A DNA stretch of 64,000 bases from Antarcticimicrobium luteum (GTDB lineage: Bacteria > Pseudomonadota > Alphaproteobacteria > Rhodobacterales > Rhodobacteraceae): the NCBI RefSeq assembly GCF_004358185.1, contig NZ_SMUV01000068.1, positions 62,001-126,000 of the forward strand, in the 5' to 3' direction. The notes under the pieces were generated by a model. That model made no database searches. It was not told where the DNA came from and saw only the letters and a program-made list of their open reading frames with translations. Shown here one piece after another: positions 1-64,000 of the stretch. Positions within the stretch are counted from its first letter, which is position 1, and each line of letters starts with the position of its first letter. The position numbers were made by a program, and so were the translations under genes.

Positions 1-456
1 CGAAGCGAGCTGACCCGGACCATGGGTCATCAAACCGATCAGTTTCACCCCGCGGTGTTCGTCCAGCCCGGCAAAATGGTCCTGATAAACCTGCCAGTAG
101 GCCGCCGAAAGTGTGGCGGAATCGGCATCATACCCCGGCAATTCGATCATCTGGGCGGAAACGAAGCGGCCGGGATTATAGCCGTGGAAAATCCAGGTTA
201 GATCCGCGGCACCGTCGAGGATCATGTCAAACTGCGCGGGCGGCGGCGCAAGGTTCAGTTTCAGGTCGGTCGTGATCCGCCCATCGGTTGCCTCTTCGAT
301 GAGTCTCGTGATCTGTGGCCACATCGAAACATTTATCCCTGAGGTCGGCGGCCCCCAGCTTGAGATCGTTAACGTATATTTGGCTTCGGCCTGGGCGGAC
401 GCGCCTCCCAGGCCGAGCGCCACCGCAATCGCAGCAACAATCGGTTTCAATTTCAT
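1..456 (-). CDS. TRAP transporter substrate-binding protein, DctP family (C-terminus outside window)
   Basis: This is a periplasmic solute-binding protein of a TRAP transporter. The 152 visible residues begin with a Sec signal peptide: a short basic start, a hydrophobic Ala/Leu/Gly core, and an Ala-Gln-Ala cleavage site near residue 22. The mature part starts with a beta strand of the type usual in the DctP fold. The ATG at 456 is preceded by AAGGAG at a good distance. The reading frame runs off the left window edge, so the remaining two thirds and the permease genes are not visible. It lies 29 bp downstream of the amidase on the same strand and is probably co-transcribed with it, so the imported solute may be an amide or a related acid. 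The ligand cannot be read from the sequence. Confidence 0.75.
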   Translation of the reverse strand, partial: MKLKPIVAAIAVALGLGGASAQAEAKYTLTISSWGPPTSGINVSMWPQITRLIEEATDGRITTDLKLNLAPPPAQFDMILDGAADLTWIFHGYNPGRFVSAQMIELPGYDADSATLSAAYWQVYQDHFAGLDEHRGVKLIGLMTHGPGQLAS

Positions 457-485
457 GATCTTCTCCTTGTTGGACCAGTGGTTTG

Positions 486-1910
486 TTATCTCGCCTCTGG
501 CGGGATCAGCGGCCAGGGACGGGTTTCTTCGAAAAAGGCTGCAAGGTGCAACAACAGATCCTCCCGACCGGCCTGCGCGGTGAGTTGCACTCCGATGGGC
601 CGCCCGTCGCTGTGACGTGCAAGCGGCAGCGACATCGCCGGAAGGCCAAGTACATTCTGCGCGACGGTGTGCTGGAAGGCAGGCGCCATGCCGCGCTCAA
701 TATGGTCGCGGAAATCTGTGGAGGGCGTCGGCAGATCGGCGATCCGGGGCGCGGCTGCGGGGGTCACCGGGCTGAGCCAGATGTCATAGGCCTCCAGCGC
801 CTCGCCCATCTGGCGACGGCTCCGGTTCAAGTGATCGATCGCAGCAAGAAAGTGGGCCAGATCGATGCGTCTCGACCACTCATAGGCGGCCAATGCGACC
901 GGACCGAAAACGGTTTCATCGATTTTGCGGCCCTGTGCCGTCGCCACCCGGTCGGATTGATCCGCGAAGCCCGCGAGCCAGACCTCGGTCAACGCGACAA
1001 GGCTCTCAATTCCGTCCAGCGGGTCGCCGAACTCTTCCACAAAATGGCCCGCCTGCTCCAGAAGACCTGCGACATCGCGAAGTGCCGCGGCGGTTTCAGG
1101 CTCGACCGGAATGCCCATGCGACCTTCGACAGAGACCGCAATGCGCAACGAACCGCCCACACCACCGTTCCCAAGTGAGGCCAGAAACGATCCTTCCGGC
1201 GTCGGGATACGGAACGGATCACCCGGAAAGGGGCGTGATAGCGCATCGAGAGTGGCGGCCGCGTCCCGTACCGTCCGGGTCAGGAACATGTTGGTGGCAA
1301 GGCCAAAGCCGCCTTCATCCTTTGCAGGGCCTGAACTGACGCGCCCGCGCGACGGCTTCAGCCCGACACACCCGCACCAGGCCGCAGGAACGCGGATCGA
1401 GCCGGCAATGTCCGAGCCATGGGCAACTGGCACCGCGCCACTGGCAACCGCTGCTGCGGCCCCGCCGCTGGAGCCTCCCGGCGACCGCTCAGTTGCCCAG
1501 GGATTGCGCACGTCGCCGGTCAGCAGGTTGGAAGTGTGCCCTTCCAGCGAGAACTCCGGCGCCGAGGAGACGCCGATCACATCCATCCCGGCCCGCTGAA
1601 TCCCGAGGCCGACATGGCTGCTTTGTGCGGATGTCTGACATTGATAGAGGCGGCTTCCAAAACAAACCGGGTCGCCTGCGATATGACCGTTGATGTCCTT
1701 GATCAGGGTCGGAACCCCGCAGAGCGCACCGTCTTCCCGCGTTGGCTCCGAGGCATCAGCCTTCAACGCCAGGGCAAAGTTGAATTTCGCGTTTGCCGCA
1801 GCAGCCGCCCGCACAGCCGCTTCATGGACCTCATCACGGCCAGCCTCGCCGCTGCGGATCATTTGCGCGAGGGTTGTGGCGTCGGAACGGGAATAGGTTT
1901 CGGGGGTCAT
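486..1910 (-). CDS. Amidase signature family enzyme
   Basis: This is a 474-residue amidase of the Ser-cisSer-Lys family, which hydrolyses a C-N amide bond. The triad is visible as Lys71 in the PTLIKD stretch, Ser147 in the GGSSGG glycine/serine loop and Ser171 in the GSDIAGSIR segment; length and order fit the family. The frame stays open upstream to 2468, but family homology starts at about residue 1 of the ATG at 1910. An ATG at 1952 would add 14 residues, and neither start has a strong ribosome site. The upstream extension lies opposite a transposase remnant, so the native promoter or N-terminus may have been disturbed by insertion. Substrate is unknown; the neighbouring TRAP binding protein suggests uptake and hydrolysis of an external amide. 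Confidence 0.85.
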   Translation of the reverse strand: MTPETYSRSDATTLAQMIRSGEAGRDEVHEAAVRAAAAANAKFNFALALKADASEPTREDGALCGVPTLIKDINGHIAGDPVCFGSRLYQCQTSAQSSHVGLGIQRAGMDVIGVSSAPEFSLEGHTSNLLTGDVRNPWATERSPGGSSGGAAAAVASGAVPVAHGSDIAGSIRVPAAWCGCVGLKPSRGRVSSGPAKDEGGFGLATNMFLTRTVRDAAATLDALSRPFPGDPFRIPTPEGSFLASLGNGGVGGSLRIAVSVEGRMGIPVEPETAAALRDVAGLLEQAGHFVEEFGDPLDGIESLVALTEVWLAGFADQSDRVATAQGRKIDETVFGPVALAAYEWSRRIDLAHFLAAIDHLNRSRRQMGEALEAYDIWLSPVTPAAAPRIADLPTPSTDFRDHIERGMAPAFQHTVAQNVLGLPAMSLPLARHSDGRPIGVQLTAQAGREDLLLHLAAFFEETRPWPLIPPEAR

Positions 1911-1988
1911 ACCGGAAAAGAGCCGCGCGTTGTTGTTGCTACCCGCCCCCATAGTTAGCCGGCGCCCCCCAAACCTGAGGTATACTGA

Positions 1989-2432
1989 GATACAAGATCC
2001 GGAACTCGGGTTCAGATGCGCGAGTTGTGGCTCCGGCCAGAGCAACCCGACCTCGCTCCGTTCGTCGATGAAATCCGTGCGCGCTGTGCCAGTGAAGGGC
2101 TCAATCCTCCAGCTTATGTCAGCGTGGCCAAGCGGATCCCGCACCTGTTCACCCACGAGGAGATTGCACGTCGCAGGCTTTCCGGCGGCAAGTATCTTCA
2201 TCGCCTGAAACTTCGTCCGGGATGCATCAGTGCGAGACAGGCCCTCGACGTCGTCCAGATCGACCACAGGCCCGCGGATATTCAATTCATAGAGGTAGTC
2301 GACGATCACCACGTTTTCGTGGGACGTCCCTACCTGAAACGCCCGGTGGTAGGACAAGACACTCATCCGATGCGAAATCGCGGTGAGGGTGGAAGGGGGC
2401 CAAATCGGCGAAAGCACAGCTGCGGGAAATGA
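1989..2432 (+). pseudogene. Remnant of a Mu/TnsB-type DDE transposase
   Basis: The frame after the TGA at 1986 encodes about 147 residues. They contain a helix-rich DNA-binding stretch (THEEIARRRLSGG) followed by DVVQIDHRPADI, the hallmark of the first catalytic aspartate in Mu A/TnsB/IstA-like integrase cores (usual form VVQIDHTP), and then GRPYL where the family has GRPWL. The downstream DDE core with the second Asp and the Glu is missing and the frame ends in unrelated residues. It is therefore a decayed fragment of a much larger transposase. It lies against the 5' end of the amidase on the opposite strand and marks an old insertion boundary. Confidence 0.6.
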
Positions 2433-2508
2433 CCCATGCCCGGCACAACACAGCGGCCAGGAAATCATCTCAGGATCAGGCGACGGATTTGGTGCCCTCG
2501 TGTCGATG

Positions 2509-2655
2509 CTATTGAACCCACTTGTTCAATGTCGAATGCCCAACCCCAAATCTGATGCCGCTTGTGGTCTTGTCAGACCAATGGTCGTTGCGATTCGTAA
2601 AGCACCACGACGAAACTCGTCTGTTTAGTTCGTTGCCATTCTCGGTCTCCTTCAT
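2509..2655 (-). pseudogene. Possible transposase OrfA helix-turn-helix remnant
   Basis: A short frame of 48 residues ends in FGVGHSTLNKWVQ, which resembles the recognition helix of OrfA proteins from IS3-like elements. The rest of the frame is not recognisable, and nothing after it continues an insertion sequence. The surrounding 400 bp (about 2435-2834) contain no other credible gene. Together with the TnsB-like fragment this suggests a graveyard of mobile-element pieces. The call rests on one motif only. Confidence 0.25.
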
Positions 2656-2834
2656 AGCAAACATTGCTCGAAAGAGACCGGAACTAAAACGGGGCAAGAC
2701 CAGGCACAGACCCGCCATGCTCGGCTCCTGGCCAATCTGTTCGCTCCTCTATAGCGAAGCCGCGTCGTCCCCCTGTCCCCCGGGAAGGGAATGCCTGGGG
2801 TCTGGACCTCGGTAACGGGACCAGCCAACGCGCG

Positions 2835-3989
2835 CTATCGGAGCTGTTTCAAGCCCATCAGACCCGCGATCAAGTTCCTGAGCGTCTCCGAGGTCCCCGC
2901 GGCAATGGTGGCGCTGCGGGCATCGCGGAAATGCCGCTCCATCGCATATTCCCGGCTCAGCCCGTAGGCCCCCATTAGCTGCACCCCCTCGCCCGCCACA
3001 TGGACATAGGTTTCCGAAGCGAAGAGCTTGGCCTCGGAGATCTCGCGCAGCGCGTCCTCGCCCCGCGACGACAGCCAGCTCGCCCGGAGCATGAGCATCC
3101 GTGCTGCATCGACCCGTGTCTGCATATCCGCGATGCGGTGCGAAATCGCCTGAAAGGTGCCGATCGGCTGGCCGAACTGCTGGCGCTCCATCGCATAGGC
3201 GGCGATCAGGTCAACCACCCCCTGCGCCCCACCGCAGCTGCTGGCGGCGGAAACCGCGCGCTCGTATTGCAGCCCCGACATCAGGCATTGCCAGCCATGA
3301 CCCTCGCCGCCGATCAGCTGATCCTCGGGCACGAAGGCATCCTCGAAAAAGATTTCATAGGTCCCGCTGCAGCGCCGCCCCAGCATGTCGAGCTTGCGTA
3401 GCGTCACCCCCGGCGCCCGGGCATCGATCAAGAACATCGAAACGCCGTCCCGGTGCGACACCGTCTTGTCGGTTTTCGCATAGAGGCAGAGATAAGCGTC
3501 CTTCAGCCCCGCCCCGGTGACCCAGAGCTTTTGCCCGTTCAGAAGATAGCCGCCCTCGGTCCGGCTGGCAAAGGTACTCATGGCGGTGGCGTCGGAGCCC
3601 GCGCCGGGCTCCGAGATGCCGATCAGCATCTTGATCTCGCCGCTCAGCAGCGGCGGTAGCCAGCGGCGCTTCTGCGCCTCTCTGCCGTTGCGCAGAATGT
3701 TGAACCCACAAAAGATCGCACTGGAATAGGGCATGCAGAGGTCGGCACTCGACTTGGAGAGTTCCTCGACCAGCAGGGCCACATCCGCCGCATCGCCACC
3801 TAGTCCGCCGTATTCCTCGGGGAACGGAAACTGGATCAGCCCGGCCTCGGCCCATTTGGCGTAAAGCTCTTCGGGATACTGGCGGTCCAGATCCCATTTG
3901 CCGATCTCGGCCGGATCCGCATGGCGGCTCATCAGCGTCGATGTGGTATCGAGCAGCATCTTTTGTTCTTCGGAAACGGAAAAATCCAT
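2835..3989 (-). CDS. Acyl-CoA dehydrogenase (aryl-propanoyl-CoA type, HcaD-like role)
   Basis: A 384-residue FAD-dependent acyl-CoA dehydrogenase. It shows the signature ISEPGAGSD (125-133), QFGQPIG (271-277) and the C-terminal GTSETLRN (365-372). The residue aligned with the catalytic Glu of medium-chain enzymes appears to be Ala364. Glu243 in YERA lies where isovaleryl-CoA dehydrogenase carries its base, so that Glu is the likely catalyst. The ATG at 3989 overlaps the stop of the CoA ligase by one base (TAATG), and AGGAG precedes it. Being third in an operon with a feruloyl-CoA-type ligase and hydratase-lyase, it probably oxidises dihydroferuloyl- or dihydrocoumaroyl-CoA to the cinnamoyl form, as inferred for the Acinetobacter hca cluster. 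The substrate assignment rests on context only. Confidence 0.8.
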   Translation of the reverse strand: MDFSVSEEQKMLLDTTSTLMSRHADPAEIGKWDLDRQYPEELYAKWAEAGLIQFPFPEEYGGLGGDAADVALLVEELSKSSADLCMPYSSAIFCGFNILRNGREAQKRRWLPPLLSGEIKMLIGISEPGAGSDATAMSTFASRTEGGYLLNGQKLWVTGAGLKDAYLCLYAKTDKTVSHRDGVSMFLIDARAPGVTLRKLDMLGRRCSGTYEIFFEDAFVPEDQLIGGEGHGWQCLMSGLQYERAVSAASSCGGAQGVVDLIAAYAMERQQFGQPIGTFQAISHRIADMQTRVDAARMLMLRASWLSSRGEDALREISEAKLFASETYVHVAGEGVQLMGAYGLSREYAMERHFRDARSATIAAGTSETLRNLIAGLMGLKQLR

Positions 3990-6094
3990 TACTCCTGCTC
4001 CTTCCTGACAGAAATCAGCGCATCGACGGCGCAGACGCCGTCCCCTTCGGGGTAGGCAAACAGCGGGTTGATCTCGACCTCGGCCACCTGCGGATGGGCC
4101 GCCGCGAAATCCCCCAGTGCGCAGACCGCACGGGCGATCGCAGGCAGGTCGCAGGGTGGTGCCCCCCGGAACCCTTTCAGAAGTGCGGCACCATTCAGCC
4201 CCTCCAGCGCGGCAATTACCTCGGCCTCCGAGCAGTCGGCAGACAACAGCCGGAGGTCTTTCAGCAATTCGGCCTGAACCCCGCCAAGCCCCACCAGCAC
4301 GACAGGCCCCCAAAGCGGATCGTCGCGCGCGCCCGCGATCAGCTCCACCCCCATCCGTGCCATCGGCTCGATCAGCACGCCCTCGGACGTCACCCCCGGC
4401 GCAAGGCGGGCGATATTGGCATGGAGTTCTTCATAGGCGGCACGCAGTGCGGCCTCGTCCTTCAGGCTGAGGAACACACCGCCCACGTCGCTCTTGTGCG
4501 GCAACGCGGCCGAGAGCACCTTCATCGCAACCGGATAGCCCAGATCGGCAGCCGCGGCGGCAGCCTCATCCGCGCTGCCTGCGGCGCGGAACGGCGGCAC
4601 CGGCAGACCGGCTTCGGCTAGCAGCGTCTTGGACTGCGCCTCCGACAACGTGCCCTCGGGCAGATCCGCAGCCGCCGGCGCCGGCAGGCGGCGCGCCTCG
4701 GCCCCTGAACGGGGCGCAGTCAGAACCGGCAGCGCCCGCACCACCCGTTCGGGCGAACGATAGAAGGGAATGCCCAGATCGCGCATCTGCCCGATCAACT
4801 CCTGCCCGATCTCGGCGTCGTCGCCGACCATGGCGAAGATCACCGGCTTGGACGGACGGTAAGCCCGGAGGATTTCCAACAGCGGCGGCAGCTTGCGTTT
4901 GGCCATGGTGCGGCTTGTCAGGCTAATGCCGAACATGATGGTGCCGATCCGGTCGTCGACCTCCAGCGCGGCGACCGCCTGCCGGTAGATGTCGGGATTG
5001 ATCATCGCCTGTGCCGTCAGGTCCAGCGGATTGGTCGCATTGATGAACCCCGGCGCGATGGCGGCGAGCGCCTCGGCAACCGCGCCTTCGGGATGCGGCA
5101 GCGGCACATGTTGCTCTTCGCAATAGTCGAGCAGCTGCGCGCTCAGAGCACCGGATTCGCCGATTACCCCAAGCCCCGGCGCTGACGGAAAACCATACAG
5201 CTGGACGAATTCGGTAACGTCGATCAGCTGCTCGATGGTATCGACCAGCGTCACGCCCTTGGCCTGCGCTTTGGCGCGCATCACCGCGTTGTCGCCGGCC
5301 AGCGCCCCGGTGTGGGTGCGCGCGGCCTCGCGCGCGGCACCGGATTTGCCCGGATGCAGCATCACGATGGGCTTGCCGATGTGCCGCGCGCGCCCGGCCA
5401 GCGCCAGGAACCGCTGCGGGTCGCGCAGCTGTTCGGCAATCATGCAGATCACCCGGGTGTCGTCGTCGTCGAGCAGGAATTCGAGGAAATCCTCGATCCC
5501 GTTGGCCGCCTCGTTCCCGGTCGAGATGGCATAGCTCACATCCCGCTCGCGCCCGTGAAAGGCGCCGCGCACGACTACGGCCATCGCCCCGCTTTGCGAG
5601 ATCACGCCGATTCCCGGCCCGGCGATATCGCGCTGATCGGTGGCGCTGAAACTGAGGTGGATGGCATCGACGTAATTCATCATGCCGAGGCAGTTGGGTC
5701 CTTCGACAACCATCCCCGCCGCATGGGCGATCTCGCGAATACGCTCTTGCGCCTGCCGGCCGTCTTCGCCCAGCTCGGCGAAACCGGCGGAAAAGATAAT
5801 GATCCCGCCCACGCCCTTGGCGGCACAGGCTTCGACCGCCGGCAGAATCGCCTTGGCCGGCATCGCCAGAACCACGCAATCGACACCCTCGGGCAGCTCG
5901 TCCACCGAAGCGACGGTCGGCCGCCCTTCGATCTGGGCCTCCTTGTGGTGGATCACATGCAGAGCGCCCGCGAACCCGTAGCGCGCGAGATTGTCCAGCA
6001 CGATATTGGCAAGTGATTTCTTCTTCGCCGATGCCCCGGCAACCGCGATGGACCGCGGCCGGAGCAGGCGCACGATGGATGGCCTGACTGTCAT
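3989..6094 (-). CDS. ADP-forming acyl-CoA synthetase, feruloyl-CoA synthetase (FerA-like)
   Basis: A 701-residue fused alpha-beta NDP-forming acyl-CoA synthetase, which makes an acyl-CoA from acid, CoA and ATP. An N-terminal CoA-binding domain (IAVAGAS near 16-22) is followed by a succinyl-CoA-synthetase-like domain with SQSGAM (167-171). The predicted phosphohistidine is His261 in the THTGALAG motif, and a C-terminal ATP-grasp domain carries PVAMKVLS and HKSDVGGV. I chose the ATG at 6094, which has AGGGAGG upstream, rather than a start 22 codons earlier. Adjacent hydroxycinnamoyl-CoA hydratase-lyase makes ferulate, p-coumarate or caffeate the likely substrate. FerA of Sphingobium SYK-6 is known to belong to this ADP-forming family, unlike the AMP-forming Pseudomonas Fcs. 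A generic acetate ligase role is the alternative. Confidence 0.8.
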   Translation of the reverse strand: MTVRPSIVRLLRPRSIAVAGASAKKKSLANIVLDNLARYGFAGALHVIHHKEAQIEGRPTVASVDELPEGVDCVVLAMPAKAILPAVEACAAKGVGGIIIFSAGFAELGEDGRQAQERIREIAHAAGMVVEGPNCLGMMNYVDAIHLSFSATDQRDIAGPGIGVISQSGAMAVVVRGAFHGRERDVSYAISTGNEAANGIEDFLEFLLDDDDTRVICMIAEQLRDPQRFLALAGRARHIGKPIVMLHPGKSGAAREAARTHTGALAGDNAVMRAKAQAKGVTLVDTIEQLIDVTEFVQLYGFPSAPGLGVIGESGALSAQLLDYCEEQHVPLPHPEGAVAEALAAIAPGFINATNPLDLTAQAMINPDIYRQAVAALEVDDRIGTIMFGISLTSRTMAKRKLPPLLEILRAYRPSKPVIFAMVGDDAEIGQELIGQMRDLGIPFYRSPERVVRALPVLTAPRSGAEARRLPAPAAADLPEGTLSEAQSKTLLAEAGLPVPPFRAAGSADEAAAAAADLGYPVAMKVLSAALPHKSDVGGVFLSLKDEAALRAAYEELHANIARLAPGVTSEGVLIEPMARMGVELIAGARDDPLWGPVVLVGLGGVQAELLKDLRLLSADCSEAEVIAALEGLNGAALLKGFRGAPPCDLPAIARAVCALGDFAAAHPQVAEVEINPLFAYPEGDGVCAVDALISVRKEQE

Positions 6095-6169
6095 TCCTGT
6101 CCTCCCTGTGCCGGCACGCGTCCGCCCTCGCGGTCGCGCACCGGCACCGTTTTCATCCAAAGCCCGGGA

Positions 6170-7012
6170 TCAGTCCCGCGAATAGGCGCCAAGGCCCGGC
6201 TTGTAGGTCTTGTCTTCGAGGAACTGTTTGATCCCCTCGTGACGCCCTTTCTCCGGATCCATAAAGGTGGTCTGGTCGCCCTTGGCCATCAGGTATTCGC
6301 CCGCCTGTTCCCAGTTCATTTCCTGGATATAGCGATAGCTCAGCTTGGTGTTGCGCAGAACCAGCGGGTTCTTCTCCAGCAGCACTTTCGCCACCTCGCG
6401 GGTACGCTCCATCAGCTTGTCGGCGGGAACCGATTCATTGACCAGCCCCAGTTCCTTGGCTTTCTGGCCTTTGAAAGTCTCGCCGGTCATCATGTAGTAG
6501 AGCGCCTGGCGGTCGTTCACCAGCGTCTGCACCGCCTTGGGCACCACACCGCCGGGGATGATGCCCCAGTTCACCTCGGACAGACCATAGGTCGCGTCGT
6601 CCGAGGAGATCGCCAGATCGCAGCAGATCAGCGGCGTAAAGGCACCGCCGAAGCACCAGCCATTGACCATGGCGATGGTCGGCTTGCCGTACATCATCAG
6701 CCGTCGCCACTGCCAGTCGCGGTTCTCGCGATAGGCGCGCTTGCGGTGCAGGTCGGTCATGCCGTCGGTTTCGCGGAAGAACCCCTTGAGGTCCATACCG
6801 GCGGAAAACGCATCGCCTTCGCCAGTGAGGACGAAAACGCCGCAGCGATCATCCAGCTCCAGCGCGTCCATCACCTCATTCATCTCGATGGCCAGCTCAA
6901 GGCTCATCGCGTTGCGCTTCTCCGGCCGGTTGAGACGCACCCAAGCGATGCCGTCCTCAAACTCCACCGTCACGTTCTTGCCGCCCGGCACACCTTCAGC
7001 AGTCTGTCTCAT
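6170..7012 (-). CDS. ech: p-Hydroxycinnamoyl-CoA hydratase/lyase (feruloyl-CoA hydratase-lyase)
   Basis: A 280-residue crotonase-superfamily enzyme that hydrates feruloyl-, coumaroyl- or caffeoyl-CoA and cleaves it to the aromatic aldehyde plus acetyl-CoA. It is recognisable through NVTVEFEDGIAWV near residue 13, MVNGWCFGGAF (115-125) and LSEVNWGI (144-151). Glu146 and Trp149 match catalytic and substrate-pocket residues of Pseudomonas HCHL, and Tyr240 matches its phenol-binding tyrosine. FTPL replaces the usual FSPL, putting a Thr at that pocket position. The ATG at 7012 is preceded by GGAGGAG. It is the first gene of a leftward operon with ligase and dehydrogenase, behind a strong promoter with a palindromic operator. 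No vanillin dehydrogenase is adjacent; the aldehyde dehydrogenase at 26.3 kb or one elsewhere could oxidise the aldehyde. Confidence 0.92.
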   Translation of the reverse strand: MRQTAEGVPGGKNVTVEFEDGIAWVRLNRPEKRNAMSLELAIEMNEVMDALELDDRCGVFVLTGEGDAFSAGMDLKGFFRETDGMTDLHRKRAYRENRDWQWRRLMMYGKPTIAMVNGWCFGGAFTPLICCDLAISSDDATYGLSEVNWGIIPGGVVPKAVQTLVNDRQALYYMMTGETFKGQKAKELGLVNESVPADKLMERTREVAKVLLEKNPLVLRNTKLSYRYIQEMNWEQAGEYLMAKGDQTTFMDPEKGRHEGIKQFLEDKTYKPGLGAYSRD

Positions 7013-7034
7013 GGGACTCCTCCAAAATTCAACC

Positions 7035-7059
7035 CCTAACTGATACAATATCAGTTAGG
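7035..7059. promoter_or_regulatory. Perfect 25-bp palindromic operator
   Basis: Two 11-bp arms, CCTAACTGATA and TATCAGTTAGG, are exact reverse complements separated by CAA. The site begins immediately after the predicted transcription start of the hydratase-lyase operon and ends 22 bp before its ATG, so a bound protein would block initiation or early elongation. Hydroxycinnamate operons in several proteobacteria are controlled by MarR repressors (CouR, FerC, HcaR) that release DNA on binding the CoA thioester. The nearest MarR gene here is at 11420-11878. Confidence 0.75.
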
Positions 7060-7067
7060 CTTATAAA

Positions 7068-7096
7068 TTAATACGAATCCGAATTCTCCCTGTCAA
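7068..7096 (-). promoter_or_regulatory. Sigma70-like promoter of the hydroxycinnamate operon
   Basis: On the minus strand a consensus -35 TTGACA (7096-7091) is separated by 17 bp from TATTAA (7073-7068). This places +1 near 7061, just before the palindromic operator and about 50 bp upstream of the hydratase-lyase ATG. Confidence 0.65.
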
Positions 7097-7195
7097 GCCG
7101 CCGTTGCACGGCATCTTTCGGGCGCAAGGACAAACGGTACGGCAATGTCAGGCAACGGAATTATTGCCGAAACGAGATGGCATAAATCGCAAACT

Positions 7196-7219
7196 CATCT
7201 GTTTTTGAGATGTTTTTTT
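7196..7219 (+). other. Short stem followed by T7 in the leader of the first gentisate module
   Basis: CATCT (7196-7200) and AGATG (7208-7212) can pair around a 7-nt loop and are followed directly by seven T residues. The layout is that of an intrinsic terminator or attenuator, about 65 bp before the FAH gene. The stem is only 5 bp and AT-rich, so it may be weak or accidental. The preceding stretch also contains GGCAA/TTGCC arms (7151-7168), a possible regulator site. Confidence 0.25.
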
Positions 7220-7282
7220 GCTTCTACCCTGCGCCCGAAAGGCGGTTTGCGCCGAATGAAAATTTCAGGAGAGACAGAACAC

Positions 7283-8167
7283 ATGAAGATCGCACGTTTC
7301 GACGGAGGCAAGATCGGGGTCATCGCCGGGGAGGAGATCACCGACGTCACCGCGCTGTGTAATGTGGATGCGGCAGAATGGCCGCCGGTCGGCCCGCTGC
7401 GGATGATCGCGGAGTTCGACGGGCTCAAGGAGAAACTGGAGGACGCCGTCAAGACCGGCCCGGCGATTCCGCTGGCCGATGTGACGCTGGAAACCCCGGT
7501 GCCCTGGCCGAACAAGCTGATCGCCTATCCGGTCAACTACCACGACCACGCCAAGGAGATGACCTCGACCGGCCTCGCCAATATCCAGGGCTTCTTTCTC
7601 AAGGCCAACTCTTCGATCATCGGCCCCAATGACAAGATCGCCACGCCGAATATCGCCGGGCGCGAATTCCACCACGAATGCGAAATCGCGCTGATCATCG
7701 GTAAGACCTGCCGCGATGTCTCGCCCGAAGAGGCGCTGGACTATGTCTTCGGCTATTCCTGCCTGATGGACATCACCGTGCGCGGCAAGGAAGAGCGCGT
7801 GATGCGCAAATCCTACGACACCTTTACCCCCATCGGGCCGTGGATCGTGACCGCGGACGAGATCGCCGATGTGGCCGATATCGAGATGAAGCTCTGGGTC
7901 AACGACGAGCTGCGCCAGCATGCCAACAGCCGCGACCTGATCGTCGACATGCCCGACATGGTGTCGATCGCCTCCTCGGCCATGACCCTCTATCCCGGCG
8001 ACATCATCGCCACCGGCACGCCCGCGGGCGTGGGGCCGATCCAGCCCGGCGATACCGTCACCATCGAGGTCGAGGGCATCGGACGAATGTCGCTGCCGGT
8101 GGTGGCGGGCGACTGCGGCGCCAATGTGGTGTTCGACAAACCCTATGAATTCAAACGCGGCATCTGA
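7283..8167 (+). CDS. Fumarylacetoacetate hydrolase-family enzyme, maleylpyruvate/fumarylpyruvate hydrolase (module A)
   Basis: A 294-residue FAH-family C-C hydrolase that would split the ring-cleavage product of gentisate into pyruvate and maleate or fumarate. FAH features are the NYHDHAKEM segment near residue 90, the acidic metal-binding region EFHHECEIALIIGK, and the C-terminal GDIIATGTPAGVG glycine loop. I chose the ATG at 7283, nine codons inside a longer frame, because the paralogue of module B starts at the same MK(I/L)ARFD sequence and AGGAG lies upstream. It leads a three-gene set with dioxygenase and monooxygenase. No maleylpyruvate isomerase gene is nearby, so direct hydrolysis of maleylpyruvate is the likelier chemistry. 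Its closest relative in the window is the protein at 18077-18976. Confidence 0.85.
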   Translation: MKIARFDGGKIGVIAGEEITDVTALCNVDAAEWPPVGPLRMIAEFDGLKEKLEDAVKTGPAIPLADVTLETPVPWPNKLIAYPVNYHDHAKEMTSTGLANIQGFFLKANSSIIGPNDKIATPNIAGREFHHECEIALIIGKTCRDVSPEEALDYVFGYSCLMDITVRGKEERVMRKSYDTFTPIGPWIVTADEIADVADIEMKLWVNDELRQHANSRDLIVDMPDMVSIASSAMTLYPGDIIATGTPAGVGPIQPGDTVTIEVEGIGRMSLPVVAGDCGANVVFDKPYEFKRGI

Positions 8168-8188
8168 GACCAAGGAAGGATCCATCGC

Positions 8189-9142
8189 ATGAGTACGATC
8201 GACGATATCGCCAAGTCCAGCGGCTTGGACGATCTTTACCCCCTGTTCGAACGCGAGCGCTATACCGCCGGCTGGCACAAGAAACGCCGCTCGCTGTGGA
8301 AGCAACCCGCGACCGAGTTCCGCCCGCTGCACTGGTCCTACCGCGAGGCCCATGCCGCGCTCGACCGCGCCAGCCTGTGGATCGACACCGAACTGGCCGA
8401 GCGTCGCAACCTGCTGATGTTCAACCCGGTGGGCGACAACGACTATGACACCGTGCGCACCCTGGTCTGCGCCTATCAGCTGATCCAGCCCGGCGAGCAC
8501 GCCCGCGCCCATAAACACACGCCGAACGCGCTGCGGCTGGTGCTGGATGCGGGCCCCGAGCTCTTTACCGTAGTCGATGGCGTCAAGCTGCCCATGGTTC
8601 CCGGCGACGTTCTGCTGACACCCGGCGGTTGCTGGCACAGCCACTACAACGACGGCAAAGAAACCGCCTGCTGGATCGACTTCCTCGATGTGCCGCTGGT
8701 GCACCGGCTGGAGCCGATGTTCTATACCGAACATCCCGACACCTATCAGACCGTCGAGCAGACACCGCAGGCCCATCCCTTCTGGTTCAAGCGGGCGGAG
8801 ATCGACGCGGCATTGGCCCAAGCCACCCCGGATACCGCCGGCATCCGCCGCCACGTGCTCGATTCCCAGGAACATATCCTGACCATGGAGCTGACCTGCA
8901 TGGCCCTGCCCGCCGGAGCAACGCTCGGCCCGGTGCGCGATACGGTCAACCGGATCTATGCCGCCACCAAGGGCAGCGGCAGCTTCCGTAGCGGCGATAC
9001 CGAGTTCCGCTGGCAACGCGGCGATGTCTTCGCCGCACCGGCCTGGGCCCGCCACGAGATCACCACGGACGAGGACAGTGACCTCTTCGAGGTCTGCGAC
9101 AAGCCGGTGATGGAAAAGCTGGGCTTCCTGATCGCCGAATAA
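8189..9142 (+). CDS. Bicupin ring-cleavage dioxygenase, gentisate 1,2-dioxygenase type (module A)
   Basis: A 317-residue two-cupin iron dioxygenase expected to open gentisate between the carboxyl- and hydroxyl-bearing carbons. The N-terminal cupin carries His108 and His110 in HKHTPNAL and His150 in CWHSH, matching the three iron ligands of gentisate dioxygenases. The second cupin (about 215-317) lacks an equivalent set, as is usual. It is somewhat shorter than classical enzymes of about 350 residues. Salicylate or substituted-gentisate dioxygenases share this fold and are an alternative. It starts 21 bp after the hydrolase stop, with AAGGAAGG upstream, and is followed by the FAD hydroxylase that would make its substrate. 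Confidence 0.85.
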   Translation: MSTIDDIAKSSGLDDLYPLFERERYTAGWHKKRRSLWKQPATEFRPLHWSYREAHAALDRASLWIDTELAERRNLLMFNPVGDNDYDTVRTLVCAYQLIQPGEHARAHKHTPNALRLVLDAGPELFTVVDGVKLPMVPGDVLLTPGGCWHSHYNDGKETACWIDFLDVPLVHRLEPMFYTEHPDTYQTVEQTPQAHPFWFKRAEIDAALAQATPDTAGIRRHVLDSQEHILTMELTCMALPAGATLGPVRDTVNRIYAATKGSGSFRSGDTEFRWQRGDVFAAPAWARHEITTDEDSDLFEVCDKPVMEKLGFLIAE

Positions 9143-9230
9143 GCGGCGCTCCAACCGAAAACGCGAAACGGCGCCCCCCGCCGCCGGGGAGCGCCCTGAG
9201 CTTACACGTCCGCAGCAAGCGGGAGGGATC

Positions 9231-10430
9231 ATGAAAAAGAAACTGCATGTCATCATAGCCGGTGGCGGGATCGGCGGGGCGGCGACGGCGCTGGCGCTGC
9301 TGAACAAGGGGTTCGACGTCGATGTCTACGAACAGGCCCCCGAACTGGGCGAGGTCGGCGCCGGCGTCCAGATCAGCCCGAACGCCAACCGGGCGCTGGA
9401 TCACCTGGGCGTGTTCAACGACCTGGCGCGGCTGTCGTCCAATGCCGACGACAAGGTCGTGCGCCTGTGGGACAGTGGTAAAACCTTCGAAATGTTCGAT
9501 CTGGGCACCGAGGCGCTGGAACGCTACAGCTACCCTTACCTGACCGTGTTCCGGCCAGATTTGCTGCAGGTGCTGGTCGATGCGGTCCGGCTGAAAAAGC
9601 CCGACGCCATCCATCTGGGCCGCAAATGCACCGGCTTCGCCCAGACGAAGGACGGCGTCGGCCTCAGGCTCGACGACGGCACCGAAGTGACCGGCGACGT
9701 TCTGATCGGCGCCGACGGGGTGCATTCCACCATCCGTGCGGCGATGTTCGGCAGCGCTCCGGCAGAGTTCTCCGGCATGCTGGCCTGGCGCGGCGTGGTG
9801 CCGATGGAAAACCTGCCCGAGCGGATGAACCGCAACCGCGCAACCGTTTGGGTCGGCCCGCATGGCCATGTGGTGCACTACCCGCTGCGCGGCGGCAAGC
9901 TGATGAATGTGGTCGCCACCGCCGAACGCGACGACTGGCGGGTGGAATCCTGGAGCGCCCAGGGCGACAAGGAAGAGTTCCGCGCCGATTTCCAAGGCTG
10001 GCACGAAGACATCCAGACCCTGATCGAGGCGGCACCTTCGCAATTCAAATGGGCGTTGATGGTGCGCCCGCCACTGCAGATTTGGGCCGAAGGGCGCACC
10101 GCACTGCTGGGCGATGCCTGCCACCCCACCCTGCCGCTGCTGGCGCAGGGCGCGGTGATGGCGATCGAGGATGCGGTTGTCCTGGCGAAATGTCTGGAAA
10201 AATACACCGACGATCCGGTTCGGGCGCTGCGCCGCTATGAGGAACTACGCAGCCCGGTAGCCAACCGCAAGGTGCAGGGCGCCAACGAAAACCTGCGCCG
10301 GTTCCACAACGAGGCGTTCCTGCAGGCCGATACCGCCGCCGATTTCATCGAAACTGAATGGGGCCGCGCCGCGATCCTCGACCGCTACGATTGGATCTTC
10401 AAGGACGACGTCACCAAGATCGAGGTCTGA
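9231..10430 (+). CDS. FAD-dependent aromatic hydroxylase, 3-hydroxybenzoate 6-hydroxylase type (module A)
   Basis: A 399-residue class A flavoprotein monooxygenase. The Rossmann motif GGGIGG is at residues 11-16, GAGVQISPNA follows near 43, and the second FAD motif GDACHPTLPLLAQGA lies near 294-308. This pattern is shared by 3-hydroxybenzoate 6-hydroxylases and salicylate hydroxylases, and its place after a gentisate-type dioxygenase favours production of gentisate with NAD(P)H. GGGAGGG precedes the ATG. It ends 51 bp before the convergent LysR gene. A diverged copy is at 15887-17083. Confidence 0.85.
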   Translation: MKKKLHVIIAGGGIGGAATALALLNKGFDVDVYEQAPELGEVGAGVQISPNANRALDHLGVFNDLARLSSNADDKVVRLWDSGKTFEMFDLGTEALERYSYPYLTVFRPDLLQVLVDAVRLKKPDAIHLGRKCTGFAQTKDGVGLRLDDGTEVTGDVLIGADGVHSTIRAAMFGSAPAEFSGMLAWRGVVPMENLPERMNRNRATVWVGPHGHVVHYPLRGGKLMNVVATAERDDWRVESWSAQGDKEEFRADFQGWHEDIQTLIEAAPSQFKWALMVRPPLQIWAEGRTALLGDACHPTLPLLAQGAVMAIEDAVVLAKCLEKYTDDPVRALRRYEELRSPVANRKVQGANENLRRFHNEAFLQADTAADFIETEWGRAAILDRYDWIFKDDVTKIEV

Positions 10431-10433
10431 TGC

Positions 10434-10459
10434 CCCCGCCTCGCCGTACCCCGGCGGGG
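10434..10459. terminator. GC-rich hairpin between convergent genes
   Basis: CCCCGCC (10434-10440) and GGCGGGG (10453-10459) can pair around a 12-nt loop in the 51-bp gap between the convergent monooxygenase and LysR genes. There is no T run, so it would be at best a weak or Rho-assisted bidirectional terminator. Confidence 0.3.
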
Positions 10460-10481
10460 CGGATTGCCGGAACGGCCAGGT

Positions 10482-11423
10482 TCAGCGGAACAGGAACCGC
10501 CCACGCCAGTAGCCGCCGTCTTTCAGCGCTTGCAATTTTTCCAGAATGACACCGCGCACCGCTTGCACCGCGCGGCCGGAATCCTCCCGCTTCGGCTCGC
10601 CCAGCGACAGTGTCCAGGACAGCCGCGGCATGGTCTCGATCACCTCCAGCCTGCCCGCGTTCACATCCTCGTAGACCGCCGCGTAGCTGAACATCGTGCA
10701 CCCCAACCCCGCCTGCACCATCGCCTTGGTCGCCCGGATACCGTCGACCTCGAAGGCTAGGTTCAGTTTCAGCCGCCGCTCTATCGCCTGACGCTCGATC
10801 AGGCTACGAATGCTGTGGCTCTTGCTCGGCAGGATCAGCGGCAGCTTCGGCAGGTCCGAGAACCGCACCACCTTGCGTTCGTTCAGCACCGGAAACGCCG
10901 ACCGCCTGTCCTTGGCCACGATCAGGTAGACCGGTTCGTTGATCAGCGGCGTTATGCTGATATCGGAGCGTTCTTCCGGCTCGTAGAGCAGCGCGAGATC
11001 GACGCGGCCGCTGACCACCAGGTTGTGGATCGCTCCGCTGAACCCCTCTAGCATCCGCAGGTGCACTTCGGGAAACCGTTCTGTCACCTCCATGGCAATC
11101 AGCGGCGCCAGGACCTGGGCCGTGGTGGGCGGCATGGCCAGAGTCACCTCGCCGCGCGGCTCGTCGGAATGCTCGACCATCTGCCGTTTTACCGCGTCGA
11201 TCTCGGCAAAGATCCCGCCCGAACGTTCCAGAAGCAAATTGCCCTGATCGGTCAGCCGGACGCCGCGTCCGTCCCGCTTGACCAAGCGGATGCCGAGTTC
11301 CGATTCCAGTCGCGCCACCCGTCGGCTCAGCGCCGACTGTGCGACCCGCTGTTCGGCCGAGGCCCGTGAGAATCCGCCGGCCTCCGCCACCCAGACAAAG
11401 GCTTTCAGATCGTCGATATTCAC
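10482..11423 (-). CDS. LysR-family transcriptional regulator
   Basis: A 313-residue LysR protein with an N-terminal winged helix (about 1-60, motif AQSALSRRVARLESELG) and a C-terminal periplasmic-binding-like effector domain. The start is GTG at 11423, behind GGAGGGACGGAGG. It overlaps the TGA of the upstream MarR gene as GTGA, a sign of translational coupling. It lies convergent to gentisate module A and is a candidate activator of that module or of the nearby CoA-transferase and lyase genes. The effector is unknown, but an aromatic acid is the usual class for such neighbourhoods. Confidence 0.88.
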   Translation of the reverse strand: MNIDDLKAFVWVAEAGGFSRASAEQRVAQSALSRRVARLESELGIRLVKRDGRGVRLTDQGNLLLERSGGIFAEIDAVKRQMVEHSDEPRGEVTLAMPPTTAQVLAPLIAMEVTERFPEVHLRMLEGFSGAIHNLVVSGRVDLALLYEPEERSDISITPLINEPVYLIVAKDRRSAFPVLNERKVVRFSDLPKLPLILPSKSHSIRSLIERQAIERRLKLNLAFEVDGIRATKAMVQAGLGCTMFSYAAVYEDVNAGRLEVIETMPRLSWTLSLGEPKREDSGRAVQAVRGVILEKLQALKDGGYWRGRFLFR

Positions 11424-11878
11424 GCCTCCGTCCCTCCGCGCGCATCGCCGTCGGGCGAGAACCCGGTTTGATCGATCAGCGTCCTTGCGACGCGGCGGAA
11501 GGCGGCGATGTCCTCCGGCGCGACATCTGTGAAGATGCGATTTTCGAAGCGGTCGATCGTTGCATCGCACCGATCCAGTGCCGTAGAGCCCTCCGCAGTC
11601 AGTCGCGCCACCAGCGCCTTGCGACTGTCGGGTCCGATGTGACGCTCGATCAAGTCCTTGTCCTCCAGATCCTTGACGATCTTGATCATCGACTGCGGCT
11701 TGACCCGGTACCGCCGGGCAAGCTGCGCCGAGGACAGCCCGTCCCCGGCGCGGATCAGGCTGAGAATGGAATACTGCACCGACGTGATCCCCAGCCGGGC
11801 GAGTTCGGAATCCATCTGTTCGCGGATCACGTGATAGATTCGGGCAAGGAGATAGACGGTTCTTGGCTGCGAGTTCAT
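11420..11878 (-). CDS. MarR-family transcriptional regulator
   Basis: A 152-residue MarR winged-helix protein. The helix core LSSAQLARRYRVKPQSMIKIV lies around residues 48-68, and the wing has DLIERHIGPDSRKALVARLT. It begins a two-gene leftward unit with the LysR gene (4-bp overlap). MarR proteins commonly repress aromatic operons and respond to phenolic acids or their CoA thioesters. It is the only MarR gene near the 25-bp palindrome at the hydroxycinnamate promoter 4.4 kb away, which makes it a candidate for that repressor, but no sequence evidence links the two. Ribosome site upstream of the ATG is weak. Confidence 0.85.
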   Translation of the reverse strand: MNSQPRTVYLLARIYHVIREQMDSELARLGITSVQYSILSLIRAGDGLSSAQLARRYRVKPQSMIKIVKDLEDKDLIERHIGPDSRKALVARLTAEGSTALDRCDATIDRFENRIFTDVAPEDIAAFRRVARTLIDQTGFSPDGDARGGTEA

Positions 11879-12049
11879 TCTTCAGGCCGGGCATTGGACG
11901 CCTTGCGCGCCGGATGTGGAATTGGTCTTCAACGTTACTGTGGCCGGATTGTCCATACAACGCCCGCCGCACCCTGTTGTCGCCGCCCGGATCGGTATAT
12001 GCACCAAAAGGCTGGGAAAGCCGCATCCGTCTGGGAGGACAGAAAGCAG

Positions 12050-12742
12050 ATGAGCACCGAAAAGCCCGCGAAACCCGAACAGAGAGTGGCTGCGCTGGAA
12101 CGCGGTCTTCAGGTGCTGAACTGCTTCCTCGGCGATCGGTCGCAACTGTCGCTGACGGAGATCTCCGAACGGACAGGCCATTACAAAAGTACCGCCCTGC
12201 GGCTGTGCAGCACCCTGCAGGACCACGGCTTCCTGCACCGCAATGCCGACGGGCTCTACAGTCTGGGCGCGGTCGTCGGCGAGCTGGGCAACAGGTTCTA
12301 CTTCGGCAACCTGATCGACCGGGAGGCCGTCCTGGCCAACATGCGCCGGTTGCACAGCGCCTTCGATGAAACCGTGGCCTTCTATATCCCGCTGGGGCTT
12401 CAGCAGATGTGCCTTTACCGGATCGAATCGCCGAAACTCGTGCGCGCCTCGGTCAACGAGGGCGACCGGATCCCGATTGGGTGCAACGCCAGCGGGCTGG
12501 TGATCGAAGCCAGCCGGGGCCGCCAGGGTGCGGTGTACGACTCGGTGCGCGAGAACGGCGTCGCGTTTTCCTCCGGCGCGGTCTCCGAGGGCGCCTCGGC
12601 GGTCGCAGCCCCTTTGCTGGCCGAAGATGGCGACCTGATCGGCGTCTATACTATCATCGGCCCCGACCAGCGGTTTGACGCCGGGCAGGTCGAGCGGATG
12701 ATCGGATTGCTGAAAGAGATCGTCTCTTCTGACCCGGCCTGA
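12050..12742 (+). CDS. IclR-family transcriptional regulator
   Basis: A 230-residue IclR protein. An N-terminal winged helix (about 12-70, with LSLTEISERTGHYKSTALRL) precedes a C-terminal GAF-like effector domain ending in the VERMIGLL helix. GGGAGGAC lies before the ATG at 12050. It is transcribed divergently from the MarR-LysR pair. It is one of two IclR genes between the gentisate modules. Either could read the AGAAC/GTTCT palindromes found at 19.0, 22.3 and 24.9 kb. Confidence 0.88.
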   Translation: MSTEKPAKPEQRVAALERGLQVLNCFLGDRSQLSLTEISERTGHYKSTALRLCSTLQDHGFLHRNADGLYSLGAVVGELGNRFYFGNLIDREAVLANMRRLHSAFDETVAFYIPLGLQQMCLYRIESPKLVRASVNEGDRIPIGCNASGLVIEASRGRQGAVYDSVRENGVAFSSGAVSEGASAVAAPLLAEDGDLIGVYTIIGPDQRFDAGQVERMIGLLKEIVSSDPA

Positions 12743-12763
12743 CATCTGCACCCCGATCCGCGC

Positions 12764-13711
12764 TCAGCGCCGCAGGCGGCGCAGTAGACCGCCTCTCATT
12801 ACCGATCCGGTCAGATCGTGGCCGACGATCTCCTCGGCCAGCCGCGCGCAATCGATCAGCGCCTCCAGATCGACCCCGGTCTCGATCCCCAGTTCGTCGC
12901 AGAGAAATACGAAGTCCTCGGTACACAGGTTGCCCGCCGCCCCCTTGTGACCGGCGAATGGACAGCCGCCCAGCCCGCCCACGGCGGCATCGAACATATC
13001 CACGCCCATCTCCAGCCCGGCCCAGGCATTGGCCACACCCATACCGCGGGTGTCGTGCAGATGCAGCGACAGGCGAAGGTCCGGGAACCGGTCACGCACG
13101 GCTCCGACCACCCGCTTGACGGTCAGCGGCGTTGCCCAGCCCATTGTGTCACCCAGGCCCACATGGCCCAGCGTCTCGCCGTGATCGCTGGCAAGGGCCA
13201 GCAGTTCGCCCACCCGGTCCACCACCCGCGCCACCGGGATATCGCCCTCGAAGTTGCAGCCGAAGGCCGCCGAAACGAAACCGCGCCGCACCGGCACACC
13301 CGCCGCCTGATACATCGCGATCAGCTCGGGTTGCGCCGCATATTGCTGCGCAGGTGTGCGGTTCTGGTTGCGCATGAGAAAGGCGTCCGAGGCATAGAGG
13401 TTCAGGCTGCCCTCCAGATCCAGCCCGCCGGCTGCGGCTGCCCGCTGAAACCCGCGGGCATTGAGCCAGAGCGCAGTATAGCTGACCCCTTCGCACCGCA
13501 CCATGCCGGTGACCACCGCCTCGGCATCGGCCATGCCCGGCACCCGCCGGGGATCTACGAAGGACACCACCTGGATATGGCGCAACCCGCTGTCCGACAG
13601 CCGGTCGATCAGGCGGATCTTGTCGACGGTGGATATCGCGGCGGATTCGATCTGGAACCCCTCTCTGGGGCCCTCTTCCTTTATATGGACGCGGGTGGGA
13701 AAATCGCTCAC
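12764..13711 (-). CDS. HMG-CoA lyase-like (acyl-CoA C-C lyase of the DRE-TIM family)
   Basis: A 315-residue TIM-barrel lyase related to 3-hydroxy-3-methylglutaryl-CoA lyase. Arg16 is in EEGPREGFQ, His217 and His219 in HLHDTRG bind the metal, and Cys250 in GGCPFAG matches the catalytic loop cysteine. The metal-binding Asp that follows the active-site Arg in classical enzymes is Glu17 here, suggesting an altered substrate. The start is GTG at 13711 with GGAG seven bases upstream. It faces an IclR regulator and lies near a family III CoA-transferase, a pairing typical for activating and cleaving a hydroxy-diacid (HMG, citramalate or malate). The product of gentisate or methylgentisate hydrolysis is a plausible input, by inference. 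Confidence 0.75.
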   Translation of the reverse strand: MSDFPTRVHIKEEGPREGFQIESAAISTVDKIRLIDRLSDSGLRHIQVVSFVDPRRVPGMADAEAVVTGMVRCEGVSYTALWLNARGFQRAAAAGGLDLEGSLNLYASDAFLMRNQNRTPAQQYAAQPELIAMYQAAGVPVRRGFVSAAFGCNFEGDIPVARVVDRVGELLALASDHGETLGHVGLGDTMGWATPLTVKRVVGAVRDRFPDLRLSLHLHDTRGMGVANAWAGLEMGVDMFDAAVGGLGGCPFAGHKGAAGNLCTEDFVFLCDELGIETGVDLEALIDCARLAEEIVGHDLTGSVMRGGLLRRLRR

Positions 13712-13875
13712 GGTTGTACTCCGGTTCTGGCTGCAGCGGGTATTGGGCCCTGACAACGGGGGGGCACAGCGCAGTCCGCCCCTTCGGGCCAGGCGCTACG
13801 CGGGTTTGGCATTGATATGTACAGTTTCATCTCGTAGAATGGTATTACGCTTGGTGAGAAAGATGAGGCATCAGC

Positions 13876-14604
13876 ATGACAGCGAAAAACGGTGTCGCCG
13901 CGGTCGAGCGCGCGCTTTCGATCTTGGATGCGTTTCGCGACACCGACGGCCGTCTTAGCCTTACGGAACTGGCCCAGAAGACCGGCCTGTACAAAAGTAC
14001 GATCCTGCGCCTGCTCGCCTCGCTGGAGGCCTACGGCTATGTGCGAAAGCTCGACGACCGGGGCTATCAGATCGGACCCAAATTTGTCGAACTCGCCGGT
14101 ATCTATCAGGAAACCTTCCGAATTGGCGATATCGTTATGCCGATGCTGGAGCGCATCGTGAACGAGGTAAACGAGAGCGCCTCTTATTTCGTGCGGGAAG
14201 GCAAAATGCGCCTGTGTCTGTTCCGCGTCGATGCCCGGCAGGAGATCCGCGACCATATCCGCGTCGGCGACACCCGGCCGCTGGACCGCGGCGCAAGCGG
14301 CAAGGCGCTGATCCGCTACAGCGGCAAGCGTGCCAGCGATGCCGGTCGCGACGGTCTTGTCTTCACCTCCTTCGGTGAGCGCAACCCGGACATGGCGGCG
14401 ATGGCCGCACCGGTGTTCGGCCTCGGCAATACGTTGTCGGGCTGCATCAACATCTCCGGCCCGCGCACCCGCTTTTCGCCCGAGCGGGTGGCCGAGATCA
14501 CACCGGTGCTGCAACGCGCGGCGGTAGAGCTGTCGATCCAGGCGGGCGCATCGCCCGAAATCCTGAAACGGCTGCTTCCGGCCGAAAAAGATCCCCGGTC
14601 CTGA
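13876..14604 (+). CDS. IclR-family transcriptional regulator
   Basis: A 242-residue IclR protein with the winged helix at about 5-65 (LSLTELAQKTGLYKSTILRL) and an effector domain behind it. GAGG lies before the ATG at 13876. It is divergent from the lyase (165-bp gap) and tandem-convergent with the CoA-transferase that ends 14 bp after its stop. This suggests it controls both of these genes. It resembles the IclR at 12050 in its DNA-binding helix (both have YKST), so the two may recognise related sites. Confidence 0.88.
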   Translation: MTAKNGVAAVERALSILDAFRDTDGRLSLTELAQKTGLYKSTILRLLASLEAYGYVRKLDDRGYQIGPKFVELAGIYQETFRIGDIVMPMLERIVNEVNESASYFVREGKMRLCLFRVDARQEIRDHIRVGDTRPLDRGASGKALIRYSGKRASDAGRDGLVFTSFGERNPDMAAMAAPVFGLGNTLSGCINISGPRTRFSPERVAEITPVLQRAAVELSIQAGASPEILKRLLPAEKDPRS

Positions 14605-14618
14605 CATCGCGGCCTGGC

Positions 14619-15839
14619 TCAGATCACGCCGCTGTCACGAAAATTTTTGCGATCTGCCGCGGTGACCCCGATCTCCTGCAAAAGGCCATCCGTGTCGGCC
14701 CCGAGCGTCGGCGGCGCCCAACCCGCAGCCGGCTCGCAATCGGACAGGCGATACCCCGCCCGCACTACACTGAGACGGTCGATCCCATCCACGCTGCTGT
14801 CAAGCTGCTGGATCAGCCGCCGCCCGGCAATCTGCGGATGCGCCAGAATGTCGGGTATGCTCATTACCCGTCCGGCGGGCACTCCGACTTCGTTCAGCGT
14901 CCGCTCCCAAGCCTCGGCCGGTTGCGTGACCAGGCTGGCCTCGATCTCGGCATTGAGCGCAGCACGGTTCGCCTTGCGCGCCTCGCGCTCGGCAAAACGC
15001 GGATCGGATGCGAGATCGATCCGGTCGATCACCCGACATAGCGTTTCGAACTGCTGCTGCCTGTTGGCAGCAATGTTCAGCGGGCCGTCTCCGGTACGGA
15101 AGGTGCCGGAGGGCGCGGCTGTCATGTTCTCGTTGCCGATGGGCGCAGGGGTAACCCCGGCCAGAAGATAATTTGAAACCACCCAACCCAGCGCCACAAT
15201 TGTACTGTCCAGCATCGACACGTCGATCGCCCGCCCCATGCCGGTCGTCCGCGCCGCAAGCAGTGCGCTGACGATGGCGAAGGCGGCGGTCATCCCCCCC
15301 AGCGTGTCGCAGAGCGGATAGCCCGCCCGCAGCGGCGCGCTGTCGGCATCGCCGGTGATGCTCATCACCCCGGACATGCCCTGGATGATCTGATCATAGG
15401 CCGGGTTGCCGCGTAGCGGCCCCTCCTGCCCGAAACCCGAGATCGCGCAATAGACCAGCTCCGGCCGCCGCGCCCGCAGCACCTCCTGCCCCAGTCCCAG
15501 CCGCTCCATCACCCCGGGGCGGAAGTTCTCGACCACCGCATCCGCTGTATCGACAAGCTGCAGGAACAGCACCTTGCCCGCCTCGGATTTGAGGTTCAAG
15601 GTCATCGATTTCTTACCGGCGTTCTGCGCCAGGAAGGACGCGCCCATCTTCGCCGTGTTCAGCTCCGGCCCCGCGCCCAGCTCCCGCGCCAGATCACCAC
15701 CTTCGGGGTTTTCGATCTTGATGACCTCAGCCCCCAACAGGGCAAGCTGATAGGTGCAGAACGGGCCTGACAGCACATTGGTCAGGTCGAGCACACGAAT
15801 GCCCTGCAAAAGATCGGCCTTCGGCAATTGGTCGGTCAC
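14619..15839 (-). CDS. CaiB/BaiF family III CoA-transferase
   Basis: A 406-residue family III CoA-transferase that moves CoA between carboxylic acids. The conserved N-terminal LxLTxVLSGP stretch, PAYDQIIQG (146-154), and Asp178 in LCDTLGG, which matches the acyl-carrying Asp of formyl-CoA transferase, are visible. The apparent start is GTG at 15839. It shares the space between the gentisate modules with the lyase at 12764-13711. Together they could activate and split a C4-C6 hydroxy-diacid. Known paired systems of this kind include citramalate/citramalyl-CoA and HMG degradation. Donor and acceptor acids are not determinable here. Confidence 0.85.
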   Translation of the reverse strand: MTDQLPKADLLQGIRVLDLTNVLSGPFCTYQLALLGAEVIKIENPEGGDLARELGAGPELNTAKMGASFLAQNAGKKSMTLNLKSEAGKVLFLQLVDTADAVVENFRPGVMERLGLGQEVLRARRPELVYCAISGFGQEGPLRGNPAYDQIIQGMSGVMSITGDADSAPLRAGYPLCDTLGGMTAAFAIVSALLAARTTGMGRAIDVSMLDSTIVALGWVVSNYLLAGVTPAPIGNENMTAAPSGTFRTGDGPLNIAANRQQQFETLCRVIDRIDLASDPRFAEREARKANRAALNAEIEASLVTQPAEAWERTLNEVGVPAGRVMSIPDILAHPQIAGRRLIQQLDSSVDGIDRLSVVRAGYRLSDCEPAAGWAPPTLGADTDGLLQEIGVTAADRKNFRDSGVI

Positions 15840-15886
15840 GGGAGGGGATGCCTTTCTCTAATTGGGGAAACGGGGCTGCGGCGCGC

Positions 15887-17083
15887 TCAGATCGCCGTCG
15901 CCATCACGTCGTAATTGTACAACCAGTGATACCTGTCGCGGATTGGGCTCTGGCTCCATTCCCGCTCCAGATAGGCCTGCGCCTCTTCCTTGGTGGCCAG
16001 TTCGGAGCTGTGGAACCGGTCGGTGTTGTCGCGCGCGCCCCGCACCATCCGGGTGGTGCGCCCGACCCGAGCCGCCTCATAGCGGCGCAGCGCCTCGAAA
16101 GGATCGTCGAATTGTTCCAGGCAGCGGCCCAGAACGACCCCGTCCTCGATCGACATCACCGCGCCCTGCGCCAGGAACGGCAGCGTCGCATGGCAGGCAT
16201 CCCCGGCCAGCGTCACCCGGCCCAGGGTCCACTGTTGCAGCGGCTCGCGCTCCATCAGCGCCCATTTCAGCAGCGTCGGCGCGGTTTCGATCATCGCCTG
16301 CACATCCGCGTGCCAGCCTTCGAAATCCTTCGCGCATTCCTCGGCCGAGCCTTCGGTGTACCAGGATTCCACCTGCCAGTCGTCGCGCTCGATGGTGCCG
16401 ACGAAATTCATCAGCTTGCCCGCCCGCAGCGGGTAATTGACCACATGGCCGCCCGGCCCGGTCCAGGTCGAGCCGACCATCTTCTGCATATGCTCGGGCA
16501 GGCGTTCCATCGGGATCACCCCGCGCCAGGTGATCATGCCCGAGAACCGCGGTGGCTCGGTGTTCCACAGCCGGTCGCGGATCACCGATTTCACCCCGTC
16601 GGCCCCCAGCAGCACATCGCCGCGCGCAGTCTCGCCATCCTCAAGGATCAGGGTCACGCCATCGGTGTCCTGCTCCAGATCGGCCACCCGTCGGCCCAGG
16701 TGGATCCGGCCCTTTTCATGGGTCTTCACCCCATCGACCAGCGCGCCGAGCAGATCGGGGCGATAGACGGTCAGGTAGGGATAGCCATATTGCTCCGCCG
16801 CCTTGTCGTCGAAATTGAACATCGGCCAGGCATCGCCGCTGTTCCACAGGCGGAACTCCTTGCGCTCGGGCTTGCAGGAGAGCTCCCGGAGCACCCCCAG
16901 AACCCCCAGCTCATCGAGTGCGCGGGCCCCGTTGGGGCTGATCTGGACGCCCGCGCCCACCTCGCCCAGTTTCGGCGCCTGCTCGAACACATCCACCTCG
17001 AAACCGCGCCGCAACAGGGCCAGCGCCGCCGCCATGCCGCCGATACCGCCGCCGGCGATCAGAATTTTCCCAACTTTAGCCAT
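15887..17083 (-). CDS. FAD-dependent aromatic hydroxylase, 3-hydroxybenzoate 6-hydroxylase type (module B)
   Basis: A 398-residue class A flavoprotein hydroxylase, paralogous to the module A enzyme along its whole length. GGGIGG is at 11-16, GAGVQISPNG near 45, and GDACHATLPFLAQGA near 293. It is the last gene of a leftward FAH-dioxygenase-hydroxylase set, so it has the same gene order as module A but in mirror orientation. Expected product is gentisate or a substituted gentisate. The two copies differ enough that they probably serve different substrates. Confidence 0.85.
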   Translation of the reverse strand: MAKVGKILIAGGGIGGMAAALALLRRGFEVDVFEQAPKLGEVGAGVQISPNGARALDELGVLGVLRELSCKPERKEFRLWNSGDAWPMFNFDDKAAEQYGYPYLTVYRPDLLGALVDGVKTHEKGRIHLGRRVADLEQDTDGVTLILEDGETARGDVLLGADGVKSVIRDRLWNTEPPRFSGMITWRGVIPMERLPEHMQKMVGSTWTGPGGHVVNYPLRAGKLMNFVGTIERDDWQVESWYTEGSAEECAKDFEGWHADVQAMIETAPTLLKWALMEREPLQQWTLGRVTLAGDACHATLPFLAQGAVMSIEDGVVLGRCLEQFDDPFEALRRYEAARVGRTTRMVRGARDNTDRFHSSELATKEEAQAYLEREWSQSPIRDRYHWLYNYDVMATAI

Positions 17084-17135
17084 CTGTCCTTTTCCCTTCC
17101 GTTTCGGGTCACCGGCCGCACGGACCGGCCCCTGC

Positions 17136-18080
17136 TCACTCGAAATTGCCGCGCAGCCAGCCCAGCTTTTGCAGCATCGGCGCGTCGGTCACCCGCAGCA
17201 GCACCGCATCCTCGCTGGCCATGTGGCTGTAGGGACGCCAGGCCGGCACCGCGATGGTGTCGCCAAAGCCCCAGTCGAACGTCCGGCCGCCGACCGTGGT
17301 TGTCCCCCGCCCTTTGACCACGGCGAAGATGCTGTTGGCCGTGGTCTGCAAATCGCCGCTGCGCGAACCTGCCTTCAGTTCCTGCATATGCAGCCCGATG
17401 GTGGGCAGAGCGGGACCGCCCAGCTCGATGGATTTGTCGGCCTCCGGCGTCGCGTTCGAGGGCGCCTCGGCCAGGCGTCGCCGGGTCTCTTCCCAGCGAT
17501 AGACACCGTCGGCCTGTTCGCGATCGCTGACCTCAGCCTCAAGCCGGTCGGGGTGGCGTTCGAAGAACATCGGCTCCAGCAGATGCACCAGCGGCACATC
17601 GAGGAAATCCATCCAGTAGCAATCCTCCGAGCCGACATTCTCATGCGAATGCCAAGCCCAGTTCGGGGTCAGCAGCACATCGCCCGGGCGCATTTCCACC
17701 CGTATGCCGTCCACCACCGTATAGGTGCCGCGCCCTTCAAGGATCAGCCGCAGCGCATTGGGCGTGTGGCGGTGGGCATAGGCCCGCTCGTCCGGCTTGA
17801 TCATCTGATAGGCCGCGACCAGCGTGCGCACGGTGGGGTAAAGGTTGCCCTCGGCGGGGTTGGTCATAGTCAGGTTGCGCCGCTCGGCCTGTTCGGTATC
17901 GATCAGCCGCCCGGCCGCGTCCAGGATCGGCCGCACCTGAGCATAGGACCATTGCGCCGGCTCGAAATTCTCACGCGGCACGGGCCAGAGCGCCGGCTGC
18001 ACCCGGTGCCAGCCGCCCTCCATGCTGAGCGAGGAAAAGGCGGCGTACAGCTCATCCAGACTGGAAATATCGGCGCTCAT
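17136..18080 (-). CDS. Bicupin ring-cleavage dioxygenase, gentisate 1,2-dioxygenase type (module B)
   Basis: A 314-residue bicupin dioxygenase. His103 and His105 in HRHTPNAL and His144 in AWHSH form the predicted iron site in the N-terminal cupin. The C-terminal cupin (about 210-314) is degenerate. Its ATG overlaps the stop of the upstream FAH gene by 4 bp (ATGA). It differs from the module A enzyme around the active-site loops, for example LRLILEGRG against LRLVLDAGP. Distinct gentisate derivatives may therefore be cleaved. Expression is likely driven from the promoter at about 19.0 kb. Confidence 0.85.
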   Translation of the reverse strand: MSADISSLDELYAAFSSLSMEGGWHRVQPALWPVPRENFEPAQWSYAQVRPILDAAGRLIDTEQAERRNLTMTNPAEGNLYPTVRTLVAAYQMIKPDERAYAHRHTPNALRLILEGRGTYTVVDGIRVEMRPGDVLLTPNWAWHSHENVGSEDCYWMDFLDVPLVHLLEPMFFERHPDRLEAEVSDREQADGVYRWEETRRRLAEAPSNATPEADKSIELGGPALPTIGLHMQELKAGSRSGDLQTTANSIFAVVKGRGTTTVGGRTFDWGFGDTIAVPAWRPYSHMASEDAVLLRVTDAPMLQKLGWLRGNFE

Positions 18081-18976
18081 GGCTTCAGCTCCTGCTTGAT
18101 GATGTCGGGCTCATAGGGCTTGGAAAAAACCTCGGTCTGGCCGCGATGGCCCTGAATGACATCCACCGTCATCTCGCCGACCTGTTCGATGCGGATACGG
18201 ATGCGGTCGCCGCCCTCCACCTTGCCGACGCCCTCGGGCGTTCCGGTGGCGATGATGTCGCCTGGATAAAGCTTCATCACCGCCGAGGCGGTCTCGATCA
18301 TACCGGGGATATCCAGCACCAGATCGCGGGTATTTGCGCTCTGACGCAGCTCGTCGTTGACCCAGAGCTTCATCTGCAGCTCTTCGGGCGTCGCCACCTC
18401 GTCGGCGGTTGTGATCCAGGGGCCGACCGGGCAGAAACTGTCATAGGCCTTACGGCAGACCCGCTCCTCGCGGCCGCGCACCACCATGTCGAGCAGGCAG
18501 GCATAGCCGAAGACGTAATCCTTCCAGTCCGCCCGCGCGACGCCGCGCGCCTCGCGGCCGATGATGATCGCCAGTTCGCTTTCGTGATGGGTCTCGCGGC
18601 CGGGCAGATCGGGCAGCTCCACCGGCTCCCCCGCCCCCGACAGCGACGAGTTCGGCTTAAGGAAAAACCCCTGCTGCGTGGCGCGATAACCCGCCTGCAT
18701 CTCACGGCCATGGGCATGGTAATTCACCGGATAGGCGATGACCTTGTTCGGCCAGGGGATCGGCGTGCGCAGCACCACATCGGACAGCCGGTGGCGCGTG
18801 CAGGACGCGAGCCCCGCCTCGATCTTCGGTTTCAGCGCGGCGAAGTCCGCGATCACCTTCGGCATGCCGACCGGCGGCCAGGCCGCTGCGTCCACGCCGC
18901 AAAGCACGGTGATGTCGACGATCTCCTCTGCGTCGACATATCCGATTTTCCCGTCGTCAAATCTGGCCAGTTTCAT
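18077..18976 (-). CDS. Fumarylacetoacetate hydrolase-family enzyme, maleylpyruvate/fumarylpyruvate hydrolase (module B)
   Basis: A 299-residue FAH-family hydrolase beginning MKLARFDDGKIG, collinear with the module A protein. NYHAHGREM near residue 90, ETHHESELAIIIGREA with the acidic metal ligands, and GDIIATGTPEGVG are present. It is the first gene of module B. Its upstream region holds a palindromic AGAAC-type box at 19013-19027, shared in type with the TRAP operon and the hydroxylase set, so these three units may be co-regulated. It would release pyruvate from the ring-cleavage product. Confidence 0.85.
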   Translation of the reverse strand: MKLARFDDGKIGYVDAEEIVDITVLCGVDAAAWPPVGMPKVIADFAALKPKIEAGLASCTRHRLSDVVLRTPIPWPNKVIAYPVNYHAHGREMQAGYRATQQGFFLKPNSSLSGAGEPVELPDLPGRETHHESELAIIIGREARGVARADWKDYVFGYACLLDMVVRGREERVCRKAYDSFCPVGPWITTADEVATPEELQMKLWVNDELRQSANTRDLVLDIPGMIETASAVMKLYPGDIIATGTPEGVGKVEGGDRIRIRIEQVGEMTVDVIQGHRGQTEVFSKPYEPDIIKQELKP

Positions 18977-19012
18977 CTTTGCGGCTTCGCCTCCTCACGA
19001 TGTTCTATTCTG

Positions 19013-19027
19013 CAGAACGTCATTCTA
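19013..19027. promoter_or_regulatory. AGAAC/GTTCT-type palindromic box upstream of module B
   Basis: CAGAAC-GTC-ATTCTA forms two imperfect 6-bp arms around 3 bp. It aligns base for base with the perfect TAGAAC-TGT-GTTCTA upstream of the TRAP operon. A 10-bp palindrome TTCTGCAGAA (19008-19017) overlaps it. It lies 37 bp upstream of the FAH ATG, in a region suited to an operator. An IclR protein is the likeliest reader. Confidence 0.5.
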
Positions 19028-19129
19028 ATTTAATAATGCGAAAAAACGATGTCAAACCCAAAGGACATCGCCCGGTAATTTACCCAGGCCCGGCCGTCGG
19101 ATATCCGGCGGCCGGGCCAGGGCTTCGTT

Positions 19130-20449
19130 TCAGAACTGAAGATCCGGCAGGAACAGCGAGATCTGCGGGAACGTGAACAGCAGAAGCAGGACAATCGCCT
19201 CGCACAGCAGGAACCAGGTCACCCCGCGGAAGATCTGCCCCAGCGACACCTGCGAGCCCACCACGCTTTTCACCACATAGACATTGAACCCGACCGGCGG
19301 CGTCAGCAGCCCGATCTCGACCAGCTTGACAACCAGAACTCCGAACCAGATCAGATTCAGCCCCGCCGCATCATAGAACGGCAGCAGCACCGGGATCGCG
19401 ATCAGCATCACGCCAAGCGGGTCCAGGAACATCCCCAGGAACAGGAAAAAGACGGTGGTCACGATGAACAGCTCAAGCGGGCCGGCGATATAGGATTCCG
19501 CCATCTGCCCGAGCCCGTAGGCAGTCCCGCTGATCGCCAGAAACTTGGTGAACAGCGAGGCGCCGATGGCCACGATGAACACCTTGGCCGTCGTTGCCGC
19601 GGCCTCCTGCAGGCTGTCCATCAGGGTACGCCAGTTCAGCCGGCGTTGCAGCAGACCCACCAGCAGCGTCACCGCCGACCCATAGGCCCCCGCCTCGGTC
19701 GGGGTCACCAGACCGCCGTAGAGACCCACGGTGATGCCCGCCACCAGCAGCAGAACCGGCCAGGTTTCGAACAGCGCTTTCCATTTTTCCGAGCTGTTGA
19801 TCCCTGCCGTGCGCGGCGCCAGCTCGGGTTTCAACCAGCAGCGGATGACGATCATCGCGGCAAAGACAAAGGCGGTTAGCAACCCGGGCAGGACGCCAGC
19901 CAGAAACAGCTTGGCGATAGAGACCTCGGCGAAGACGCCGAACAGAACGAACAGGATGCTGGGTGGGATCAGCGCCCCAAGGGTGCCGGCGCTGGCCACG
20001 ACGCCGGTCGCCAGACCCTTGTCGTATTTTGCGCTCAGCATCTCAGGGATCGCGATCTTGCCCATCGAGGCCGCCGTCGCCGTGCTGGAACCGGACGCCG
20101 CCGCAAAACCGGCGCAGCCGAAGTTCGTCGCCACCGCAAGCCCGCCGGGCAGGCCCGCCAGCCAGATCCGCGCGGCGCGGAACACCGACGAGCTGATGCC
20201 GGTGAAATAGGCCAGCGCGCCCATGAAGGTGAACATCGGGATCGCCGACAGCGACCAATGCGCCGAAAACTCGAACGGCACGCTGCGGATCACCGCCAGG
20301 GCGACGTCGAGCCCGTTCAGGTAGTAGATGCCCAGGAACGATACCAGAAACAGCGCCATCGCAATCGGTACGCGGGCCGCGATCAGGAGCAGGACAGCCC
20401 CCAGCGCCACGCCGCCCGTGGTCAGTTCGGATGCATATTCGCTGATCAT
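19130..20449 (-). CDS. TRAP transporter large permease (DctM)
   Basis: A 439-residue inner-membrane protein with about 12 hydrophobic segments, including the DctM-type GLGVDVA-like loop region and the LTPPVGFNVYVVKSV motif near residue 370. It uses an ion gradient to import the solute delivered by the binding protein. Its ATG overlaps the stop of the small permease by 4 bp (ATGA). It is the last gene of the binding protein-small permease-large permease operon. The substrate is probably an aromatic or carboxylic acid handled by the flanking hydroxylase genes, judging only from position and the shared promoter motif. Confidence 0.92.
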   Translation of the reverse strand: MISEYASELTTGGVALGAVLLLIAARVPIAMALFLVSFLGIYYLNGLDVALAVIRSVPFEFSAHWSLSAIPMFTFMGALAYFTGISSSVFRAARIWLAGLPGGLAVATNFGCAGFAAASGSSTATAASMGKIAIPEMLSAKYDKGLATGVVASAGTLGALIPPSILFVLFGVFAEVSIAKLFLAGVLPGLLTAFVFAAMIVIRCWLKPELAPRTAGINSSEKWKALFETWPVLLLVAGITVGLYGGLVTPTEAGAYGSAVTLLVGLLQRRLNWRTLMDSLQEAAATTAKVFIVAIGASLFTKFLAISGTAYGLGQMAESYIAGPLELFIVTTVFFLFLGMFLDPLGVMLIAIPVLLPFYDAAGLNLIWFGVLVVKLVEIGLLTPPVGFNVYVVKSVVGSQVSLGQIFRGVTWFLLCEAIVLLLLFTFPQISLFLPDLQF

Positions 20450-20970
20450 TTGATTGTCTCATCTTGGTGTCCGGCCAGCCCGAACCGGGACAACAGGCGG
20501 GAAAAACTGACCAGGGCCATCAGGGAAAAGCCGATCGCCAACGACCAGCGCGCGGGCCAGACCTGGATCAGGCCCTGTCCGGCTTCCCAGACCTCTTTCG
20601 CCTGCGTCTTGGCCACGGCCTCTTCGATACTGAGAACCGCGATGCCGGTGAACATAACGAAGAGCAGAACCTCGACCGCCGTATCGATCTGGCGCTGCCG
20701 GTGCGACGACAGGCCGGCGGTGAACAGTTCCACCCGGATATGATGGTCCTTGAAATGGACGTAGGCGAGCGGAAAGGCGATCACCGCGACCATGTAATAG
20801 GCCGAGACGATCTCGATCGTACCGGTCAGCGGAGCGCTGAACAGATAGCGCATGATCACGTCGATGGTGATGTGCACCATCATCAGCGCCAGCGCCAGCG
20901 CCGCCAGCCAGTTGGACCAGACGGCTAGCCTGCGCACGAGGCCGCCCTGTCGTTCGTAAGTGCTTTGCAT
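20446..20970 (-). CDS. TRAP transporter small permease (DctQ)
   Basis: A 174-residue four-helix membrane protein of the DctQ family: hydrophobic segments near 18-38, 55-75, 95-115 and 140-160, and the typical VHFKDHHIRVELFT loop. It joins the binding protein to the large permease. I chose the ATG at 20970; a start 19 codons upstream is possible but would precede the first helix with an atypical basic tail. It begins 70 bp after the binding-protein stop and overlaps the large permease start. Confidence 0.88.
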   Translation of the reverse strand: MQSTYERQGGLVRRLAVWSNWLAALALALMMVHITIDVIMRYLFSAPLTGTIEIVSAYYMVAVIAFPLAYVHFKDHHIRVELFTAGLSSHRQRQIDTAVEVLLFVMFTGIAVLSIEEAVAKTQAKEVWEAGQGLIQVWPARWSLAIGFSLMALVSFSRLLSRFGLAGHQDETIK

Positions 20971-21040
20971 GATGTATCCCAATCGAAATCCCGGGCGCGC
21001 CCCGATACCGTTGCGCGCCCGGACCACGATACTGTGTCGA

Positions 21041-22186
21041 TCAGTTCATACCGAACGTATCGGGATCGAGTTTGCTGTAGACCTCGCGGGTATAGGCTTC
21101 GCCGACTTTTTGGGGATCGTTGCCCGTGGTCTCTGCGATTTCCAGCCATTTTGGATAGAGGTTCATCACCGTCTCGACCAGCTGGGCGGCATTTTTCACC
21201 CCGCTGGCTTCAGCCGCAGCGATCACCTCGGCCACCTCGGCCTCGCCGAAGGCCTTGAACAGCTCTTCGAAACTACCGTCGCCTTTGGTCGGCTTCAGAC
21301 CAAGCTCATCGGCCTGGGACAGCAGTTCCTCATCGGGTTTCAGATAGGCGTCGATCGTCGAACGCGCGCTGAGCTCGCCCATATGCGACAACATCGCAGC
21401 CCGCGCCTCGGTGGACAGCCCCTGCCAGCGATCCTTGTTCATCACCACCAGGCCCAGCCCTTTGACATAGCCCATCGGGACATTGACGATATTCGGCGCC
21501 GTGTCGACATAGCCATAGGAGGTCATCCAGGCGAGCGGCCCGATCAGGCAATCGAGTGTGCCGCGCTGGATTGCCGAAACGCCTTCGTTGGCAGGCATGT
21601 TGATGGGCGTCCCCCCCATCATGTTGACCAGACGCGCCAGAGCGCCCACCGCGCGGATCTTGCGCCCTTTCAGATCGGCCACCGAATTCGCCGGATCCTT
21701 GCAGAACATGCGGTACTGGCCGCCCGACCCCGTCGCTAGCGGAACGGTGTTGTTGTCAGTGTAGTTGCTCAGGCACTGCGGGCAATGCAGATACATCGCC
21801 TCAAGCACCGCGCCGGTGCCGGCCACCACATTGTCGCCAAAAGCGATAAACTGGAAGAACAGGTTGATCTCAGGCAGCTCGGTCCGGTTGTAGACCGGCA
21901 CGACAAAGCTGAAGTCCGCCAGACGGTTCTTGGCCCCTTCGAGCGATTCTCGTGCGCCCAGAAGCTGCCCCCCCGGAATGACGCGCACCTTGAAATCGAT
22001 ATCCGGATCCGCCTTGAGGTCCTCGAGCAGCGGCTCAAGCGCCCGATCGTAAAACGGATGTTTCGGCGCCATATAGGCCCCGAAGGTCATAGTTTCGGCC
22101 ACCGCCGGCGCGGCGACACAGGTCACCGACAGTGCCGCGGCGGACAGGCCCGCCCTCAAACGGCGTCCAGTTGCAAATCCCAGCAT
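21041..22186 (-). CDS. TRAP transporter substrate-binding protein (DctP family)
   Basis: A 381-residue periplasmic binding protein. A signal peptide covers about residues 1-30, ending in AVAETMTFG. DctP-fold motifs include the KGLGLVVMNKDRW segment in the C-terminal half. An internal CPQC pair and a further Cys (FCKDP) are unusual for the family and could form a disulfide. The ATG at 22186 has GGGAGGA upstream; a start seven codons earlier lacks this. It heads the TRAP operon behind the perfect TAGAAC palindrome at 22281. It is unrelated at operon level to the binding protein at the left end of the window. Confidence 0.9.
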   Translation of the reverse strand: MLGFATGRRLRAGLSAAALSVTCVAAPAVAETMTFGAYMAPKHPFYDRALEPLLEDLKADPDIDFKVRVIPGGQLLGARESLEGAKNRLADFSFVVPVYNRTELPEINLFFQFIAFGDNVVAGTGAVLEAMYLHCPQCLSNYTDNNTVPLATGSGGQYRMFCKDPANSVADLKGRKIRAVGALARLVNMMGGTPINMPANEGVSAIQRGTLDCLIGPLAWMTSYGYVDTAPNIVNVPMGYVKGLGLVVMNKDRWQGLSTEARAAMLSHMGELSARSTIDAYLKPDEELLSQADELGLKPTKGDGSFEELFKAFGEAEVAEVIAAAEASGVKNAAQLVETVMNLYPKWLEIAETTGNDPQKVGEAYTREVYSKLDPDTFGMN

Positions 22187-22280
22187 ATTTTCCTCCCTGG
22201 TCGACATGTCTTATTCAGTTTCCGCGCCCCGCTGGGGAACGGTCAGCGAAGCTCACGATCCCTCGCATTATTCTGCATAG

Positions 22281-22295
22281 TAGAACTGTGTTCTA
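22281..22295. promoter_or_regulatory. Perfect TAGAAC-TGT-GTTCTA palindrome upstream of the TRAP operon
   Basis: Two exact 6-bp arms flank a 3-bp spacer. The site lies 95 bp upstream of the binding-protein ATG within a 273-bp gene-free stretch that otherwise shows nothing but AT-rich promoter-like sequence. Related boxes occur at 19013, 24857 and 24952. IclR regulators encoded at 12050 and 13876 are candidates to bind it. Confidence 0.6.
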
Positions 22296-22459
22296 TATTT
22301 AACGCAGCTATTGCATGAGCCGTCAAGGGAATCGAGCATCGCTTGGCGATAGGTTACGGATTTTTTTAATCGCAAAAATGGATACAAATGCGATATAAGG
22401 TATCTCGAACCGGCATGGGTTTTACCCGCTGCGCCGCCCGACACCGGCCCGCCCCCGGC

Positions 22460-24214
22460 TCAGGCCCCGGTTGCCCGCTCCAGAATACGCAGCGCCTGCG
22501 CGCCATCCGCACCGCCGCAATCGTCCCCGCGCCAGGCCACATGTCCATCCGGACGGATCAGCACCAGCTTGCGACGATAGAGCTCGCAAACCGCGGGCTC
22601 GACGATGCGCACGATATCGAGCGGGATACGACGCTCGGCCGCGGCGCGCTCGAAAGCCGCGGTCCCGGTGCCGCCCGGCCCCAACACGAACAGCACAAAC
22701 CCCCCGCCCAGATGATCCAACGTCGAACGCCCGTCGCCCAGCCACAGATGCGGCGCGCGCGCGCCCGGCTCGGCGGACTGCGAAAACAACATGACCTCGG
22801 CAACCGGCAACTCCCGCCAGTCAAGCTTCAGCGGCGTACCGTTCGCTTCATGCACGACAAGCCGCTGCCACTCCCGCAGGAAGGTCGGATCGCCCTCCGC
22901 CCGGGCACCCCGGCCGGGCCCCGGCTCCGCCTCTTCCTCCGCGACACAGATTGGCGAATTGCGGTAGACATACCCCAAATCGATGCCGTTCTTGTACCAT
23001 TCCCGCAGCATCGTCGCGGCATAGGTCCGACCGACCCGCGCGCGCAGCCGGGCCCCCTCCGGCGTCTGCGCCAGCAACCCCGGCACCTCGCCGACCGAGA
23101 GGGTCCGGTAGAGGTTGCCTGAGGCCTCGCGGATTGCCCGGAACCCAACCGGGCGGCGCTCGGCCTCGTAGCTGTCCAAAAGCGCCGGCCCGCCCCAGCC
23201 CTGCAGAACCGCCGTCAGTTTCCACGACAGATCGACCGCATCGGCAATGCCGGTGTTCATCCCGAACCCGCCTGTCGGCGAGGTGATATGCGCCGCGTCC
23301 CCGGCAAGAAATATCCGCCCCGCGCGATAGCGATCCGCCAGCAGTTCCTTGCGCTGCCAGGGCAGGATGTCGAGAATCTCGAATTCTATCCCCGCGCCAA
23401 AGGCGCGCCGGATCTTCGCCTCGACCTCCTCCGGCGCTGGCTTGCACGCCTCGGACCCGCCAAATATCTGCACCCGCCAGATGTCCTGGCCGTTGATATG
23501 GGAGCAGGTCGCCCAGACCCCCTCCTCGCCCACGAAGAAAAAGCGATAGCCGGGCAGGATATGGGTGCGCGCGATCAGGTCCGAACAACGGATCAGCACG
23601 TTGGTGGAATAGTTCAGGAAGCCCAGCCCGGTCATCCCGATCCCCATCGCCTCGCGCACGAAACTGCCACCGCCGTCGCAGGCCACAAGATAACGGCCCC
23701 GCCGCTCGACGCTCTCGCCGCTACGGTTATCGCGGCAGGTCAGCGACACGCCCTCACCGTCCTGCGCCACCGCCGTGACCTCGCATTCGTAGTTGAGCGA
23801 GACCCGCGCGCCATGCGACCGGGCGAAATCGCGCAGGATCAGGTCAAAGAAGTTCTGCGGGCAGCGCAGCCGCGGCTCGGGGCTGACCTCGGCACCGGAC
23901 AGCTCGGCCCCGCCCGAAGGCCGCACAAAGGATTCCCGGCCCAGCTCATAGCCGTCGAAGCCGGTCAGATAGACCATGTCGTTGGGATGATCGGCCGGAA
24001 ACGGAAAGGTCTTGGCCTTTTCGGCGACCCCCCAGCGACGGCAGAACTCCATCGTCCGGTTGCTGATGCCGTCCATCTTGGGTTGCCGGATGGCCCCGTC
24101 GGTCTTTTCGAACAGCGCGCAGGACACCCCGCGCGCGCCGAGATCCCCGGCCAGAGCCAGACCCACCGGGCCACCGCCCACAATCAATACATCCACCGGC
24201 TTCGTGTCACCCAT
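22460..24214 (-). CDS. FAD-dependent aromatic hydroxylase, PheA/MhpA-like
   Basis: A 584-residue class A flavoprotein hydroxylase. GGGPVG is at residues 13-18, DG in the central motif RYLVACDGGGSFVRE lies near 180, and GDAAHITSPTGGFGMN with the following DAVDLSWKL lies near 300-330. A C-terminal thioredoxin-like domain (about 460-584), typical of MhpA and phenol hydroxylases, follows. It should ortho-hydroxylate a phenolic acid with NAD(P)H to give a catechol-type diol. I chose the ATG at 24214 with GGGGGAG upstream. It follows a one-domain VOC protein, a possible extradiol dioxygenase, on the same strand. The substrate is unknown. Confidence 0.85.
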   Translation of the reverse strand: MGDTKPVDVLIVGGGPVGLALAGDLGARGVSCALFEKTDGAIRQPKMDGISNRTMEFCRRWGVAEKAKTFPFPADHPNDMVYLTGFDGYELGRESFVRPSGGAELSGAEVSPEPRLRCPQNFFDLILRDFARSHGARVSLNYECEVTAVAQDGEGVSLTCRDNRSGESVERRGRYLVACDGGGSFVREAMGIGMTGLGFLNYSTNVLIRCSDLIARTHILPGYRFFFVGEEGVWATCSHINGQDIWRVQIFGGSEACKPAPEEVEAKIRRAFGAGIEFEILDILPWQRKELLADRYRAGRIFLAGDAAHITSPTGGFGMNTGIADAVDLSWKLTAVLQGWGGPALLDSYEAERRPVGFRAIREASGNLYRTLSVGEVPGLLAQTPEGARLRARVGRTYAATMLREWYKNGIDLGYVYRNSPICVAEEEAEPGPGRGARAEGDPTFLREWQRLVVHEANGTPLKLDWRELPVAEVMLFSQSAEPGARAPHLWLGDGRSTLDHLGGGFVLFVLGPGGTGTAAFERAAAERRIPLDIVRIVEPAVCELYRRKLVLIRPDGHVAWRGDDCGGADGAQALRILERATGA

Positions 24215-24308
24215 GTCTCCCCCCTCGTCCTTTTCAGTGGCTTCGCACCCGGGCTCGACAGGGCGCAAAGCTGGGTCTCGAACCGCCGTCCCGAAGGGCG
24301 GCGGAGTT

Positions 24309-24827
24309 TCAGATCTGACGTTCCATCTCGATGCCGGTCACCGGCTTCTTGTCGGCACTCCAGCGCTCCAGAATGCGCCGGGCGTCGCGTGCCGTACACT
24401 CGTCCGGGACGATCTTGCGGTTGGTCAGCTCCAGCCGGTGGCCGTTGGGATCGAAGAAATAGATCGACAGGCACAGATGCCCGTCCTTCGGCCCGGTGAC
24501 CTTGATGCCGTCGTCCTCCAGCCGCTTCATCATCGACATCAGGGTCTCGCGGTCGGCCACCTCAAGGGCAAGGTGCTGCACCCATTCCGGTGTGTTCGGG
24601 TCGCGACCCATGTCCGGCTCTTCCGGAGTTTCGAAAAACGCCACACAACTGCCGTCCTGCATCGCCAGGAACACGTGGATATGCGGACAATATTCCTTGG
24701 TGGACTGCACATGGCTGTCGGTCACCGCTGCGACCAGTTCCATGTCCAGATACTTGTTGTAGAACTCCACGGTCTCATTGGCGTCGCGGCAGCGATAAGC
24801 GACATGGTCCAGTCTCAACGGCGTCAT
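24309..24827 (-). CDS. Single-domain VOC protein, possible one-domain extradiol dioxygenase
   Basis: A 172-residue vicinal-oxygen-chelate protein. Candidate metal ligands are His8 in RLDHVAY, a His in WVQHLALEV near residue 94, and Glu in HRLELTN near 136, the His-His-Glu pattern of type I extradiol dioxygenases and glyoxalase relatives. Two-domain extradiol enzymes are near 300 residues, but small one-domain versions of about 170-190 residues exist. It is the first gene of a leftward pair with the large FAD hydroxylase, which would supply a diol. A role as ring-opening dioxygenase is therefore likely but unproven; epimerase or lyase functions are alternatives. AGAAC-GTTCT box 30 bp upstream. 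Confidence 0.7.
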   Translation of the reverse strand: MTPLRLDHVAYRCRDANETVEFYNKYLDMELVAAVTDSHVQSTKEYCPHIHVFLAMQDGSCVAFFETPEEPDMGRDPNTPEWVQHLALEVADRETLMSMMKRLEDDGIKVTGPKDGHLCLSIYFFDPNGHRLELTNRKIVPDECTARDARRILERWSADKKPVTGIEMERQI

Positions 24828-24856
24828 AGGGGGCCCTCCTCTGGCTCGACAAAAAC

Positions 24857-24871
24857 AGAACTAGATGTTCT
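24857..24871. promoter_or_regulatory. AGAAC-TAGAT-GTTCT palindromic box
   Basis: Perfect 5-bp arms around 5 bp lie 30 bp upstream of the VOC gene, in the 171-bp divergent region shared with the alpha/beta hydrolase. Arms match the boxes at 19013 and 22281 but the spacing is two bases longer. An inner TAGA-TGT-TCTA palindrome (24862-24872) keeps the 3-bp spacer. Confidence 0.45.
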
Positions 24872-24951
24872 ATTTCTATAAATATCACCTATTCAGGTTT
24901 TGACAACAAGCAATTTCCCCTCGTCAAACACGCCCGATCCATCTACTAACG

Positions 24952-24964
24952 GAACCTTCAGTTC
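24952..24964. promoter_or_regulatory. GAAC-CTTCA-GTTC half-conserved box
   Basis: GAAC and GTTC arms separated by 5 bp lie 35 bp upstream of the alpha/beta hydrolase ATG, facing the divergent VOC-hydroxylase unit. The arms share the core of the three other AGAAC/GTTCT sites. Alone it would be weak evidence; its position makes it more credible. Confidence 0.35.
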
Positions 24965-24998
24965 TATTTAATTCCGGCACGACCAGGGAGGTTCCGCA

Positions 24999-26126
24999 AT
25001 GCCCCACACCCTCAGCCACCTGCTGACACTTCCGGTGAAACCGGGGGGATTCATGGAAAGCCAGAGCGGCATCCAGCGAAACCGCCCGGTGATCTTCTGC
25101 CGATTCGAAGAGCCTTCGCCGAAAGGCAAGCTGGCCTTCGTCCTGACCCACCCGACCAGCAATTTCCACAACCACTACCTGATCGAGCCGCTGCTGAACC
25201 GGGGCGGCGCGGTGCTGGCGCTGAACACCCGCTATTCGGGCAACGATTCGATGCTGCTGATGGAACGCGCGGCGATGGATCTGGGCGCCGGCATCCGTTT
25301 CCTGCGCGGCCGGGGCTACGAAAGGATCATCCTGATCGGCAATTCCGGCGGCGGCTCCCTGGCGGCCTTCTATCAGAGCCAGGCCGAGACCCTGGGCTTC
25401 GCCGACACCCCCGACGGCCGACCTCTCGGCATCACCGCCGGGGACATACCGCCGGCCGACGGCATCGTGCTGACCTGCGCCCACCCGGGCCGTGCCGAAC
25501 AGCTGCTGACCAAGATCGACCCGGCGGTCACCGACGAGGCCGATCCCGAACTGAACGATCCGGCGCTCGATATGTACAATCCGGACAACGGCCCCGCCTA
25601 TGCCCCCGCCTGGGTGGAACGCTATCGCGCCGCCCAGGCGGCGCGGATCGACAGAATCACCGCCCATGTGCTCTCCCGTCTGCGACAGCTCGACGACACC
25701 CGCCCGCCGGAGACCGCCGACGAGGCCTTCGTCATTCACCGTACTCAGGCCGACCCGCGGCTGCTGGACCTGTCTCTGGATGCCAACGACCGCAAGGCGG
25801 GCTCGATCCAGGGCGCGGCAGCGCACGCGAATTACGCCGCCAACGGGCTCGGGCGGTTCTGCACGCTGCGCTCCTACCTCAGCCAGTGGAGCCCCGCCCA
25901 CAGCCGCGCCAACGGACCGAAGCGGCTGGCCGAGACCGCCTGCCCGGTGCTGCTGGTGGAGCATACCGCCGACCAGACCGTCTTTCCCAGCCACATGCGG
26001 GCATGGGCGGCCGCCTGCGAAGGGCGCCAGACCTACCACGTGCTGAAGGGCGCGCCGCATTATCTCGACAGCCATCCCCATCTGATCGACGAAACCGCCG
26101 ATCTCCTGCTTGACTGGGCCGGCTAG
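24999..26126 (+). CDS. Alpha/beta hydrolase
   Basis: A 375-residue alpha/beta-hydrolase-fold protein. The nucleophile elbow is Gly-Asn-Ser116-Gly-Gly, with the oxyanion region HPTSNFHNHY (51-60) before it. The acid is probably in VLLVEHTADQTVF and the catalytic His in KGAPHYLDSH near residue 355. AGGGAGG precedes the ATG at 24999. It is divergent from the VOC-hydroxylase pair and is followed by an aldehyde dehydrogenase 142 bp downstream. Hydrolysis of a ring-fission product or of an aromatic ester is likely. It is longer than classical MhpC-type hydrolases (about 285), so an esterase role feeding the hydroxylase is just as possible. Confidence 0.75.
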   Translation: MPHTLSHLLTLPVKPGGFMESQSGIQRNRPVIFCRFEEPSPKGKLAFVLTHPTSNFHNHYLIEPLLNRGGAVLALNTRYSGNDSMLLMERAAMDLGAGIRFLRGRGYERIILIGNSGGGSLAAFYQSQAETLGFADTPDGRPLGITAGDIPPADGIVLTCAHPGRAEQLLTKIDPAVTDEADPELNDPALDMYNPDNGPAYAPAWVERYRAAQAARIDRITAHVLSRLRQLDDTRPPETADEAFVIHRTQADPRLLDLSLDANDRKAGSIQGAAAHANYAANGLGRFCTLRSYLSQWSPAHSRANGPKRLAETACPVLLVEHTADQTVFPSHMRAWAAACEGRQTYHVLKGAPHYLDSHPHLIDETADLLLDWAG

Positions 26127-26268
26127 GCATCTCCTTCCAAGATCGCTCGCATGCCCGCATTGTTCTTTTTCGGCGCAGCGCCCGCCGCCACTATGGCGCG
26201 GCCGTCCGAGGCGCGCGCCGCGCGTTTCGGGACCGGCGCCCAATCGAACAGCGACGGGAGATCCCAGA

Positions 26269-27702
26269 GTGAGCTACGCCGACCTCAAAATGCATATTGC
26301 CGGGCAATGGATCGGCGCCGACCAGCGCGACAGCCTGGCCGTTCACAACCCTGCCACCGGCGAAGAGATCGGCCGCCTGCCCTGCGCCACCCCGGAGGAT
26401 GTCGAGGCCGCCGCCCGGGCGGCGGCGCGCGGCTTTGCCGCGTGGAAGGCCGTATCGCCCTTCGACCGCGCCAAGGTGCTGCACCGCGCCGCCGCCCTGC
26501 TGCGTGAGCGCGCCGACACCATCGCCCCGATCCTGACCCGGGAACAGGGCAAGCCGCTGGCGCAATCGCGGCTGGAGGTGATCACCTCAGCCGAGATCAT
26601 CGAATGGTTCGCCGAAGAGGGCCGCCGCACCTATGGCCGGGTGATCCCCGCGCGGGCCCCGCAGGTCCGGCAGATGGTGGTCAAGGACCCGGTCGGGCCG
26701 GTCGCCGCCTTCACCCCCTGGAACTTCCCCATCGGCCAGGCGGTACGGAAGCTTTCCGCCGCGCTCTGCACTGGTTGCTCGATCGTGCTGAAGGGCGCCG
26801 AGACCACCCCCGGTTCGGTGATCGAACTGGTCCGCGCCTATCTTGATGCGGGCGTTCCAGCCGAGGTCATTGGACTGATCTCCGGAGATCCGGTCGCCAT
26901 CTCCGCCCGGCTGATCGCCCATCCGGAGATCCGCAAGGTCTCCTTCACCGGCTCCACCGCCGTGGGGCGGCATCTGGCCGAACTGGCCGGACGGCACATG
27001 AAGCGCAGCACGATGGAGCTCGGCGGTCACGCGCCGGTGCTGATCTTCGACGATGCCGACGCCGCCGATGCGGTGGACCGCATGGCCGCCGCCAAATTTC
27101 GCAACGCCGGCCAGATCTGCATCGCCCCCACCCGTTTCCTGGTACAAGAGCCCCTGTTCGATACAGTCGCCGCCGAGATGGTTGCGCGGGCCGAGGCGCT
27201 CAGGCTCGGCGATGGCATGAACCCGGGGACCGACATGGGCCCGCTCGCCCACGAACGCCGGGTCGTGGAGATCGAGGCGCTGGTCGGCGATGCCCTAGAC
27301 AAGGGCGCCCGCCTGCTGGCCGGCGGCAAGCGCCGCGGCAACTCCGGCTGTTTCTTCGAACCCACGGTGCTCGCCGACGTGCCGCCGGAGGCGCGGATGA
27401 TGCAGGATGAGCCCTTCGGCCCCGTAGTGATCCTCAATTGCTTTGCGGAGGACGATACCGCCTTTGCCGAGGCCAACCGCCTGCCCTATGGCCTCGCGGC
27501 CTATGGCTTTACCGCCAGCGCCGCCCGCGCCGACCGCATGATGAGCGAGATCGAAAGCGGCATGGTCTCGATCAACCATCAGGGCCTGGCCCTGATCGAA
27601 ACCCCCTTCGGCGGCATCAAGGATTCCGGCTATGGCCACGAAGGCGGCTTCGAAGCCCTCGACGCCTATCTCAACACCCGCTTCCTGACCCATCGGAGCT
27701 GA
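26269..27702 (+). CDS. NAD(P)-dependent aldehyde dehydrogenase
   Basis: A 477-residue aldehyde dehydrogenase resembling succinate-semialdehyde dehydrogenases. PWNFP (150-154) and FTGST (226-230) mark the cofactor site. Glu250 in MELGGH and Cys284 in GQICIAP are the catalytic residues. The start is a GTG at 26269 with GGGAG upstream; an ATG seven codons later is possible. It follows the alpha/beta hydrolase and could oxidise a semialdehyde from ring cleavage or an aromatic aldehyde such as vanillin from the hydroxycinnamate pathway. The sequence alone does not decide. Confidence 0.85.
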   Translation: MSYADLKMHIAGQWIGADQRDSLAVHNPATGEEIGRLPCATPEDVEAAARAAARGFAAWKAVSPFDRAKVLHRAAALLRERADTIAPILTREQGKPLAQSRLEVITSAEIIEWFAEEGRRTYGRVIPARAPQVRQMVVKDPVGPVAAFTPWNFPIGQAVRKLSAALCTGCSIVLKGAETTPGSVIELVRAYLDAGVPAEVIGLISGDPVAISARLIAHPEIRKVSFTGSTAVGRHLAELAGRHMKRSTMELGGHAPVLIFDDADAADAVDRMAAAKFRNAGQICIAPTRFLVQEPLFDTVAAEMVARAEALRLGDGMNPGTDMGPLAHERRVVEIEALVGDALDKGARLLAGGKRRGNSGCFFEPTVLADVPPEARMMQDEPFGPVVILNCFAEDDTAFAEANRLPYGLAAYGFTASAARADRMMSEIESGMVSINHQGLALIETPFGGIKDSGYGHEGGFEALDAYLNTRFLTHRS

Positions 27703-27718
27703 GGCCCGGAGCCGATCC

Positions 27719-27745
27719 GCAACCGCCCCACGGCGTGGCGGTTGC
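27719..27745. terminator. 9-bp hairpin after the aldehyde dehydrogenase
   Basis: GCAACCGCC (27719-27727) pairs exactly with GGCGGTTGC (27737-27745) around a 9-nt loop, 16 bp after the aldehyde dehydrogenase stop. There is no T tract, so termination would need Rho or the structure may only protect the 3' end. Confidence 0.4.
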
Positions 27746-27764
27746 AGCCCACTGTTGGGTTCGG

Positions 27765-28355
27765 TCACGGCGAAGCAGGCCTTGTGGCCTGCCCTTCCGC
27801 CATGGGCCGGATCATCCGTTCCTTTTCTTCATCGGTGCCGAATTCCGCGACCGGGTTGAGCCGGAAGAAGTGGATGTACCCGCGCTCGCAGCCCTCGTGA
27901 TCGAGATCGTCCGGAGCATTGGCGCGGCATGAGCGGAGCTTGTCTGTGATGATCCGCTTGGGAACAGATCCCGCGCGTTTCATCAATTTGCGCAGAAGCC
28001 GTTTGGCGGCCCGTTTGTCCCGCCGGGACTGGAGGATCTCGTCCAGAACGGCGCCATGTTGATCAACGGCGCGCCAGAACCAGAACGTTTTGCCGGAAAT
28101 CTTCACCACGACTTCGTCAAGGTGCCAGATGTCGCCGGGGCGGCGCTGGCGCCGCCGCAGGTTCCTCGCGATCTGCGGCCCGAATTTGGCCGTCCAGCGC
28201 CGAACGGCTTTATAGGACACGTCGATGCCACGTTCGAGCAGCATCTCCTCGACCTCACACAGGCTCAGATTGAACCGGACATACAGCCAGACCGCGTGGG
28301 CGATGATCGAGGGCGGAAACCGGTGCCGCTTGTAGCTGATGGAAGGTGTCTGCAT
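27765..28355 (-). pseudogene. Truncated IS6-family transposase
   Basis: A 196-residue frame begins like IS6-family transposases: an N-terminal helix region (YKRHRFPPSIIAHAVWLYVRF), then WHLDEVVVKI with the first catalytic Asp and WRAVDQHG. RIITDKLRS with the second Asp comes near residue 140. After that point homology stops; the usual NNRAENSH segment and the catalytic Glu are missing and replaced by about 50 unrelated residues. The element is therefore cut by a recombination and inactive. It is unlike the second IS6 copy at 49.8 kb in sequence, so it comes from a separate insertion. Confidence 0.75.
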
Positions 28356-28740
28356 CGCTGTGATCTACGTTGCAATCAAAGAGCAGGCAATCGCCGCCCG
28401 ATTAACGTGATAACGCCGTTTCGACATCTCTGATCTCCTCTTTGTCGAAGATCAGCAGACTGCAAATCGTAGCTTATGTCAGTGTCCGAATTTCTGGGGG
28501 TAGCTCACCGGCAGGCGCATCCCGCGATCCGGGCGCCGGGACGCGCGCCCCGATTCTCCGGGGTTCTGACCGCGGGGACCGCTTGCGGCCCGCGCGAAAA
28601 TCCGTGGATCAAGGTGGCCAGATCGGCCGCGACCCCGTTCAGGGGACAGCTGCGGAGGTCCGGCCGCGCCAACCGAGGGTAGTTGCCCCCGGTTGGTCGC
28701 CATCGTTTTCCGCCGCCAGCCGGGCCGCGGCAACGTCCGC
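28356..28740. other. Gene-free stretch after the IS6 remnant
   Basis: These 385 bp hold no credible reading frame on either strand with a ribosome site or recognisable product. The part next to the transposase may retain its worn terminal repeat, since TTGCAA-type sequence lies near 28370. The remainder is GC-rich and featureless up to the enoyl-CoA hydratase stop. Confidence 0.4.
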
Positions 28741-29547
28741 TCAACTGTTGGGGCGCACCCGCGCGGCGGATTTGTCGGCAAAGGCGGCCAACCGCGCCCG
28801 CGCGTCGGGCTGGGTGTTGACGATCCCGGCCACCACGGATTCGGCATAGGCGGCGTCCAGCGCCGACATGTTCTGCACGTGGCTGATCGCCGAGCAGATG
28901 GCGAAATTGGTCAGCGGCAGGTTCTGCGCCGCGCGGCGCGCCAGTTCCATCGCCTTGTCCAGGCTGGAGCCTTCGACCATGTATTGCGCCAGACCCAGGT
29001 CGACGGCCTCCTGCCCCTGATAGACGCGGCCCATCAGGATCATGTCGATCATCCGCGCCTTGCCGATCAGGTCGGCGACCCGGATGGTGGCACCGCCGCC
29101 GGTGAACAGGCCGCGCTGACCCTCGGGCAGGGCGAAATAGGTGCTCTGGTCCATCACCCGCACATGGGCGGCACTGGCCAGTTCCAGCCCGCCACCGACT
29201 ACCGCGCCCTGCAGCGCCGCGATCACCGGAACGCCGCCGTATTCCATCTTGTTGAAGGCCTCGTGCCAGCGCAGGCAGACATGCATGAAATCGGCCGGGC
29301 TGCGGTCGGCGTCATGGTGTTCGATCAGATCGAGACCGGCGCAGAAATGGTCCCCGGCACCGGCCAGAACCACCGCCTTGACCCCGGCTCGCGGCGCGGC
29401 GGAAAAGAATTCGACCATCTCCTCGACCGTGGCGAGATCAAGCGCGTTGCGCTTTTCCGGCCGGTTCAGGGTGACGACCCAGACGCCGTCCTCCTGCGGG
29501 TCGAGGGCCAGCCGGGTGTAGCGGGAGGTATCGATTTCAACGGTCAT
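28741..29547 (-). CDS. Enoyl-CoA hydratase/isomerase family protein (possible DmdD)
   Basis: A 268-residue crotonase-fold protein. The two acidic residues used by hydratases are present: Glu122 in GGGLELA and Glu142 in ALPEGQRG. The oxyanion-hole segments are HFCAGLDL near 67-74 and GAVVGGG near 114-120. AAGGAC precedes the ATG at 29547. It follows a DmdC-like acyl-CoA dehydrogenase by 32 bp, and the two are one unit. In Roseobacter bacteria this pairing can act on methylmercaptopropionyl-CoA (DmdC then DmdD), and the length and positions of the two Glu agree with DmdD. A generic hydratase of fatty or aromatic acyl-CoA beta-oxidation is equally possible. Confidence 0.82.
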
Positions 29548-29579
29548 GGTTCAGTCCTTTCAGATCTGGCAAAGCGGGG

Positions 29580-31349
29580 TCAGAGCAGCGCGGCGAGCAG
29601 GCTGTCCGCCCCCTCGGTGATGCGCAGGCGCTGGGTTTCGGTTTCGGGCAGGATATGGTCGGCATAGAACCGCGCGGTGGCGATCTTGGCGGTCATGAAA
29701 TCAGGCTCTGATCCGTTTTCCAGGGCCCTTTCCGCCGCCAGCAGCGATCGGGCCAGCTGCCATCCCGCCATCAGGTTTCCGGCCAGCATCAGGTAGGGCA
29801 CGCTGCCGCCGAAGGCGGCGTTGGGATCGGCGCCGCCGGTGTGGCAGAGGTGATCGACCACCGCCTCGAACGCGCCCCGCGCCGCCGTCAGCCGGGTGGC
29901 CACCAACTGCGCGACGGGACTGCCTGCCGACAGATCGGCCTCGGTTCCGGCGATCATCGCGGCCAGCCGCCGGGCGGTGGCGCCGCCGTCGCGCAGGGTC
30001 TTGCGGCCCAGAAGGTCGTTGGCCTGGATCGCCGTCGTGCCCTCGTAGATCGGCAGGATGCGGGCGTCGCGGTAATGCTGGGCGGCGCCGGTTTCCTCAA
30101 TGAAACCCATGCCGCCATGCACCTGCACCCCCATCGAGGCGACCTCTACCCCCATCTCGGTGCAGTATCCCTTGACCAGCGGCACCATGAATTCGGCCAG
30201 CGCCGCCGCCTCGGGGCAGCTCGCGGGTGTTTCGTCCGGATGCGCCAGCTCCTGCCAGCCCGCGGTGGCGGCGGCCATCGCGCGCCCGCCTTCGGTCAGC
30301 GCCCGCATCCGCAGCAGCAGCCGGCGCACGTCGGGATGATGGATGATCGTCACCGCGTCGCGGGATGATCCGTCGACCGGGCGGCTTTGCACCCGCTCGC
30401 GGGCAAAGGCCAGCGCCTGCTGATAGGCCCGTTCGGCGATGGCGATACCCTGCAGCCCGACCGCATAGCGGGCGGCGTTCATCATCACGAACATATAGTC
30501 GAGGCCGCGGTTTTCCTCGCCGATCAGATGGCCGGTCGCGCCCTCATACTCCAGCACCGCCGTCGGGCTCGCCCTGACGCCCAGCTTGTGCTCGACCGAG
30601 ACGCAGCGCACCGCGTTGCGGGGGCCAAGGCTCCCATCCGCCTCAACCCTGTATTTCGGCACCAGAAACAAGCTGATCCCCTTGACCCCCGTCGGGGCGC
30701 CCGGGGTGCGCGCCAGCACCAGATGGACGGTGTTCTCCGCCATGTCATGCTCACCATAGGTGATGAAGATCTTGGTCCCGGTGATGCGATAGCTGCCGTC
30801 GGCGTTCCGCTCGGCGCGGCTGCGCACCAAGGCCAGGTCGCTGCCGGCCTGCGGCTCGGTCAGGTTCATCGTCCCGGTCCAGCGGCCCGAGACGAGCGGC
30901 GTCAGATAGGTGGCCTTTTGCGCCTCGGACCCCGCCGTCAGCAGCGCCTCGATGGCGCCGTCGGTCAGCAGCGGGCACAGCGCGAAACTCATGTTGGCGG
31001 CGTTCAGGATCTCGGTCGCTGCCGCCCCGACGGCGCGCGGCAGGCCCTGACCGCCATAGGCCTCGGGGTGTTGCAGCCCCTGCCAGCCCATCTCGACGAA
31101 CTGGGCATAGGCGGCGGCGAACCCCTCCGGCAGGATCACCTTGCCGTTCTCGATGCGCGAAGCGGCCCGGTCCCCCGGGGCGTTCAGCGGCGCGATCCGG
31201 TCGGCGCAGAAACGTCCGAACTCTTCAAGCACCGCCGAGACATCGCCGAGATCGAGCCCGGCGTGCTGCGGCAGCCCGGCGATCCCGGACCAGCCCGACA
31301 GATGTTCGATGTTGAAAAGCAGATCCCTGACAGGTGCGGTGAAGGTCAT
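29580..31349 (-). CDS. Acyl-CoA dehydrogenase, DmdC-like long form
   Basis: A 589-residue acyl-CoA dehydrogenase of the long DmdC/AidB-like group. It has the N-terminal helix extension, the MNLTEPQAGSDL signature near 165-176, YEGTTAIQANDL with the catalytic Glu near 455, and the extra C-terminal domain found in DmdC-type enzymes. It may oxidise methylmercaptopropionyl-CoA or another short acyl-CoA. The ATG at 31349 fits the family start MxFxAPVRDLLF. Divergent from it by 117 bp is an AraC regulator that probably controls it. No dmdB ligase or dmdA is adjacent, so the dimethylsulfoniopropionate link remains tentative. Confidence 0.85.
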   Translation of the reverse strand: MTFTAPVRDLLFNIEHLSGWSGIAGLPQHAGLDLGDVSAVLEEFGRFCADRIAPLNAPGDRAASRIENGKVILPEGFAAAYAQFVEMGWQGLQHPEAYGGQGLPRAVGAAATEILNAANMSFALCPLLTDGAIEALLTAGSEAQKATYLTPLVSGRWTGTMNLTEPQAGSDLALVRSRAERNADGSYRITGTKIFITYGEHDMAENTVHLVLARTPGAPTGVKGISLFLVPKYRVEADGSLGPRNAVRCVSVEHKLGVRASPTAVLEYEGATGHLIGEENRGLDYMFVMMNAARYAVGLQGIAIAERAYQQALAFARERVQSRPVDGSSRDAVTIIHHPDVRRLLLRMRALTEGGRAMAAATAGWQELAHPDETPASCPEAAALAEFMVPLVKGYCTEMGVEVASMGVQVHGGMGFIEETGAAQHYRDARILPIYEGTTAIQANDLLGRKTLRDGGATARRLAAMIAGTEADLSAGSPVAQLVATRLTAARGAFEAVVDHLCHTGGADPNAAFGGSVPYLMLAGNLMAGWQLARSLLAAERALENGSEPDFMTAKIATARFYADHILPETETQRLRITEGADSLLAALL

Positions 31350-31466
31350 CGGGCAGCCCCCTGAATGCGTTTGAGTGCCATATAGAAGGGAAAAACACCG
31401 CGTACTATCTCCTCCATGGACGCTTAATTTGCAAAAAGTGACAAATTCCGGGATGCTGACCGAACC

Positions 31467-32501
31467 ATGACCCCAGCCCTCGTGCCCGCCCAGACCCCGC
31501 CGGTTCTCTCCACCGTGTCCTTCGCCTTTGTCGAGGACTGGCTCTCGGCGCTCCGGGCCTATTGCCCGCCGCAGCAGCTGGCGGAGTTTCTGGAGCAGAC
31601 CGGGCTGGCCGCCGCCGCCAGCCAGCCGCGCGCGCGGGTGACGCATGACCAGATCGTGCGCCTGTATCAGCTGGTGGCGGTCGGCACCGGGGATGAGATG
31701 ATGGGGCTGTGGAGCCGGCCAATCCGGTCGGGCGGGCTCAAGATCCTATGTGCCTCGGTGCGCGGGGCCTCGTCGCTGGCGGCGGCGCTCTATCGTTTCA
31801 CCACCTTCTGGAATCTGCTGCTGGACGACCACCGGCTGACGCTGGAGGAGACCGGCGAGGCGCTGCGCCTGTCCATCGTACCGCGCGGCGCGGCGGTGCC
31901 GCAGCGGTTCGGGCAGATGCTGCTGTTGAAACTGGCCCATGGCATCGCCTCATGGCTGGCCGGGCGTGAACTGCCGCTGCGCGAGGTCGGTTTCGTCTTT
32001 GCCCGCCCGGGGTTCGCCGAGGATTACCCGATCCTCTTTCCCGCCCCGATCCGGTTTGCGCAGCCCTGTTCGTCGATCAGTCTGGACCGGGCGCTGGGGG
32101 CGCTGCCGGTGGCGCGCAGCGAGGCCGAGATGCAGGACTTTCTGATCCGCGCCCCGCGCGACTGGATCTTTACCGGCTATCGTGAACATGCCCTGCCGCT
32201 GCGCCTGCGCGAGTTGCTTTTGTTATCGGACCGGATGAATGTGAACCTCGGCGATGCCGCCCGGGCGCTGAACCTGACGCCACGCACCTTGATGCGGCGG
32301 CTGGAGGCAGAGGGCACCTCGTTTCAGGATATCAAGGACGGGCTGCGCCGCGACATCGCCATCCGCGACCTGACCCGGGGCGGCAAGAGCCTGGAGGGCA
32401 TCTCGCAGGACATCGGCTTTGCCTCGGTGGCGAATTTTCACCGGGCGTTCAAACGCTGGACCGGGGTGACCCCCGGCGCCTATCGCCGGGACCTCCGCTG
32501 A
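31467..32501 (+). CDS. AraC-family transcriptional regulator
   Basis: A 344-residue regulator with an N-terminal ligand-sensing domain of the OruR/ArgR-like 'arabinose-binding of AraC' type (about 25-215) and a C-terminal pair of AraC helix-turn-helix motifs (about 245-342, NLGDAARALNLTPRTLMRRL and the FASVANFHRAFKRWTGVTPGAYRR end). It is divergent from the DmdC-like dehydrogenase, and the pair shares a short promoter region. It probably activates that operon in response to the acid substrate or its CoA ester. Confidence 0.85.
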   Translation: MTPALVPAQTPPVLSTVSFAFVEDWLSALRAYCPPQQLAEFLEQTGLAAAASQPRARVTHDQIVRLYQLVAVGTGDEMMGLWSRPIRSGGLKILCASVRGASSLAAALYRFTTFWNLLLDDHRLTLEETGEALRLSIVPRGAAVPQRFGQMLLLKLAHGIASWLAGRELPLREVGFVFARPGFAEDYPILFPAPIRFAQPCSSISLDRALGALPVARSEAEMQDFLIRAPRDWIFTGYREHALPLRLRELLLLSDRMNVNLGDAARALNLTPRTLMRRLEAEGTSFQDIKDGLRRDIAIRDLTRGGKSLEGISQDIGFASVANFHRAFKRWTGVTPGAYRRDLR

Positions 32502-32892
32502 GGCGAGCAGGGGGGGCGCGCCGCGACACGCCGTATTCGGGAGGAGCCGAGGAAGGCCCGGCATTCGGAGTCAACAAATGTCATAAAAAGCCATGGATTT
32601 TCGCAAGGTGGGGGGTGCCTGCCGTAGACCTGGACAGCCGTGCGGTATTCAAAATCATATCAATGATATAGCGCTGCATATGACCGAAAAAACGGGCTGG
32701 CGATCCGGGCATTTCCGGGAAATGCGGCGCTGAACCCGGTCAAAAACCGCGAACCATGGTTCCGGATCTGGTCGTCCCGGACCTGCGGAATATAATCGCC
32801 GACGGAAATGCCCTCGGCCAACGTATGAAGGTCATACCCGAGCGGTATTGCGGGCAGGACTGTCCGCGTCCTCCTCCACGAAGGCCAATACC
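32502..32892. other. Intergenic region with a 13-bp palindrome
   Basis: No gene with a recognisable product lies in these 390 bp. The exact palindrome ATATCA-A-TGATAT at 32657-32669 lies in an AT-richer patch 225 bp upstream of the flavocytochrome gene and could be an operator for it. The last 40 bp before the ATG are poor in ribosome-site sequence. Confidence 0.4.
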
Positions 32893-34233
32893 ATGAAGAA
32901 AATCAAGATCACCCTTTGGGCCATTCCCGCGGTTCTGTCCGTGCTCTGGCTCGCCGCAACCCTTCCCTTTCCTGACGAATTGAGCGTCATCGGTGTCCGC
33001 AACCTGCTGGTCCAATATACCGGGGTGCTGAGCATCGGCGCGATGAGCGTCGCGATGATCCTGGCCCTGCGCCTGAAATGGCTGGAACCCTGGCTGAACG
33101 GCCTCGATAAATCCTATCGGCTGCACAAATGGCTGGGCATTTCCGCGCTGGTGACCTCGATCCTGCACTGGCTTGCCACGCAGGGGCCGAAATGGGCGGT
33201 TGGCATGGGCCTGCTGGAACGGCCCAAACGCGGTGGCCCGCCAGCGGGGGCAGAGGCGTTGCCAGCCCTGCAACAGATTTTCAAAAGCCAACGCGGCACC
33301 GCCGAGATGCTGGGCGAATGGGCGTTTTACGCTGCGGTTCTGCTGATCGCGCTCGCCCTGATCAGGCGGGTTCCCTATAAATTCTTCGTCTCAGCTCACA
33401 AGCTGATTGCCGTCGCCTATCTGGTGCTGGTCGCCCATTCCACGGTGCTTCTCGACTTCGGCGCCTGGACCCAGCCCCTGGGCATTCTGGTCGGCCTGCT
33501 CATGGTCGGCGGCGTGATCGCGGCGGCGCTGGCGCTGAGCGGGCAGATCGGCCGGGGCAACCGCGTGGCGGGCAGGATCGTGACCTTTCGGACATTCCCT
33601 GAGGTGCGCAGCACCGAGGTCAATATCGCGTTGCAGGACGGCTGGACAGGACATGACGCAGGCCAGTTCGCCTTTGTGACCTTCCACCGCCACGAGGGCA
33701 GGCATCCGTTCACCATCGCCTCGGCCTGGGATCCGGCAACGCGCGAGATTGCTGTCATCACCAAGGGGCTGGGCGATTATACCGACGTCTTGCCCGAAAC
33801 GCTCACCCCCGGAGAAGAGGTCGTTGTCGAGGGGCCCTATGGCTGCTTTACCTTTGATGATGCGCGCGAGCGGCAGATCTGGATCGGGGGCGGCATCGGC
33901 ATCACCCCGTTCATCGCGCGCATGAAACAGCTGGCGCGGGTGCCGGGCGAGAAAACCGTCGATCTGATCCACAGCACGAAAGAGATATCGCCCGAGGCGC
34001 TGGACCTGTTGACCGCCGATGCTGAGGCGGCCGGTATCGACCTGCACATCCTGGTCGATGACCGGGACGGGTTTCTCACCGGCGACCGGGTTCGCGATCT
34101 GGTGCCCGAGTGGACGGCGGCCTCGGTCTGGTTCTGCGGTCCGGCCGCCTTCGGGCAGCGCCTGCGCGGCGATCTGATCGCGAACGGCCTGGCGGCGGGC
34201 GATTTCCATCAGGAGCTGTTCAACATGCGCTGA
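32893..34233 (+). CDS. Ferric-reductase-like flavocytochrome (membrane b-type heme domain plus FAD/NAD reductase)
   Basis: A 446-residue fusion. The N-terminal 210 residues hold about six transmembrane helices with paired histidines (for example in RLHKWLG, SILHW, SAHKL, VAHST) suited to bind two b hemes, as in ferric reductases and NOX. The C-terminal half is a ferredoxin-NADP reductase module: FAD-binding HPFTIAS near 277, GPYG near 325, the NAD motif GGGIGITPFI near 343 and a terminal FCGP near 425. It would move electrons from NAD(P)H across the membrane to iron or another acceptor. It stands alone, between the AraC gene and hutU, with no siderophore genes nearby. Confidence 0.82.
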   Translation: MKKIKITLWAIPAVLSVLWLAATLPFPDELSVIGVRNLLVQYTGVLSIGAMSVAMILALRLKWLEPWLNGLDKSYRLHKWLGISALVTSILHWLATQGPKWAVGMGLLERPKRGGPPAGAEALPALQQIFKSQRGTAEMLGEWAFYAAVLLIALALIRRVPYKFFVSAHKLIAVAYLVLVAHSTVLLDFGAWTQPLGILVGLLMVGGVIAAALALSGQIGRGNRVAGRIVTFRTFPEVRSTEVNIALQDGWTGHDAGQFAFVTFHRHEGRHPFTIASAWDPATREIAVITKGLGDYTDVLPETLTPGEEVVVEGPYGCFTFDDARERQIWIGGGIGITPFIARMKQLARVPGEKTVDLIHSTKEISPEALDLLTADAEAAGIDLHILVDDRDGFLTGDRVRDLVPEWTAASVWFCGPAAFGQRLRGDLIANGLAAGDFHQELFNMR

Positions 34234-34340
34234 CTGCCGTCCAACCCCGGGGTGCCGCCGTAAAGGCTCGCATCGGTCGAACCCCGGGGACTCGCGGCGC
34301 TAACCTGTACGGGGTCAGCGCCGCGGGGCGCCGGCCTCGC

Positions 34341-36005
34341 TCACAGGATTGCGGGCAGGTTCAGGTTGTGCGCCTTTGCGCAGTCCACCGCGATCTCGTA
34401 GCCCGCATCGGCATGGCGCATCACCCCGGTGGCCGGATCGTTCCACAGCACCCGGGCGATGCGCGCATCGGCCTCCGGGGTGCCGTCGCAACAGATCACC
34501 ATGCCCGCATGCTGGGAAAAGCCCATGCCGACGCCGCCGCCATGGTGCAGCGACACCCAGGTCGCCCCCGAGGCGGTGTTGAGCAGTGCGTTCAGCAGCG
34601 GCCAGTCCGACACCGCGTCGGAGCCGTCGCGCATGGATTCCGTCTCGCGGTTGGGGGAGGCGACCGAACCGGAATCGAGGTGGTCGCGCCCGATCACCAC
34701 CGGCGCCTTCAGCTCGCCGGTGCGCACCATCTCGTTAAAGGCAAGGCCCAGCTTGTCGCGCTGTCCCAGACCCACCCAGCAGATCCGTGCCGGCAGCCCC
34801 TGGAACGCGATCCGGTCGCGCGCCATGTCGAGCCAGTTGTGCAAATGCGGATCGTCGATCAGCTCTTTCACCTTCTGGTCGGTCTTGTAGATATCCTCGG
34901 GATCCCCCGAGAGCGCGACCCAGCGGAACGGCCCGACCCCCCGGCAGAACAGCGGCCGGATACAGGCCGGCACAAAACCGGGAAAGGAAAAGGCGCGTGC
35001 GAACCCCTCTTCAAACGCCATCTGGCGGATGTTGTTGCCATAATCCAGCGTCGGGATGCCGGCGTCGTGAAACCCCACCATCGCCTCGACCTGCGCACGC
35101 ATGGAGGCGCGCGCCGCCGCCGCGACGCGCTTGGGATCGCTCTCTTGCCGGGCGCGCCATTCGGCCAGGCTCCAGCCCTGCGGAAGATAGCCGTGAACAG
35201 GGTCATGCGCCGAGGTCTGGTCGGTCACGAGATCGGGCCTCACCCCGCGTTTGAGAAGCTCGGGGAAAACATCCGCCGCGTTGGCGATCAACGCCACGGA
35301 TTTCGCCTCGCCGGCGGCAGTCCAACGCTCGATCATCGCCAGCGCCGTGTCCAGATCGCGGGTCTTTTCGTCGCAATAACGGGTGCGGATGCGGAAATCG
35401 GCGCGACTCTCGTCGCATTCAACGGCGAGACAGCACGCGCCGGCCATCACCGCAGCCAGCGGCTGTGCGCCGCCCATCCCGCCCAGCCCCCCTGTCAGGA
35501 TCCATTTGCCGGTGAGATCGCCGCCATAATGCTGGCGCCCGGCCTCGGCAAAGGTCTCATAGGTGCCCTGCACGATGCCCTGCGCGCCGATATAGATCCA
35601 CGAGCCGGCGGTCATCTGACCGTACATCATCAGGCCCTTTTTATCGAGGTCGTTGAAATGGTCCCAGTTGGCCCAGTGCGGCACCAGGTTCGAGTTCGCG
35701 ATCAGCACCCGCGGCGCGTCCCTGTGGGTGCGGAAGACGCCCACAGGCTTGCCCGACTGGACCAGCAGCGTCTCGGTGTCTTCGAGGGTTTTCAGCGTCT
35801 CGACGATCAGATCGAAATCCCTCCAGGTCCGCGCCGCGCGCCCGATGCCGCCATAGACGACAAGCTCATGCGGGTTTTCGGCGACGTCCGGGTGCAGGTT
35901 GTTCATGAGCATCCGCAGCGGCGCCTCGGTCAGCCAGCTTTTTGCGGTCAGCTCGGGGCCGGTGGGCGCAAAGATGTCGCGGGTGTTGTGGCGGGGATTG
36001 GTCAT
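34341..36005 (-). CDS. hutU: Urocanate hydratase
   Basis: A 554-residue urocanase, which adds water to urocanate using tightly bound NAD+ to give 4-imidazolone-5-propionate. The NAD motif [10 protein letters not shown] is at 172-181, and Cys409 in ICWVGLG matches the active-site Cys410 of the Pseudomonas enzyme. The N-terminal block [11 protein letters not shown] (51-61) is typical. GGGAGAGAG precedes the ATG. It is the last gene of a leftward hutI-H-G-U operon, 72 bp after hutG, and is probably repressed by HutC. Confidence 0.97.
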
Positions 36006-36077
36006 GTCTCTCTCCCTGGGATCGGGCCAGCAACTGGCCGGAAATGGTGATGCGCCGGGCGGCGCCCGGTGTCTGGC

Positions 36078-36875
36078 TCATGTCGTCGCCGCCAACTCGG
36101 GCGCCAGCCCGGCCAGCCTGCGCAGGATCGCGCCCAGCGGGATGCGCAGCGTCGCGGCCTTGAGCGGGTCGTAGGCGAACGGCGGCGCCTCGGCGGTCAG
36201 GTGGGTCGATTGCGCCAGCTCCATCTGGATCGCGTGCACGCCGTCCTCGGGCCGGCCGTAGTGGCGCGTCGTCCAGCCGCCCCTGAACCGCCCGTTCACC
36301 GCCAGCGTCCGGCCGGTGACTTCACATAGCTCGCGCACCACGGCCTCGACGCGCGGATCACAGGTAACACCCAGATTCGTGCCTATGTTGAAATCGGGCA
36401 GGGTGCCATCGAACAGGAACGGGATACGGCTGCGGATCGAATGGCAATCGTAAAGGATCGCCACCCCGTGGATCGCCCTGACCCGCGCGATCTCGGCGGC
36501 GAGCGCTGCGTGATAGGGGACGTGCCAATCGGCCAGACGCCGTGCGGTTTCGGCGGCGTCGGGGACCTCGGTCCAGATCGGTTCGCCATCGAAATCGGTC
36601 AGCGGGACGAGCCCGGTGGTGTTTTGCCCGGGATAGAGGCTGTCGTTCCCGGGCCCCCGGTTGGCGTCGATCACATAGCGATGGAACAGTGCGCGCACCG
36701 TGGTCGCCCCTTTCAGCAGCCCGCCATAGAGCCGCTCGACGTGCCAGTCGGTATCGGCGAGGACCTGTCCCCGCGGGGTCAGCCGGGCAAGGATCCGGTC
36801 GGGAACATGGGTGCCGGTATGGGGCAGGGCAAGGATGACCGGACCCTCGCCCCGGGTGACGGCGACCGGGGTCAC
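36078..36875 (-). CDS. hutG: N-formylglutamate deformylase
   Basis: A 265-residue N-formylglutamate amidohydrolase, the final step of the five-step histidine route, giving glutamate and formate. Metal-binding candidates are [10 protein letters not shown] near the N-terminus, [10 protein letters not shown] and DCHSI near residue 134. The start is GTG at 36875, overlapping the hutH stop as GTGA. Its presence with hutF shows that formiminoglutamate is first deiminated to formylglutamate instead of being hydrolysed directly. Confidence 0.93.
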
Positions 36876-38413
36876 GGGCGCACCTCGTCCAACAGGGCAT
36901 CAGGCAGCGCGTCCAGCAGCGCGCCCGATCGGATCAACTCGGCCGCCGCCTCCAGATCGGGGGCGAGGTACCGGTCCTGGTCCAGCGGCGGCACCGACTG
37001 GCGCAGCCGGTAGATCACCGCCATCAGCGGCGCCGAGGTTTTCAGCGGCGCGCGGAACTCGACCCCGGCACAGCCGCAAAGCGCCTCGATCCCGAGAATA
37101 TGGGTCAGATTCGCGTTCATCCGTCCGAGCCGCCGCGCCCCATGCGCCGCCATCGATACGTGATCCTCCTGATTGGCCGAGGTCGGCGTGGAATCGGTGG
37201 AACAGGGCGTGGCGAGATGCTTGTTCTCGCTCATCAGCGCGGCCGAGGTCACCTCGGCGATCATCAGCCCGCTGTTGAGCCCGGGCGAGGGCGTGAGAAA
37301 GGCGGGCAGATCGTGGTTCAGCGCGGGATCGACCATCAGCGCAATGCGCCGCTGCCCGATGGCGCCGATTTCGGCAATGGCGAGCGCGATCTGATCGGCG
37401 GCAAAGGCGACCGGCTCGGCATGGAAATTCCCGCCCGAGACGATCCGGTCCTCGGCGATCAGCACCAGCGGATTGTCGGTCGCGGCGTTGGCCTCGATCT
37501 CCAGCGTGCGGGCCGCCTGGGTGAGAAGGTCGATACAGGCGCCGGTCACCTGCGGCTGACACCGGATGCAATAGGGATCCTGAACGCGCTGGTCGCCGTC
37601 GCGGTGGCTCTCGCGGATCTGCGATCCCGCCATCAGCCTGCGGATCGCGCGCGCGGCGACGATCTGGCCGCGATGGCCGCGCAACTGGTGCACCGCGTCG
37701 AGAAAGGGCGCGGTCGAGCCCATGACCGCGTCGGTGGCCAGCGCCGAGGTCACCAGCGCGCTGCGCGCCAGCCGGAAGGCGTCGAACAGTCCGGCCAGCG
37801 CAAAGGCGGTAGAGACCTGGGTGCCGTTGATCAGCGCCAGCCCCTCCTTTGCGGTCAGGCTGATCGGCGCCAGTCCAGCTGCCGCCAGCGCCGCCGCCCC
37901 GTCCATCTCCTGGCCCTGAAACTGCGCGCGGCCCTCGCCGATCATCGCCGCCGTCATATGCGCAAGCGGGGCCAGATCGCCCGAGGCCCCGACCGAGCCC
38001 TGAGACGGGATCACCGGCACCACGCCCCGGGCGAGCATCGCCTCGAGCAGCGCCACCACCTCGGGGCGGACGCCGGAGGCCCCGCGCCCCAACGACAGCA
38101 GCTTCAGCACCATGATCAACCGCACGGTCTCGGGCTCGATCGGCTCGCCCACGCCGCAGCAGTGCGACAGGATCAGGTTGCGTTGCAGCGTGGCTGTGTC
38201 CTCGGCGCGGATCTTAATCGAGGCCAGTTTGCCAAAGCCGGTGTTGACGCCATAGACCGGCGCGTCGCCCCGCGCGGCGGCGGCGATGCGCGCGGCGGCG
38301 GCAGCGATCGCCGGGCGGGCGCTGTCGTCAAGGCGCACGGCCAGCCCGGCGCGCCAGACCTGTTCCAGCTGGGCCAGGGTGGTGCGGCCGGGAAACAGAA
38401 CGCAGTCAGACAA
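36872..38413 (-). CDS. hutH: Histidine ammonia-lyase
   Basis: A 513-residue histidase forming urocanate and ammonia. The autocatalytic MIO prosthetic group arises from Ala143-Ser144-Gly145 in [11 protein letters not shown] place the start at a TTG (38413) because GGAGG lies five bases upstream. The length then equals that of other HutH proteins (509-515) and the gene overlaps hutI by 8 bp; a longer frame to 38488 would run into hutI. GTGA overlap with hutG follows. All four genes of this operon are therefore tightly coupled. Confidence 0.95.
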
Positions 38414-39608
38414 ATTCGCCTCCGTGGATGCGGGCGTGAAGGGGGTTAAAGCCGATCCGGTAGGCCAATTCGGCGGGGTGGGCGACATCCCAGACCGCCA
38501 GATCGGCGCGCAGGTCCGGCGCGATCACGCCGCGATCGGTCAGACCCAGCGCCCGGGCCGCGTTGCGGGTCACACCAGCCAGACATTCCGAGGGCGTCAT
38601 CGAAAACAATGTCGCGCCCATGTTCAGCGTCAGCAGCAGCGAGGTCAGCGGCGAGGTTCCCGGGTTGCAATCGGTTGCCAGCGCCATCGGCACGCCGGCC
38701 GCGCGCAGCGCGGCAACCGGCGGCAATCGGGTTTCGCGCAGGGTGTAGAAGGCCCCCGGCAGCAGCACCGCGACGGTCCCCGAGGCCGCCATTGCCGCGA
38801 TCCCGTCGGCGCCGAGATATTCCAGATGGTCCGCTGACAGCGCCCGGTGCCGCGCCGCCATCGCCGCCCCGCCCAGATCGGACAGCTGCTCGGCGTGGAG
38901 TTTCACCGGCAGGCCGAGCGCGGCGGCGCGGTCGAAAACCTGCGCCAACTCGTCAGGGCCGAAGGCGATGCCCTCGCAAAACCCGTCCACCGCATCGATC
39001 AGCCCGTCGTCATGGGCGCGCTCCATCCCCGCGATCACCACCTCGCGCAGATAGCCGGCGCGGTTGTCGGCGTATTCGGGCGGCAGCGCATGGGCGGCAA
39101 GCCAGGTGGTCACGACGCGGACCTTTCGCGCGCGCCCGATCCGGCGCGCCGCGCGCAGCATCCGCAGCTCGGCCTCGATATCCAGCCCGTAGCCGGATTT
39201 GATCTCAATCGTGGTGACCCCCTCGGCCAGCAGCGCATCGACCCGGGGCAGGGCCAGTGCAACCAGCCCATCCTCGCTCGCCGCCCGCGTGGCGCGCACG
39301 GTCGACAGGATCCCGCCGCCGGCGCGGGCGATCTGCTGGTACCCGGCGCCTTCAAGGCGCATCTCGAACTCGCGCGCGCGGTCGCCGCCAAAGACCAGAT
39401 GCGTATGGCAGTCGATCAGCCCCGGCGTGACCAGCCGGCCGCCAAGATCCCGGCGCGGCGCACCGGCAAAGCGCGCCGGCAGGTCGGTTTCCGGCCCGGC
39501 CCAGGCGATCCGATCCGCGTCGATGACCAGACAGGCCGCCTCGACCATCCCGTAGCCGGGAGAGCCCTCGTCCATCCGAGCAATTTTCACGTCACCGAGA
39601 ATCTGCAT
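38406..39608 (-). CDS. hutI: Imidazolonepropionase
   Basis: A 400-residue metal-dependent amidohydrolase that opens 4-imidazolone-5-propionate to N-formimino-glutamate. The metal motif HTH is in [10 protein letters not shown] near residue 70, with downstream KLHAEQLSD and TDCNPGTS motifs. It is the promoter-proximal gene of the leftward hut operon. The ATG at 39608 is followed closely upstream by the two candidate HutC sites. Confidence 0.95.
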
Positions 39609-39643
39609 GGCGCGCCGTCTCCGGATTGTTTTCCGTGCTAATA

Positions 39644-39676
39644 TGTTTAGACTTATATGTGGTCAATGTCTAAACT
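39644..39676. promoter_or_regulatory. Pair of HutC-like operators in the hutI-hutF divergent promoter
   Basis: TGTTTAGACT (39644-39653) and TGTCTAAACT (39667-39676) each approach the GntR consensus TGTnTAnACA. Their cores GTTTAGAC and GTCTAAAC are also exact reverse complements, 15 bp apart. Both lie in the 100-bp gap between divergent hutI and hutF. The HutC gene closes the hutF operon, so autoregulated control of both arms by HutC, released by urocanate, is the natural reading. Confidence 0.6.
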
Positions 39677-39708
39677 TAATTGATGCTTGAAAACAATGGG
39701 ACGGGAAG

Positions 39709-41073
39709 ATGACGGTGCTATGGGCGGAACGGGCGCTGTTGCCCGATGGCTGGGCGGACAATGTCCGGGTCACGCTGGACGATGCCGGGCGGATTACGGG
39801 CATCGCCCGGGGCGCGGCGCCGGCGGGGCAGCGTGTCGAGCTGTTGTTGCCGGCGGTGGCGAATGTGCATTCGCATATCTTCCAGCGCGCCATGGCCGGC
39901 CTGGCAGAGGCGCGCGGGCCGCATCCGCGCGACACCTTCTGGACCTGGCGCCGGATCATGTATCATTTTCTCGATCATCTGACGCCCGACGATGTCGAAG
40001 CGATCGCCGCGCTGGTGCAGATGGAGATGCTCGAGGCCGGCTATGCCACCAATGTCGAGTTTCACTATCTGCATCACCAGCCGAGCGGCGCACCCTATGC
40101 CAATCCGGCCGAGATGTCCGAGCGCATTGCCGCCGCCGCCGCGCGCAGCGGGATCGGCCTGACGCTGTTGCCGGTGCATTACCAGTTCGGCGGCTGCGAC
40201 CGGCGCCCGCTGGGGTCCGGCCAGCAGCGGTTCGGCACCACGCCCGAGGGGTTCGCGCGGCTGCTCGACGGGGCCGAGGCGGCGCTGACGGGGCTGCCTG
40301 CCGATGCCGGGATCGGCGTGGCGCCGCATTCCCTGCGCGCCGTCGCGCCCGAGGGGCTGCGGTTCTGTACGCAATTGCGGCCGGATCGTCCGCTGCACCT
40401 GCACCTGGCCGAACAGATCCCGGAGATCGAGGAGGTGCGGGCCGCCTATGGCCTTCGTCCGGTCGAATGGCTGCTGGAGAATTTTGCCCCCGATCCGCGC
40501 TGGACACTGATCCACCTGACCCACATGACCGATTCCGAGACCCGCGATCTGGCCGCCACCGGGGCGCTGGCCGGGCTGTGTCCGATCACCGAATCGAGCC
40601 TGGGCGACGGTATCTTCAACGGCGTCGCCTGGCAGCGGGCGGGCGGGCGGATCGGCTTTGGCTCGGACAGCAATATCCGCATCTCGCTGGTCGAGGAACT
40701 GCGGACCCTGGAATACAGCCAGCGCCTGCGCGAGCGCGCCCGCGCCATCTATGCCACGCCCGACCGCTCCACCGGGCGGGTGCTCTATGAGGCCGCGCTG
40801 GACGGCGGGGCGAGCGCCGCAGGACGCGACACCGGGGCCATCGCACCGGGCATGTGGGCCGATCTCTGCGCCGTCTCCCGCCGCAACCCGGTACTGGCCG
40901 GGCGTGACGGCGACGCCATGCTCGACAGTCTGATATTTTCGGGCGGCGCGGGGCTGATCACCGATGTCTGGGCCGCCGGGCGTCATCTGGTGCGGGACGG
41001 ACGGCATATGGACCGCGACCGCATTGTGTCCGATTATCTGACCTTTATCGGCAAGCTGCAGGAGAGATTGTGA
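39709..41073 (+). CDS. hutF: Formimidoylglutamate deiminase
   Basis: A 454-residue amidohydrolase-superfamily deiminase converting N-formimino-glutamate to N-formyl-glutamate and ammonia. NVHSHIFQRAMAG (near 54-66) carries the HxH metal site, with LHLAEQ and SDSNIRIS motifs downstream. GGGAAG lies just before the ATG. Divergent from hutI. The stop overlaps the hutC start as GTGA. Confidence 0.95.
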   Translation: MTVLWAERALLPDGWADNVRVTLDDAGRITGIARGAAPAGQRVELLLPAVANVHSHIFQRAMAGLAEARGPHPRDTFWTWRRIMYHFLDHLTPDDVEAIAALVQMEMLEAGYATNVEFHYLHHQPSGAPYANPAEMSERIAAAAARSGIGLTLLPVHYQFGGCDRRPLGSGQQRFGTTPEGFARLLDGAEAALTGLPADAGIGVAPHSLRAVAPEGLRFCTQLRPDRPLHLHLAEQIPEIEEVRAAYGLRPVEWLLENFAPDPRWTLIHLTHMTDSETRDLAATGALAGLCPITESSLGDGIFNGVAWQRAGGRIGFGSDSNIRISLVEELRTLEYSQRLRERARAIYATPDRSTGRVLYEAALDGGASAAGRDTGAIAPGMWADLCAVSRRNPVLAGRDGDAMLDSLIFSGGAGLITDVWAAGRHLVRDGRHMDRDRIVSDYLTFIGKLQERL

Positions 41074-41783
41074 CAGAGCGCGAGGCCCTCCCGAGCGGCG
41101 GCAAGGCCGCCTATATCACCGAAGAGGTGCGCCGCCGGATCATCGAAAAGGAATGGCGCCAGGGCGAACGCATTCCCGACGAGGCGGAGTTGGCCGCCGA
41201 ATTCGGCGTGGCGCGCGCCACGGTGAACAAGGCGTTGCAGATGCTGGCCGAGGAGGGGCTGCTGGACCGCCGCCGCCGTGCCGGCACCCGGGTCGCGGTC
41301 AACCCGGTGCGCAAGGCGAGTTTTTCGATCCCGATCGTGCGCGAACAGGTCGAGGCGGCGGGAATGAGCTATAGCCACCGGCTGATCTCGCAAAGCCGCA
41401 GCCCGCTGCCGGAGCGGCACGCGGCGCGGCTGGGCCTGCCAGCGGGCGAGGTGTTGATTCATCAGCGCGCGGTGCATTACGGCGACCGCCGTCCGTTTCA
41501 GCTTGAGGATCGCTGGATCAATCCGCGCGCGGTGCCGGGCATCGAAACGGTGGATTTCCACCATATGAACGCCAATGAATGGCTGGTCCGCAACGCCCCC
41601 TATCTGCGGGCGGAGCTGAACTTTTCCGCCTGTTCCGCCGGGGTGCGCGACGCCCGGCTGCTGGAGACGAAACCGGAGCAGGCGCTGCTGATCCTCAACC
41701 GGACCACATGGAACGACAGCGGCCCGATCACGACGGTGCGGCTGGCCTTTCATCCCGGCTATGTGATGACGGCGACGACCTGA
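41070..41783 (+). CDS. hutC: Histidine utilisation repressor (GntR/HutC family)
   Basis: A 237-residue GntR regulator with the DNA-binding domain at about 10-75 (FGVARATVNKALQMLAEEGLL) and a UTRA effector domain behind it. The start is GTG at 41070, coupled to hutF by a 4-bp overlap. It should repress both hut arms through the paired sites at 39644-39676 and respond to urocanate, as in other hut systems. Confidence 0.93.
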   Translation: MTEREALPSGGKAAYITEEVRRRIIEKEWRQGERIPDEAELAAEFGVARATVNKALQMLAEEGLLDRRRRAGTRVAVNPVRKASFSIPIVREQVEAAGMSYSHRLISQSRSPLPERHAARLGLPAGEVLIHQRAVHYGDRRPFQLEDRWINPRAVPGIETVDFHHMNANEWLVRNAPYLRAELNFSACSAGVRDARLLETKPEQALLILNRTTWNDSGPITTVRLAFHPGYVMTATT

Positions 41784-41838
41784 ACGCCGGAGGCACCCCG
41801 CGCGCCCCGGTCAGGGCCGCAAGGAACCGGATCCGGTC

Positions 41839-44800
41839 TTAAGTGGCCGCGTCCCCGCGCTTCACCCGGAACACCGCAAGATAGAGCGCGGGAACGAAGA
41901 CCAGCGTGATGACCGTGCCGGCGATGATGCCGCCCATCATGGCAAAGGCCATCGGCCCCCAGAAGACCTGGCGCGAGATCGGGATCAGGGCCAGACTGGC
42001 CGCCGCCGCGGTCAACAGGATCGGGCGCGCGCGGCTGTCGCTGGCCTCGAATACCGCGTCCCAGGCGCTGCGTCCCTTGTCGCGCAGAACCTCGATCTCA
42101 TGGACCAGGATGATCGAGTTTCGGATCAGGATGCCGACCAGCGCCAGCACGCCGAGGATCGCCACGAACCCCAGCGGCGCGCCGGACAGCCCAAGCGCGA
42201 TGACCACGCCGATCAGGCCGAGCGGCGCGGCGCAGATCACCACGAAGGCCAGCCGGAAGCTTTGCATCTGGATCATGATCAGGGTCAGCATGATCAGCGT
42301 CATCAGCGGCACGACAGCGGCAATCGGTCCCTGGCTGTCGGCGCTGGATTCCACGGTGCCGCCGACCGTGACGGCATAGCCGGGCGGCAGCGCCGTGTCG
42401 AAGGCGGCGACCTTGTCCGCCAGGTCGCTGACAACGGTCGCGGGCTGATCGTTCGTGGCGATGTCCGCCTTGACGGTGATCGTCGGCATCCGGGTGCGCT
42501 GGTGGATGACCGGCTGTTCGGTCCCATAGTCGAGCGTGGCGACCGAGCGCAGCGGAATGGTCCTGCCGTCAACGGTGCCCAGTTGCAGCCCGGCCAGCGC
42601 CTCGACCGACTGGCGCGAATCCGCGTCGCCGCGCGCGACGATATCGACAAGATAATCCGCATCGCGCAGCTGGGTCACGCTGGCGCCGTCATAGATCGCG
42701 TTGAGCGAGGCCGCGATGTTGCGCGGGGTGATGCCCAGCTGGCGCGCCTTGTCCTGCAGGATGTTCACCCGGACCACGCGGGCCGGTTCGTTCCAGTCCA
42801 TGATGGTGTTGGTCAGGCGCGAGTCGGTGGAAATCAGCGCCGCCAGTTCGCGGGCGCGATCGCGCAGCACCGCGATGTCCGGCCCGCTGATCCGGTATTG
42901 CGCCGGGCGGCCGACCGGGGGGCCGACCTCAAGCAGTTTGACAAAGGCATCGACGCCGGGAAACTCGTTCCTTGCGACGGCGTTCAACTCGGCGCGCAGC
43001 GCGTCGCGGGCCTCGATCCCCGGGGTCTGGATCACGATCTGGCCGATGTTGGGCTCGGCCGTCAGCACATCCAGCGACAACAGGAAACGCGGTGCGCCCC
43101 GGCCGACATAGGACGACCAGAACAGCACGTTCTCATTGTCTTTCAGATGCGCCTCCAGCCGGTTCATCTGGGTCCGGGTTTCCGTGATCGAGGCGTTTTG
43201 CGGCAGCGTCATGTCCACCAGCAACTCGGGCCGGTCGGAATTGGGAAAAAACTGGTTCTCAACGAACCGCATGGCCCAGATCGACGTGGCAAAGGCCGCA
43301 ACCGTCAGGACCACGGTCAGCCAGCGAAACCGCATCGCGGCGCGCAGCAGGGCATGAAACGCCCGCCGGATCCGGCCCGGGCCGGCATCGACATGTTTCA
43401 TCCTGGCCGGCAGAAACGTCACCCCCAGAAGCGGCGCGAACAGCACCGCGACGATCCAGCTGACCAGCAGCGACACCGCGATCACGACAAACAGCGAAAA
43501 GGTGAATTCCCCCGCCGCCGACGAGTTGAGGCCGATCGGAATGAAGCCCGCGACGGTGACCAATGTGCCCGACAGCATCGGAAAGGCGATCGAGGTCCAG
43601 GCGTAGGAGGCCGCCGTCGTCAGGCTTTCGCCCCGCTCCAGCCGCGAGATCATGGTCTCGATCGCGATCATGGCGTCGTCCACCAGCAGCCCGAGGGCGA
43701 TAATCAGCGCGCCAAGCGAGATCCGCTGCAGGGTAAAGCCGAAATAATCCATCACCAGAAAGGTGATCGCCAGAACCAACGGGATCGTCAGTGTCACCAC
43801 TAAGCCGGCCCTCATGCCCAGGCTGACAAAACTCACCGCCAGAACGATCAGCACCGCCTCGAGCAGGGCTTGCAGGAAATGGCCGACCGCGTTGTCCACG
43901 ACCTCTGGCTGATCGGCGACCTGATGGATGTCTATGCCGATCGGCAGATCGGCACGGGCTTGCGCGATCACCGCCTCCAGCTCGGCGCCGAAGTCGATGA
44001 TATTCGCGCCCTTGCGCATCCCCACGGCCAGACCGACGGCCTCTTGCCCGTTAAAGCGAAACAGTTCGGTCGGCGGATCGACATAGCCCCGCCTGATGTC
44101 GGCGACATCGATCAGCCGGAAAAACCGGTCATCGACCCGCAGGTTGATGTCCTCGAGACTGGCGACATCGCTGAATTGCCCGCCGATGCGCACCAGGACA
44201 CGCTCTTTGCCCGCGTCGATGACCCCCGATGGCACGATTGCGTTCTGCGCCGCCAGCGTCTCCTGCACCGCCTGCTGGTTCAGCCCCAGCGCCGCCAGCC
44301 GTTCGGTGGAAAACTCCAGATAGATGGCCTCGTCGCGGGTGCCGAAAATCTCGATCTTGCCGGCGTCGTCCAGCGCCTGAATGGCGCGGCGGGCGCGTTC
44401 GGCGTAATCGCGGACCTCGCGCGGGGAAAAGCCGTCCGAGGTGAACGCATAGATATTGCCAAAGACATCGCCGAAATTGTCGTTGAACCGGAACCCGGCA
44501 AACTCTTCGGGGAAATCGCCGCGAATATCGCCCATCATGTTGCGCACGGTCTGCCAGATCCGCGGCAACTCGTCAGCCTTGGTGGTCGGCAGCAATTCGA
44601 GATAGACGATCGCCTCGCCCGGGCGGGTGACCGATCGGGTGAAATCCAGCTCTGGCAGGTCTTCCAGCTTCTTTTCTATCCTGTCGGTGACCTGGGTTCG
44701 CGTTTCCTGCACGTCGGCCCCCGGCAGCGCGCCGGCGATGACCATGACCTTGATCGAGAAATTAGGGTCTTCCTCGCGCCCGATGTTCACATAGGACAGC

Positions 44801-44886
44801 GCCCCCGCAAGGACCGAGATCACCATCAGGAACCACACGAACGACCGATGGTTGAGCGCCCAGTCAGACAGGTTGAAACGTTTCAT
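41839..44886 (-). CDS. RND-family efflux transporter permease
   Basis: A 1015-residue inner-membrane proton-driven pump of the AcrB/HAE1-type superfamily. One helix lies at residues 15-35, two large periplasmic loops follow, and helix blocks are near 335-530 and 840-1000. The conserved segment LVDDAMIAIE (about 391-400) with adjacent acidic residues lies in the helix used for proton relay. It is last in a MarR-adaptor-adaptor-pump operon with an ATGA overlap to the second adaptor. No outer-membrane channel gene is present, so a shared TolC-like protein is expected. Substrates could be phenolics or their degradation products, given the region. Confidence 0.92.
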   Translation of the reverse strand: MKRFNLSDWALNHRSFVWFLMVISVLAGALSYVNIGREEDPNFSIKVMVIAGALPGADVQETRTQVTDRIEKKLEDLPELDFTRSVTRPGEAIVYLELLPTTKADELPRIWQTVRNMMGDIRGDFPEEFAGFRFNDNFGDVFGNIYAFTSDGFSPREVRDYAERARRAIQALDDAGKIEIFGTRDEAIYLEFSTERLAALGLNQQAVQETLAAQNAIVPSGVIDAGKERVLVRIGGQFSDVASLEDINLRVDDRFFRLIDVADIRRGYVDPPTELFRFNGQEAVGLAVGMRKGANIIDFGAELEAVIAQARADLPIGIDIHQVADQPEVVDNAVGHFLQALLEAVLIVLAVSFVSLGMRAGLVVTLTIPLVLAITFLVMDYFGFTLQRISLGALIIALGLLVDDAMIAIETMISRLERGESLTTAASYAWTSIAFPMLSGTLVTVAGFIPIGLNSSAAGEFTFSLFVVIAVSLLVSWIVAVLFAPLLGVTFLPARMKHVDAGPGRIRRAFHALLRAAMRFRWLTVVLTVAAFATSIWAMRFVENQFFPNSDRPELLVDMTLPQNASITETRTQMNRLEAHLKDNENVLFWSSYVGRGAPRFLLSLDVLTAEPNIGQIVIQTPGIEARDALRAELNAVARNEFPGVDAFVKLLEVGPPVGRPAQYRISGPDIAVLRDRARELAALISTDSRLTNTIMDWNEPARVVRVNILQDKARQLGITPRNIAASLNAIYDGASVTQLRDADYLVDIVARGDADSRQSVEALAGLQLGTVDGRTIPLRSVATLDYGTEQPVIHQRTRMPTITVKADIATNDQPATVVSDLADKVAAFDTALPPGYAVTVGGTVESSADSQGPIAAVVPLMTLIMLTLIMIQMQSFRLAFVVICAAPLGLIGVVIALGLSGAPLGFVAILGVLALVGILIRNSIILVHEIEVLRDKGRSAWDAVFEASDSRARPILLTAAAASLALIPISRQVFWGPMAFAMMGGIIAGTVITLVFVPALYLAVFRVKRGDAAT

Positions 44887-45944
44887 TCCGACACGCGTGG
44901 GCCGACGAGCTGCCCATCCTCAAGTGAATTGATGCCTTTGGTGACGACCTCGTCGCCCGGAGCGAGGCCCCGGGTGATCTGGACAAGCGGGCCGATTGTC
45001 CGGCCCAGCGTGACCGGGGTGCGGTGGACCGTGTCGGTGCTGCGGTCCACGACCCAGACAGCGGCGGCCCCGTCCGGGTCGAGGATGGCCCTGCGGTCCA
45101 GGATCACCCCTACGTCGGCGCCGGCCGACGGGCTGACCCGCACCAGCGCGCCAAGACGGAATCCCACAGGCGGATCGGTCAGGGTCAGATGCAGGCCGCG
45201 GGTCCGGGTGGTGCGCGCGGCGACCGGATCAACCCGCGTCAGCGTGGCCCGGGCCGTCACCTCGGGATTGGCGGTGAGGGTGGCGTCGAACACGGTGCCG
45301 ATGCTGAGAGTGGCCGCATCCTTTTCGACCACGTCGATGGCGATCTCGCGCGTCCCGGTGCCGGCCAGCCGCACCACCGGCTGTCCCCCCGTGAGAGAGG
45401 CGCCGGCCTCGGCAAAGACCTGGGTGACGACGCCATCCTCGGGGGCCGTCATGGTGGCAAAGTCGCGCATGTCCTCGGCGCGCGCCAGACCCGCCTGCGC
45501 CTGTTCCAGCCGCGCCTCGGCCGCCGTCAGCGCCCGTTCGGCATCCTCCAGCCGCGTGGCGCTGCCAACGCCGCTGGCCGACAAGGTGCGGGCCCGCTCC
45601 TCGGCGTTGCGGACGGTGCGCAATTGCGCGGTCGCAACGATGACGCCGGCCCGGGCGGCGCGGACGTCGGCCTCCAGATCCTCGGGGTCGAGCCGGGCGA
45701 GGACATCGCCAGCGTGAACCAGATCGCCGACCTCGACCGGCCGTTCCGCGATGGTGCCGCTCATCGGGAAACCCAGGTCGGTCTCGGTGCGCGCCTCGAC
45801 AATTCCGACAAAGCTGATCCGGTCCCCGGCGCGGGGGTCGGCCAGTTCCGAGACGACCGGACGGGGCGGCGGCGCGGCGGACGGGGCCGTGTCTTCGGCA
45901 AAGGCGGGCAGCGCAAGCAGGCAAAGAAGAACTGCGATCCTCAT
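44883..45944 (-). CDS. RND efflux periplasmic adaptor subunit (second)
   Basis: A 353-residue membrane fusion protein. A signal peptide covers about 1-16 (hydrophobic LLCLLALPAFA). It is followed by lipoyl-like halves, a helical hairpin of about 100-165 rich in Ala/Glu/Arg, and the beta-barrel domain. It starts with an ATGA overlap on the preceding adaptor and overlaps the pump by 4 bp. Two adaptors with one pump recall TriABC-type assemblies, in which both are required. Confidence 0.88.
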   Translation of the reverse strand: MRIAVLLCLLALPAFAEDTAPSAAPPPRPVVSELADPRAGDRISFVGIVEARTETDLGFPMSGTIAERPVEVGDLVHAGDVLARLDPEDLEADVRAARAGVIVATAQLRTVRNAEERARTLSASGVGSATRLEDAERALTAAEARLEQAQAGLARAEDMRDFATMTAPEDGVVTQVFAEAGASLTGGQPVVRLAGTGTREIAIDVVEKDAATLSIGTVFDATLTANPEVTARATLTRVDPVAARTTRTRGLHLTLTDPPVGFRLGALVRVSPSAGADVGVILDRRAILDPDGAAAVWVVDRSTDTVHRTPVTLGRTIGPLVQITRGLAPGDEVVTKGINSLEDGQLVGPRVSE

Positions 45945-47077
45945 TGGCTGACCTCCGCCTGACGAACCACCCGGCCGGGGTAGAGCAACTGCGATCCGCG
46001 CGCCACGACGAGCGCGCCATCCTCCAGCCCGTCGGCAACGATGACCTGTCCGGTGGTGAACCGGGCGACCGTGATCCGGCGAATCGAAACCGCCATCGTG
46101 CCGGGATCCACCACCCAGACCGCGGGGCCCTCTGCGGTGGCAGTCAGGGCCGTGTAGGGCAGGGAAATGCGGGTCGCGCCCTGGATCCATCCGGTGCCGC
46201 GAACGGCATCGCCATAGGCCAGGTTCGCGGGCGGATCGAGGACCGAGACGGTGACCTCAACGGTTCCGGTGGTCGGATCCACCAGCGGCGAAATCTCGCG
46301 GAGCTGGCCGGCGAAACGCTCGGATGGATGCTCCAGCAGTGTCAGATCGATGGCCTCCAGCGACAGATCTCTGGTCAGCAGGACCTCGGGCACATCGAAG
46401 ATCGCGTCGATGCCGCGCCCGAGGGCCAGTTCAATCACCGGCTGCGCCGCGCCGACCACCTGCCCCGGCTCGGCCATGCGATCGATCACGGTGGCATCCG
46501 TCGGCGCCAGCAGAACGGTGTCCTCCAGCGCGGTTTTCGCGCGGTCGAGATCGGCCTGCGCCTGGGTCAGGACCCCCTCGGAGATCCGCAGCGCGTCCTC
46601 GGCGTTGTCGCGCGCGGTCCGGGTGGTTGCGCCGCGTTCCAGCAGGGCCTCCTGACGCAGAAGATCCTCGATCGCCTGGCGGTGGTCTGCCTCGGCGGTC
46701 GACAGGCCGGCCTCGGCGGCGCGCAACGCCTGTTCCTGCTGCACCGAATCCATCCGCGCCAGAGGGGTGCCCTGCGCGACGATGTCGCCCTCCTGGTACA
46801 GTACTGCGCCGACCCGGCCGCCGGTGGGAAAGGACGCGCTGAGCGTGGCGCGGGCGACGACCTCGCCGGTGAGAGAGTGGCTTTGGATGTCCGGGGCCGG
46901 GGTGGCGGTCACCAGCTCCACCGCCAGCGGCTCTTCGGCGCGGGCAGGGGGAACGGCCAGCGCCAGCAGGAGAAAGCCCGCCGCCGTCAACCGGCCGGCC
47001 GAGCGGACGATGCCCGGCGCGATCAGGCCGGGCCAGCGCCCGGAACCGGCGGCCCGGAGATATGAGAACCCCCTCAT
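45941..47077 (-). CDS. RND efflux periplasmic adaptor subunit (first)
   Basis: A 378-residue membrane fusion protein with a long N-terminal leader (residues 1-47) whose hydrophobic stretch GFLLLALAVPPARA ends in a signal-peptidase-like site. The lipoyl domain, coiled hairpin (about 105-175) and barrel domain follow. The ATG at 47077 overlaps the stop of the MarR gene as ATGA, and its own stop overlaps the next adaptor start in the same way. Divergence from the second adaptor suggests a heteromeric adaptor ring. Confidence 0.88.
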   Translation of the reverse strand: MRGFSYLRAAGSGRWPGLIAPGIVRSAGRLTAAGFLLLALAVPPARAEEPLAVELVTATPAPDIQSHSLTGEVVARATLSASFPTGGRVGAVLYQEGDIVAQGTPLARMDSVQQEQALRAAEAGLSTAEADHRQAIEDLLRQEALLERGATTRTARDNAEDALRISEGVLTQAQADLDRAKTALEDTVLLAPTDATVIDRMAEPGQVVGAAQPVIELALGRGIDAIFDVPEVLLTRDLSLEAIDLTLLEHPSERFAGQLREISPLVDPTTGTVEVTVSVLDPPANLAYGDAVRGTGWIQGATRISLPYTALTATAEGPAVWVVDPGTMAVSIRRITVARFTTGQVIVADGLEDGALVVARGSQLLYPGRVVRQAEVSQ

Positions 47078-47514
47078 TTCATCAACTCCTGCGTATAGCC
47101 GCATTCAATGATGTTGCGGCGGACCTTGTGCATCATTTGACCTAACGCCCCGATCTCAGCGGCGGACAGGCCGGTGACGGACCGGAACATTTCAGCCGAC
47201 AGCGCCATGATATGAGATTGCAGCGCGCGGCCCTTGTCGGTGACGTCCAGCAGCCAGGCCCGCCGATCCTCGGGGTCGCGCCGGCGGCGGATCAGGCCGG
47301 CCTCCTCCAGACGATCGGCAATCGCCGTCAGGGTCGAGGGCAGGACCAGCATCTCCTCGGCCAGGGAGCCCATTCTCATTGGCTCGGTCAATCGGATGAG
47401 CATGAGAATATCATTCTTGGGGACGGTTTGATCCAGGTCCGCCGCCTCGATCCGCGCCTCCAGCGTTTCGTGAAGGAGGTGGATGGAGATCATCAGATCT
47501 ATCTCCGGGGACAT
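47074..47514 (-). CDS. MarR-family repressor of the RND operon
   Basis: A 146-residue winged-helix regulator (MGSLAEEMLVLPSTLTAIADRLE as the DNA-binding core near 53-75, wing RRRDPEDRRAWLLDVT). I chose the ATG at 47514; the frame is open for 20 further codons without a better ribosome site. It is the first gene of the four-gene efflux operon, with an exact 15-bp palindrome 64 bp upstream, and probably autoregulates it. Confidence 0.87.
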   Translation of the reverse strand: MSPEIDLMISIHLLHETLEARIEAADLDQTVPKNDILMLIRLTEPMRMGSLAEEMLVLPSTLTAIADRLEEAGLIRRRRDPEDRRAWLLDVTDKGRALQSHIMALSAEMFRSVTGLSAAEIGALGQMMHKVRRNIIECGYTQELMK

Positions 47515-47577
47515 GGCGTCGGACCTCTTGTTGCACTGGCCAAGGTGCCGCGGATCATCGGTTCGCGACACCATTTA

Positions 47578-47592
47578 TTTCATCAGATGAAA
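47578..47592. promoter_or_regulatory. TTTCATC-A-GATGAAA palindrome, candidate MarR operator
   Basis: Exact 7-bp arms around a single central base lie 64 bp upstream of the marR ATG, in the only AT-rich part of the 146-bp gap before the histidine-kinase stop. Size and symmetry suit a MarR dimer. Confidence 0.6.
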
Positions 47593-47720
47593 CATTTATA
47601 GATTGAAGTAAAGATGCCGGGGCGATCATGCAAGGGCCGCTGACGGGATCTCCCGGTCAGCGGCGGCCGTTTTGGATCGCATCGCTCAGAATCTAGCCGT
47701 TTGCTGCGGCGGCGTGAGCC

Positions 47721-49523
47721 TCAGTGCGTCCGCGCCCGGTGCGATGCGAGCGGAATGTCGATGTGAAAGGTGGTGCCGAGGCCGACGCGGCTCTCATAGG
47801 AAATGGCGCCGCCCATACGCTCGATCAGCCGCTTGGCGATGTGCATCCCCAGACCGGTGCCGCCGGAGGCCCGCGTCGACGAGCTGTCGACCTGATCGAA
47901 CCTGCCGAACACCTTGTCCTCGGCGTTTTCCGGAATGCCGATCCCGCTATCCCGGATCGACAGCCTCAGCGTGGCGCCTGTCGCGCTGACGGAACATTCG
48001 ACGACACCGCCTTCGGAAGAGAACTTGACGGCATTTGACAGAACGTTTCCGACCACCTGCTTCAAACGGAAGGGATCCACATGCACCCGGCTGTGCGCAT
48101 CATCCGAGACGACGGAGAGCCGGACGTTGGTCTGAGCGGCGTACGCGTCGTATTCCTGTACGGTCTCACGCAGGAATTCGGTTGGGTTCACCTCCTGAAG
48201 ATCAAGCTTGATCTCGTTCAGGTCGAGTTTCTGAAGATCCAGAATGTCGTCGATCAGCTTTTGCAGCCTGATGCTGTTTTTCTGGGCGATCCCCAGCAAT
48301 TTTCTCACGGGCTCGCTGACATCACCGGCGACGCCATGAAGCACCAGGTCCAGCCCGCCCCTCAGAGAGGTCATGGGCGTGCGCAATTCATGGCTGATCA
48401 CCGCAAGAAATTCGGTCTTTGCACGGTTGGCGGTCTCGGCCCGCTGCAGGGCAACCCGCAGCGCCTCGGCCGAGCGTTCCCTTTCGGTGATATCGACCAG
48501 GGACACCGACCAACCCAGCAGATTGCTTTTGGTCTGGATCGGGCTCGCAATCAGGAGCGCGCGGGGATCATAGATACGGTTTCCGTACCGGATCGGCTCG
48601 GCACAGGTGAGTTCACCCGTTTCCGCGAGAAAACTCAGCATCGGGCCGATCTTTTCCAGGTGGCCGAGCGATCCGCCGCGCTCTGGCATCTGGTCCCCGA
48701 ACAACTCCGTCGCGGCCGAGTTTGCGCCGGTGAACCGACCGGCGCCATCCATTATGATCACCGGGTCGTGCGTGGCGTAGAACAGCAGATCGCGACCCAG
48801 CGCCTCGGTATCCATCATCCGGTTGTTCACAAGCAACCAGCTGAAGGAGATGAGCGCGCCGCTGAACATGAACGAGGTCGGATCGAATCCGAGGATGGTG
48901 AACCCCCAGCGGACATAGGCCACATTTGCCGCCAGCGGGGCGATGGTGATGAGGATCAGGACCGCCAGGAAGGGGCGGATGTTTCGTTCGGCGTTTACGA
49001 AGGCATAGGCGAGAACGCCCAAGGCACTCATCACAAAGACATAAAGGCCCGCGGCGATCACATAGAACAGCGGCCCGTGCACGAAGACGACATAGGCCTC
49101 GGCCCCCTCGGTCACAAGATGGGTATCGAGGTCATACAGCAGGTGGTGCTGACTGTTGGTAACGGCGATCGCGCTGACCAGAAACGGCAGGCCGACGTAG
49201 CACAAAAGGCGGAACGGATTGCTCCCCCCTTTGGTGTTCACCGTGTAGTCGAACAGAAAGAACGCCCAGGCCATCGGCAACAGCGTTATCGCAGGCCAGG
49301 CCGCCAGCGCCCAGCTGACCTTGCACGACAGGCCCTGCGAGGACATCTCGAACCCGACGACGAAGATCCACCACAGCATTGCGACGAAGGACAGAACAAA
49401 GGCGGGTTTTCCGGCAAAGCGATGATTCCGCGCCACCCAGACAAGCACAAGCGCGGCCACCGCCCACAGCGTCGCGACCGCGGCGGATACGACCGTGAAG
49501 TCCAAATTCGTCAGGCAGGTCAT
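47721..49523 (-). CDS. Membrane sensor histidine kinase with 7TM N-terminus and PAS domain
   Basis: A 600-residue sensor kinase. Residues 1-235 contain about seven hydrophobic helices of the histidine-kinase 7TM sensor type, followed by a PAS domain (about 245-348). A HisKA dimerisation domain follows, with phospho-accepting His378 in ISHELRTPM, and then the ATPase domain (NVLSNAVKF N-box, DSGIGIP and GGTGLGMHI G-boxes). No response regulator is adjacent on either side, so its partner is elsewhere. It stands just downstream of an IS6 element, which may have separated it from its original neighbours. Confidence 0.9.
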   Translation of the reverse strand: MTCLTNLDFTVVSAAVATLWAVAALVLVWVARNHRFAGKPAFVLSFVAMLWWIFVVGFEMSSQGLSCKVSWALAAWPAITLLPMAWAFFLFDYTVNTKGGSNPFRLLCYVGLPFLVSAIAVTNSQHHLLYDLDTHLVTEGAEAYVVFVHGPLFYVIAAGLYVFVMSALGVLAYAFVNAERNIRPFLAVLILITIAPLAANVAYVRWGFTILGFDPTSFMFSGALISFSWLLVNNRMMDTEALGRDLLFYATHDPVIIMDGAGRFTGANSAATELFGDQMPERGGSLGHLEKIGPMLSFLAETGELTCAEPIRYGNRIYDPRALLIASPIQTKSNLLGWSVSLVDITERERSAEALRVALQRAETANRAKTEFLAVISHELRTPMTSLRGGLDLVLHGVAGDVSEPVRKLLGIAQKNSIRLQKLIDDILDLQKLDLNEIKLDLQEVNPTEFLRETVQEYDAYAAQTNVRLSVVSDDAHSRVHVDPFRLKQVVGNVLSNAVKFSSEGGVVECSVSATGATLRLSIRDSGIGIPENAEDKVFGRFDQVDSSSTRASGGTGLGMHIAKRLIERMGGAISYESRVGLGTTFHIDIPLASHRARTH

Positions 49524-49829
49524 GGTCCACCCTTACAGATCAGCTTTGCCTGCCGCGCCGCGTCGGGCCGGGGCGATGCTGCGATTGCGGCATTTCGGTA
49601 TACACATCTATTCGAATTGCTCACAACAGGCAGCAGTCCTTTGTATATTAACCAATATCAATGGGGATTTGACTGTCGAAGATGTTGAAAAAAAGGCAAA
49701 ATTGCGGAACCTGCTGGTCCGTCTACCTGATTTCAGGCGCCTTGCGCCGCCCTTTTTTCGGCACTTGACCCGCGACCGGAATGGGTACCGGTCGCGCGGC
49801 GTCCGGCACCGATGCGCCTTTGTTCAATC
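49524..49829. other. Intergenic region between histidine kinase and IS6 element
   Basis: These 306 bp contain no convincing gene. An AT-rich part (about 49590-49700) may hold the kinase promoter. CGCGACCGG (49771-49779) and CCGGTCGCG (49788-49796) form a perfect 9-bp hairpin around 8 nt, without a T run. The region ends at the insertion-sequence inverted repeat. Confidence 0.4.
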
Positions 49830-49844
49830 GGGTCTGTTGCATTA
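49830..49844 (+). repeat. Left terminal inverted repeat of the IS6 element
   Basis: GGGTCTGTTGCATTA; 14 of 15 bases are complementary to the right end. Confidence 0.85.
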
Positions 49845-49895
49845 ATCGATGTCAGATTGCAGTTTAAGTTGCCCCACAGTTTCGAGAGGCCAATC

Positions 49896-50600
49896 ATGCA
49901 ACGCAGTCCTTTCAAGCATCATCGCTTTCCGCCTGACGTGATCTTGTGCGCCGTACGTTGGTATTGCCGCTTCGCGCTATCATGCCGTGATGTTCGTGAT
50001 TTGCTGTCAGAGCGTGACATTGATGTGGATGCCTCCACGATCCACCGATGGGTGCGCAAGTTCGGACCTGAGATTGCGAAGCGATCATTCAAGCATCGGT
50101 CATGGCGGGGCTTAAACTGGCATGTCGACGAAACCTACATCAAAGTGGGTGGAAAGTGGCGGTACCTTTGACGTGCGGTTGATCAATGCGGCCAATTTGT
50201 AGATTTTCGTCTCACAGCGCGGCGCGATCTCAAAGCAGCAAGGGCGTTTCTGAAGCAGGCCTGCGAGAATGCCCGCCTGTACCAGCCTCGCACGATCACC
50301 ACGGACAAGGCACACAGCTATGTACGCGTAATTGGTGAAATGAACCAATTTGAGCTTCCAGGCGAAGGCATACTGCACAACAATCGCAAGTGGGAGAACA
50401 ACCGGATCGAGAGCGATCATGCCGCCCTCAAAAAACTCATCACACCCATGCGCGGCTTCAAGTCCCGGTCATCTGCAAAAGCTACTCTGCGCGGGATCGA
50501 AGCGATCCGAACCATCAAACGCGGTCATGTCTATGGCAAGGACCCAGGGATCACAGGCGAAGTCCGTTTCGTGGAAAGCCTCTTCGGGATGGTCGCGTGA
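49896..50600 (+). pseudogene. IS6-family transposase interrupted by one nonsense codon
   Basis: The frame from ATG 49896 to TGA 50598 encodes a full-length IS6 transposase of about 234 codons: the N-terminal HTH, WHVDETYIKV with the first Asp, ITTDKAHSY with the second, and NNRIESDHAALKK with the catalytic Glu. At 50169-50171 the frame has a TGA where relatives have the Trp of WRYLWRAVDQ. Reading continues in the same frame with family-typical RAVDQCGQFVDFRL, so a single substitution (TGG to TGA) disrupts an otherwise intact gene. It is probably inactive unless the stop is read through or complemented in trans. Confidence 0.88.
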
Positions 50601-50640
50601 GCGCGGCGTTCTAACCAGCCAAATCCTAGGCTGAGACAAA

Positions 50641-50655
50641 TAATGCAACAGATCC
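50641..50655 (-). repeat. Right terminal inverted repeat of the IS6 element
   Basis: TAATGCAACAGATCC on the plus strand; the single mismatch to the left end is at the third outer base. Confidence 0.85.
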
Positions 50656-50761
50656 GACCGGCGAGACACCGCGCGCCTTCCGCGAAAGAATGCGGCGCGG
50701 CCCGCCGGCCGGATTGACAGCGGCCCGCCGCCGTTGCTGCGCCGGGCCGCCGGCGACGGTC

Positions 50762-51961
50762 TCAGACCGCCTCGAGCGCGATGGCGATGCCCTGCCCCAC
50801 ACCGATGCACATCGTGGACAACGACTTCTCGCCCGGCTTCAGCTCCAGCATGGCGGTGCCGGTGATCCGCGCGCCCGACATCCCCAGCGGATGCCCCAGC
50901 GCGATCGCCCCACCGTTGGGGTTCACCCGCGGATCGTCATCGGCGATGCCCAGTTCGCGCAGCGTCGCCAGCCCTTGGCTGGCAAAGGCCTCGTTCAGCT
51001 CGATCACCGCGAAATCCGCCTGCGTCAGGCCCAGCCGCGCCATCAGCTTTTTCGAGGCGGGCGCCGGGCCGATGCCCATGATCCGCGGCGGCACCCCCGC
51101 CGTCGCCCCGCCCAGAACGCGGGCAATCGGGCGCAGGCCGTTCCGTTCGGCCGCCTCTCTGGTCGCAAGGATCAACGCCGCCGCGCCATCGTTCACCCCG
51201 GAGGCGTTGCCCGCCGTCACCGTGCCGTCGGCCTTGACGAAAGTGATCAGCTTTTGCAGGTCTGCCGGCGCGGTCTGCGGACGCGGATGTTCGTCCATGT
51301 CCACGACGAGGGGATCGCCCTTTCGCCGGGGAATGATCACCGGGGTGATTTCCTTTGCCAGGCGGCCGCTGTCCATCGCGCGTCCCGCCTTTTGCTGCGA
51401 CCGCAGGGCAAAGGCATCCTGATCGCTGCGGGAAATGTCAAAGTCCTCAGCCACGTTCTCGGCGGTTTCCGGCATGGAATCGACGCCGTATTGCGCCTTC
51501 ATCAGCCTGTTGACGAAACGCCAGCCGATGGTGGTGTCATGCACCTCGGCCGCGCGGGAAAAGGCGCCGGTCGCCTTGGGCATGACAAAGGGTGCCCGGC
51601 TCATGCTTTCGACGCCACCGGCCACGATCAGCTCGGCCTCGCCGGCACGGATCGCCCGGGCGCCGGTGATGATCGCATCCATCCCCGACCCGCACAGCCG
51701 GTTGATGGTGCTGCCCGGCACCGTTTCGGGATAGCCTGCCAGCAGCAGCGACATGCGCGCCACGTTGCGGTTGTCCTCGCCCGCCTGGTTGGCGCAGCCG
51801 AAGATCACCTCGTCGACCGCCGCCAGATCCAGATCCGGGTTGCGCGCGGCCAGCGCCCTGAGCGGGATCGCCCCCAGATCGTCGGGGCGCACCGCTGACA
51901 ATACGCCGCCGTAGCGGCCGATCGGGGTGCGGATATAATCACAGATAAAGACGTCTTGCAT
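50762..51961 (-). CDS. pcaF: 3-Oxoadipyl-CoA thiolase
   Basis: A 399-residue thiolase cleaving 3-oxoadipyl-CoA to succinyl-CoA and acetyl-CoA, the last step of the beta-ketoadipate pathway. Cys90 in NRLCGSG is the acyl-carrying residue. GGAIALGHPLGMSG and the terminal CIGVGQG give the His and second Cys. The N-terminal YIRTPIGRYGG is typical of PcaF. The ATG overlaps the pcaJ stop by one base (TGATG). It closes the pcaIJF operon. Confidence 0.93.
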   Translation of the reverse strand: MQDVFICDYIRTPIGRYGGVLSAVRPDDLGAIPLRALAARNPDLDLAAVDEVIFGCANQAGEDNRNVARMSLLLAGYPETVPGSTINRLCGSGMDAIITGARAIRAGEAELIVAGGVESMSRAPFVMPKATGAFSRAAEVHDTTIGWRFVNRLMKAQYGVDSMPETAENVAEDFDISRSDQDAFALRSQQKAGRAMDSGRLAKEITPVIIPRRKGDPLVVDMDEHPRPQTAPADLQKLITFVKADGTVTAGNASGVNDGAAALILATREAAERNGLRPIARVLGGATAGVPPRIMGIGPAPASKKLMARLGLTQADFAVIELNEAFASQGLATLRELGIADDDPRVNPNGGAIALGHPLGMSGARITGTAMLELKPGEKSLSTMCIGVGQGIAIALEAV

Positions 51962-52647
51962 CACAGGGTCTCCGGTACAATCAGGTCGGCCGGCCCGCCG
52001 TCGGTGTGCAGGGTCGCGCCCGTCACCGCCTGCAGGTCCGCCATGGAAATCCGGGGCAGTTTTTCGCGCAGCACGAAATGCCCGTCCTCGACATCGATCA
52101 CCGCCAGCGAGGTGTAGACGCGCGTCACGCACCCCTTGCCCGTCAGCGGAAAGCTGCATTGCTCGACCAGCTTGGGCTGGCCGTCCCGGGTCACGTGGTC
52201 GGTGACGACCGCAACCCGCTTGGCGCCATGCACCAGGTCCATCGCGCCGCCCACCGCCGGCACGCCGCCGCGCCCGGTGGACCAGTTCGCCAGATCGCCG
52301 TTCTGCGCCACCTGGAACGCGCCGAGGATCGCCACATCCAGATGGCCGCCGCGCACCATGGCGAAGCTGTCGGCATGGTGAAAGAACGCTGTGCCGGGGC
52401 GGACCGTGATCGCCTTCTTGCCGGCGTTGATACAGTCCCAGTCCTCCTGCCCTGGCTCGGGGGCGGGGCCGAAATCCAGCACGCCGTTTTCGGTGTGAAA
52501 GATCGCCTGCCGGCCTTCGGGCTGGAATTGGGCGACCATCTCGGGAAACCCGATGCCGAGGTTGACATAGGCGCCGTCGACGATGTCCTGCGCCGCGCGC
52601 CATGCGATCTGGGCGTTGGTCAGTTTGATCTCGCTGATATCGGTCAT
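51961..52647 (-). CDS. pcaJ: 3-Oxoadipate CoA-transferase subunit B
   Basis: A 228-residue beta subunit of the succinyl-CoA:3-oxoadipate CoA-transferase. The catalytic Glu53 lies in FHTENGVLD, and the NLGIGFP start and the GGAMDLV segment are typical. It overlaps pcaI by 4 bp (ATGA) and pcaF by one base. Confidence 0.93.
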   Translation of the reverse strand: MTDISEIKLTNAQIAWRAAQDIVDGAYVNLGIGFPEMVAQFQPEGRQAIFHTENGVLDFGPAPEPGQEDWDCINAGKKAITVRPGTAFFHHADSFAMVRGGHLDVAILGAFQVAQNGDLANWSTGRGGVPAVGGAMDLVHGAKRVAVVTDHVTRDGQPKLVEQCSFPLTGKGCVTRVYTSLAVIDVEDGHFVLREKLPRISMADLQAVTGATLHTDGGPADLIVPETL

Positions 52648-53351
52648 GGGTATACCGCCCCCTCGCGGTTGAGCACCTCTTCCTGCGCCGGGTTCGTCAC
52701 CTCGACGACGGCATCGACGAAAATCCCCGGTGTCACCACATGCTCGGGGTCGATCCCGCCGAGCGGCACAATGCGGCTCGCCTGCACGATGCTGCGCCTC
52801 GCCGCCATCGCCATGATCGGATTGAAGTTCCGCGCCGCCATCCGATAGGTCAGATTGCCGTGCGGGTCGGCGCACTCCGCCTTGACCAGCGCGTAATCGG
52901 CCTTCAGCCAGCGTTCCTGAATATAGGCGTGCCCCTCGAACTCCTCCACCGGCTTGCCCTCGGCCAGGTCGGTGCCATAGCTGGTGGGCGTGTAGAACGC
53001 CGGAATGCCCGCGCCGCCGGCGCGAATGCGTTCGGCCAGCGTCCCCTGCGGCACGATCTCCAACTCGATCTTTCCCGCCTTGTAGAAATCGTTGAACACC
53101 GTGGGATCGGCGGAACGCGGAAAGGAACAGATCAGCCGGCGCACCCGGCCCTGTTCGATCAGCGCGGCCAGCCCGACATGCCCGTTGCCGGCGTTGTTGT
53201 TGATGACCGTCAGATCCCGGGCGCCCTGATCGATGAGGGCGTGAATCAGTTCGAGCGGCGCGCCCGAGCCGCCGAAGCCGCCGATCATGACGGATGCGCC
53301 ATCGGGAATATCGGCGACCGCCCCGGCCAGAGATGAGATTGTTTTGTCCAT
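52644..53351 (-). CDS. pcaI: 3-Oxoadipate CoA-transferase subunit A
   Basis: A 235-residue alpha subunit with the CoA-binding GGFGGSGAP loop (near 23-31) and the RNFNPIMAMAA segment near the C-terminus. CAGGAGG precedes the ATG. It is the first gene of pcaIJF, divergent from an IclR-family regulator of PcaR type with a palindromic site between them. Confidence 0.93.
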   Translation of the reverse strand: MDKTISSLAGAVADIPDGASVMIGGFGGSGAPLELIHALIDQGARDLTVINNNAGNGHVGLAALIEQGRVRRLICSFPRSADPTVFNDFYKAGKIELEIVPQGTLAERIRAGGAGIPAFYTPTSYGTDLAEGKPVEEFEGHAYIQERWLKADYALVKAECADPHGNLTYRMAARNFNPIMAMAARRSIVQASRIVPLGGIDPEHVVTPGIFVDAVVEVTNPAQEEVLNREGAVYP

Positions 53352-53420
53352 GCGGAATCCTCCTGCCCGGCAGTGCTAGGCGCAATTTCAGGTCGTTTCC
53401 AGACGTCTCGTTCGCATATT

Positions 53421-53439
53421 GACATTTGTTCAAAATGTC
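53421..53439. promoter_or_regulatory. GACATTT-GTTCA-AAATGTC palindrome, candidate PcaR operator
   Basis: Exact 7-bp arms around 5 bp lie in the 103-bp gap between divergent pcaI and the IclR gene, 15 bp upstream of the latter's ATG. A TTGACA hexamer overlaps the left arm. One protein bound here could control both directions. Confidence 0.6.
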
Positions 53440-53454
53440 GGTCGTCATGGTCGC

Positions 53455-54204
53455 ATGGTGAACAGAACCGACCTCATAGGCTCTCTGGCCAAGGGGCTGA
53501 GCGTGCTCGAAGTGTTTGGCGGCGATACCCCGCGCCTGTCGATCGCAGAGGTGGCCGAGGCGACCGGGCTGGACCGGGCCACCGCGCGGCGGTGCCTGCT
53601 GACCCTGCGCGAGCTCGGCTATGCCGATTTCGACGGAAAATATTTCCAGCTCACCCCGCGGGTGCTGCGGCTGGGCACCGGAGCTTTCGCGGCGATGCCG
53701 TTGCCGCAGATCGTGCAGCCCTGGCTGGACCAGCTGTCCGAGCGGATCGGGCAATCCAGTTCGGTTTCGATCCTCGATGAGACGGAAATCGTCTATGTCG
53801 CCCGCGCGGCGCAGCGGCGGGTGATGTCCATCGGGCTGATGCCGGGATCGCGCCTGCCGGCGCATTGCGCCTCGATGGGGCGCGTGTTGCTCGCGGCGTT
53901 GCCGCCGCCGCAGGCACGCGCGTTGATCGACAGGTCGGACCTGACACCGCGCACGGTCAACAGCGTCACCGACCCCGACGAGATCATGGAACGAATCGCC
54001 CAGGTCCGGACCGACGGCTTTGCTGTCATCGAACAGGAGGTCGAGATCGGGCTGCGCTCGCTCGCGGTGCCGGTGCTGAACGCCCGCGGCCTCGTGGTCG
54101 CCGCGCTCAACACCGGCCTGGCCGCCTCCGATGCGGATCTCGTCCGCGACTACCTGCCCGAGCTGCTTCGGGTACAGGTCGGGTTGCGCAAGACCCTGAC
54201 CTGA
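53455..54204 (+). CDS. pcaR: IclR-family regulator, PcaR/PcaU/PobR type
   Basis: A 249-residue IclR protein. The DNA-binding domain covers about 5-70 (LSIAEVAEATGLDRATARRCLLTL) and the effector domain follows, with GSRLPAHCASMGRVLLA characteristic of the Pca/Pob subgroup. It is divergent from pcaIJF with a shared palindrome, so it most probably activates these genes with 3-oxoadipate as effector, as PcaR does in Pseudomonas. The ATG at 53455 is the best start; upstream alternatives would overlap the operator. Confidence 0.85.
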   Translation: MVNRTDLIGSLAKGLSVLEVFGGDTPRLSIAEVAEATGLDRATARRCLLTLRELGYADFDGKYFQLTPRVLRLGTGAFAAMPLPQIVQPWLDQLSERIGQSSSVSILDETEIVYVARAAQRRVMSIGLMPGSRLPAHCASMGRVLLAALPPPQARALIDRSDLTPRTVNSVTDPDEIMERIAQVRTDGFAVIEQEVEIGLRSLAVPVLNARGLVVAALNTGLAASDADLVRDYLPELLRVQVGLRKTLT

Positions 54205-54466
54205 CGCTCGACACGGTGTCCGGGCTGACATCGCGGATCGGCCTTGCCCGCCGTTGCGCGGCGAAAGACAGGGCTCCACCCGGTTCGTTCCGCAGTCATC
54301 CGCCAGTTTCGCCGCGCCGGGTCGGGCCCGGGTCGCCGCGCCATCCGGGTTGCCGCACCATGGCGCAGGAGACGGTCTGCCGACCTTGCGCACCGCGTCA
54401 GACGCACAAAAGGCGGTCGCCGGAAAGCGGCCTAAATCCGGGCGCCGCCGGTCTCACCTCTTTGCC
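54205..54466. other. Gap between convergent pcaR and SDR genes
   Basis: No gene, hairpin with T tract or mobile-element end was recognised in these 262 bp. Confidence 0.4.
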
Positions 54467-55210
54467 TCAGGCCGAAAGGTTCGCTCCGCCGTTCACAAAG
54501 ACCACCTGCCCGGTGATGAACTCTGCGGCGGGAGAAGCCAGGAACCGGATGATCTCGGTATAGTCCCTGGGTTCCACCGCGCGACCCGAGGGGTTGCTGT
54601 CGCGGGCGTGGTCCATCAGGCTTCTGGTTTCATCCTCGCCAAAGATGTGCCGGACGGCCTCGGTGCCGACAATGGAGGGCGCGATGGAGTTGATGCGAAT
54701 TCCGCGCGGCGCGAGTTCGGTCGCCATGTAACGGATCAGCGCCTCTGTCGCCGCCTTTCCGACACCGATGGCCGCGTAGTTCTTCACGACGATCCGGCCC
54801 CCCCGGCTGGTGAAAAAGAAAATCGTCGACCCGCGGTCCAATAGCTCGTCGAGAGTCTGAACAAGGTAAAGGATCGACAGACTGTTGGTCTCTACCGCCC
54901 GGGCCATCCTGGCCGGGTCGGATTGCAACACCGGGACGGCATAGGCGTCGACCGCGCAGTGAACGGCCATTTCGACCCGCGCGCCGTCATTGCGGACGGC
55001 GTCTGCGATCTTCTGGCATCCTTCGACCGTGCCCGCGTCGGCCTGCACGACGAGCGTTCTGGCCCCGCGGTCCCGCACCTCCCGCGCGGTCGCCTCTGCC
55101 GAAGCACCATCGGAATTGAAGTTGATGACGATGGTTTTTCCCGGTTCGGCAAAGGCGAGCGCGACGTCCCGGCCAATACCCTTTGAGCCGCCTGTAATGA
55201 CGATTGCCAT
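54467..55210 (-). CDS. Short-chain dehydrogenase/reductase, FabL-like
   Basis: A 247-residue SDR. The NAD(P) motif TGGSKGIG is at residues 6-13. The active site is Tyr-x6-Lys (NYAAIGVGKAA), the spacing of FabI/FabL enoyl-ACP reductases, not Tyr-x3-Lys as in classical SDRs. The C-terminal half (SNPSGRAVEPRDY and VFVNGGANLS) is close to Bacillus FabL. It could reduce an enoyl thioester. I chose the ATG at 55210. It is divergent from a DUF3237 gene and GntR regulator whose repeated motif lies between them. A catabolic oxidoreductase role is the alternative to fatty-acid synthesis. Confidence 0.8.
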   Translation of the reverse strand: MAIVITGGSKGIGRDVALAFAEPGKTIVINFNSDGASAEATAREVRDRGARTLVVQADAGTVEGCQKIADAVRNDGARVEMAVHCAVDAYAVPVLQSDPARMARAVETNSLSILYLVQTLDELLDRGSTIFFFTSRGGRIVVKNYAAIGVGKAATEALIRYMATELAPRGIRINSIAPSIVGTEAVRHIFGEDETRSLMDHARDSNPSGRAVEPRDYTEIIRFLASPAAEFITGQVVFVNGGANLSA

Positions 55211-55259
55211 GGTGTGAATACCCTCCAAAATCATCGTTCGATATAGCATAACGAAATCG

Positions 55260-55274
55260 TAGTGCAATATTGCC
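55260..55274 (+). promoter_or_regulatory. TAGTGCAATATTGCC box in the SDR/DUF3237 divergent promoter
   Basis: This sequence, which contains the 10-bp palindrome GCAATATTGC (55264-55273), recurs as TAGTACAATAATTGCC at 55804-55819 upstream of the GntR gene. Two copies at the two promoters of the cluster suggest a common operator. Confidence 0.45.
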
Positions 55275-55341
55275 CTATACATCGAGCCCCTTCGCAACCT
55301 AAACTTGGAAAAACCGAAGATGCCTGCCGGAGACGCGCGAA

Positions 55342-55806
55342 ATGACCGACTGGACGATACCCCGCACGACACCTCTGGCGGTGATGACGGCGGACCTCGG
55401 ACCGCCGCAATCTCATGGCGAGACACCCCGGGGCAATCGCAAGATCGTCCCGGTGACCGGGGGCACGGTGGAGGGGCGGATCAACGGACGGATTCTGCCG
55501 TTCGGAGGGGACTGGGCCCTGACCCGCACCGACGGGGTTCTGGAACTAGACGTGCGCCTGACGATCGAAACATCCGAAGGGGCGCTGATCCATGTCACCT
55601 ATGCCGGCATGCGGCACGGGTCGGCGGCAGACCTCGCGGCGCTGGCACGCGGGGACCATGTCCCGCCGGAGCGCTTGTATTTCCGCATCCTTCCAAGGTT
55701 CGAAACATCCGCGCCCGCTTGGCTCTGGCTGAACCGCATTCTCTGCGTCGGATATGGCGAACGGTTGAAAAGCGGACCGCGCTACCACTTGCACGAGATA
55801 TTGTAG
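55342..55806 (+). CDS. DUF3237 family protein
   Basis: A 154-residue protein of the DUF3237 family, a single antiparallel beta-barrel-like domain with no signal peptide or membrane segment. Family traits are the GGTVEGRINGRILPFGGDW block near residue 40 and the LNRILCVGYGERL stretch near the C-terminus. Members often occur in aromatic-degradation clusters, but biochemical role is unknown. Its stop codon lies inside the palindrome ATTGT-AGT-ACAAT upstream of the GntR gene, 72 bp away. Confidence 0.75.
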   Translation: MTDWTIPRTTPLAVMTADLGPPQSHGETPRGNRKIVPVTGGTVEGRINGRILPFGGDWALTRTDGVLELDVRLTIETSEGALIHVTYAGMRHGSAADLAALARGDHVPPERLYFRILPRFETSAPAWLWLNRILCVGYGERLKSGPRYHLHEIL

Positions 55807-55819
55807 TACAATAATTGCC
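55800..55819 (+). promoter_or_regulatory. ATTGT-AGT-ACAAT palindrome and second TAGTRCAATA box
   Basis: ATTGT and ACAAT are exact arms around AGT (55800-55812), the form of FadR-type GntR operators. The overlapping TAGTACAATAATTGCC (55804-55819) matches the box at 55260 except for one substitution and one inserted base. It lies 60 bp before the GntR start and may be the regulator's own operator. Confidence 0.5.
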
Positions 55820-55878
55820 AATACGGTGTGCCAACCGGTTTTCCAAAACCGCATTGGTCAAAGGCAGAGGACCGGAAC

Positions 55879-56598
55879 GTGAAGAAAAACGAAGCGCCTT
55901 CGGCTGACACGACGACAAAACGGGTTCTTCAGAGTTCCCCGGACATCGTGTTCAACGCAATCATCACTGGAATCCGAAGTGGATCTCTGGTCCCGGGGCA
56001 GCGATTGGTCGAGGCCGATCTGACAGAGAGCCTGGGCGTCAGCCGTGGCCCCGTGCGCGAGGCGCTGAAACGGCTGGCCGCGGAAGGGGTTGTCACGCTG
56101 AACGCCAACCGCGGGGCCTTTGTCCGCGCCCTCAACCGCAAGGATGCGGATGATTTGCTGCGGGTGCTGGAAGTGAACTGCGCGCTCGGCGCCCGGCTGG
56201 CCGCCCGCAAGATCGAAGAGGGCTATATGCGGGCGGAGTTCGAGGCCGCGGCCGAAGAGCTCCTGTCGCATGAGGCCAGGGGCGATTCCCACGATTTCAT
56301 CGAAGCGCGGCGCAAATTCTATGACGTGCTGTTCATGGTGACCGACAACATGGAGCTGCACAGGATCATTCCGCTGATGAACATCCATCTGCTGCGCCTG
56401 CAGTTCCAGACCCGGGTATCCGAAGCGGACCGCAAGAAACGGTTCGACGAATACCGGGCGGTGATCTCGGCGATCCTGACCGCGCAGCCCAAGCGGGCCG
56501 GGCGGCTGATGGCAATCCATATCCGTCGCACGCGCCTTTCGATCTCGCGCCTGACGGATGATGCCTTCCGCACCGGGCTGACCCGCGCCGACGGATAA
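55879..56598 (+). CDS. GntR-family transcriptional regulator (FadR subgroup)
   Basis: A 239-residue regulator with an N-terminal GntR winged helix (about 18-80, LTESLGVSRGPVREALKRLAAEGVV) and an all-helical FCD effector domain. The start is taken as GTG at 55879 behind GAGG; a start 17 codons upstream is possible. It converges with the ketone-carboxylase-type operon, ending 4 bp before its last gene, and probably regulates the SDR and DUF3237 genes and perhaps that operon. Confidence 0.88.
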   Translation: MKKNEAPSADTTTKRVLQSSPDIVFNAIITGIRSGSLVPGQRLVEADLTESLGVSRGPVREALKRLAAEGVVTLNANRGAFVRALNRKDADDLLRVLEVNCALGARLAARKIEEGYMRAEFEAAAEELLSHEARGDSHDFIEARRKFYDVLFMVTDNMELHRIIPLMNIHLLRLQFQTRVSEADRKKRFDEYRAVISAILTAQPKRAGRLMAIHIRRTRLSISRLTDDAFRTGLTRADG

Positions 56599-56602
56599 TG
56601 CG

Positions 56603-56905
56603 TCAGTCCGCGGACCACGTCCCCATCAGGATCACTGGTGTCACCCCGGTGAAATTCGCAATGTCCGCCTGGGTTTCCGCGCCATGTGCGGTCAGCGCGG
56701 CCTGAGCGGCCCCGGCGTCGTCAAACCGCAGCTCGGCCACCAGCTGGAATGGCGCCGACGGGTCGGCCTCGCTCGGGCACCAGTACCCCAGCTCCCGCAT
56801 CCCCATCGGATCCAACAGACGCCGCACCAGCGGCAGGTGGCTGGCGCGATAATAGTCCAGATCGACAGGACCACCGGCCGGATAAAGCACCGTAACGATG
56901 TACAT
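56603..56905 (-). CDS. EthD-family protein
   Basis: A 100-residue protein of the EthD ferredoxin-like dimeric alpha/beta-barrel family (YIVTVLYPAGG start, DYYRASHLPLVRRLL with the conserved His). Members are small proteins next to ring- or chain-degrading enzymes, some acting as cyclases or accessory factors. It is the last gene of the operon that runs leftward from beyond 64 kb, 9 bp after the thiolase. Its function here is unknown. Confidence 0.75.
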   Translation of the reverse strand: MYIVTVLYPAGGPVDLDYYRASHLPLVRRLLDPMGMRELGYWCPSEADPSAPFQLVAELRFDDAGAAQAALTAHGAETQADIANFTGVTPVILMGTWSAD

Positions 56906-56914
56906 CCCCGCCCC

Positions 56915-58075
56915 CTATAGCCGCTCGAACAGGGTGGCATTGGCCAATCCGCCGCTTTCGCACATGCTCTGAACCCCGTATTTTCCGCCGGTTTCATCCA
57001 GCGCGGCAAGCAGGTTGGCCGTCAGACGCAGGCCCGAGGCCCCGACAGGATGGCCAAGGGCAATCGCGCCGCCATATCGGTTCACGCGGTCGGGATCGGC
57101 TCCGATCTCCTGTTGCCAGGCCAGAACCACGCTGGCGAAGGCTTCGTTGATCTCAAAGGCGTCGATCCTGTCGGCGCTCAGGCCCGTGCGGGCCAGCAGT
57201 TTGCGGGTTGCGGGAATCGGCCCCGTCAGCATCATGACCGGGTCATCCCCGACCACCGCAAAGCCAGTGATTGCCGCCCGCGGGGAAAGGCCAAGTTTCG
57301 CCGCCGTCGCCTCCTCCATTATCAGCGCGCAGGCGGCCCCGTCGGTGACCTGGCTGGAGTTTCCGGCCGTCACCGACCAGTCGATCCGCGGGAAACGCCT
57401 GGCCATCTCTGGATCTTCAAACGCCGGGCGCAGGCTCGCCAGCTTCCCGAGGCTGGTGTCGGCGCGGATCCCTTCGTCCCGGTCCACGTTGCCGACCGGC
57501 ATGATATCCCGGGCAATCCTGTCGCGGGCGCCCTCCGCGCGATTGTGCGATCTGAGCGCGAAAGCGTCCATTTCACTCCGCCCGAGCTGCCATTCCGCGG
57601 CGATCAGTTCGGCAGAGATACCCTGGTGCACCATGCCGGCGGGATAGCGCGCGTGATACATCGGGCCCATGTTGTCCTTGCCCATGCGGTTGGATTTCGC
57701 CGACACCCGGCTCATCATCTCGACCCCGCCGGCAATGACGATGTCATATGCCCCGGCGATGACACCCTGCGCCGCAAAGTCCAGCGCCTGCTGGGCCGAG
57801 CCGCATTTGCGGTCGATGGTCAGGGCCGGCACGCTTTCCGGAAGGCCTGCGGCCAGAACCGCCTGCCGCCCGATATTCGCGGACTGCTCGCCGACCTGAA
57901 TGACGCAGCCGGTGATCACGTCCTCGATCAGGGCCGGGTCGATACCGCTGCGGGCCACCAGCGTCTGCAGCACCTGCGCATAAAGGTCCACCGGATGCAT
58001 ATGGCTGAGTGCGCCCCCCTCCCGGCCACGGCCGAAAGGGGTCCGCAGAATGTCGACGATCACCGCGCGGCGCAT
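56915..58075 (-). CDS. Thiolase (acetyl-CoA acyltransferase)
   Basis: A 386-residue thiolase. Cys91 in RKCGSAQQ, a His in GHPVGASG near 345 and Cys in CESGG near 376 form the active site. It starts 4 bp after the carboxyltransferase stop in the operon. The likely substrate is the beta-ketoacyl-CoA made by carboxylation of a methyl ketone and CoA ligation, for example an aroylacetyl-CoA giving aroyl-CoA and acetyl-CoA. It is only distantly similar to PcaF in this window. Acetoacetyl-CoA cleavage is the alternative if the ketone is acetone. Confidence 0.88.
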   Translation of the reverse strand: MRRAVIVDILRTPFGRGREGGALSHMHPVDLYAQVLQTLVARSGIDPALIEDVITGCVIQVGEQSANIGRQAVLAAGLPESVPALTIDRKCGSAQQALDFAAQGVIAGAYDIVIAGGVEMMSRVSAKSNRMGKDNMGPMYHARYPAGMVHQGISAELIAAEWQLGRSEMDAFALRSHNRAEGARDRIARDIMPVGNVDRDEGIRADTSLGKLASLRPAFEDPEMARRFPRIDWSVTAGNSSQVTDGAACALIMEEATAAKLGLSPRAAITGFAVVGDDPVMMLTGPIPATRKLLARTGLSADRIDAFEINEAFASVVLAWQQEIGADPDRVNRYGGAIALGHPVGASGLRLTANLLAALDETGGKYGVQSMCESGGLANATLFERL

Positions 58076-58079
58076 CGGA

Positions 58080-59540
58080 TCAGGCCTCGCGCCGCAGCGA
58101 CAGGTTCATCTGCGCCGACCTGATTTGAACCGCCGGGACGCTGGCAAGCTTCATCAGCTTGCGCACCTGATCCAGCTCCGGCGAGGACAGCAGCGGGAAA
58201 TCCTGCCGCACCGGGCCCGCCGCCCGCATCCTAGCCAGCGCGGGTTCGGGCACCAGCGCCCTGAGGATCAGCTCGTCCGGGTCGGTCGTACCATACTGCT
58301 TTTGCAGATCCTCGATGGAGGGCTGGGGCGGCGGGCTCGCCAGAACCTCCCTGGCCCGCGAGGAGGTCATGATCTGGTCCAGCACATTCCCTTCGATCGG
58401 CGCCACCGTTTCGCCGTAGTATCCGGCGGCATATTGAATGACCTCGTCGGGAATGACCGAATAGCGTTTGCCCGTGACCACGTTCAGCACGGCAAGGGTT
58501 CCGACCAGTTGCGAGAACGGTGTCGCCATTCCGGGATAGCCCAGCTCGCGCCGCACCCTGGCGGTTTCCTCAAGCACATCGTCCAGCCGGTCCATCATGT
58601 TATGCTGGGCCAGTTGCGCCTTGAGCGTCCCGGTCATGCCGCCCGGAATCTGGTGATGCACGGCCAGCACGTCGTATTCATTGTGCTGATCGACAAGGAA
58701 TCCGGCGGCGTGGCCGACGGCGCGGAAATGATCCTCGACCGGCTTGAACAGGCTTTTGTTCAGGCTGTGCGTATGGCCAAGCGTTTCGAGGTTCTTCACC
58801 ACGCTTTCGGTCGAGGGAACCGAGGGCCCATTCGCCATGGGGCGGGAGGCGGTATGCAGGATCGTCACCCCAAGCTCCACGGCGTCGAGATATGCCTTGC
58901 CCGACAGGCCAAGGATATTGTTGGCGTGAAACTCCATCGGTTTGCCCTTGATCGCCTTCTGGATCGCCGGGACGAGGGTTTTCAGACGCTCCTTCTCCAA
59001 TACGCCTGCGGTGTCATACAGCAGGATCGTATCGATATCCGGCGAGGCGGCCATCTGGCCCGCCTTTTCCGCAAAATACGCATCCGTGTGAACCGGAGAC
59101 TGCACGAACATGATCGAGCCGGCGACTTCGGATCCGTATTCCTTGGCGACCTTGGCCAGCCGGTGAATCTTGTCGATGTTGTACAGCACGTCATAGATCC
59201 AGAAAGACCGGATGCCATGTTCGTTGAGCTGCCGCATCCAGAGATCCATCAACGAATCCGGCGTCACCCCAAAGGTAACGGACGCATTGGAACGCATCCC
59301 CCCGCGCAGCCGTGTGCGCGGCATGGAATTGACCAGCAGGTCGAGCCCTTCCCAGGGGTTTTCCTGCGCGTGCTTGATCAACACCTCCATCAGCGACGAT
59401 CCGGCAAGGTCGATCACCCGGAACCCGGTGCGGTCAATCAGTGGTGAAACGGGCAGAGCCATGCCCGCCTGCATCCGCATGCCCCAGAGGCTCTGCTGGC
59501 CATCGCGCATGGTCTCGTCGAGAAATTCAACATGGGCCAT
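58080..59540 (-). CDS. Biotin-dependent carboxyltransferase (pyruvate carboxylase/oxaloacetate decarboxylase-like domain)
   Basis: A 486-residue carboxyltransferase subunit. The TIM-barrel signature DETMRDGQQSLW is at 8-19, metal-binding residues include the HANN motif near 229, and the C-terminal part resembles the pyruvate carboxylase carboxyltransferase tail. It would move CO2 from carboxybiotin to an enolisable acceptor. The acceptor is not a free CoA thioester as in acetyl-CoA carboxylase. In the Hpe-type pathway the equivalent subunit carboxylates a phosphorylated hydroxyacetophenone. It is followed by the thiolase and preceded (11 bp) by the biotin carboxylase. Confidence 0.8.
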   Translation of the reverse strand: MAHVEFLDETMRDGQQSLWGMRMQAGMALPVSPLIDRTGFRVIDLAGSSLMEVLIKHAQENPWEGLDLLVNSMPRTRLRGGMRSNASVTFGVTPDSLMDLWMRQLNEHGIRSFWIYDVLYNIDKIHRLAKVAKEYGSEVAGSIMFVQSPVHTDAYFAEKAGQMAASPDIDTILLYDTAGVLEKERLKTLVPAIQKAIKGKPMEFHANNILGLSGKAYLDAVELGVTILHTASRPMANGPSVPSTESVVKNLETLGHTHSLNKSLFKPVEDHFRAVGHAAGFLVDQHNEYDVLAVHHQIPGGMTGTLKAQLAQHNMMDRLDDVLEETARVRRELGYPGMATPFSQLVGTLAVLNVVTGKRYSVIPDEVIQYAAGYYGETVAPIEGNVLDQIMTSSRAREVLASPPPQPSIEDLQKQYGTTDPDELILRALVPEPALARMRAAGPVRQDFPLLSSPELDQVRKLMKLASVPAVQIRSAQMNLSLRREA

Positions 59541-59551
59541 CTGTCTCTCCT

Positions 59552-60913
59552 TCAGGCGGTTTCGAGCGCGGGGAGGACGCGGTCCTCCAGCCAGCGCGTG
59601 GTGATACGGTTGGACCGGAAATCCGGGTGGTCGATGATACGGGCGGCAAAGGGCAGCGTGGTCTTGATGCCCTCGATGCGGAAATCGTGGATCGCGCGCA
59701 GCATGGCCTCGATCGCGTCGTCGCGGGTCTTGCCCCGGGTGATGAGCTTGCCGACCATGCTGTCATAGAAGGGGGGAACCAGATCGCCGGGGCGGATATG
59801 GCTGTCCAGACGGATGCCCGGCGTGATCGGCGGTTCCCAGCCCGTGATCCTTCCGGGGGCGGGAGAGAACCCGTTTTCCGCATCCTCGGCATTGATCCGG
59901 GCCTCCAGCGCGTGGCCCTCTACCTTGATCTGGTCCTGCGTCAGTTGCAGGCCGGCCCCGCTCGCCGCGAGTATCTGGTGACGGATCAGGTCGACGCCGG
60001 TGATCTCCTCGGTGACGGGATGTTCGACCTGAATGCGCGAATTCACCTCGATGAAATAGAAATCCTCGCGCGCGATGTCATAGAGGAACTCGACCGTTCC
60101 GGCGCCGCGATATTTCGCGTGGGCACAGAGCCGGACCGCCGCGTCGTGCAACCGCTCCTGCAGCGCGGCCGGCATGGCGGTGACCGGGGCTTCTTCGATC
60201 AGTTTCTGGTAGCGGCGCTGAACCGAACAATCCCGGTCGCCGAAATGCAGCACGTTGCCCTCGCCGTCGCCGATGATCTGCACCTCGACATGCCGAGCCT
60301 GTTCGACGAACCGCTCCATGTAAAGCCGCCCATCGCCAAAGGCCGCTTCGGCCTCCCGGCTGGCTCGGGTAAAGGCGCTGGCCAGACCGTCGGCGGACCG
60401 GGCCAGGAACATCCCCTTGCCGCCCCCCCCGGCGCTGGCCTTCATCACCACGGGATAGCCCAACTCTTCGGCCGCGCCGGCCGCGTCGCCGGCAGTGTCG
60501 ATCATGTCGGTGCCGGGGACAGTCGCCACCTCGGCGGCCCTGGCCACGGCAATGGCCGACAGCTTGTCGCCCATTGCCTCGATGGTTTCGGGCCTGGGGC
60601 CGATGAAGGTGATCCCCTCCTCTGCGCATCGGCGGGCCAGATCGGGCTTTTCCGACAGAAAGCCATAACCGGGGTGCAGCGCGTCGCAACCCGTGGCCCG
60701 GGCCGCATGCAGAACCAGGTCCGCATTGAGATAGCTTTTGGTGGCCTGCGAGGGGCCCAGAACCACGGCGCGGTCGGCCATCTGCGCGGGCAGCCCGTCG
60801 CGGTCGGCCTCCGAAACGCCGAGGACGGTTTCCAGCCCCATCTCCTTGGCCGTGCGCAGCACCCGTAGGGCGATTTCACCCCGGTTGGCCACAAAAATGC
60901 GGGAAATGGACAT
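59552..60913 (-). CDS. Biotin carboxylase (AccC-like)
   Basis: A 453-residue ATP-grasp biotin carboxylase. The N-terminal RIFVANRGEIALRVLRT, the glycine-rich loop ASAGGGGKGM near 160 and the EVNSRIQVEHPVTE motif near 285 are present. It carboxylates the biotin of the adjacent carrier protein with bicarbonate and ATP. It is three bases downstream of the carrier gene. Being in a dedicated operon, not with accB/accD of fatty-acid synthesis, it belongs to the catabolic carboxylase. Confidence 0.92.
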   Translation of the reverse strand: MSISRIFVANRGEIALRVLRTAKEMGLETVLGVSEADRDGLPAQMADRAVVLGPSQATKSYLNADLVLHAARATGCDALHPGYGFLSEKPDLARRCAEEGITFIGPRPETIEAMGDKLSAIAVARAAEVATVPGTDMIDTAGDAAGAAEELGYPVVMKASAGGGGKGMFLARSADGLASAFTRASREAEAAFGDGRLYMERFVEQARHVEVQIIGDGEGNVLHFGDRDCSVQRRYQKLIEEAPVTAMPAALQERLHDAAVRLCAHAKYRGAGTVEFLYDIAREDFYFIEVNSRIQVEHPVTEEITGVDLIRHQILAASGAGLQLTQDQIKVEGHALEARINAEDAENGFSPAPGRITGWEPPITPGIRLDSHIRPGDLVPPFYDSMVGKLITRGKTRDDAIEAMLRAIHDFRIEGIKTTLPFAARIIDHPDFRSNRITTRWLEDRVLPALETA

Positions 60914-60916
60914 GGC

Positions 60917-61411
60917 TCAGACCTCGGGCTCGATCCACATCAGCGTGGCACCGAATTCGACCATTTCGCCGTCTTCGGCGACGATCTCGCGGACAATGCC
61001 CGTCATGCCGGCGCGGATCGTGGTGAACAGCTTCATCACCTCGACAAGACAGACCTCGGTCTCTTCGGTGACCTGGCCGCCGAGGGTCACATAGGGATCC
61101 GCCTCGGGGCTGGGGGCGCGGTAAAAGGTTCCAAGGTTGGGCGCCTTGATCGCCACCCAGCCGGTGCGGTCGGCGGCGGCGGCGGTCTCGACGCCACCCC
61201 CGGACGGCGGGGGAGGCGCCGCGCGATCCGGGGGTGATGCCGGCCCTGCGACCGGGGCGGGCGGGGCCGCAACGGCTGTCGCCGGGCCAGCCGCATTCGG
61301 ATCCTTGGAGAGGAACATCTCTTCATCGCCAAGGGTCAGATGCATCTCCTTCCAGTCGGACTCTCCGAAAAGCTGGACCAAGGCTTCGATGTCAGTTTGT
61401 TTCAGTGTCAT
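60917..61411 (-). CDS. Biotin carboxyl carrier protein
   Basis: A 164-residue carrier. The N-terminal domain is linked by a Pro/Ala-rich segment (about 38-75) to a lipoyl-like domain with Lys127 in EVMKLF as the biotinylation site. It mediates CO2 transfer between the biotin carboxylase and carboxyltransferase encoded next to it. The first 35 residues resemble AccB-type carriers. The gene lies 28 bp after the phosphotransferase stop. Confidence 0.92.
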   Translation of the reverse strand: MTLKQTDIEALVQLFGESDWKEMHLTLGDEEMFLSKDPNAAGPATAVAAPPAPVAGPASPPDRAAPPPPSGGGVETAAAADRTGWVAIKAPNLGTFYRAPSPEADPYVTLGGQVTEETEVCLVEVMKLFTTIRAGMTGIVREIVAEDGEMVEFGATLMWIEPEV

Positions 61412-61439
61412 GGCTTTTCGGTCTTCCCTGTTGGATGGG

Positions 61440-63212
61440 TCATTCGGTGGCCGAGACGGCGACGGTGTCGCGATCCTCGGAAGGTCGGGCGCCGCGAATC
61501 GCGGCCAGCAGGATGGGCAGGCGCGGACGCCCGACGATTGTTTTCAGCCCGGCACGAAGGCCGGCGGCGATCCCCTTGTCGTCGGCCAATGCGCCGCCCC
61601 CGGCGATGTCGATGCCGGTAAGCAGCCGCGGCAGGTTTTCGATTTCGCTGCCGCCCTCGACGCGGTTGAGGTCCAGCGCCCCGCCGAGGGCGTCTTCGGG
61701 CAGGATCACTTTCACCGGGCTCAGCCGTTCGGCGATGCGGGTCAGGCGAACCAGGCCGGACAGGGCCGTCTCGTCCGGTTCCTGCACCGGCAGTTCGCCG
61801 TCGAAAATCAGCCCGCCGCTGCCGTCGACGGTGACCTTGCGCCCGGCCAGCGCGGTCACCGACCCCTCGCCACAGCCCGTCACGCAGGGCACACCAAGCG
61901 CCCGGCTGACCACGGCGGCATGGCTGGTCGAGCCGCCCCGTTCCGTCACCACCGCCAGGGCGGCGATCATGCCGTGCAGATCGTCAGGACTCGTCGTGGC
62001 GCGGGCAAGGATCACCGCCTCGCCGTTCTTCGCGCGCCGCTCGGCCTCGTCGCTGTCCGTCACCACGGTGCCGATGCCGATGCCCGGCGATGCCGCCTCC
62101 CCCCGGGCAAGTTGCTTCGCCCGGGCCGAGGCGCCTTCGGGCAGGCGGGGGGCCAGCAGGCTCCGCACCTGGTCCGGCGTGATGCGGGACAGTGCGGTTT
62201 TTTCGTCGATCGTGCCCTCGTCAAGCATGTCGCAGATGATCTTGAGCGCCGCCTCTGGCGCGCGCTTGGCGGCGCGGGCCTGCAACAGGTAGAGTGTGCC
62301 GTTTTGCACGGTGAACTCGATGTCCTGAACGTCGCGGTTTTCGATCTCCAGCATTCGGGCGGCTCGCAGCAGGGCGTCATGCGCCTCCGGCAGCGCGTCC
62401 AGCATCGTGTCCAGCCGCTGCGGGGTGAACTTGCCCGAAACCACATCCTCGCCCTGCGCGTTTGCCAGAAACTCGCCATATACAGTGGGCTCGCCATCAA
62501 TCGGGTTGCGGGAGAACATCACCCCAGTGCCCGAAGTGCCGCCCATATTGCCAAATACCATGGCCTGAACCACCACGGCGGTTCCCAGATCGTCGGGGAT
62601 GTCGTGATGCTTGCGATAGCGTTTGGCGCGGCGGGAATCCCAGCTGTCGAACACCGCGCGGACCGCCGCGTGCAGACGATCCGCCGGATCGGCGGGCAGA
62701 GTGCGCCCGCTGGCGGTCTCGATCCGCGCCGCCCAGTCCTGCGCGGTCTCGTCGTTCGAAAACTCACCGGCCTCGGTCTTGAGAACGATATGGGCATAAA
62801 GCTCATGGAACCGCCGGTGGGTGTCGCGGGCAAAAACGGGGTCACCGCATTCCTCGGCCAGGGCCGTTTCGGTGTCCGGCGTGATCCCCATGTTCAGCAC
62901 GGTGTCCATCATGCCCGGCATCGAAATCGCGGCCCCGGAGCGGACCGAGACCAGCAGCGGCGACGGTCCCCTGCCATAGGTGCGCCCGGTTTGTTGCTCA
63001 AGCCAGGCGATGCCGTCCGCGATCTCGGCCTCGAGCCCTTCGGGATAGTCCTTGGAGCCGCGATAGGCGGTACAGGCTTCGGTTGTGATGACAAAGGCGG
63101 GCGGCACGGTCAGGCCAAGCGCGGCCATGCGGGCAACCGACCAGCCCTTGCCGCCGATCAGGGTTTTTTCGGGCAGGTGCGAGCCATCGAGTTTCAGGGT
63201 CCAGCGGGTCAT
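61440..63212 (-). CDS. PPDK/PEP-synthase-like phosphotransferase lacking the pyruvate-binding barrel
   Basis: A 590-residue relative of pyruvate phosphate dikinase. The ATP-grasp domain covers about 10-330 (GGKGWSVARM, SVRSGAAISMPGMMDT, LLQARAAKR). The swivelling phosphohistidine domain follows, with His431 in GGSTSHAAVVSRALGVP. The C-terminal PEP/pyruvate TIM barrel of full-length enzymes (about 880 residues) is missing; the last 130 residues are unlike it. It can therefore load phosphate from ATP but must use another acceptor, presumably presented by the 201-residue protein upstream. A closely analogous pair, HpeHI, phosphorylates 4-hydroxyacetophenones. Alternative: a phenylphosphate-synthase-like function. 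Confidence 0.8.
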   Translation of the reverse strand: MTRWTLKLDGSHLPEKTLIGGKGWSVARMAALGLTVPPAFVITTEACTAYRGSKDYPEGLEAEIADGIAWLEQQTGRTYGRGPSPLLVSVRSGAAISMPGMMDTVLNMGITPDTETALAEECGDPVFARDTHRRFHELYAHIVLKTEAGEFSNDETAQDWAARIETASGRTLPADPADRLHAAVRAVFDSWDSRRAKRYRKHHDIPDDLGTAVVVQAMVFGNMGGTSGTGVMFSRNPIDGEPTVYGEFLANAQGEDVVSGKFTPQRLDTMLDALPEAHDALLRAARMLEIENRDVQDIEFTVQNGTLYLLQARAAKRAPEAALKIICDMLDEGTIDEKTALSRITPDQVRSLLAPRLPEGASARAKQLARGEAASPGIGIGTVVTDSDEAERRAKNGEAVILARATTSPDDLHGMIAALAVVTERGGSTSHAAVVSRALGVPCVTGCGEGSVTALAGRKVTVDGSGGLIFDGELPVQEPDETALSGLVRLTRIAERLSPVKVILPEDALGGALDLNRVEGGSEIENLPRLLTGIDIAGGGALADDKGIAAGLRAGLKTIVGRPRLPILLAAIRGARPSEDRDTVAVSATE

Positions 63213-63216
63213 CGGC

Positions 63217-63822
63217 CTACTCCAAACGCTCGCGCCCGAGAACGCGGATCAGATCTTCGTGCATTTCGAACCAGGCGGTGTGGTAGCTCATGCATTTCGC
63301 GTCCGAGACCCACTCCACATCGCCATCCTCGGCCTTTTCCAGCGCGGTCAGCAGCAGATCCTTCCAGACCGAAAGCCGGGGCAGACCCGCGGCCAGCCGG
63401 TCAAGGATCGGTTCGGCGCGTTCATGCAGATCGCCCAGCCTGTCGATGATCCGGGCGTCATGGTCGGGGTCGGAGTGATCGTTGGGCATGGACTGCCCGC
63501 CGACCTCGATCGTCTGCCATTCCGTGATCAGCGATTTGAGCTGTTCGTTGATGCGCTCAAAATCATCATAGGTTGCCTGAAAGGCCGCATCCGCGCGTTC
63601 ATCCGCGAAATCCCGGGAATAGGCCGATTTCAGCGCGATCTGCGCGGTCGGGGTGAGCATGTATTTCTCACCGGATTTCATCGCACGTCCGCTGGTCACG
63701 GCCGCCGACAGATGTGTTTCTACGGCTTCCTCGGACAGGCCGGTGATCCGGGCGACCTCAGCGGCGCTGCCGTGTTTTTTGATCGCCAGCCCGTGCAGAG
63801 CCAGTTGCGGTGCTTTCATCAT
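63217..63822 (-). CDS. 201-residue partner protein of the PPDK-like phosphotransferase
   Basis: A 201-residue soluble protein without signal or membrane segments. Residues 1-65 resemble a winged-helix fold (EVARITGLSEEAVETHLSAA). The rest is mainly helical with a conserved-looking DLHERAEPILDRL and a HTAWFEMHEDL stretch containing several His, Glu and Asp residues. The ATG at 63822 overlaps the ligase stop as ATGA and has AAGGAG upstream; a second ATG follows directly. It is four bases from the phosphotransferase, so the two probably form one enzyme, as small partner proteins do with PPDK-like subunits in hydroxyacetophenone degradation. I do not recognise a catalytic motif. Confidence 0.65.
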   Translation of the reverse strand: MMKAPQLALHGLAIKKHGSAAEVARITGLSEEAVETHLSAAVTSGRAMKSGEKYMLTPTAQIALKSAYSRDFADERADAAFQATYDDFERINEQLKSLITEWQTIEVGGQSMPNDHSDPDHDARIIDRLGDLHERAEPILDRLAAGLPRLSVWKDLLLTALEKAEDGDVEWVSDAKCMSYHTAWFEMHEDLIRVLGRERLE

Positions 63823-64000
63823 TCGGACATCTCCTTTGATCTGGCGTGCGCGATCAGTTCGTCGCGCACCTTGCGGCGGAGAATTTTTCCCGCGCCGCTT
63901 TTGGGCAGGTCCGGCCAGACCTCGACGCCCTTGGGACATTTATGACCCGCCAGACGCCGTTTGGCGTGGGCCAGCACCGCGTCGGGATCAAGGCCCGCAG
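63819..64000 (-). CDS. AMP-forming acyl-CoA ligase, C-terminus (N-terminus outside window)
   Basis: The last 60 residues of an ANL-superfamily ligase. The conserved C-terminal segment KCPKGVEVWPDLPKSGAGKILRR contains the catalytic Lys used in adenylation. It is upstream of the 201-residue gene in the same operon, sharing ATGA. It probably activates the carboxylated product (a beta-keto acid such as aroylacetate) or an aromatic acid made by the pathway. The substrate-binding N-terminal domain lies beyond 64 kb. Confidence 0.85.
   Translation of the reverse strand, partial: AGLDPDAVLAHAKRRLAGHKCPKGVEVWPDLPKSGAGKILRRKVRDELIAHARSKEMSE

What the first reader, a model, noticed from the sequence alone, without database searches (positions are those of the whole stretch)
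56603..64000. Putative phosphorylation-carboxylation (Hpe/Acv-type) operon for hydroxyacetophenones with a thiolytic finish
Seen: one leftward operon encodes a CoA ligase, a 201-residue protein, a PPDK-like phosphotransferase with phosphohistidine His431 but no pyruvate barrel, BCCP, biotin carboxylase, a pyruvate-carboxylase-like carboxyltransferase, a thiolase and an EthD protein, almost without gaps. Known: Rhodococcus Hpe and Sphingobium Acv systems phosphorylate the phenol of acetovanillone or 4-hydroxyacetophenone with a PPDK-like pair, then carboxylate it with a biotin enzyme, then dephosphorylate. Inference: this bacterium uses the same logic, but the ligase and thiolase would convert the aroylacetate to aroyl-CoA plus acetyl-CoA. 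The phosphatase is not in view. Nearby ferulate, gentisate and pca genes fit a lignin-monomer specialist. Acetone or another ketone is the main alternative.
Basis: partly seen in the sequence, partly recalled or inferred. Interest (0 to 1): 0.88.

Follow-up and report, generated by a model that had tools for sequence, protein, structure and literature searches.

The report
Ketone carboxylation operon with unusual kinase
A bacterial gene set that probably tags a compound with phosphate, adds carbon dioxide to it, removes the tag and splits it into two usable pieces; the tagging machine seems to be built from four separate proteins, and the compound it works on is unknown.

Summary
The operon is real and runs past the window edge to window-equivalent 70,653: twelve leftward genes with SurE and Tyr-phosphatase genes beside it. 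Its kinase has four parts: a VadK-type truncated PPDK (ATP-grasp plus swivel, His431), a 201-aa partner, a stand-alone swivel protein (His226) and a 517-aa protein without Pfam, NCBIfam or PDB match. HpeH's substrate domain was not found in this genome; the carboxyltransferase forms a clade apart from Hpe, with Arg621 kept but Lys712 and mostly His743 lost. The set recurs in Alpha-, Beta- and Gammaproteobacteria, Actinomycetota and Bacillus. Nine actinobacterial loci carry three swivel/517-type sets but one PPDK/201 pair, suggesting a PTS-like design: one donor, several acceptors. Substrate unknown; hydroxyacetophenone is neither shown nor excluded. The relay and all catalytic steps are inferred; only autophosphorylation of the relative VadK is experimental.

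The parts
56603..56905 (-). EthD-family protein, last gene of the operon
   Evidence: Pfam EthD 3.2e-06, NCBIfam TIGR02118 above cut-off; found in only 4 of 80 relative loci
56915..58075 (-). thiolase (ThlA), proposed thiolysis of the beta-ketoacyl-CoA
   Evidence: Thiolase_N/C; TIGR01930 subfamily above cut-off
58080..59540 (-). carboxyltransferase subunit (pyruvate-carboxylase type) with altered active site
   Evidence: HMGL-like + PYC_OADA; Arg621 kept, Lys712 to Tyr, His743 to Asn; own clade
59552..60913 (-). biotin carboxylase subunit
   Evidence: Biotin_carb_N, CPSase_L_D2, Biotin_carb_C
60917..61411 (-). biotin carboxyl carrier protein, biotin Lys127
   Evidence: Biotin_lipoyl, TIGR00531 above cut-off; EVMKLF
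61440..63212 (-). PPDKs: truncated PPDK, ATP-grasp + swivel, phosphohistidine His431, VadK type, no pyruvate barrel
   Evidence: PPDK_N + PEP-utilizers; NF004531 694.8 bits vs cut-off 456; His431 in 58 of 58 aligned sequences, window included
63217..63822 (-). P201: partner protein of PPDKs, winged helix + helical bundle
   Evidence: no curated family above cut-off; AlphaFold pLDDT 96.3; His181 and His188 in 63 of 63
63819..64000 (-). CoA ligase A, 5' part beyond the window (to 65294); further genes beyond the edge in window-equivalent coordinates: P517 (65391-66944), swivel protein (66969-67823), CoA ligase B (67802-69355), SCP-x-type thiolase (69352-70653), divergent SurE (70707-71477, +), Tyr-phosphatase (71488-72243, -)
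   Evidence: AMP-binding + AMP-binding_C; extension read from G000 contig 72
55828..56598 (+). GntR/FCD regulator convergent with the operon end
   Evidence: GntR + FCD; a GntR family recurs near 23 of the loci clustered; the window gene matches its L027 member by eye

Best explanation
A catabolic operon for a methyl ketone (or other compound with a carboxylatable carbon next to C=O) that also carries, or is given, a phosphorylatable oxygen. Step 1: PPDKs takes a phosphoryl group from ATP onto its own His431. Step 2: aided by its partner P201, it passes the group to His226 of the stand-alone swivel protein. Step 3: that swivel delivers it to a substrate held by P517. Step 4: BC-BCCP-CT carboxylates the phosphorylated compound. 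Step 5: SurE or the Tyr-phosphatase removes the phosphate. Step 6: CoA ligase and thiolase split the beta-keto acid into acyl-CoA and acetyl-CoA. PPDKs + P201 would be a shared donor and each swivel + substrate protein an acceptor, as in the PTS. Shown by sequence: the genes, their order, conservation, fusions, copy numbers and conserved residues. Inferred: every reaction, the direction of the relay, the roles of P201 and P517, and the substrate class.
For: All seven core genes together in 39 of 42 loci with enough flank; ligase + thiolase in 39 of 42; SurE or Tyr-phosphatase in 32 of 42. In one of the three exceptions, Panacagrimonas, swivel + P517 stand alone and LigA-P201-PPDKs-BCCP-BC-CT lie about 355 kb away on the same contig. 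Copy numbers P517-family:swivel:P201:PPDKs are 1:1:1:1 in 56 of 86 loci and 3:3:1:1 in nine actinobacterial loci; swivel and P517-family counts are equal in 77 of 86 (two contigs are counted twice). Fusions: P517+P201 in one genome, swivel+P517-like in nine loci, swivel+P517-like+P201 in Rhodococcus opacus B4. Swivel His226 in 75 of 75, PPDKs His431 in 58 of 58. A truncated PPDK with the same two domains, VadK, autophosphorylates on His422; its operonic partner Rv1126c improves its solubility and is separated with a 2 M NaCl wash (PMC13400623, passages). The window genome has a second SurE besides the operon-linked one. In Hpe the carboxylase acts only on phosphorylated ketones (PMC9618137).
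Against: No reaction has been measured. PPDKs has its own swivel, so the need for a second one is inferred; the ATP-grasp might charge the second swivel directly, or each swivel might do a separate job. P201 has a winged helix and could be a regulator. P517 has no match of known function, so 'substrate-binding' rests on fusion and copy number only. Ten of 42 well-covered loci have no SurE or Tyr-phosphatase and a motif scan found none in them, although one of the ten, Bacillus, has an NT5C-type HAD. The nine 3:3:1:1 loci are all Actinomycetota and not independent. The carboxyltransferase lacks the usual metal-site lysine, so it may not run ordinary ketone carboxylation. VadK, the only tested relative, is proposed to act by binding methylcitrate-cycle enzymes, and no swivel protein is among the five partners in its pull-down table.
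Confidence: 0.5

Rival explanations
1. Enol-phosphate route. The dikinase phosphorylates the ketone itself as its enol, as PPDK chemistry does with pyruvate (recalled), and the carboxyltransferase uses that activated enol, so it no longer needs the metal and carbamylated lysine that enolise a free ketone.
For: In 63 operon carboxyltransferases Lys712 is Tyr in 52 and Glu in 11, His743 is Asn in 50, Thr882 is Gly in 63, whereas Arg621, which binds the carboxylate of pyruvate (recalled), is kept in 63. Of the eight other rows aligned, seven keep Lys and His; the eighth (Rhodococcus opacus G13, which falls in the operon clade) has Glu and His. Acetone carboxylase forms phosphorylated acetone (abstract of PMC12250083, listed).
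Against: Phosphatases beside most well-covered loci suggest a phosphate ester that outlives carboxylation (32 of 42). Glu in the actinobacterial and Bacillus enzymes could still bind a metal. Thr882 is also Gly in the Hpe-type enzyme L109, and Hpe works by phenol phosphorylation.
Confidence: 0.2
2. A plain hydroxyacetophenone pathway: same substrates as Hpe/Acv (4-hydroxyacetophenone, acetovanillone) with a non-homologous kinase and a thiolase finish.
For: Same order of logic and carboxylase type as Hpe; relatives include Croceicoccus bisphenolivorans and Sphingobium estronivorans; clusters with an Hpe-clade carboxyltransferase can have yet another kinase candidate, a Tm-1-like ATP-binding protein.
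Against: Carboxyltransferase outside the Hpe clade with inverse active-site changes; HpeH's substrate domain not found in the genome; the shared neighbour families that could be named (SDR, GntR, acyl-CoA dehydrogenase, crotonase and others, partly by eye) include no ring-cleavage enzyme, but many listed families were not identified.
Confidence: 0.15
3. VadK-like protein regulation: PPDKs and P201 bind or phosphorylate and control the carboxylase or other enzymes rather than a small molecule.
For: VadK is proposed to regulate methylcitrate-cycle enzymes by direct interaction, with a pull-down of both enzymes (PMC13400623, sections 11 and 16); P201 has a winged helix.
Against: A swivel protein with an invariant histidine and P517 accompany PPDKs one to one or several to one; of four other plasmid PPDKs/P201 pairs read, three sit next to a swivel protein, the Streptomyces one does not.
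Confidence: 0.1
4. Acetone or a simple aliphatic ketone is the substrate and is carboxylated to acetoacetate, then acetoacetyl-CoA and two acetyl-CoA.
For: CoA ligase plus acetyl-CoA acetyltransferase-type thiolase fit acetoacetate; an acetoacetate-decarboxylase-like family lies near 5 loci (one member tested).
Against: Acetone has no hydroxyl to phosphorylate; transporter genes near the operon differ between taxa (ribose-type ABC by Pfam in the window genome; LIV-type ABC, MMPL and TonB types elsewhere by eye), which suggests larger and varied compounds.
Confidence: 0.05

Closest known systems
Hpe pathway of Rhodococcus rhodochrous GD02 (HpeHI, HpeCBA, HpeD, HpeE, HpeF; PMC9618137, PMC12167813)
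   Same: PPDK-superfamily kinase, BCCP/BC/CT biotin carboxylase with PYC-type carboxyltransferase, phosphatase and CoA ligase in one cluster; both carboxyltransferases lie apart from the pyruvate/oxaloacetate enzymes.
   Different: No detectable relation in the substrate part of the kinase; the donor keeps its own swivel and has a 201-aa partner; carboxyltransferase in another clade with Arg621 kept and Lys712/His743 lost (Hpe type: reverse); SurE and Tyr-phosphatase instead of the HAD enzyme HpeD; thiolase instead of the HpeF hydrolase.
Acv system of Sphingobium lignivorans SYK-6
   Same: Described as a pathway homologous to Hpe (PMC12167813).
   Different: Primary paper not held; compared here only through an Hpe-type cluster of Rhizobium leguminosarum BT01, L109.
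VadK (Rv1127c) with Rv1126c of Mycobacterium tuberculosis (PMC13400623)
   Same: Truncated PPDK of ATP-grasp + swivel without barrel, with an operonic partner gene; a PPDK + 201-aa pair matching both of our profiles is on an M. avium plasmid (PPDKs HMM 7e-198, P201 HMM 8e-44).
   Different: VadK is described as a regulator of the methylcitrate cycle by binding; no swivel or substrate-protein partner is named in what I read. Here the pair sits in a carboxylation operon with a second swivel.
Rifampin phosphotransferase and related small-molecule dikinases (RPH, CreHI, PpsAB)
   Same: ATP-grasp and swivel domains, histidine shuttle (PMC12167813).
   Different: Split into four genes; P517 finds no sequence or fold match, which is no proof that the folds differ.
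PEP:sugar phosphotransferase system (EI, HPr, EII; recalled)
   Same: The idea of one shared donor and several specific acceptors, as an analogy only.
   Different: The donor has an ATP-binding PPDK_N domain and no barrel; acceptors are swivel domains, not HPr; no membrane EII was seen among the operon products scanned.

Membership tests
Hpe/Acv hydroxyphenylethanone pathway | kinase HpeH: substrate domain plus C-terminal swivel | tested here: not met
   HpeH of L109 matches only swivels (within residues 497-599) at 4 places in the genome; P517 profile vs the single HpeH sequence: no hit in hmmsearch --max, hhalign probability 0.1%. A fold relation is not excluded
Hpe/Acv hydroxyphenylethanone pathway | kinase HpeI: ATP-grasp only | tested here: not met
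   PPDKs has ATP-grasp and its own swivel with His431; HpeI of L109 is 354 aa and matches only the ATP-grasp part of our profile
Hpe/Acv hydroxyphenylethanone pathway | three-subunit biotin carboxylase with PYC-type carboxyltransferase | tested here: met
   BCCP, BC, CT domains
Hpe/Acv hydroxyphenylethanone pathway | carboxyltransferase falls in the Hpe clade | tested here: not met
   32-row clade (31 operon enzymes + Rhodococcus opacus G13), support 100/99, apart from the Hpe/Tm-1 clade of 3 rows, 100/100, in a 41-row tree with some long branches
Hpe/Acv hydroxyphenylethanone pathway | Hpe-type active site (Lys712, His741, His743 kept; Arg621 to Thr) | tested here: not met
   63 operon enzymes: Arg621 63 of 63, Lys712 0 of 63, His743 13 of 63; Hpe type judged from 3 enzymes
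Hpe/Acv hydroxyphenylethanone pathway | HAD phosphatase HpeD | tested here: not met
   SurE and Tyr-phosphatase beside the operon; no HAD family among the 14 products from EthD to the Tyr-phosphatase
Hpe/Acv hydroxyphenylethanone pathway | activity on 4-hydroxyacetophenone or acetovanillone | not testable with these tools
   needs growth or enzyme assays
VadK-type donor (truncated PPDK with partner) | ATP-grasp + swivel, catalytic His, no pyruvate barrel | tested here: met
   PPDK_N + PEP-utilizers only; His431 58 of 58; NF004531 above cut-off
VadK-type donor (truncated PPDK with partner) | adjacent partner gene of about 200 aa | tested here: met
   P201 next to PPDKs; a mycobacterial plasmid pair matches both profiles. 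Rv1126c itself was not compared by sequence
VadK-type donor (truncated PPDK with partner) | ATP-dependent autophosphorylation | not testable with these tools
   shown for VadK only
RPH-like small-molecule dikinase | rifampin-binding-domain fold in the substrate component | tested here: inconclusive
   P517 model (pLDDT 90.8, pTM 0.91) has no PDB match at E <= 0.001; best VIA Z 3.3
Pyruvate phosphate dikinase (full enzyme) | C-terminal pyruvate/PEP barrel | tested here: not met
   no barrel family at E 0.01; 590 aa

The most novel reading that the evidence does not exclude
A cytoplasmic, ATP-driven, PTS-like phosphorelay: a shared donor (truncated PPDK of VadK type plus the 201-aa partner) charges several stand-alone swivel proteins, each paired with its own substrate-binding protein, here P517, which would be a new substrate fold. 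It phosphorylates a small molecule so that an unusual biotin carboxyltransferase lacking the catalytic lysine can carboxylate it. The mycobacterial VadK/Rv1126c pair would then be the donor half of such a system rather than, or besides, a protein regulator.
Probability: 0.35. Interest if true: 0.88.

Novelty: new variant of a known kind. Interest (0 to 1): 0.74.

Why it matters
It predicts a second solution to degrading ketones by phosphorylation and carboxylation, found in at least three phyla, with a kinase built from four separate proteins. If the shared-donor reading holds, it gives a testable biochemical role for truncated PPDK + 200-aa pairs found in many bacteria, VadK among them; in what I read of the VadK paper no phosphoryl acceptor is identified, the model being binding to methylcitrate synthase. 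The carboxyltransferase is a natural test of which residues biotin carboxylases need for enolisation. P517 (no match) and P201 are good targets for structure work.

Tried and rejected
Rejected: HpeHI-type kinase. Rejected: carboxyltransferase as an ordinary pyruvate carboxylase or oxaloacetate decarboxylase. Progesterone side chain as substrate was a passing idea; the paper that a search offered (PMC12239570, outline and one passage) shows a Baeyer-Villiger route and does not contain the word carboxylase. Plasmid contexts such as Rhodococcus oxybenzonivorans and Methylibium gave no substrate.

Led nowhere: PDB sequence searches for P517 (0 hits), P201 (one hit at E 0.98) and the swivel protein (two hits at E 0.082). 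Foldseek for P517: best E 1.4, RPH, PEP synthase and PPDK not among the 46 rows; VIA-align best Z 3.3; neither shows that the folds differ. Foldseek for P201 listed mostly winged-helix proteins, best E 5.9e-3. Ten paper searches turned up no description of this operon, of P517 or of a two-swivel relay; they cover one open-licence library only.

Results against the reading: 10 of 42 well-covered loci lack SurE and Tyr-phosphatase; a motif scan of these ten found none. Two other exceptions to the seven-gene core, L039 (no BC) and L073 (no PPDKs, no BC), were not explained. A full-length HpeH-like match exists in 5 of 36 P517-operon genomes (46, 43, 30, 29 and 28%; 14 of 36 have some match, the rest to swivels); in the four neighbourhoods read no carboxyltransferase relative was seen, one of them a 9-kb contig; the fifth was not read. 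The Streptomyces plasmid PPDKs/P201 pair has no swivel protein in the stretch read. Of the distant P517-like loci, L019, L020, L023 and L026 have all four kinase parts, L025 shows no PPDKs, L021 and L022 only the P517-like gene. No control was run for SurE adjacency; with two SurE genes in 4.66 Mb my estimate of a chance hit in about 20 kb is near 1%. DUF7064/7065 neighbours were picked by eye before testing, without control. Neighbour families were clustered with a crude ORF caller, antisense ORFs were dropped and only the top families were listed.

Rows dropped: for the conservation counts, ORFs aligning over less than 70% of, or longer than 1.35 times, the window protein were left out. The genome scan kept the best 80 of 130 relatives and its two patterns favour close ones. 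Of 63 operon carboxyltransferases 31 entered the tree; L118 gave no sequence. L016/L036 and L018/L058 are the same contigs counted twice where present.

Full report
Observation. All genes in the finding are present at the stated places on the minus strand, nearly gap-free. The window is contig 72, bases 62001-126000, of a 4.66-Mb genome. Reading on past the edge (window coordinate = contig coordinate minus 62000) shows the operon continuing: a 517-aa protein (65391-66944), a 284-aa-ORF protein with a PEP-utiliser mobile (swivel) domain (66969-67823; a start 36 codons further in would give 248 aa), a second CoA ligase (67802-69355) and an SCP-x-type thiolase (69352-70653). A divergent SurE gene (70707-71477) and a Tyr-phosphatase gene (71488-72243) follow, then a transporter set with a Peripla_BP_4 binding protein and an ABC ATPase. 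The genome has a second SurE elsewhere.

The four-part kinase. The PPDK-like protein has PPDK_N and PEP-utilizers domains, no C-terminal barrel family, and scores above the cut-off of NCBIfam NF004531 (694.8 bits, cut-off 456). The swivel protein carries a second phosphohistidine domain. The 517-aa protein (P517) matches no Pfam or NCBIfam family and the 201-aa protein (P201) none above cut-off. The histidines are invariant: His431 of PPDKs in 58 of 58 and His226 of the swivel in 75 of 75 aligned sequences; P201 has His181 and His188 in 63 of 63 (window included, partial or over-long ORFs left out). P517 folds with high confidence (pLDDT 90.8, pTM 0.91, 59 sequences) but finds nothing in the PDB. 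P201 (pLDDT 96.3) is a winged helix followed by a helical bundle; the best fold matches are weak and mostly to winged helices.

Conservation. A scan of the genome-contig collection with the P517 alignment gave 130 relatives, of which 80 loci were kept, from Alpha-, Beta- and Gammaproteobacteria, Actinomycetota and one Bacillus. Of the 42 loci with 8 kb on both sides, 39 hold swivel, P517, P201, PPDKs, BCCP, BC and CT; 39 hold a ligase and a thiolase; 28 SurE, 8 Tyr-phosphatase, 32 either. The Bacillus operon ends in an NT5C-type HAD phosphatase. In two Rhodococcus plasmids the Tyr-phosphatase lies inside the operon. Three unrelated phosphatase families beside the same core argue for a dephosphorylation step. 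In Panacagrimonas the set is split in two places about 355 kb apart on one contig: swivel-P517, and LigA-P201-PPDKs-BCCP-BC-CT, so the parts can act in trans.

Architecture. Profile counts in 86 loci (the 80 plus L013-L018; two contigs counted twice) give P517-family:swivel:P201:PPDKs = 1:1:1:1 in 56, 3:3:1:1 in nine, 4:4:0:0 in one; the other 20 are partial or odd, mostly cut by contig ends or by the flank. Swivel and P517-family numbers agree in 77 of 86. The nine are all Actinomycetota, two Rhodococcus plasmids among them, and not independent. Fusions link the same parts: swivel+P517-like in these nine loci, P517+P201 in one genome, swivel+P517-like+P201 in one 793-aa protein of Rhodococcus opacus B4 pROB02 in a region that also has a PPDK gene and a Tyr-phosphatase gene. 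Distant sets without a carboxyltransferase relative repeat swivel, P517-like, P201 and PPDKs in L019, L020, L023 and L026. PPDKs/P201 pairs on M. avium, Diaphorobacter and Rhodococcus ZPP plasmids sit near a different swivel protein of 503-572 aa; a Streptomyces pair does not. DUF7064/DUF7065 proteins, picked by eye, were above cut-off in 8 of 9 neighbours tested, from 6 loci. I read this as one donor pair (PPDKs + P201) serving interchangeable acceptor pairs (swivel + substrate protein). The relay order is inference.

Link to VadK. M. tuberculosis Rv1127c, VadK, is a truncated PPDK with ATP-binding and phosphohistidine domains; it autophosphorylates on His422, its operonic partner Rv1126c improves its solubility and is separated with 2 M NaCl (PMC13400623: outline, sections 11 and 16-18, passages). 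The authors propose regulation of the methylcitrate cycle by binding of VadK to methylcitrate synthase; their pull-down table of five partners holds no swivel protein. That VadK could be a donor for a small-molecule relay is my suggestion; Rv1126c itself was not compared by sequence here.

Carboxylase. The carboxyltransferase is of the pyruvate-carboxylase/oxaloacetate-decarboxylase class, but a 41-row tree puts 31 operon enzymes and the Rhodococcus opacus G13 enzyme, which has no kinase in the stretch read, in one clade (100/99), apart from an Hpe-type clade of three (100/100) and from the pyruvate/oxaloacetate enzymes; several long branches make deep joins unsure. Aligned to 5ks8 and 2nx9, 63 of 63 operon enzymes keep Asp549, Gln552 and Arg621, none keeps Lys712 (Tyr 52, Glu 11), His743 is Asn in 50 and His in 13, and Thr882 is Gly in 63. 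Of eight other rows seven keep Lys712 and His743 and G13 has Glu and His; the three Hpe-clade enzymes have Thr in place of Arg621. Residue numbers follow Rhizobium etli pyruvate carboxylase and their roles (metal ligands, carbamylated lysine, carboxylate binding, proton transfer) are recalled. The site is therefore changed in a sense opposite to Hpe, which suggests another substrate or an activated one.

Comparison with Hpe. Read: PMC9618137 parts 1-4 of 6, PMC12167813 part 1 of 6 and passages. Hpe phosphorylates the phenol with HpeHI, carboxylates with HpeCBA, dephosphorylates with HpeD and ends with a CoA ligase and a hydrolase. An Hpe-type cluster was found on a Rhizobium leguminosarum plasmid (L109) and used as reference. 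HpeH has no counterpart in the window genome beyond swivel domains, and P517 shows no similarity to it. The Acv paper is not held.

Verdict. A real, widely conserved operon for which ten searches of the open-licence library gave no description. Its logic is like Hpe; its kinase and carboxyltransferase are not. Substrate: unknown.

Noticed in passing
L107 5883-7130 and L108 5972-7204: Hpe-clade carboxylase clusters of Pseudomonas putida YC-AE1 and Sphingobium yanoikuyae A3 have a Tm-1-like ATP-binding protein where HpeHI would be, beside BCCP, BC, CT, HAD and amidohydrolase genes: a possible third kinase type for ketone carboxylation.
   Followed up: no
L026 14029-15117, L129 12505-13395 and 16907-17959, L131 6083-6997 and 14866-15927, L132 11404-12459, L020 440-1444, L023 12989-13993; L014 13127-14272 below cut-off: DUF7064/DUF7065 proteins lie beside PPDKs/P201/swivel modules; function unknown, perhaps part of the substrate side.
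   Followed up: partly
L024 11368-13749: Rhodococcus opacus B4 pROB02 encodes a 793-aa swivel + P517-like + P201 fusion between phosphotransferase-annotated genes and a Tyr-phosphatase, near a P450 and a PPDK gene.
   Followed up: partly
L025 11890-14779: Methylibium petroleiphilum PM1 has P517-like, swivel and P201-like genes upstream of a methylmalonyl-CoA-mutase-type cluster (2-hydroxyisobutyryl-CoA mutase by recall).
   Followed up: no
67802-70653 in window-equivalent coordinates (L002 11802-14653): The window operon and several close relatives carry a second CoA ligase plus SCP-x-type thiolase in addition to LigA and ThlA, so a second round of activation and thiolysis may follow here.
   Followed up: no
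L111 6136-9446 and L112 10099-13467: Related carboxyltransferases with BCCP occur without a kinase in the stretches read in Sulfitobacter faviae and Rhodococcus opacus G13; the latter has Glu in place of the catalytic lysine.
   Followed up: partly
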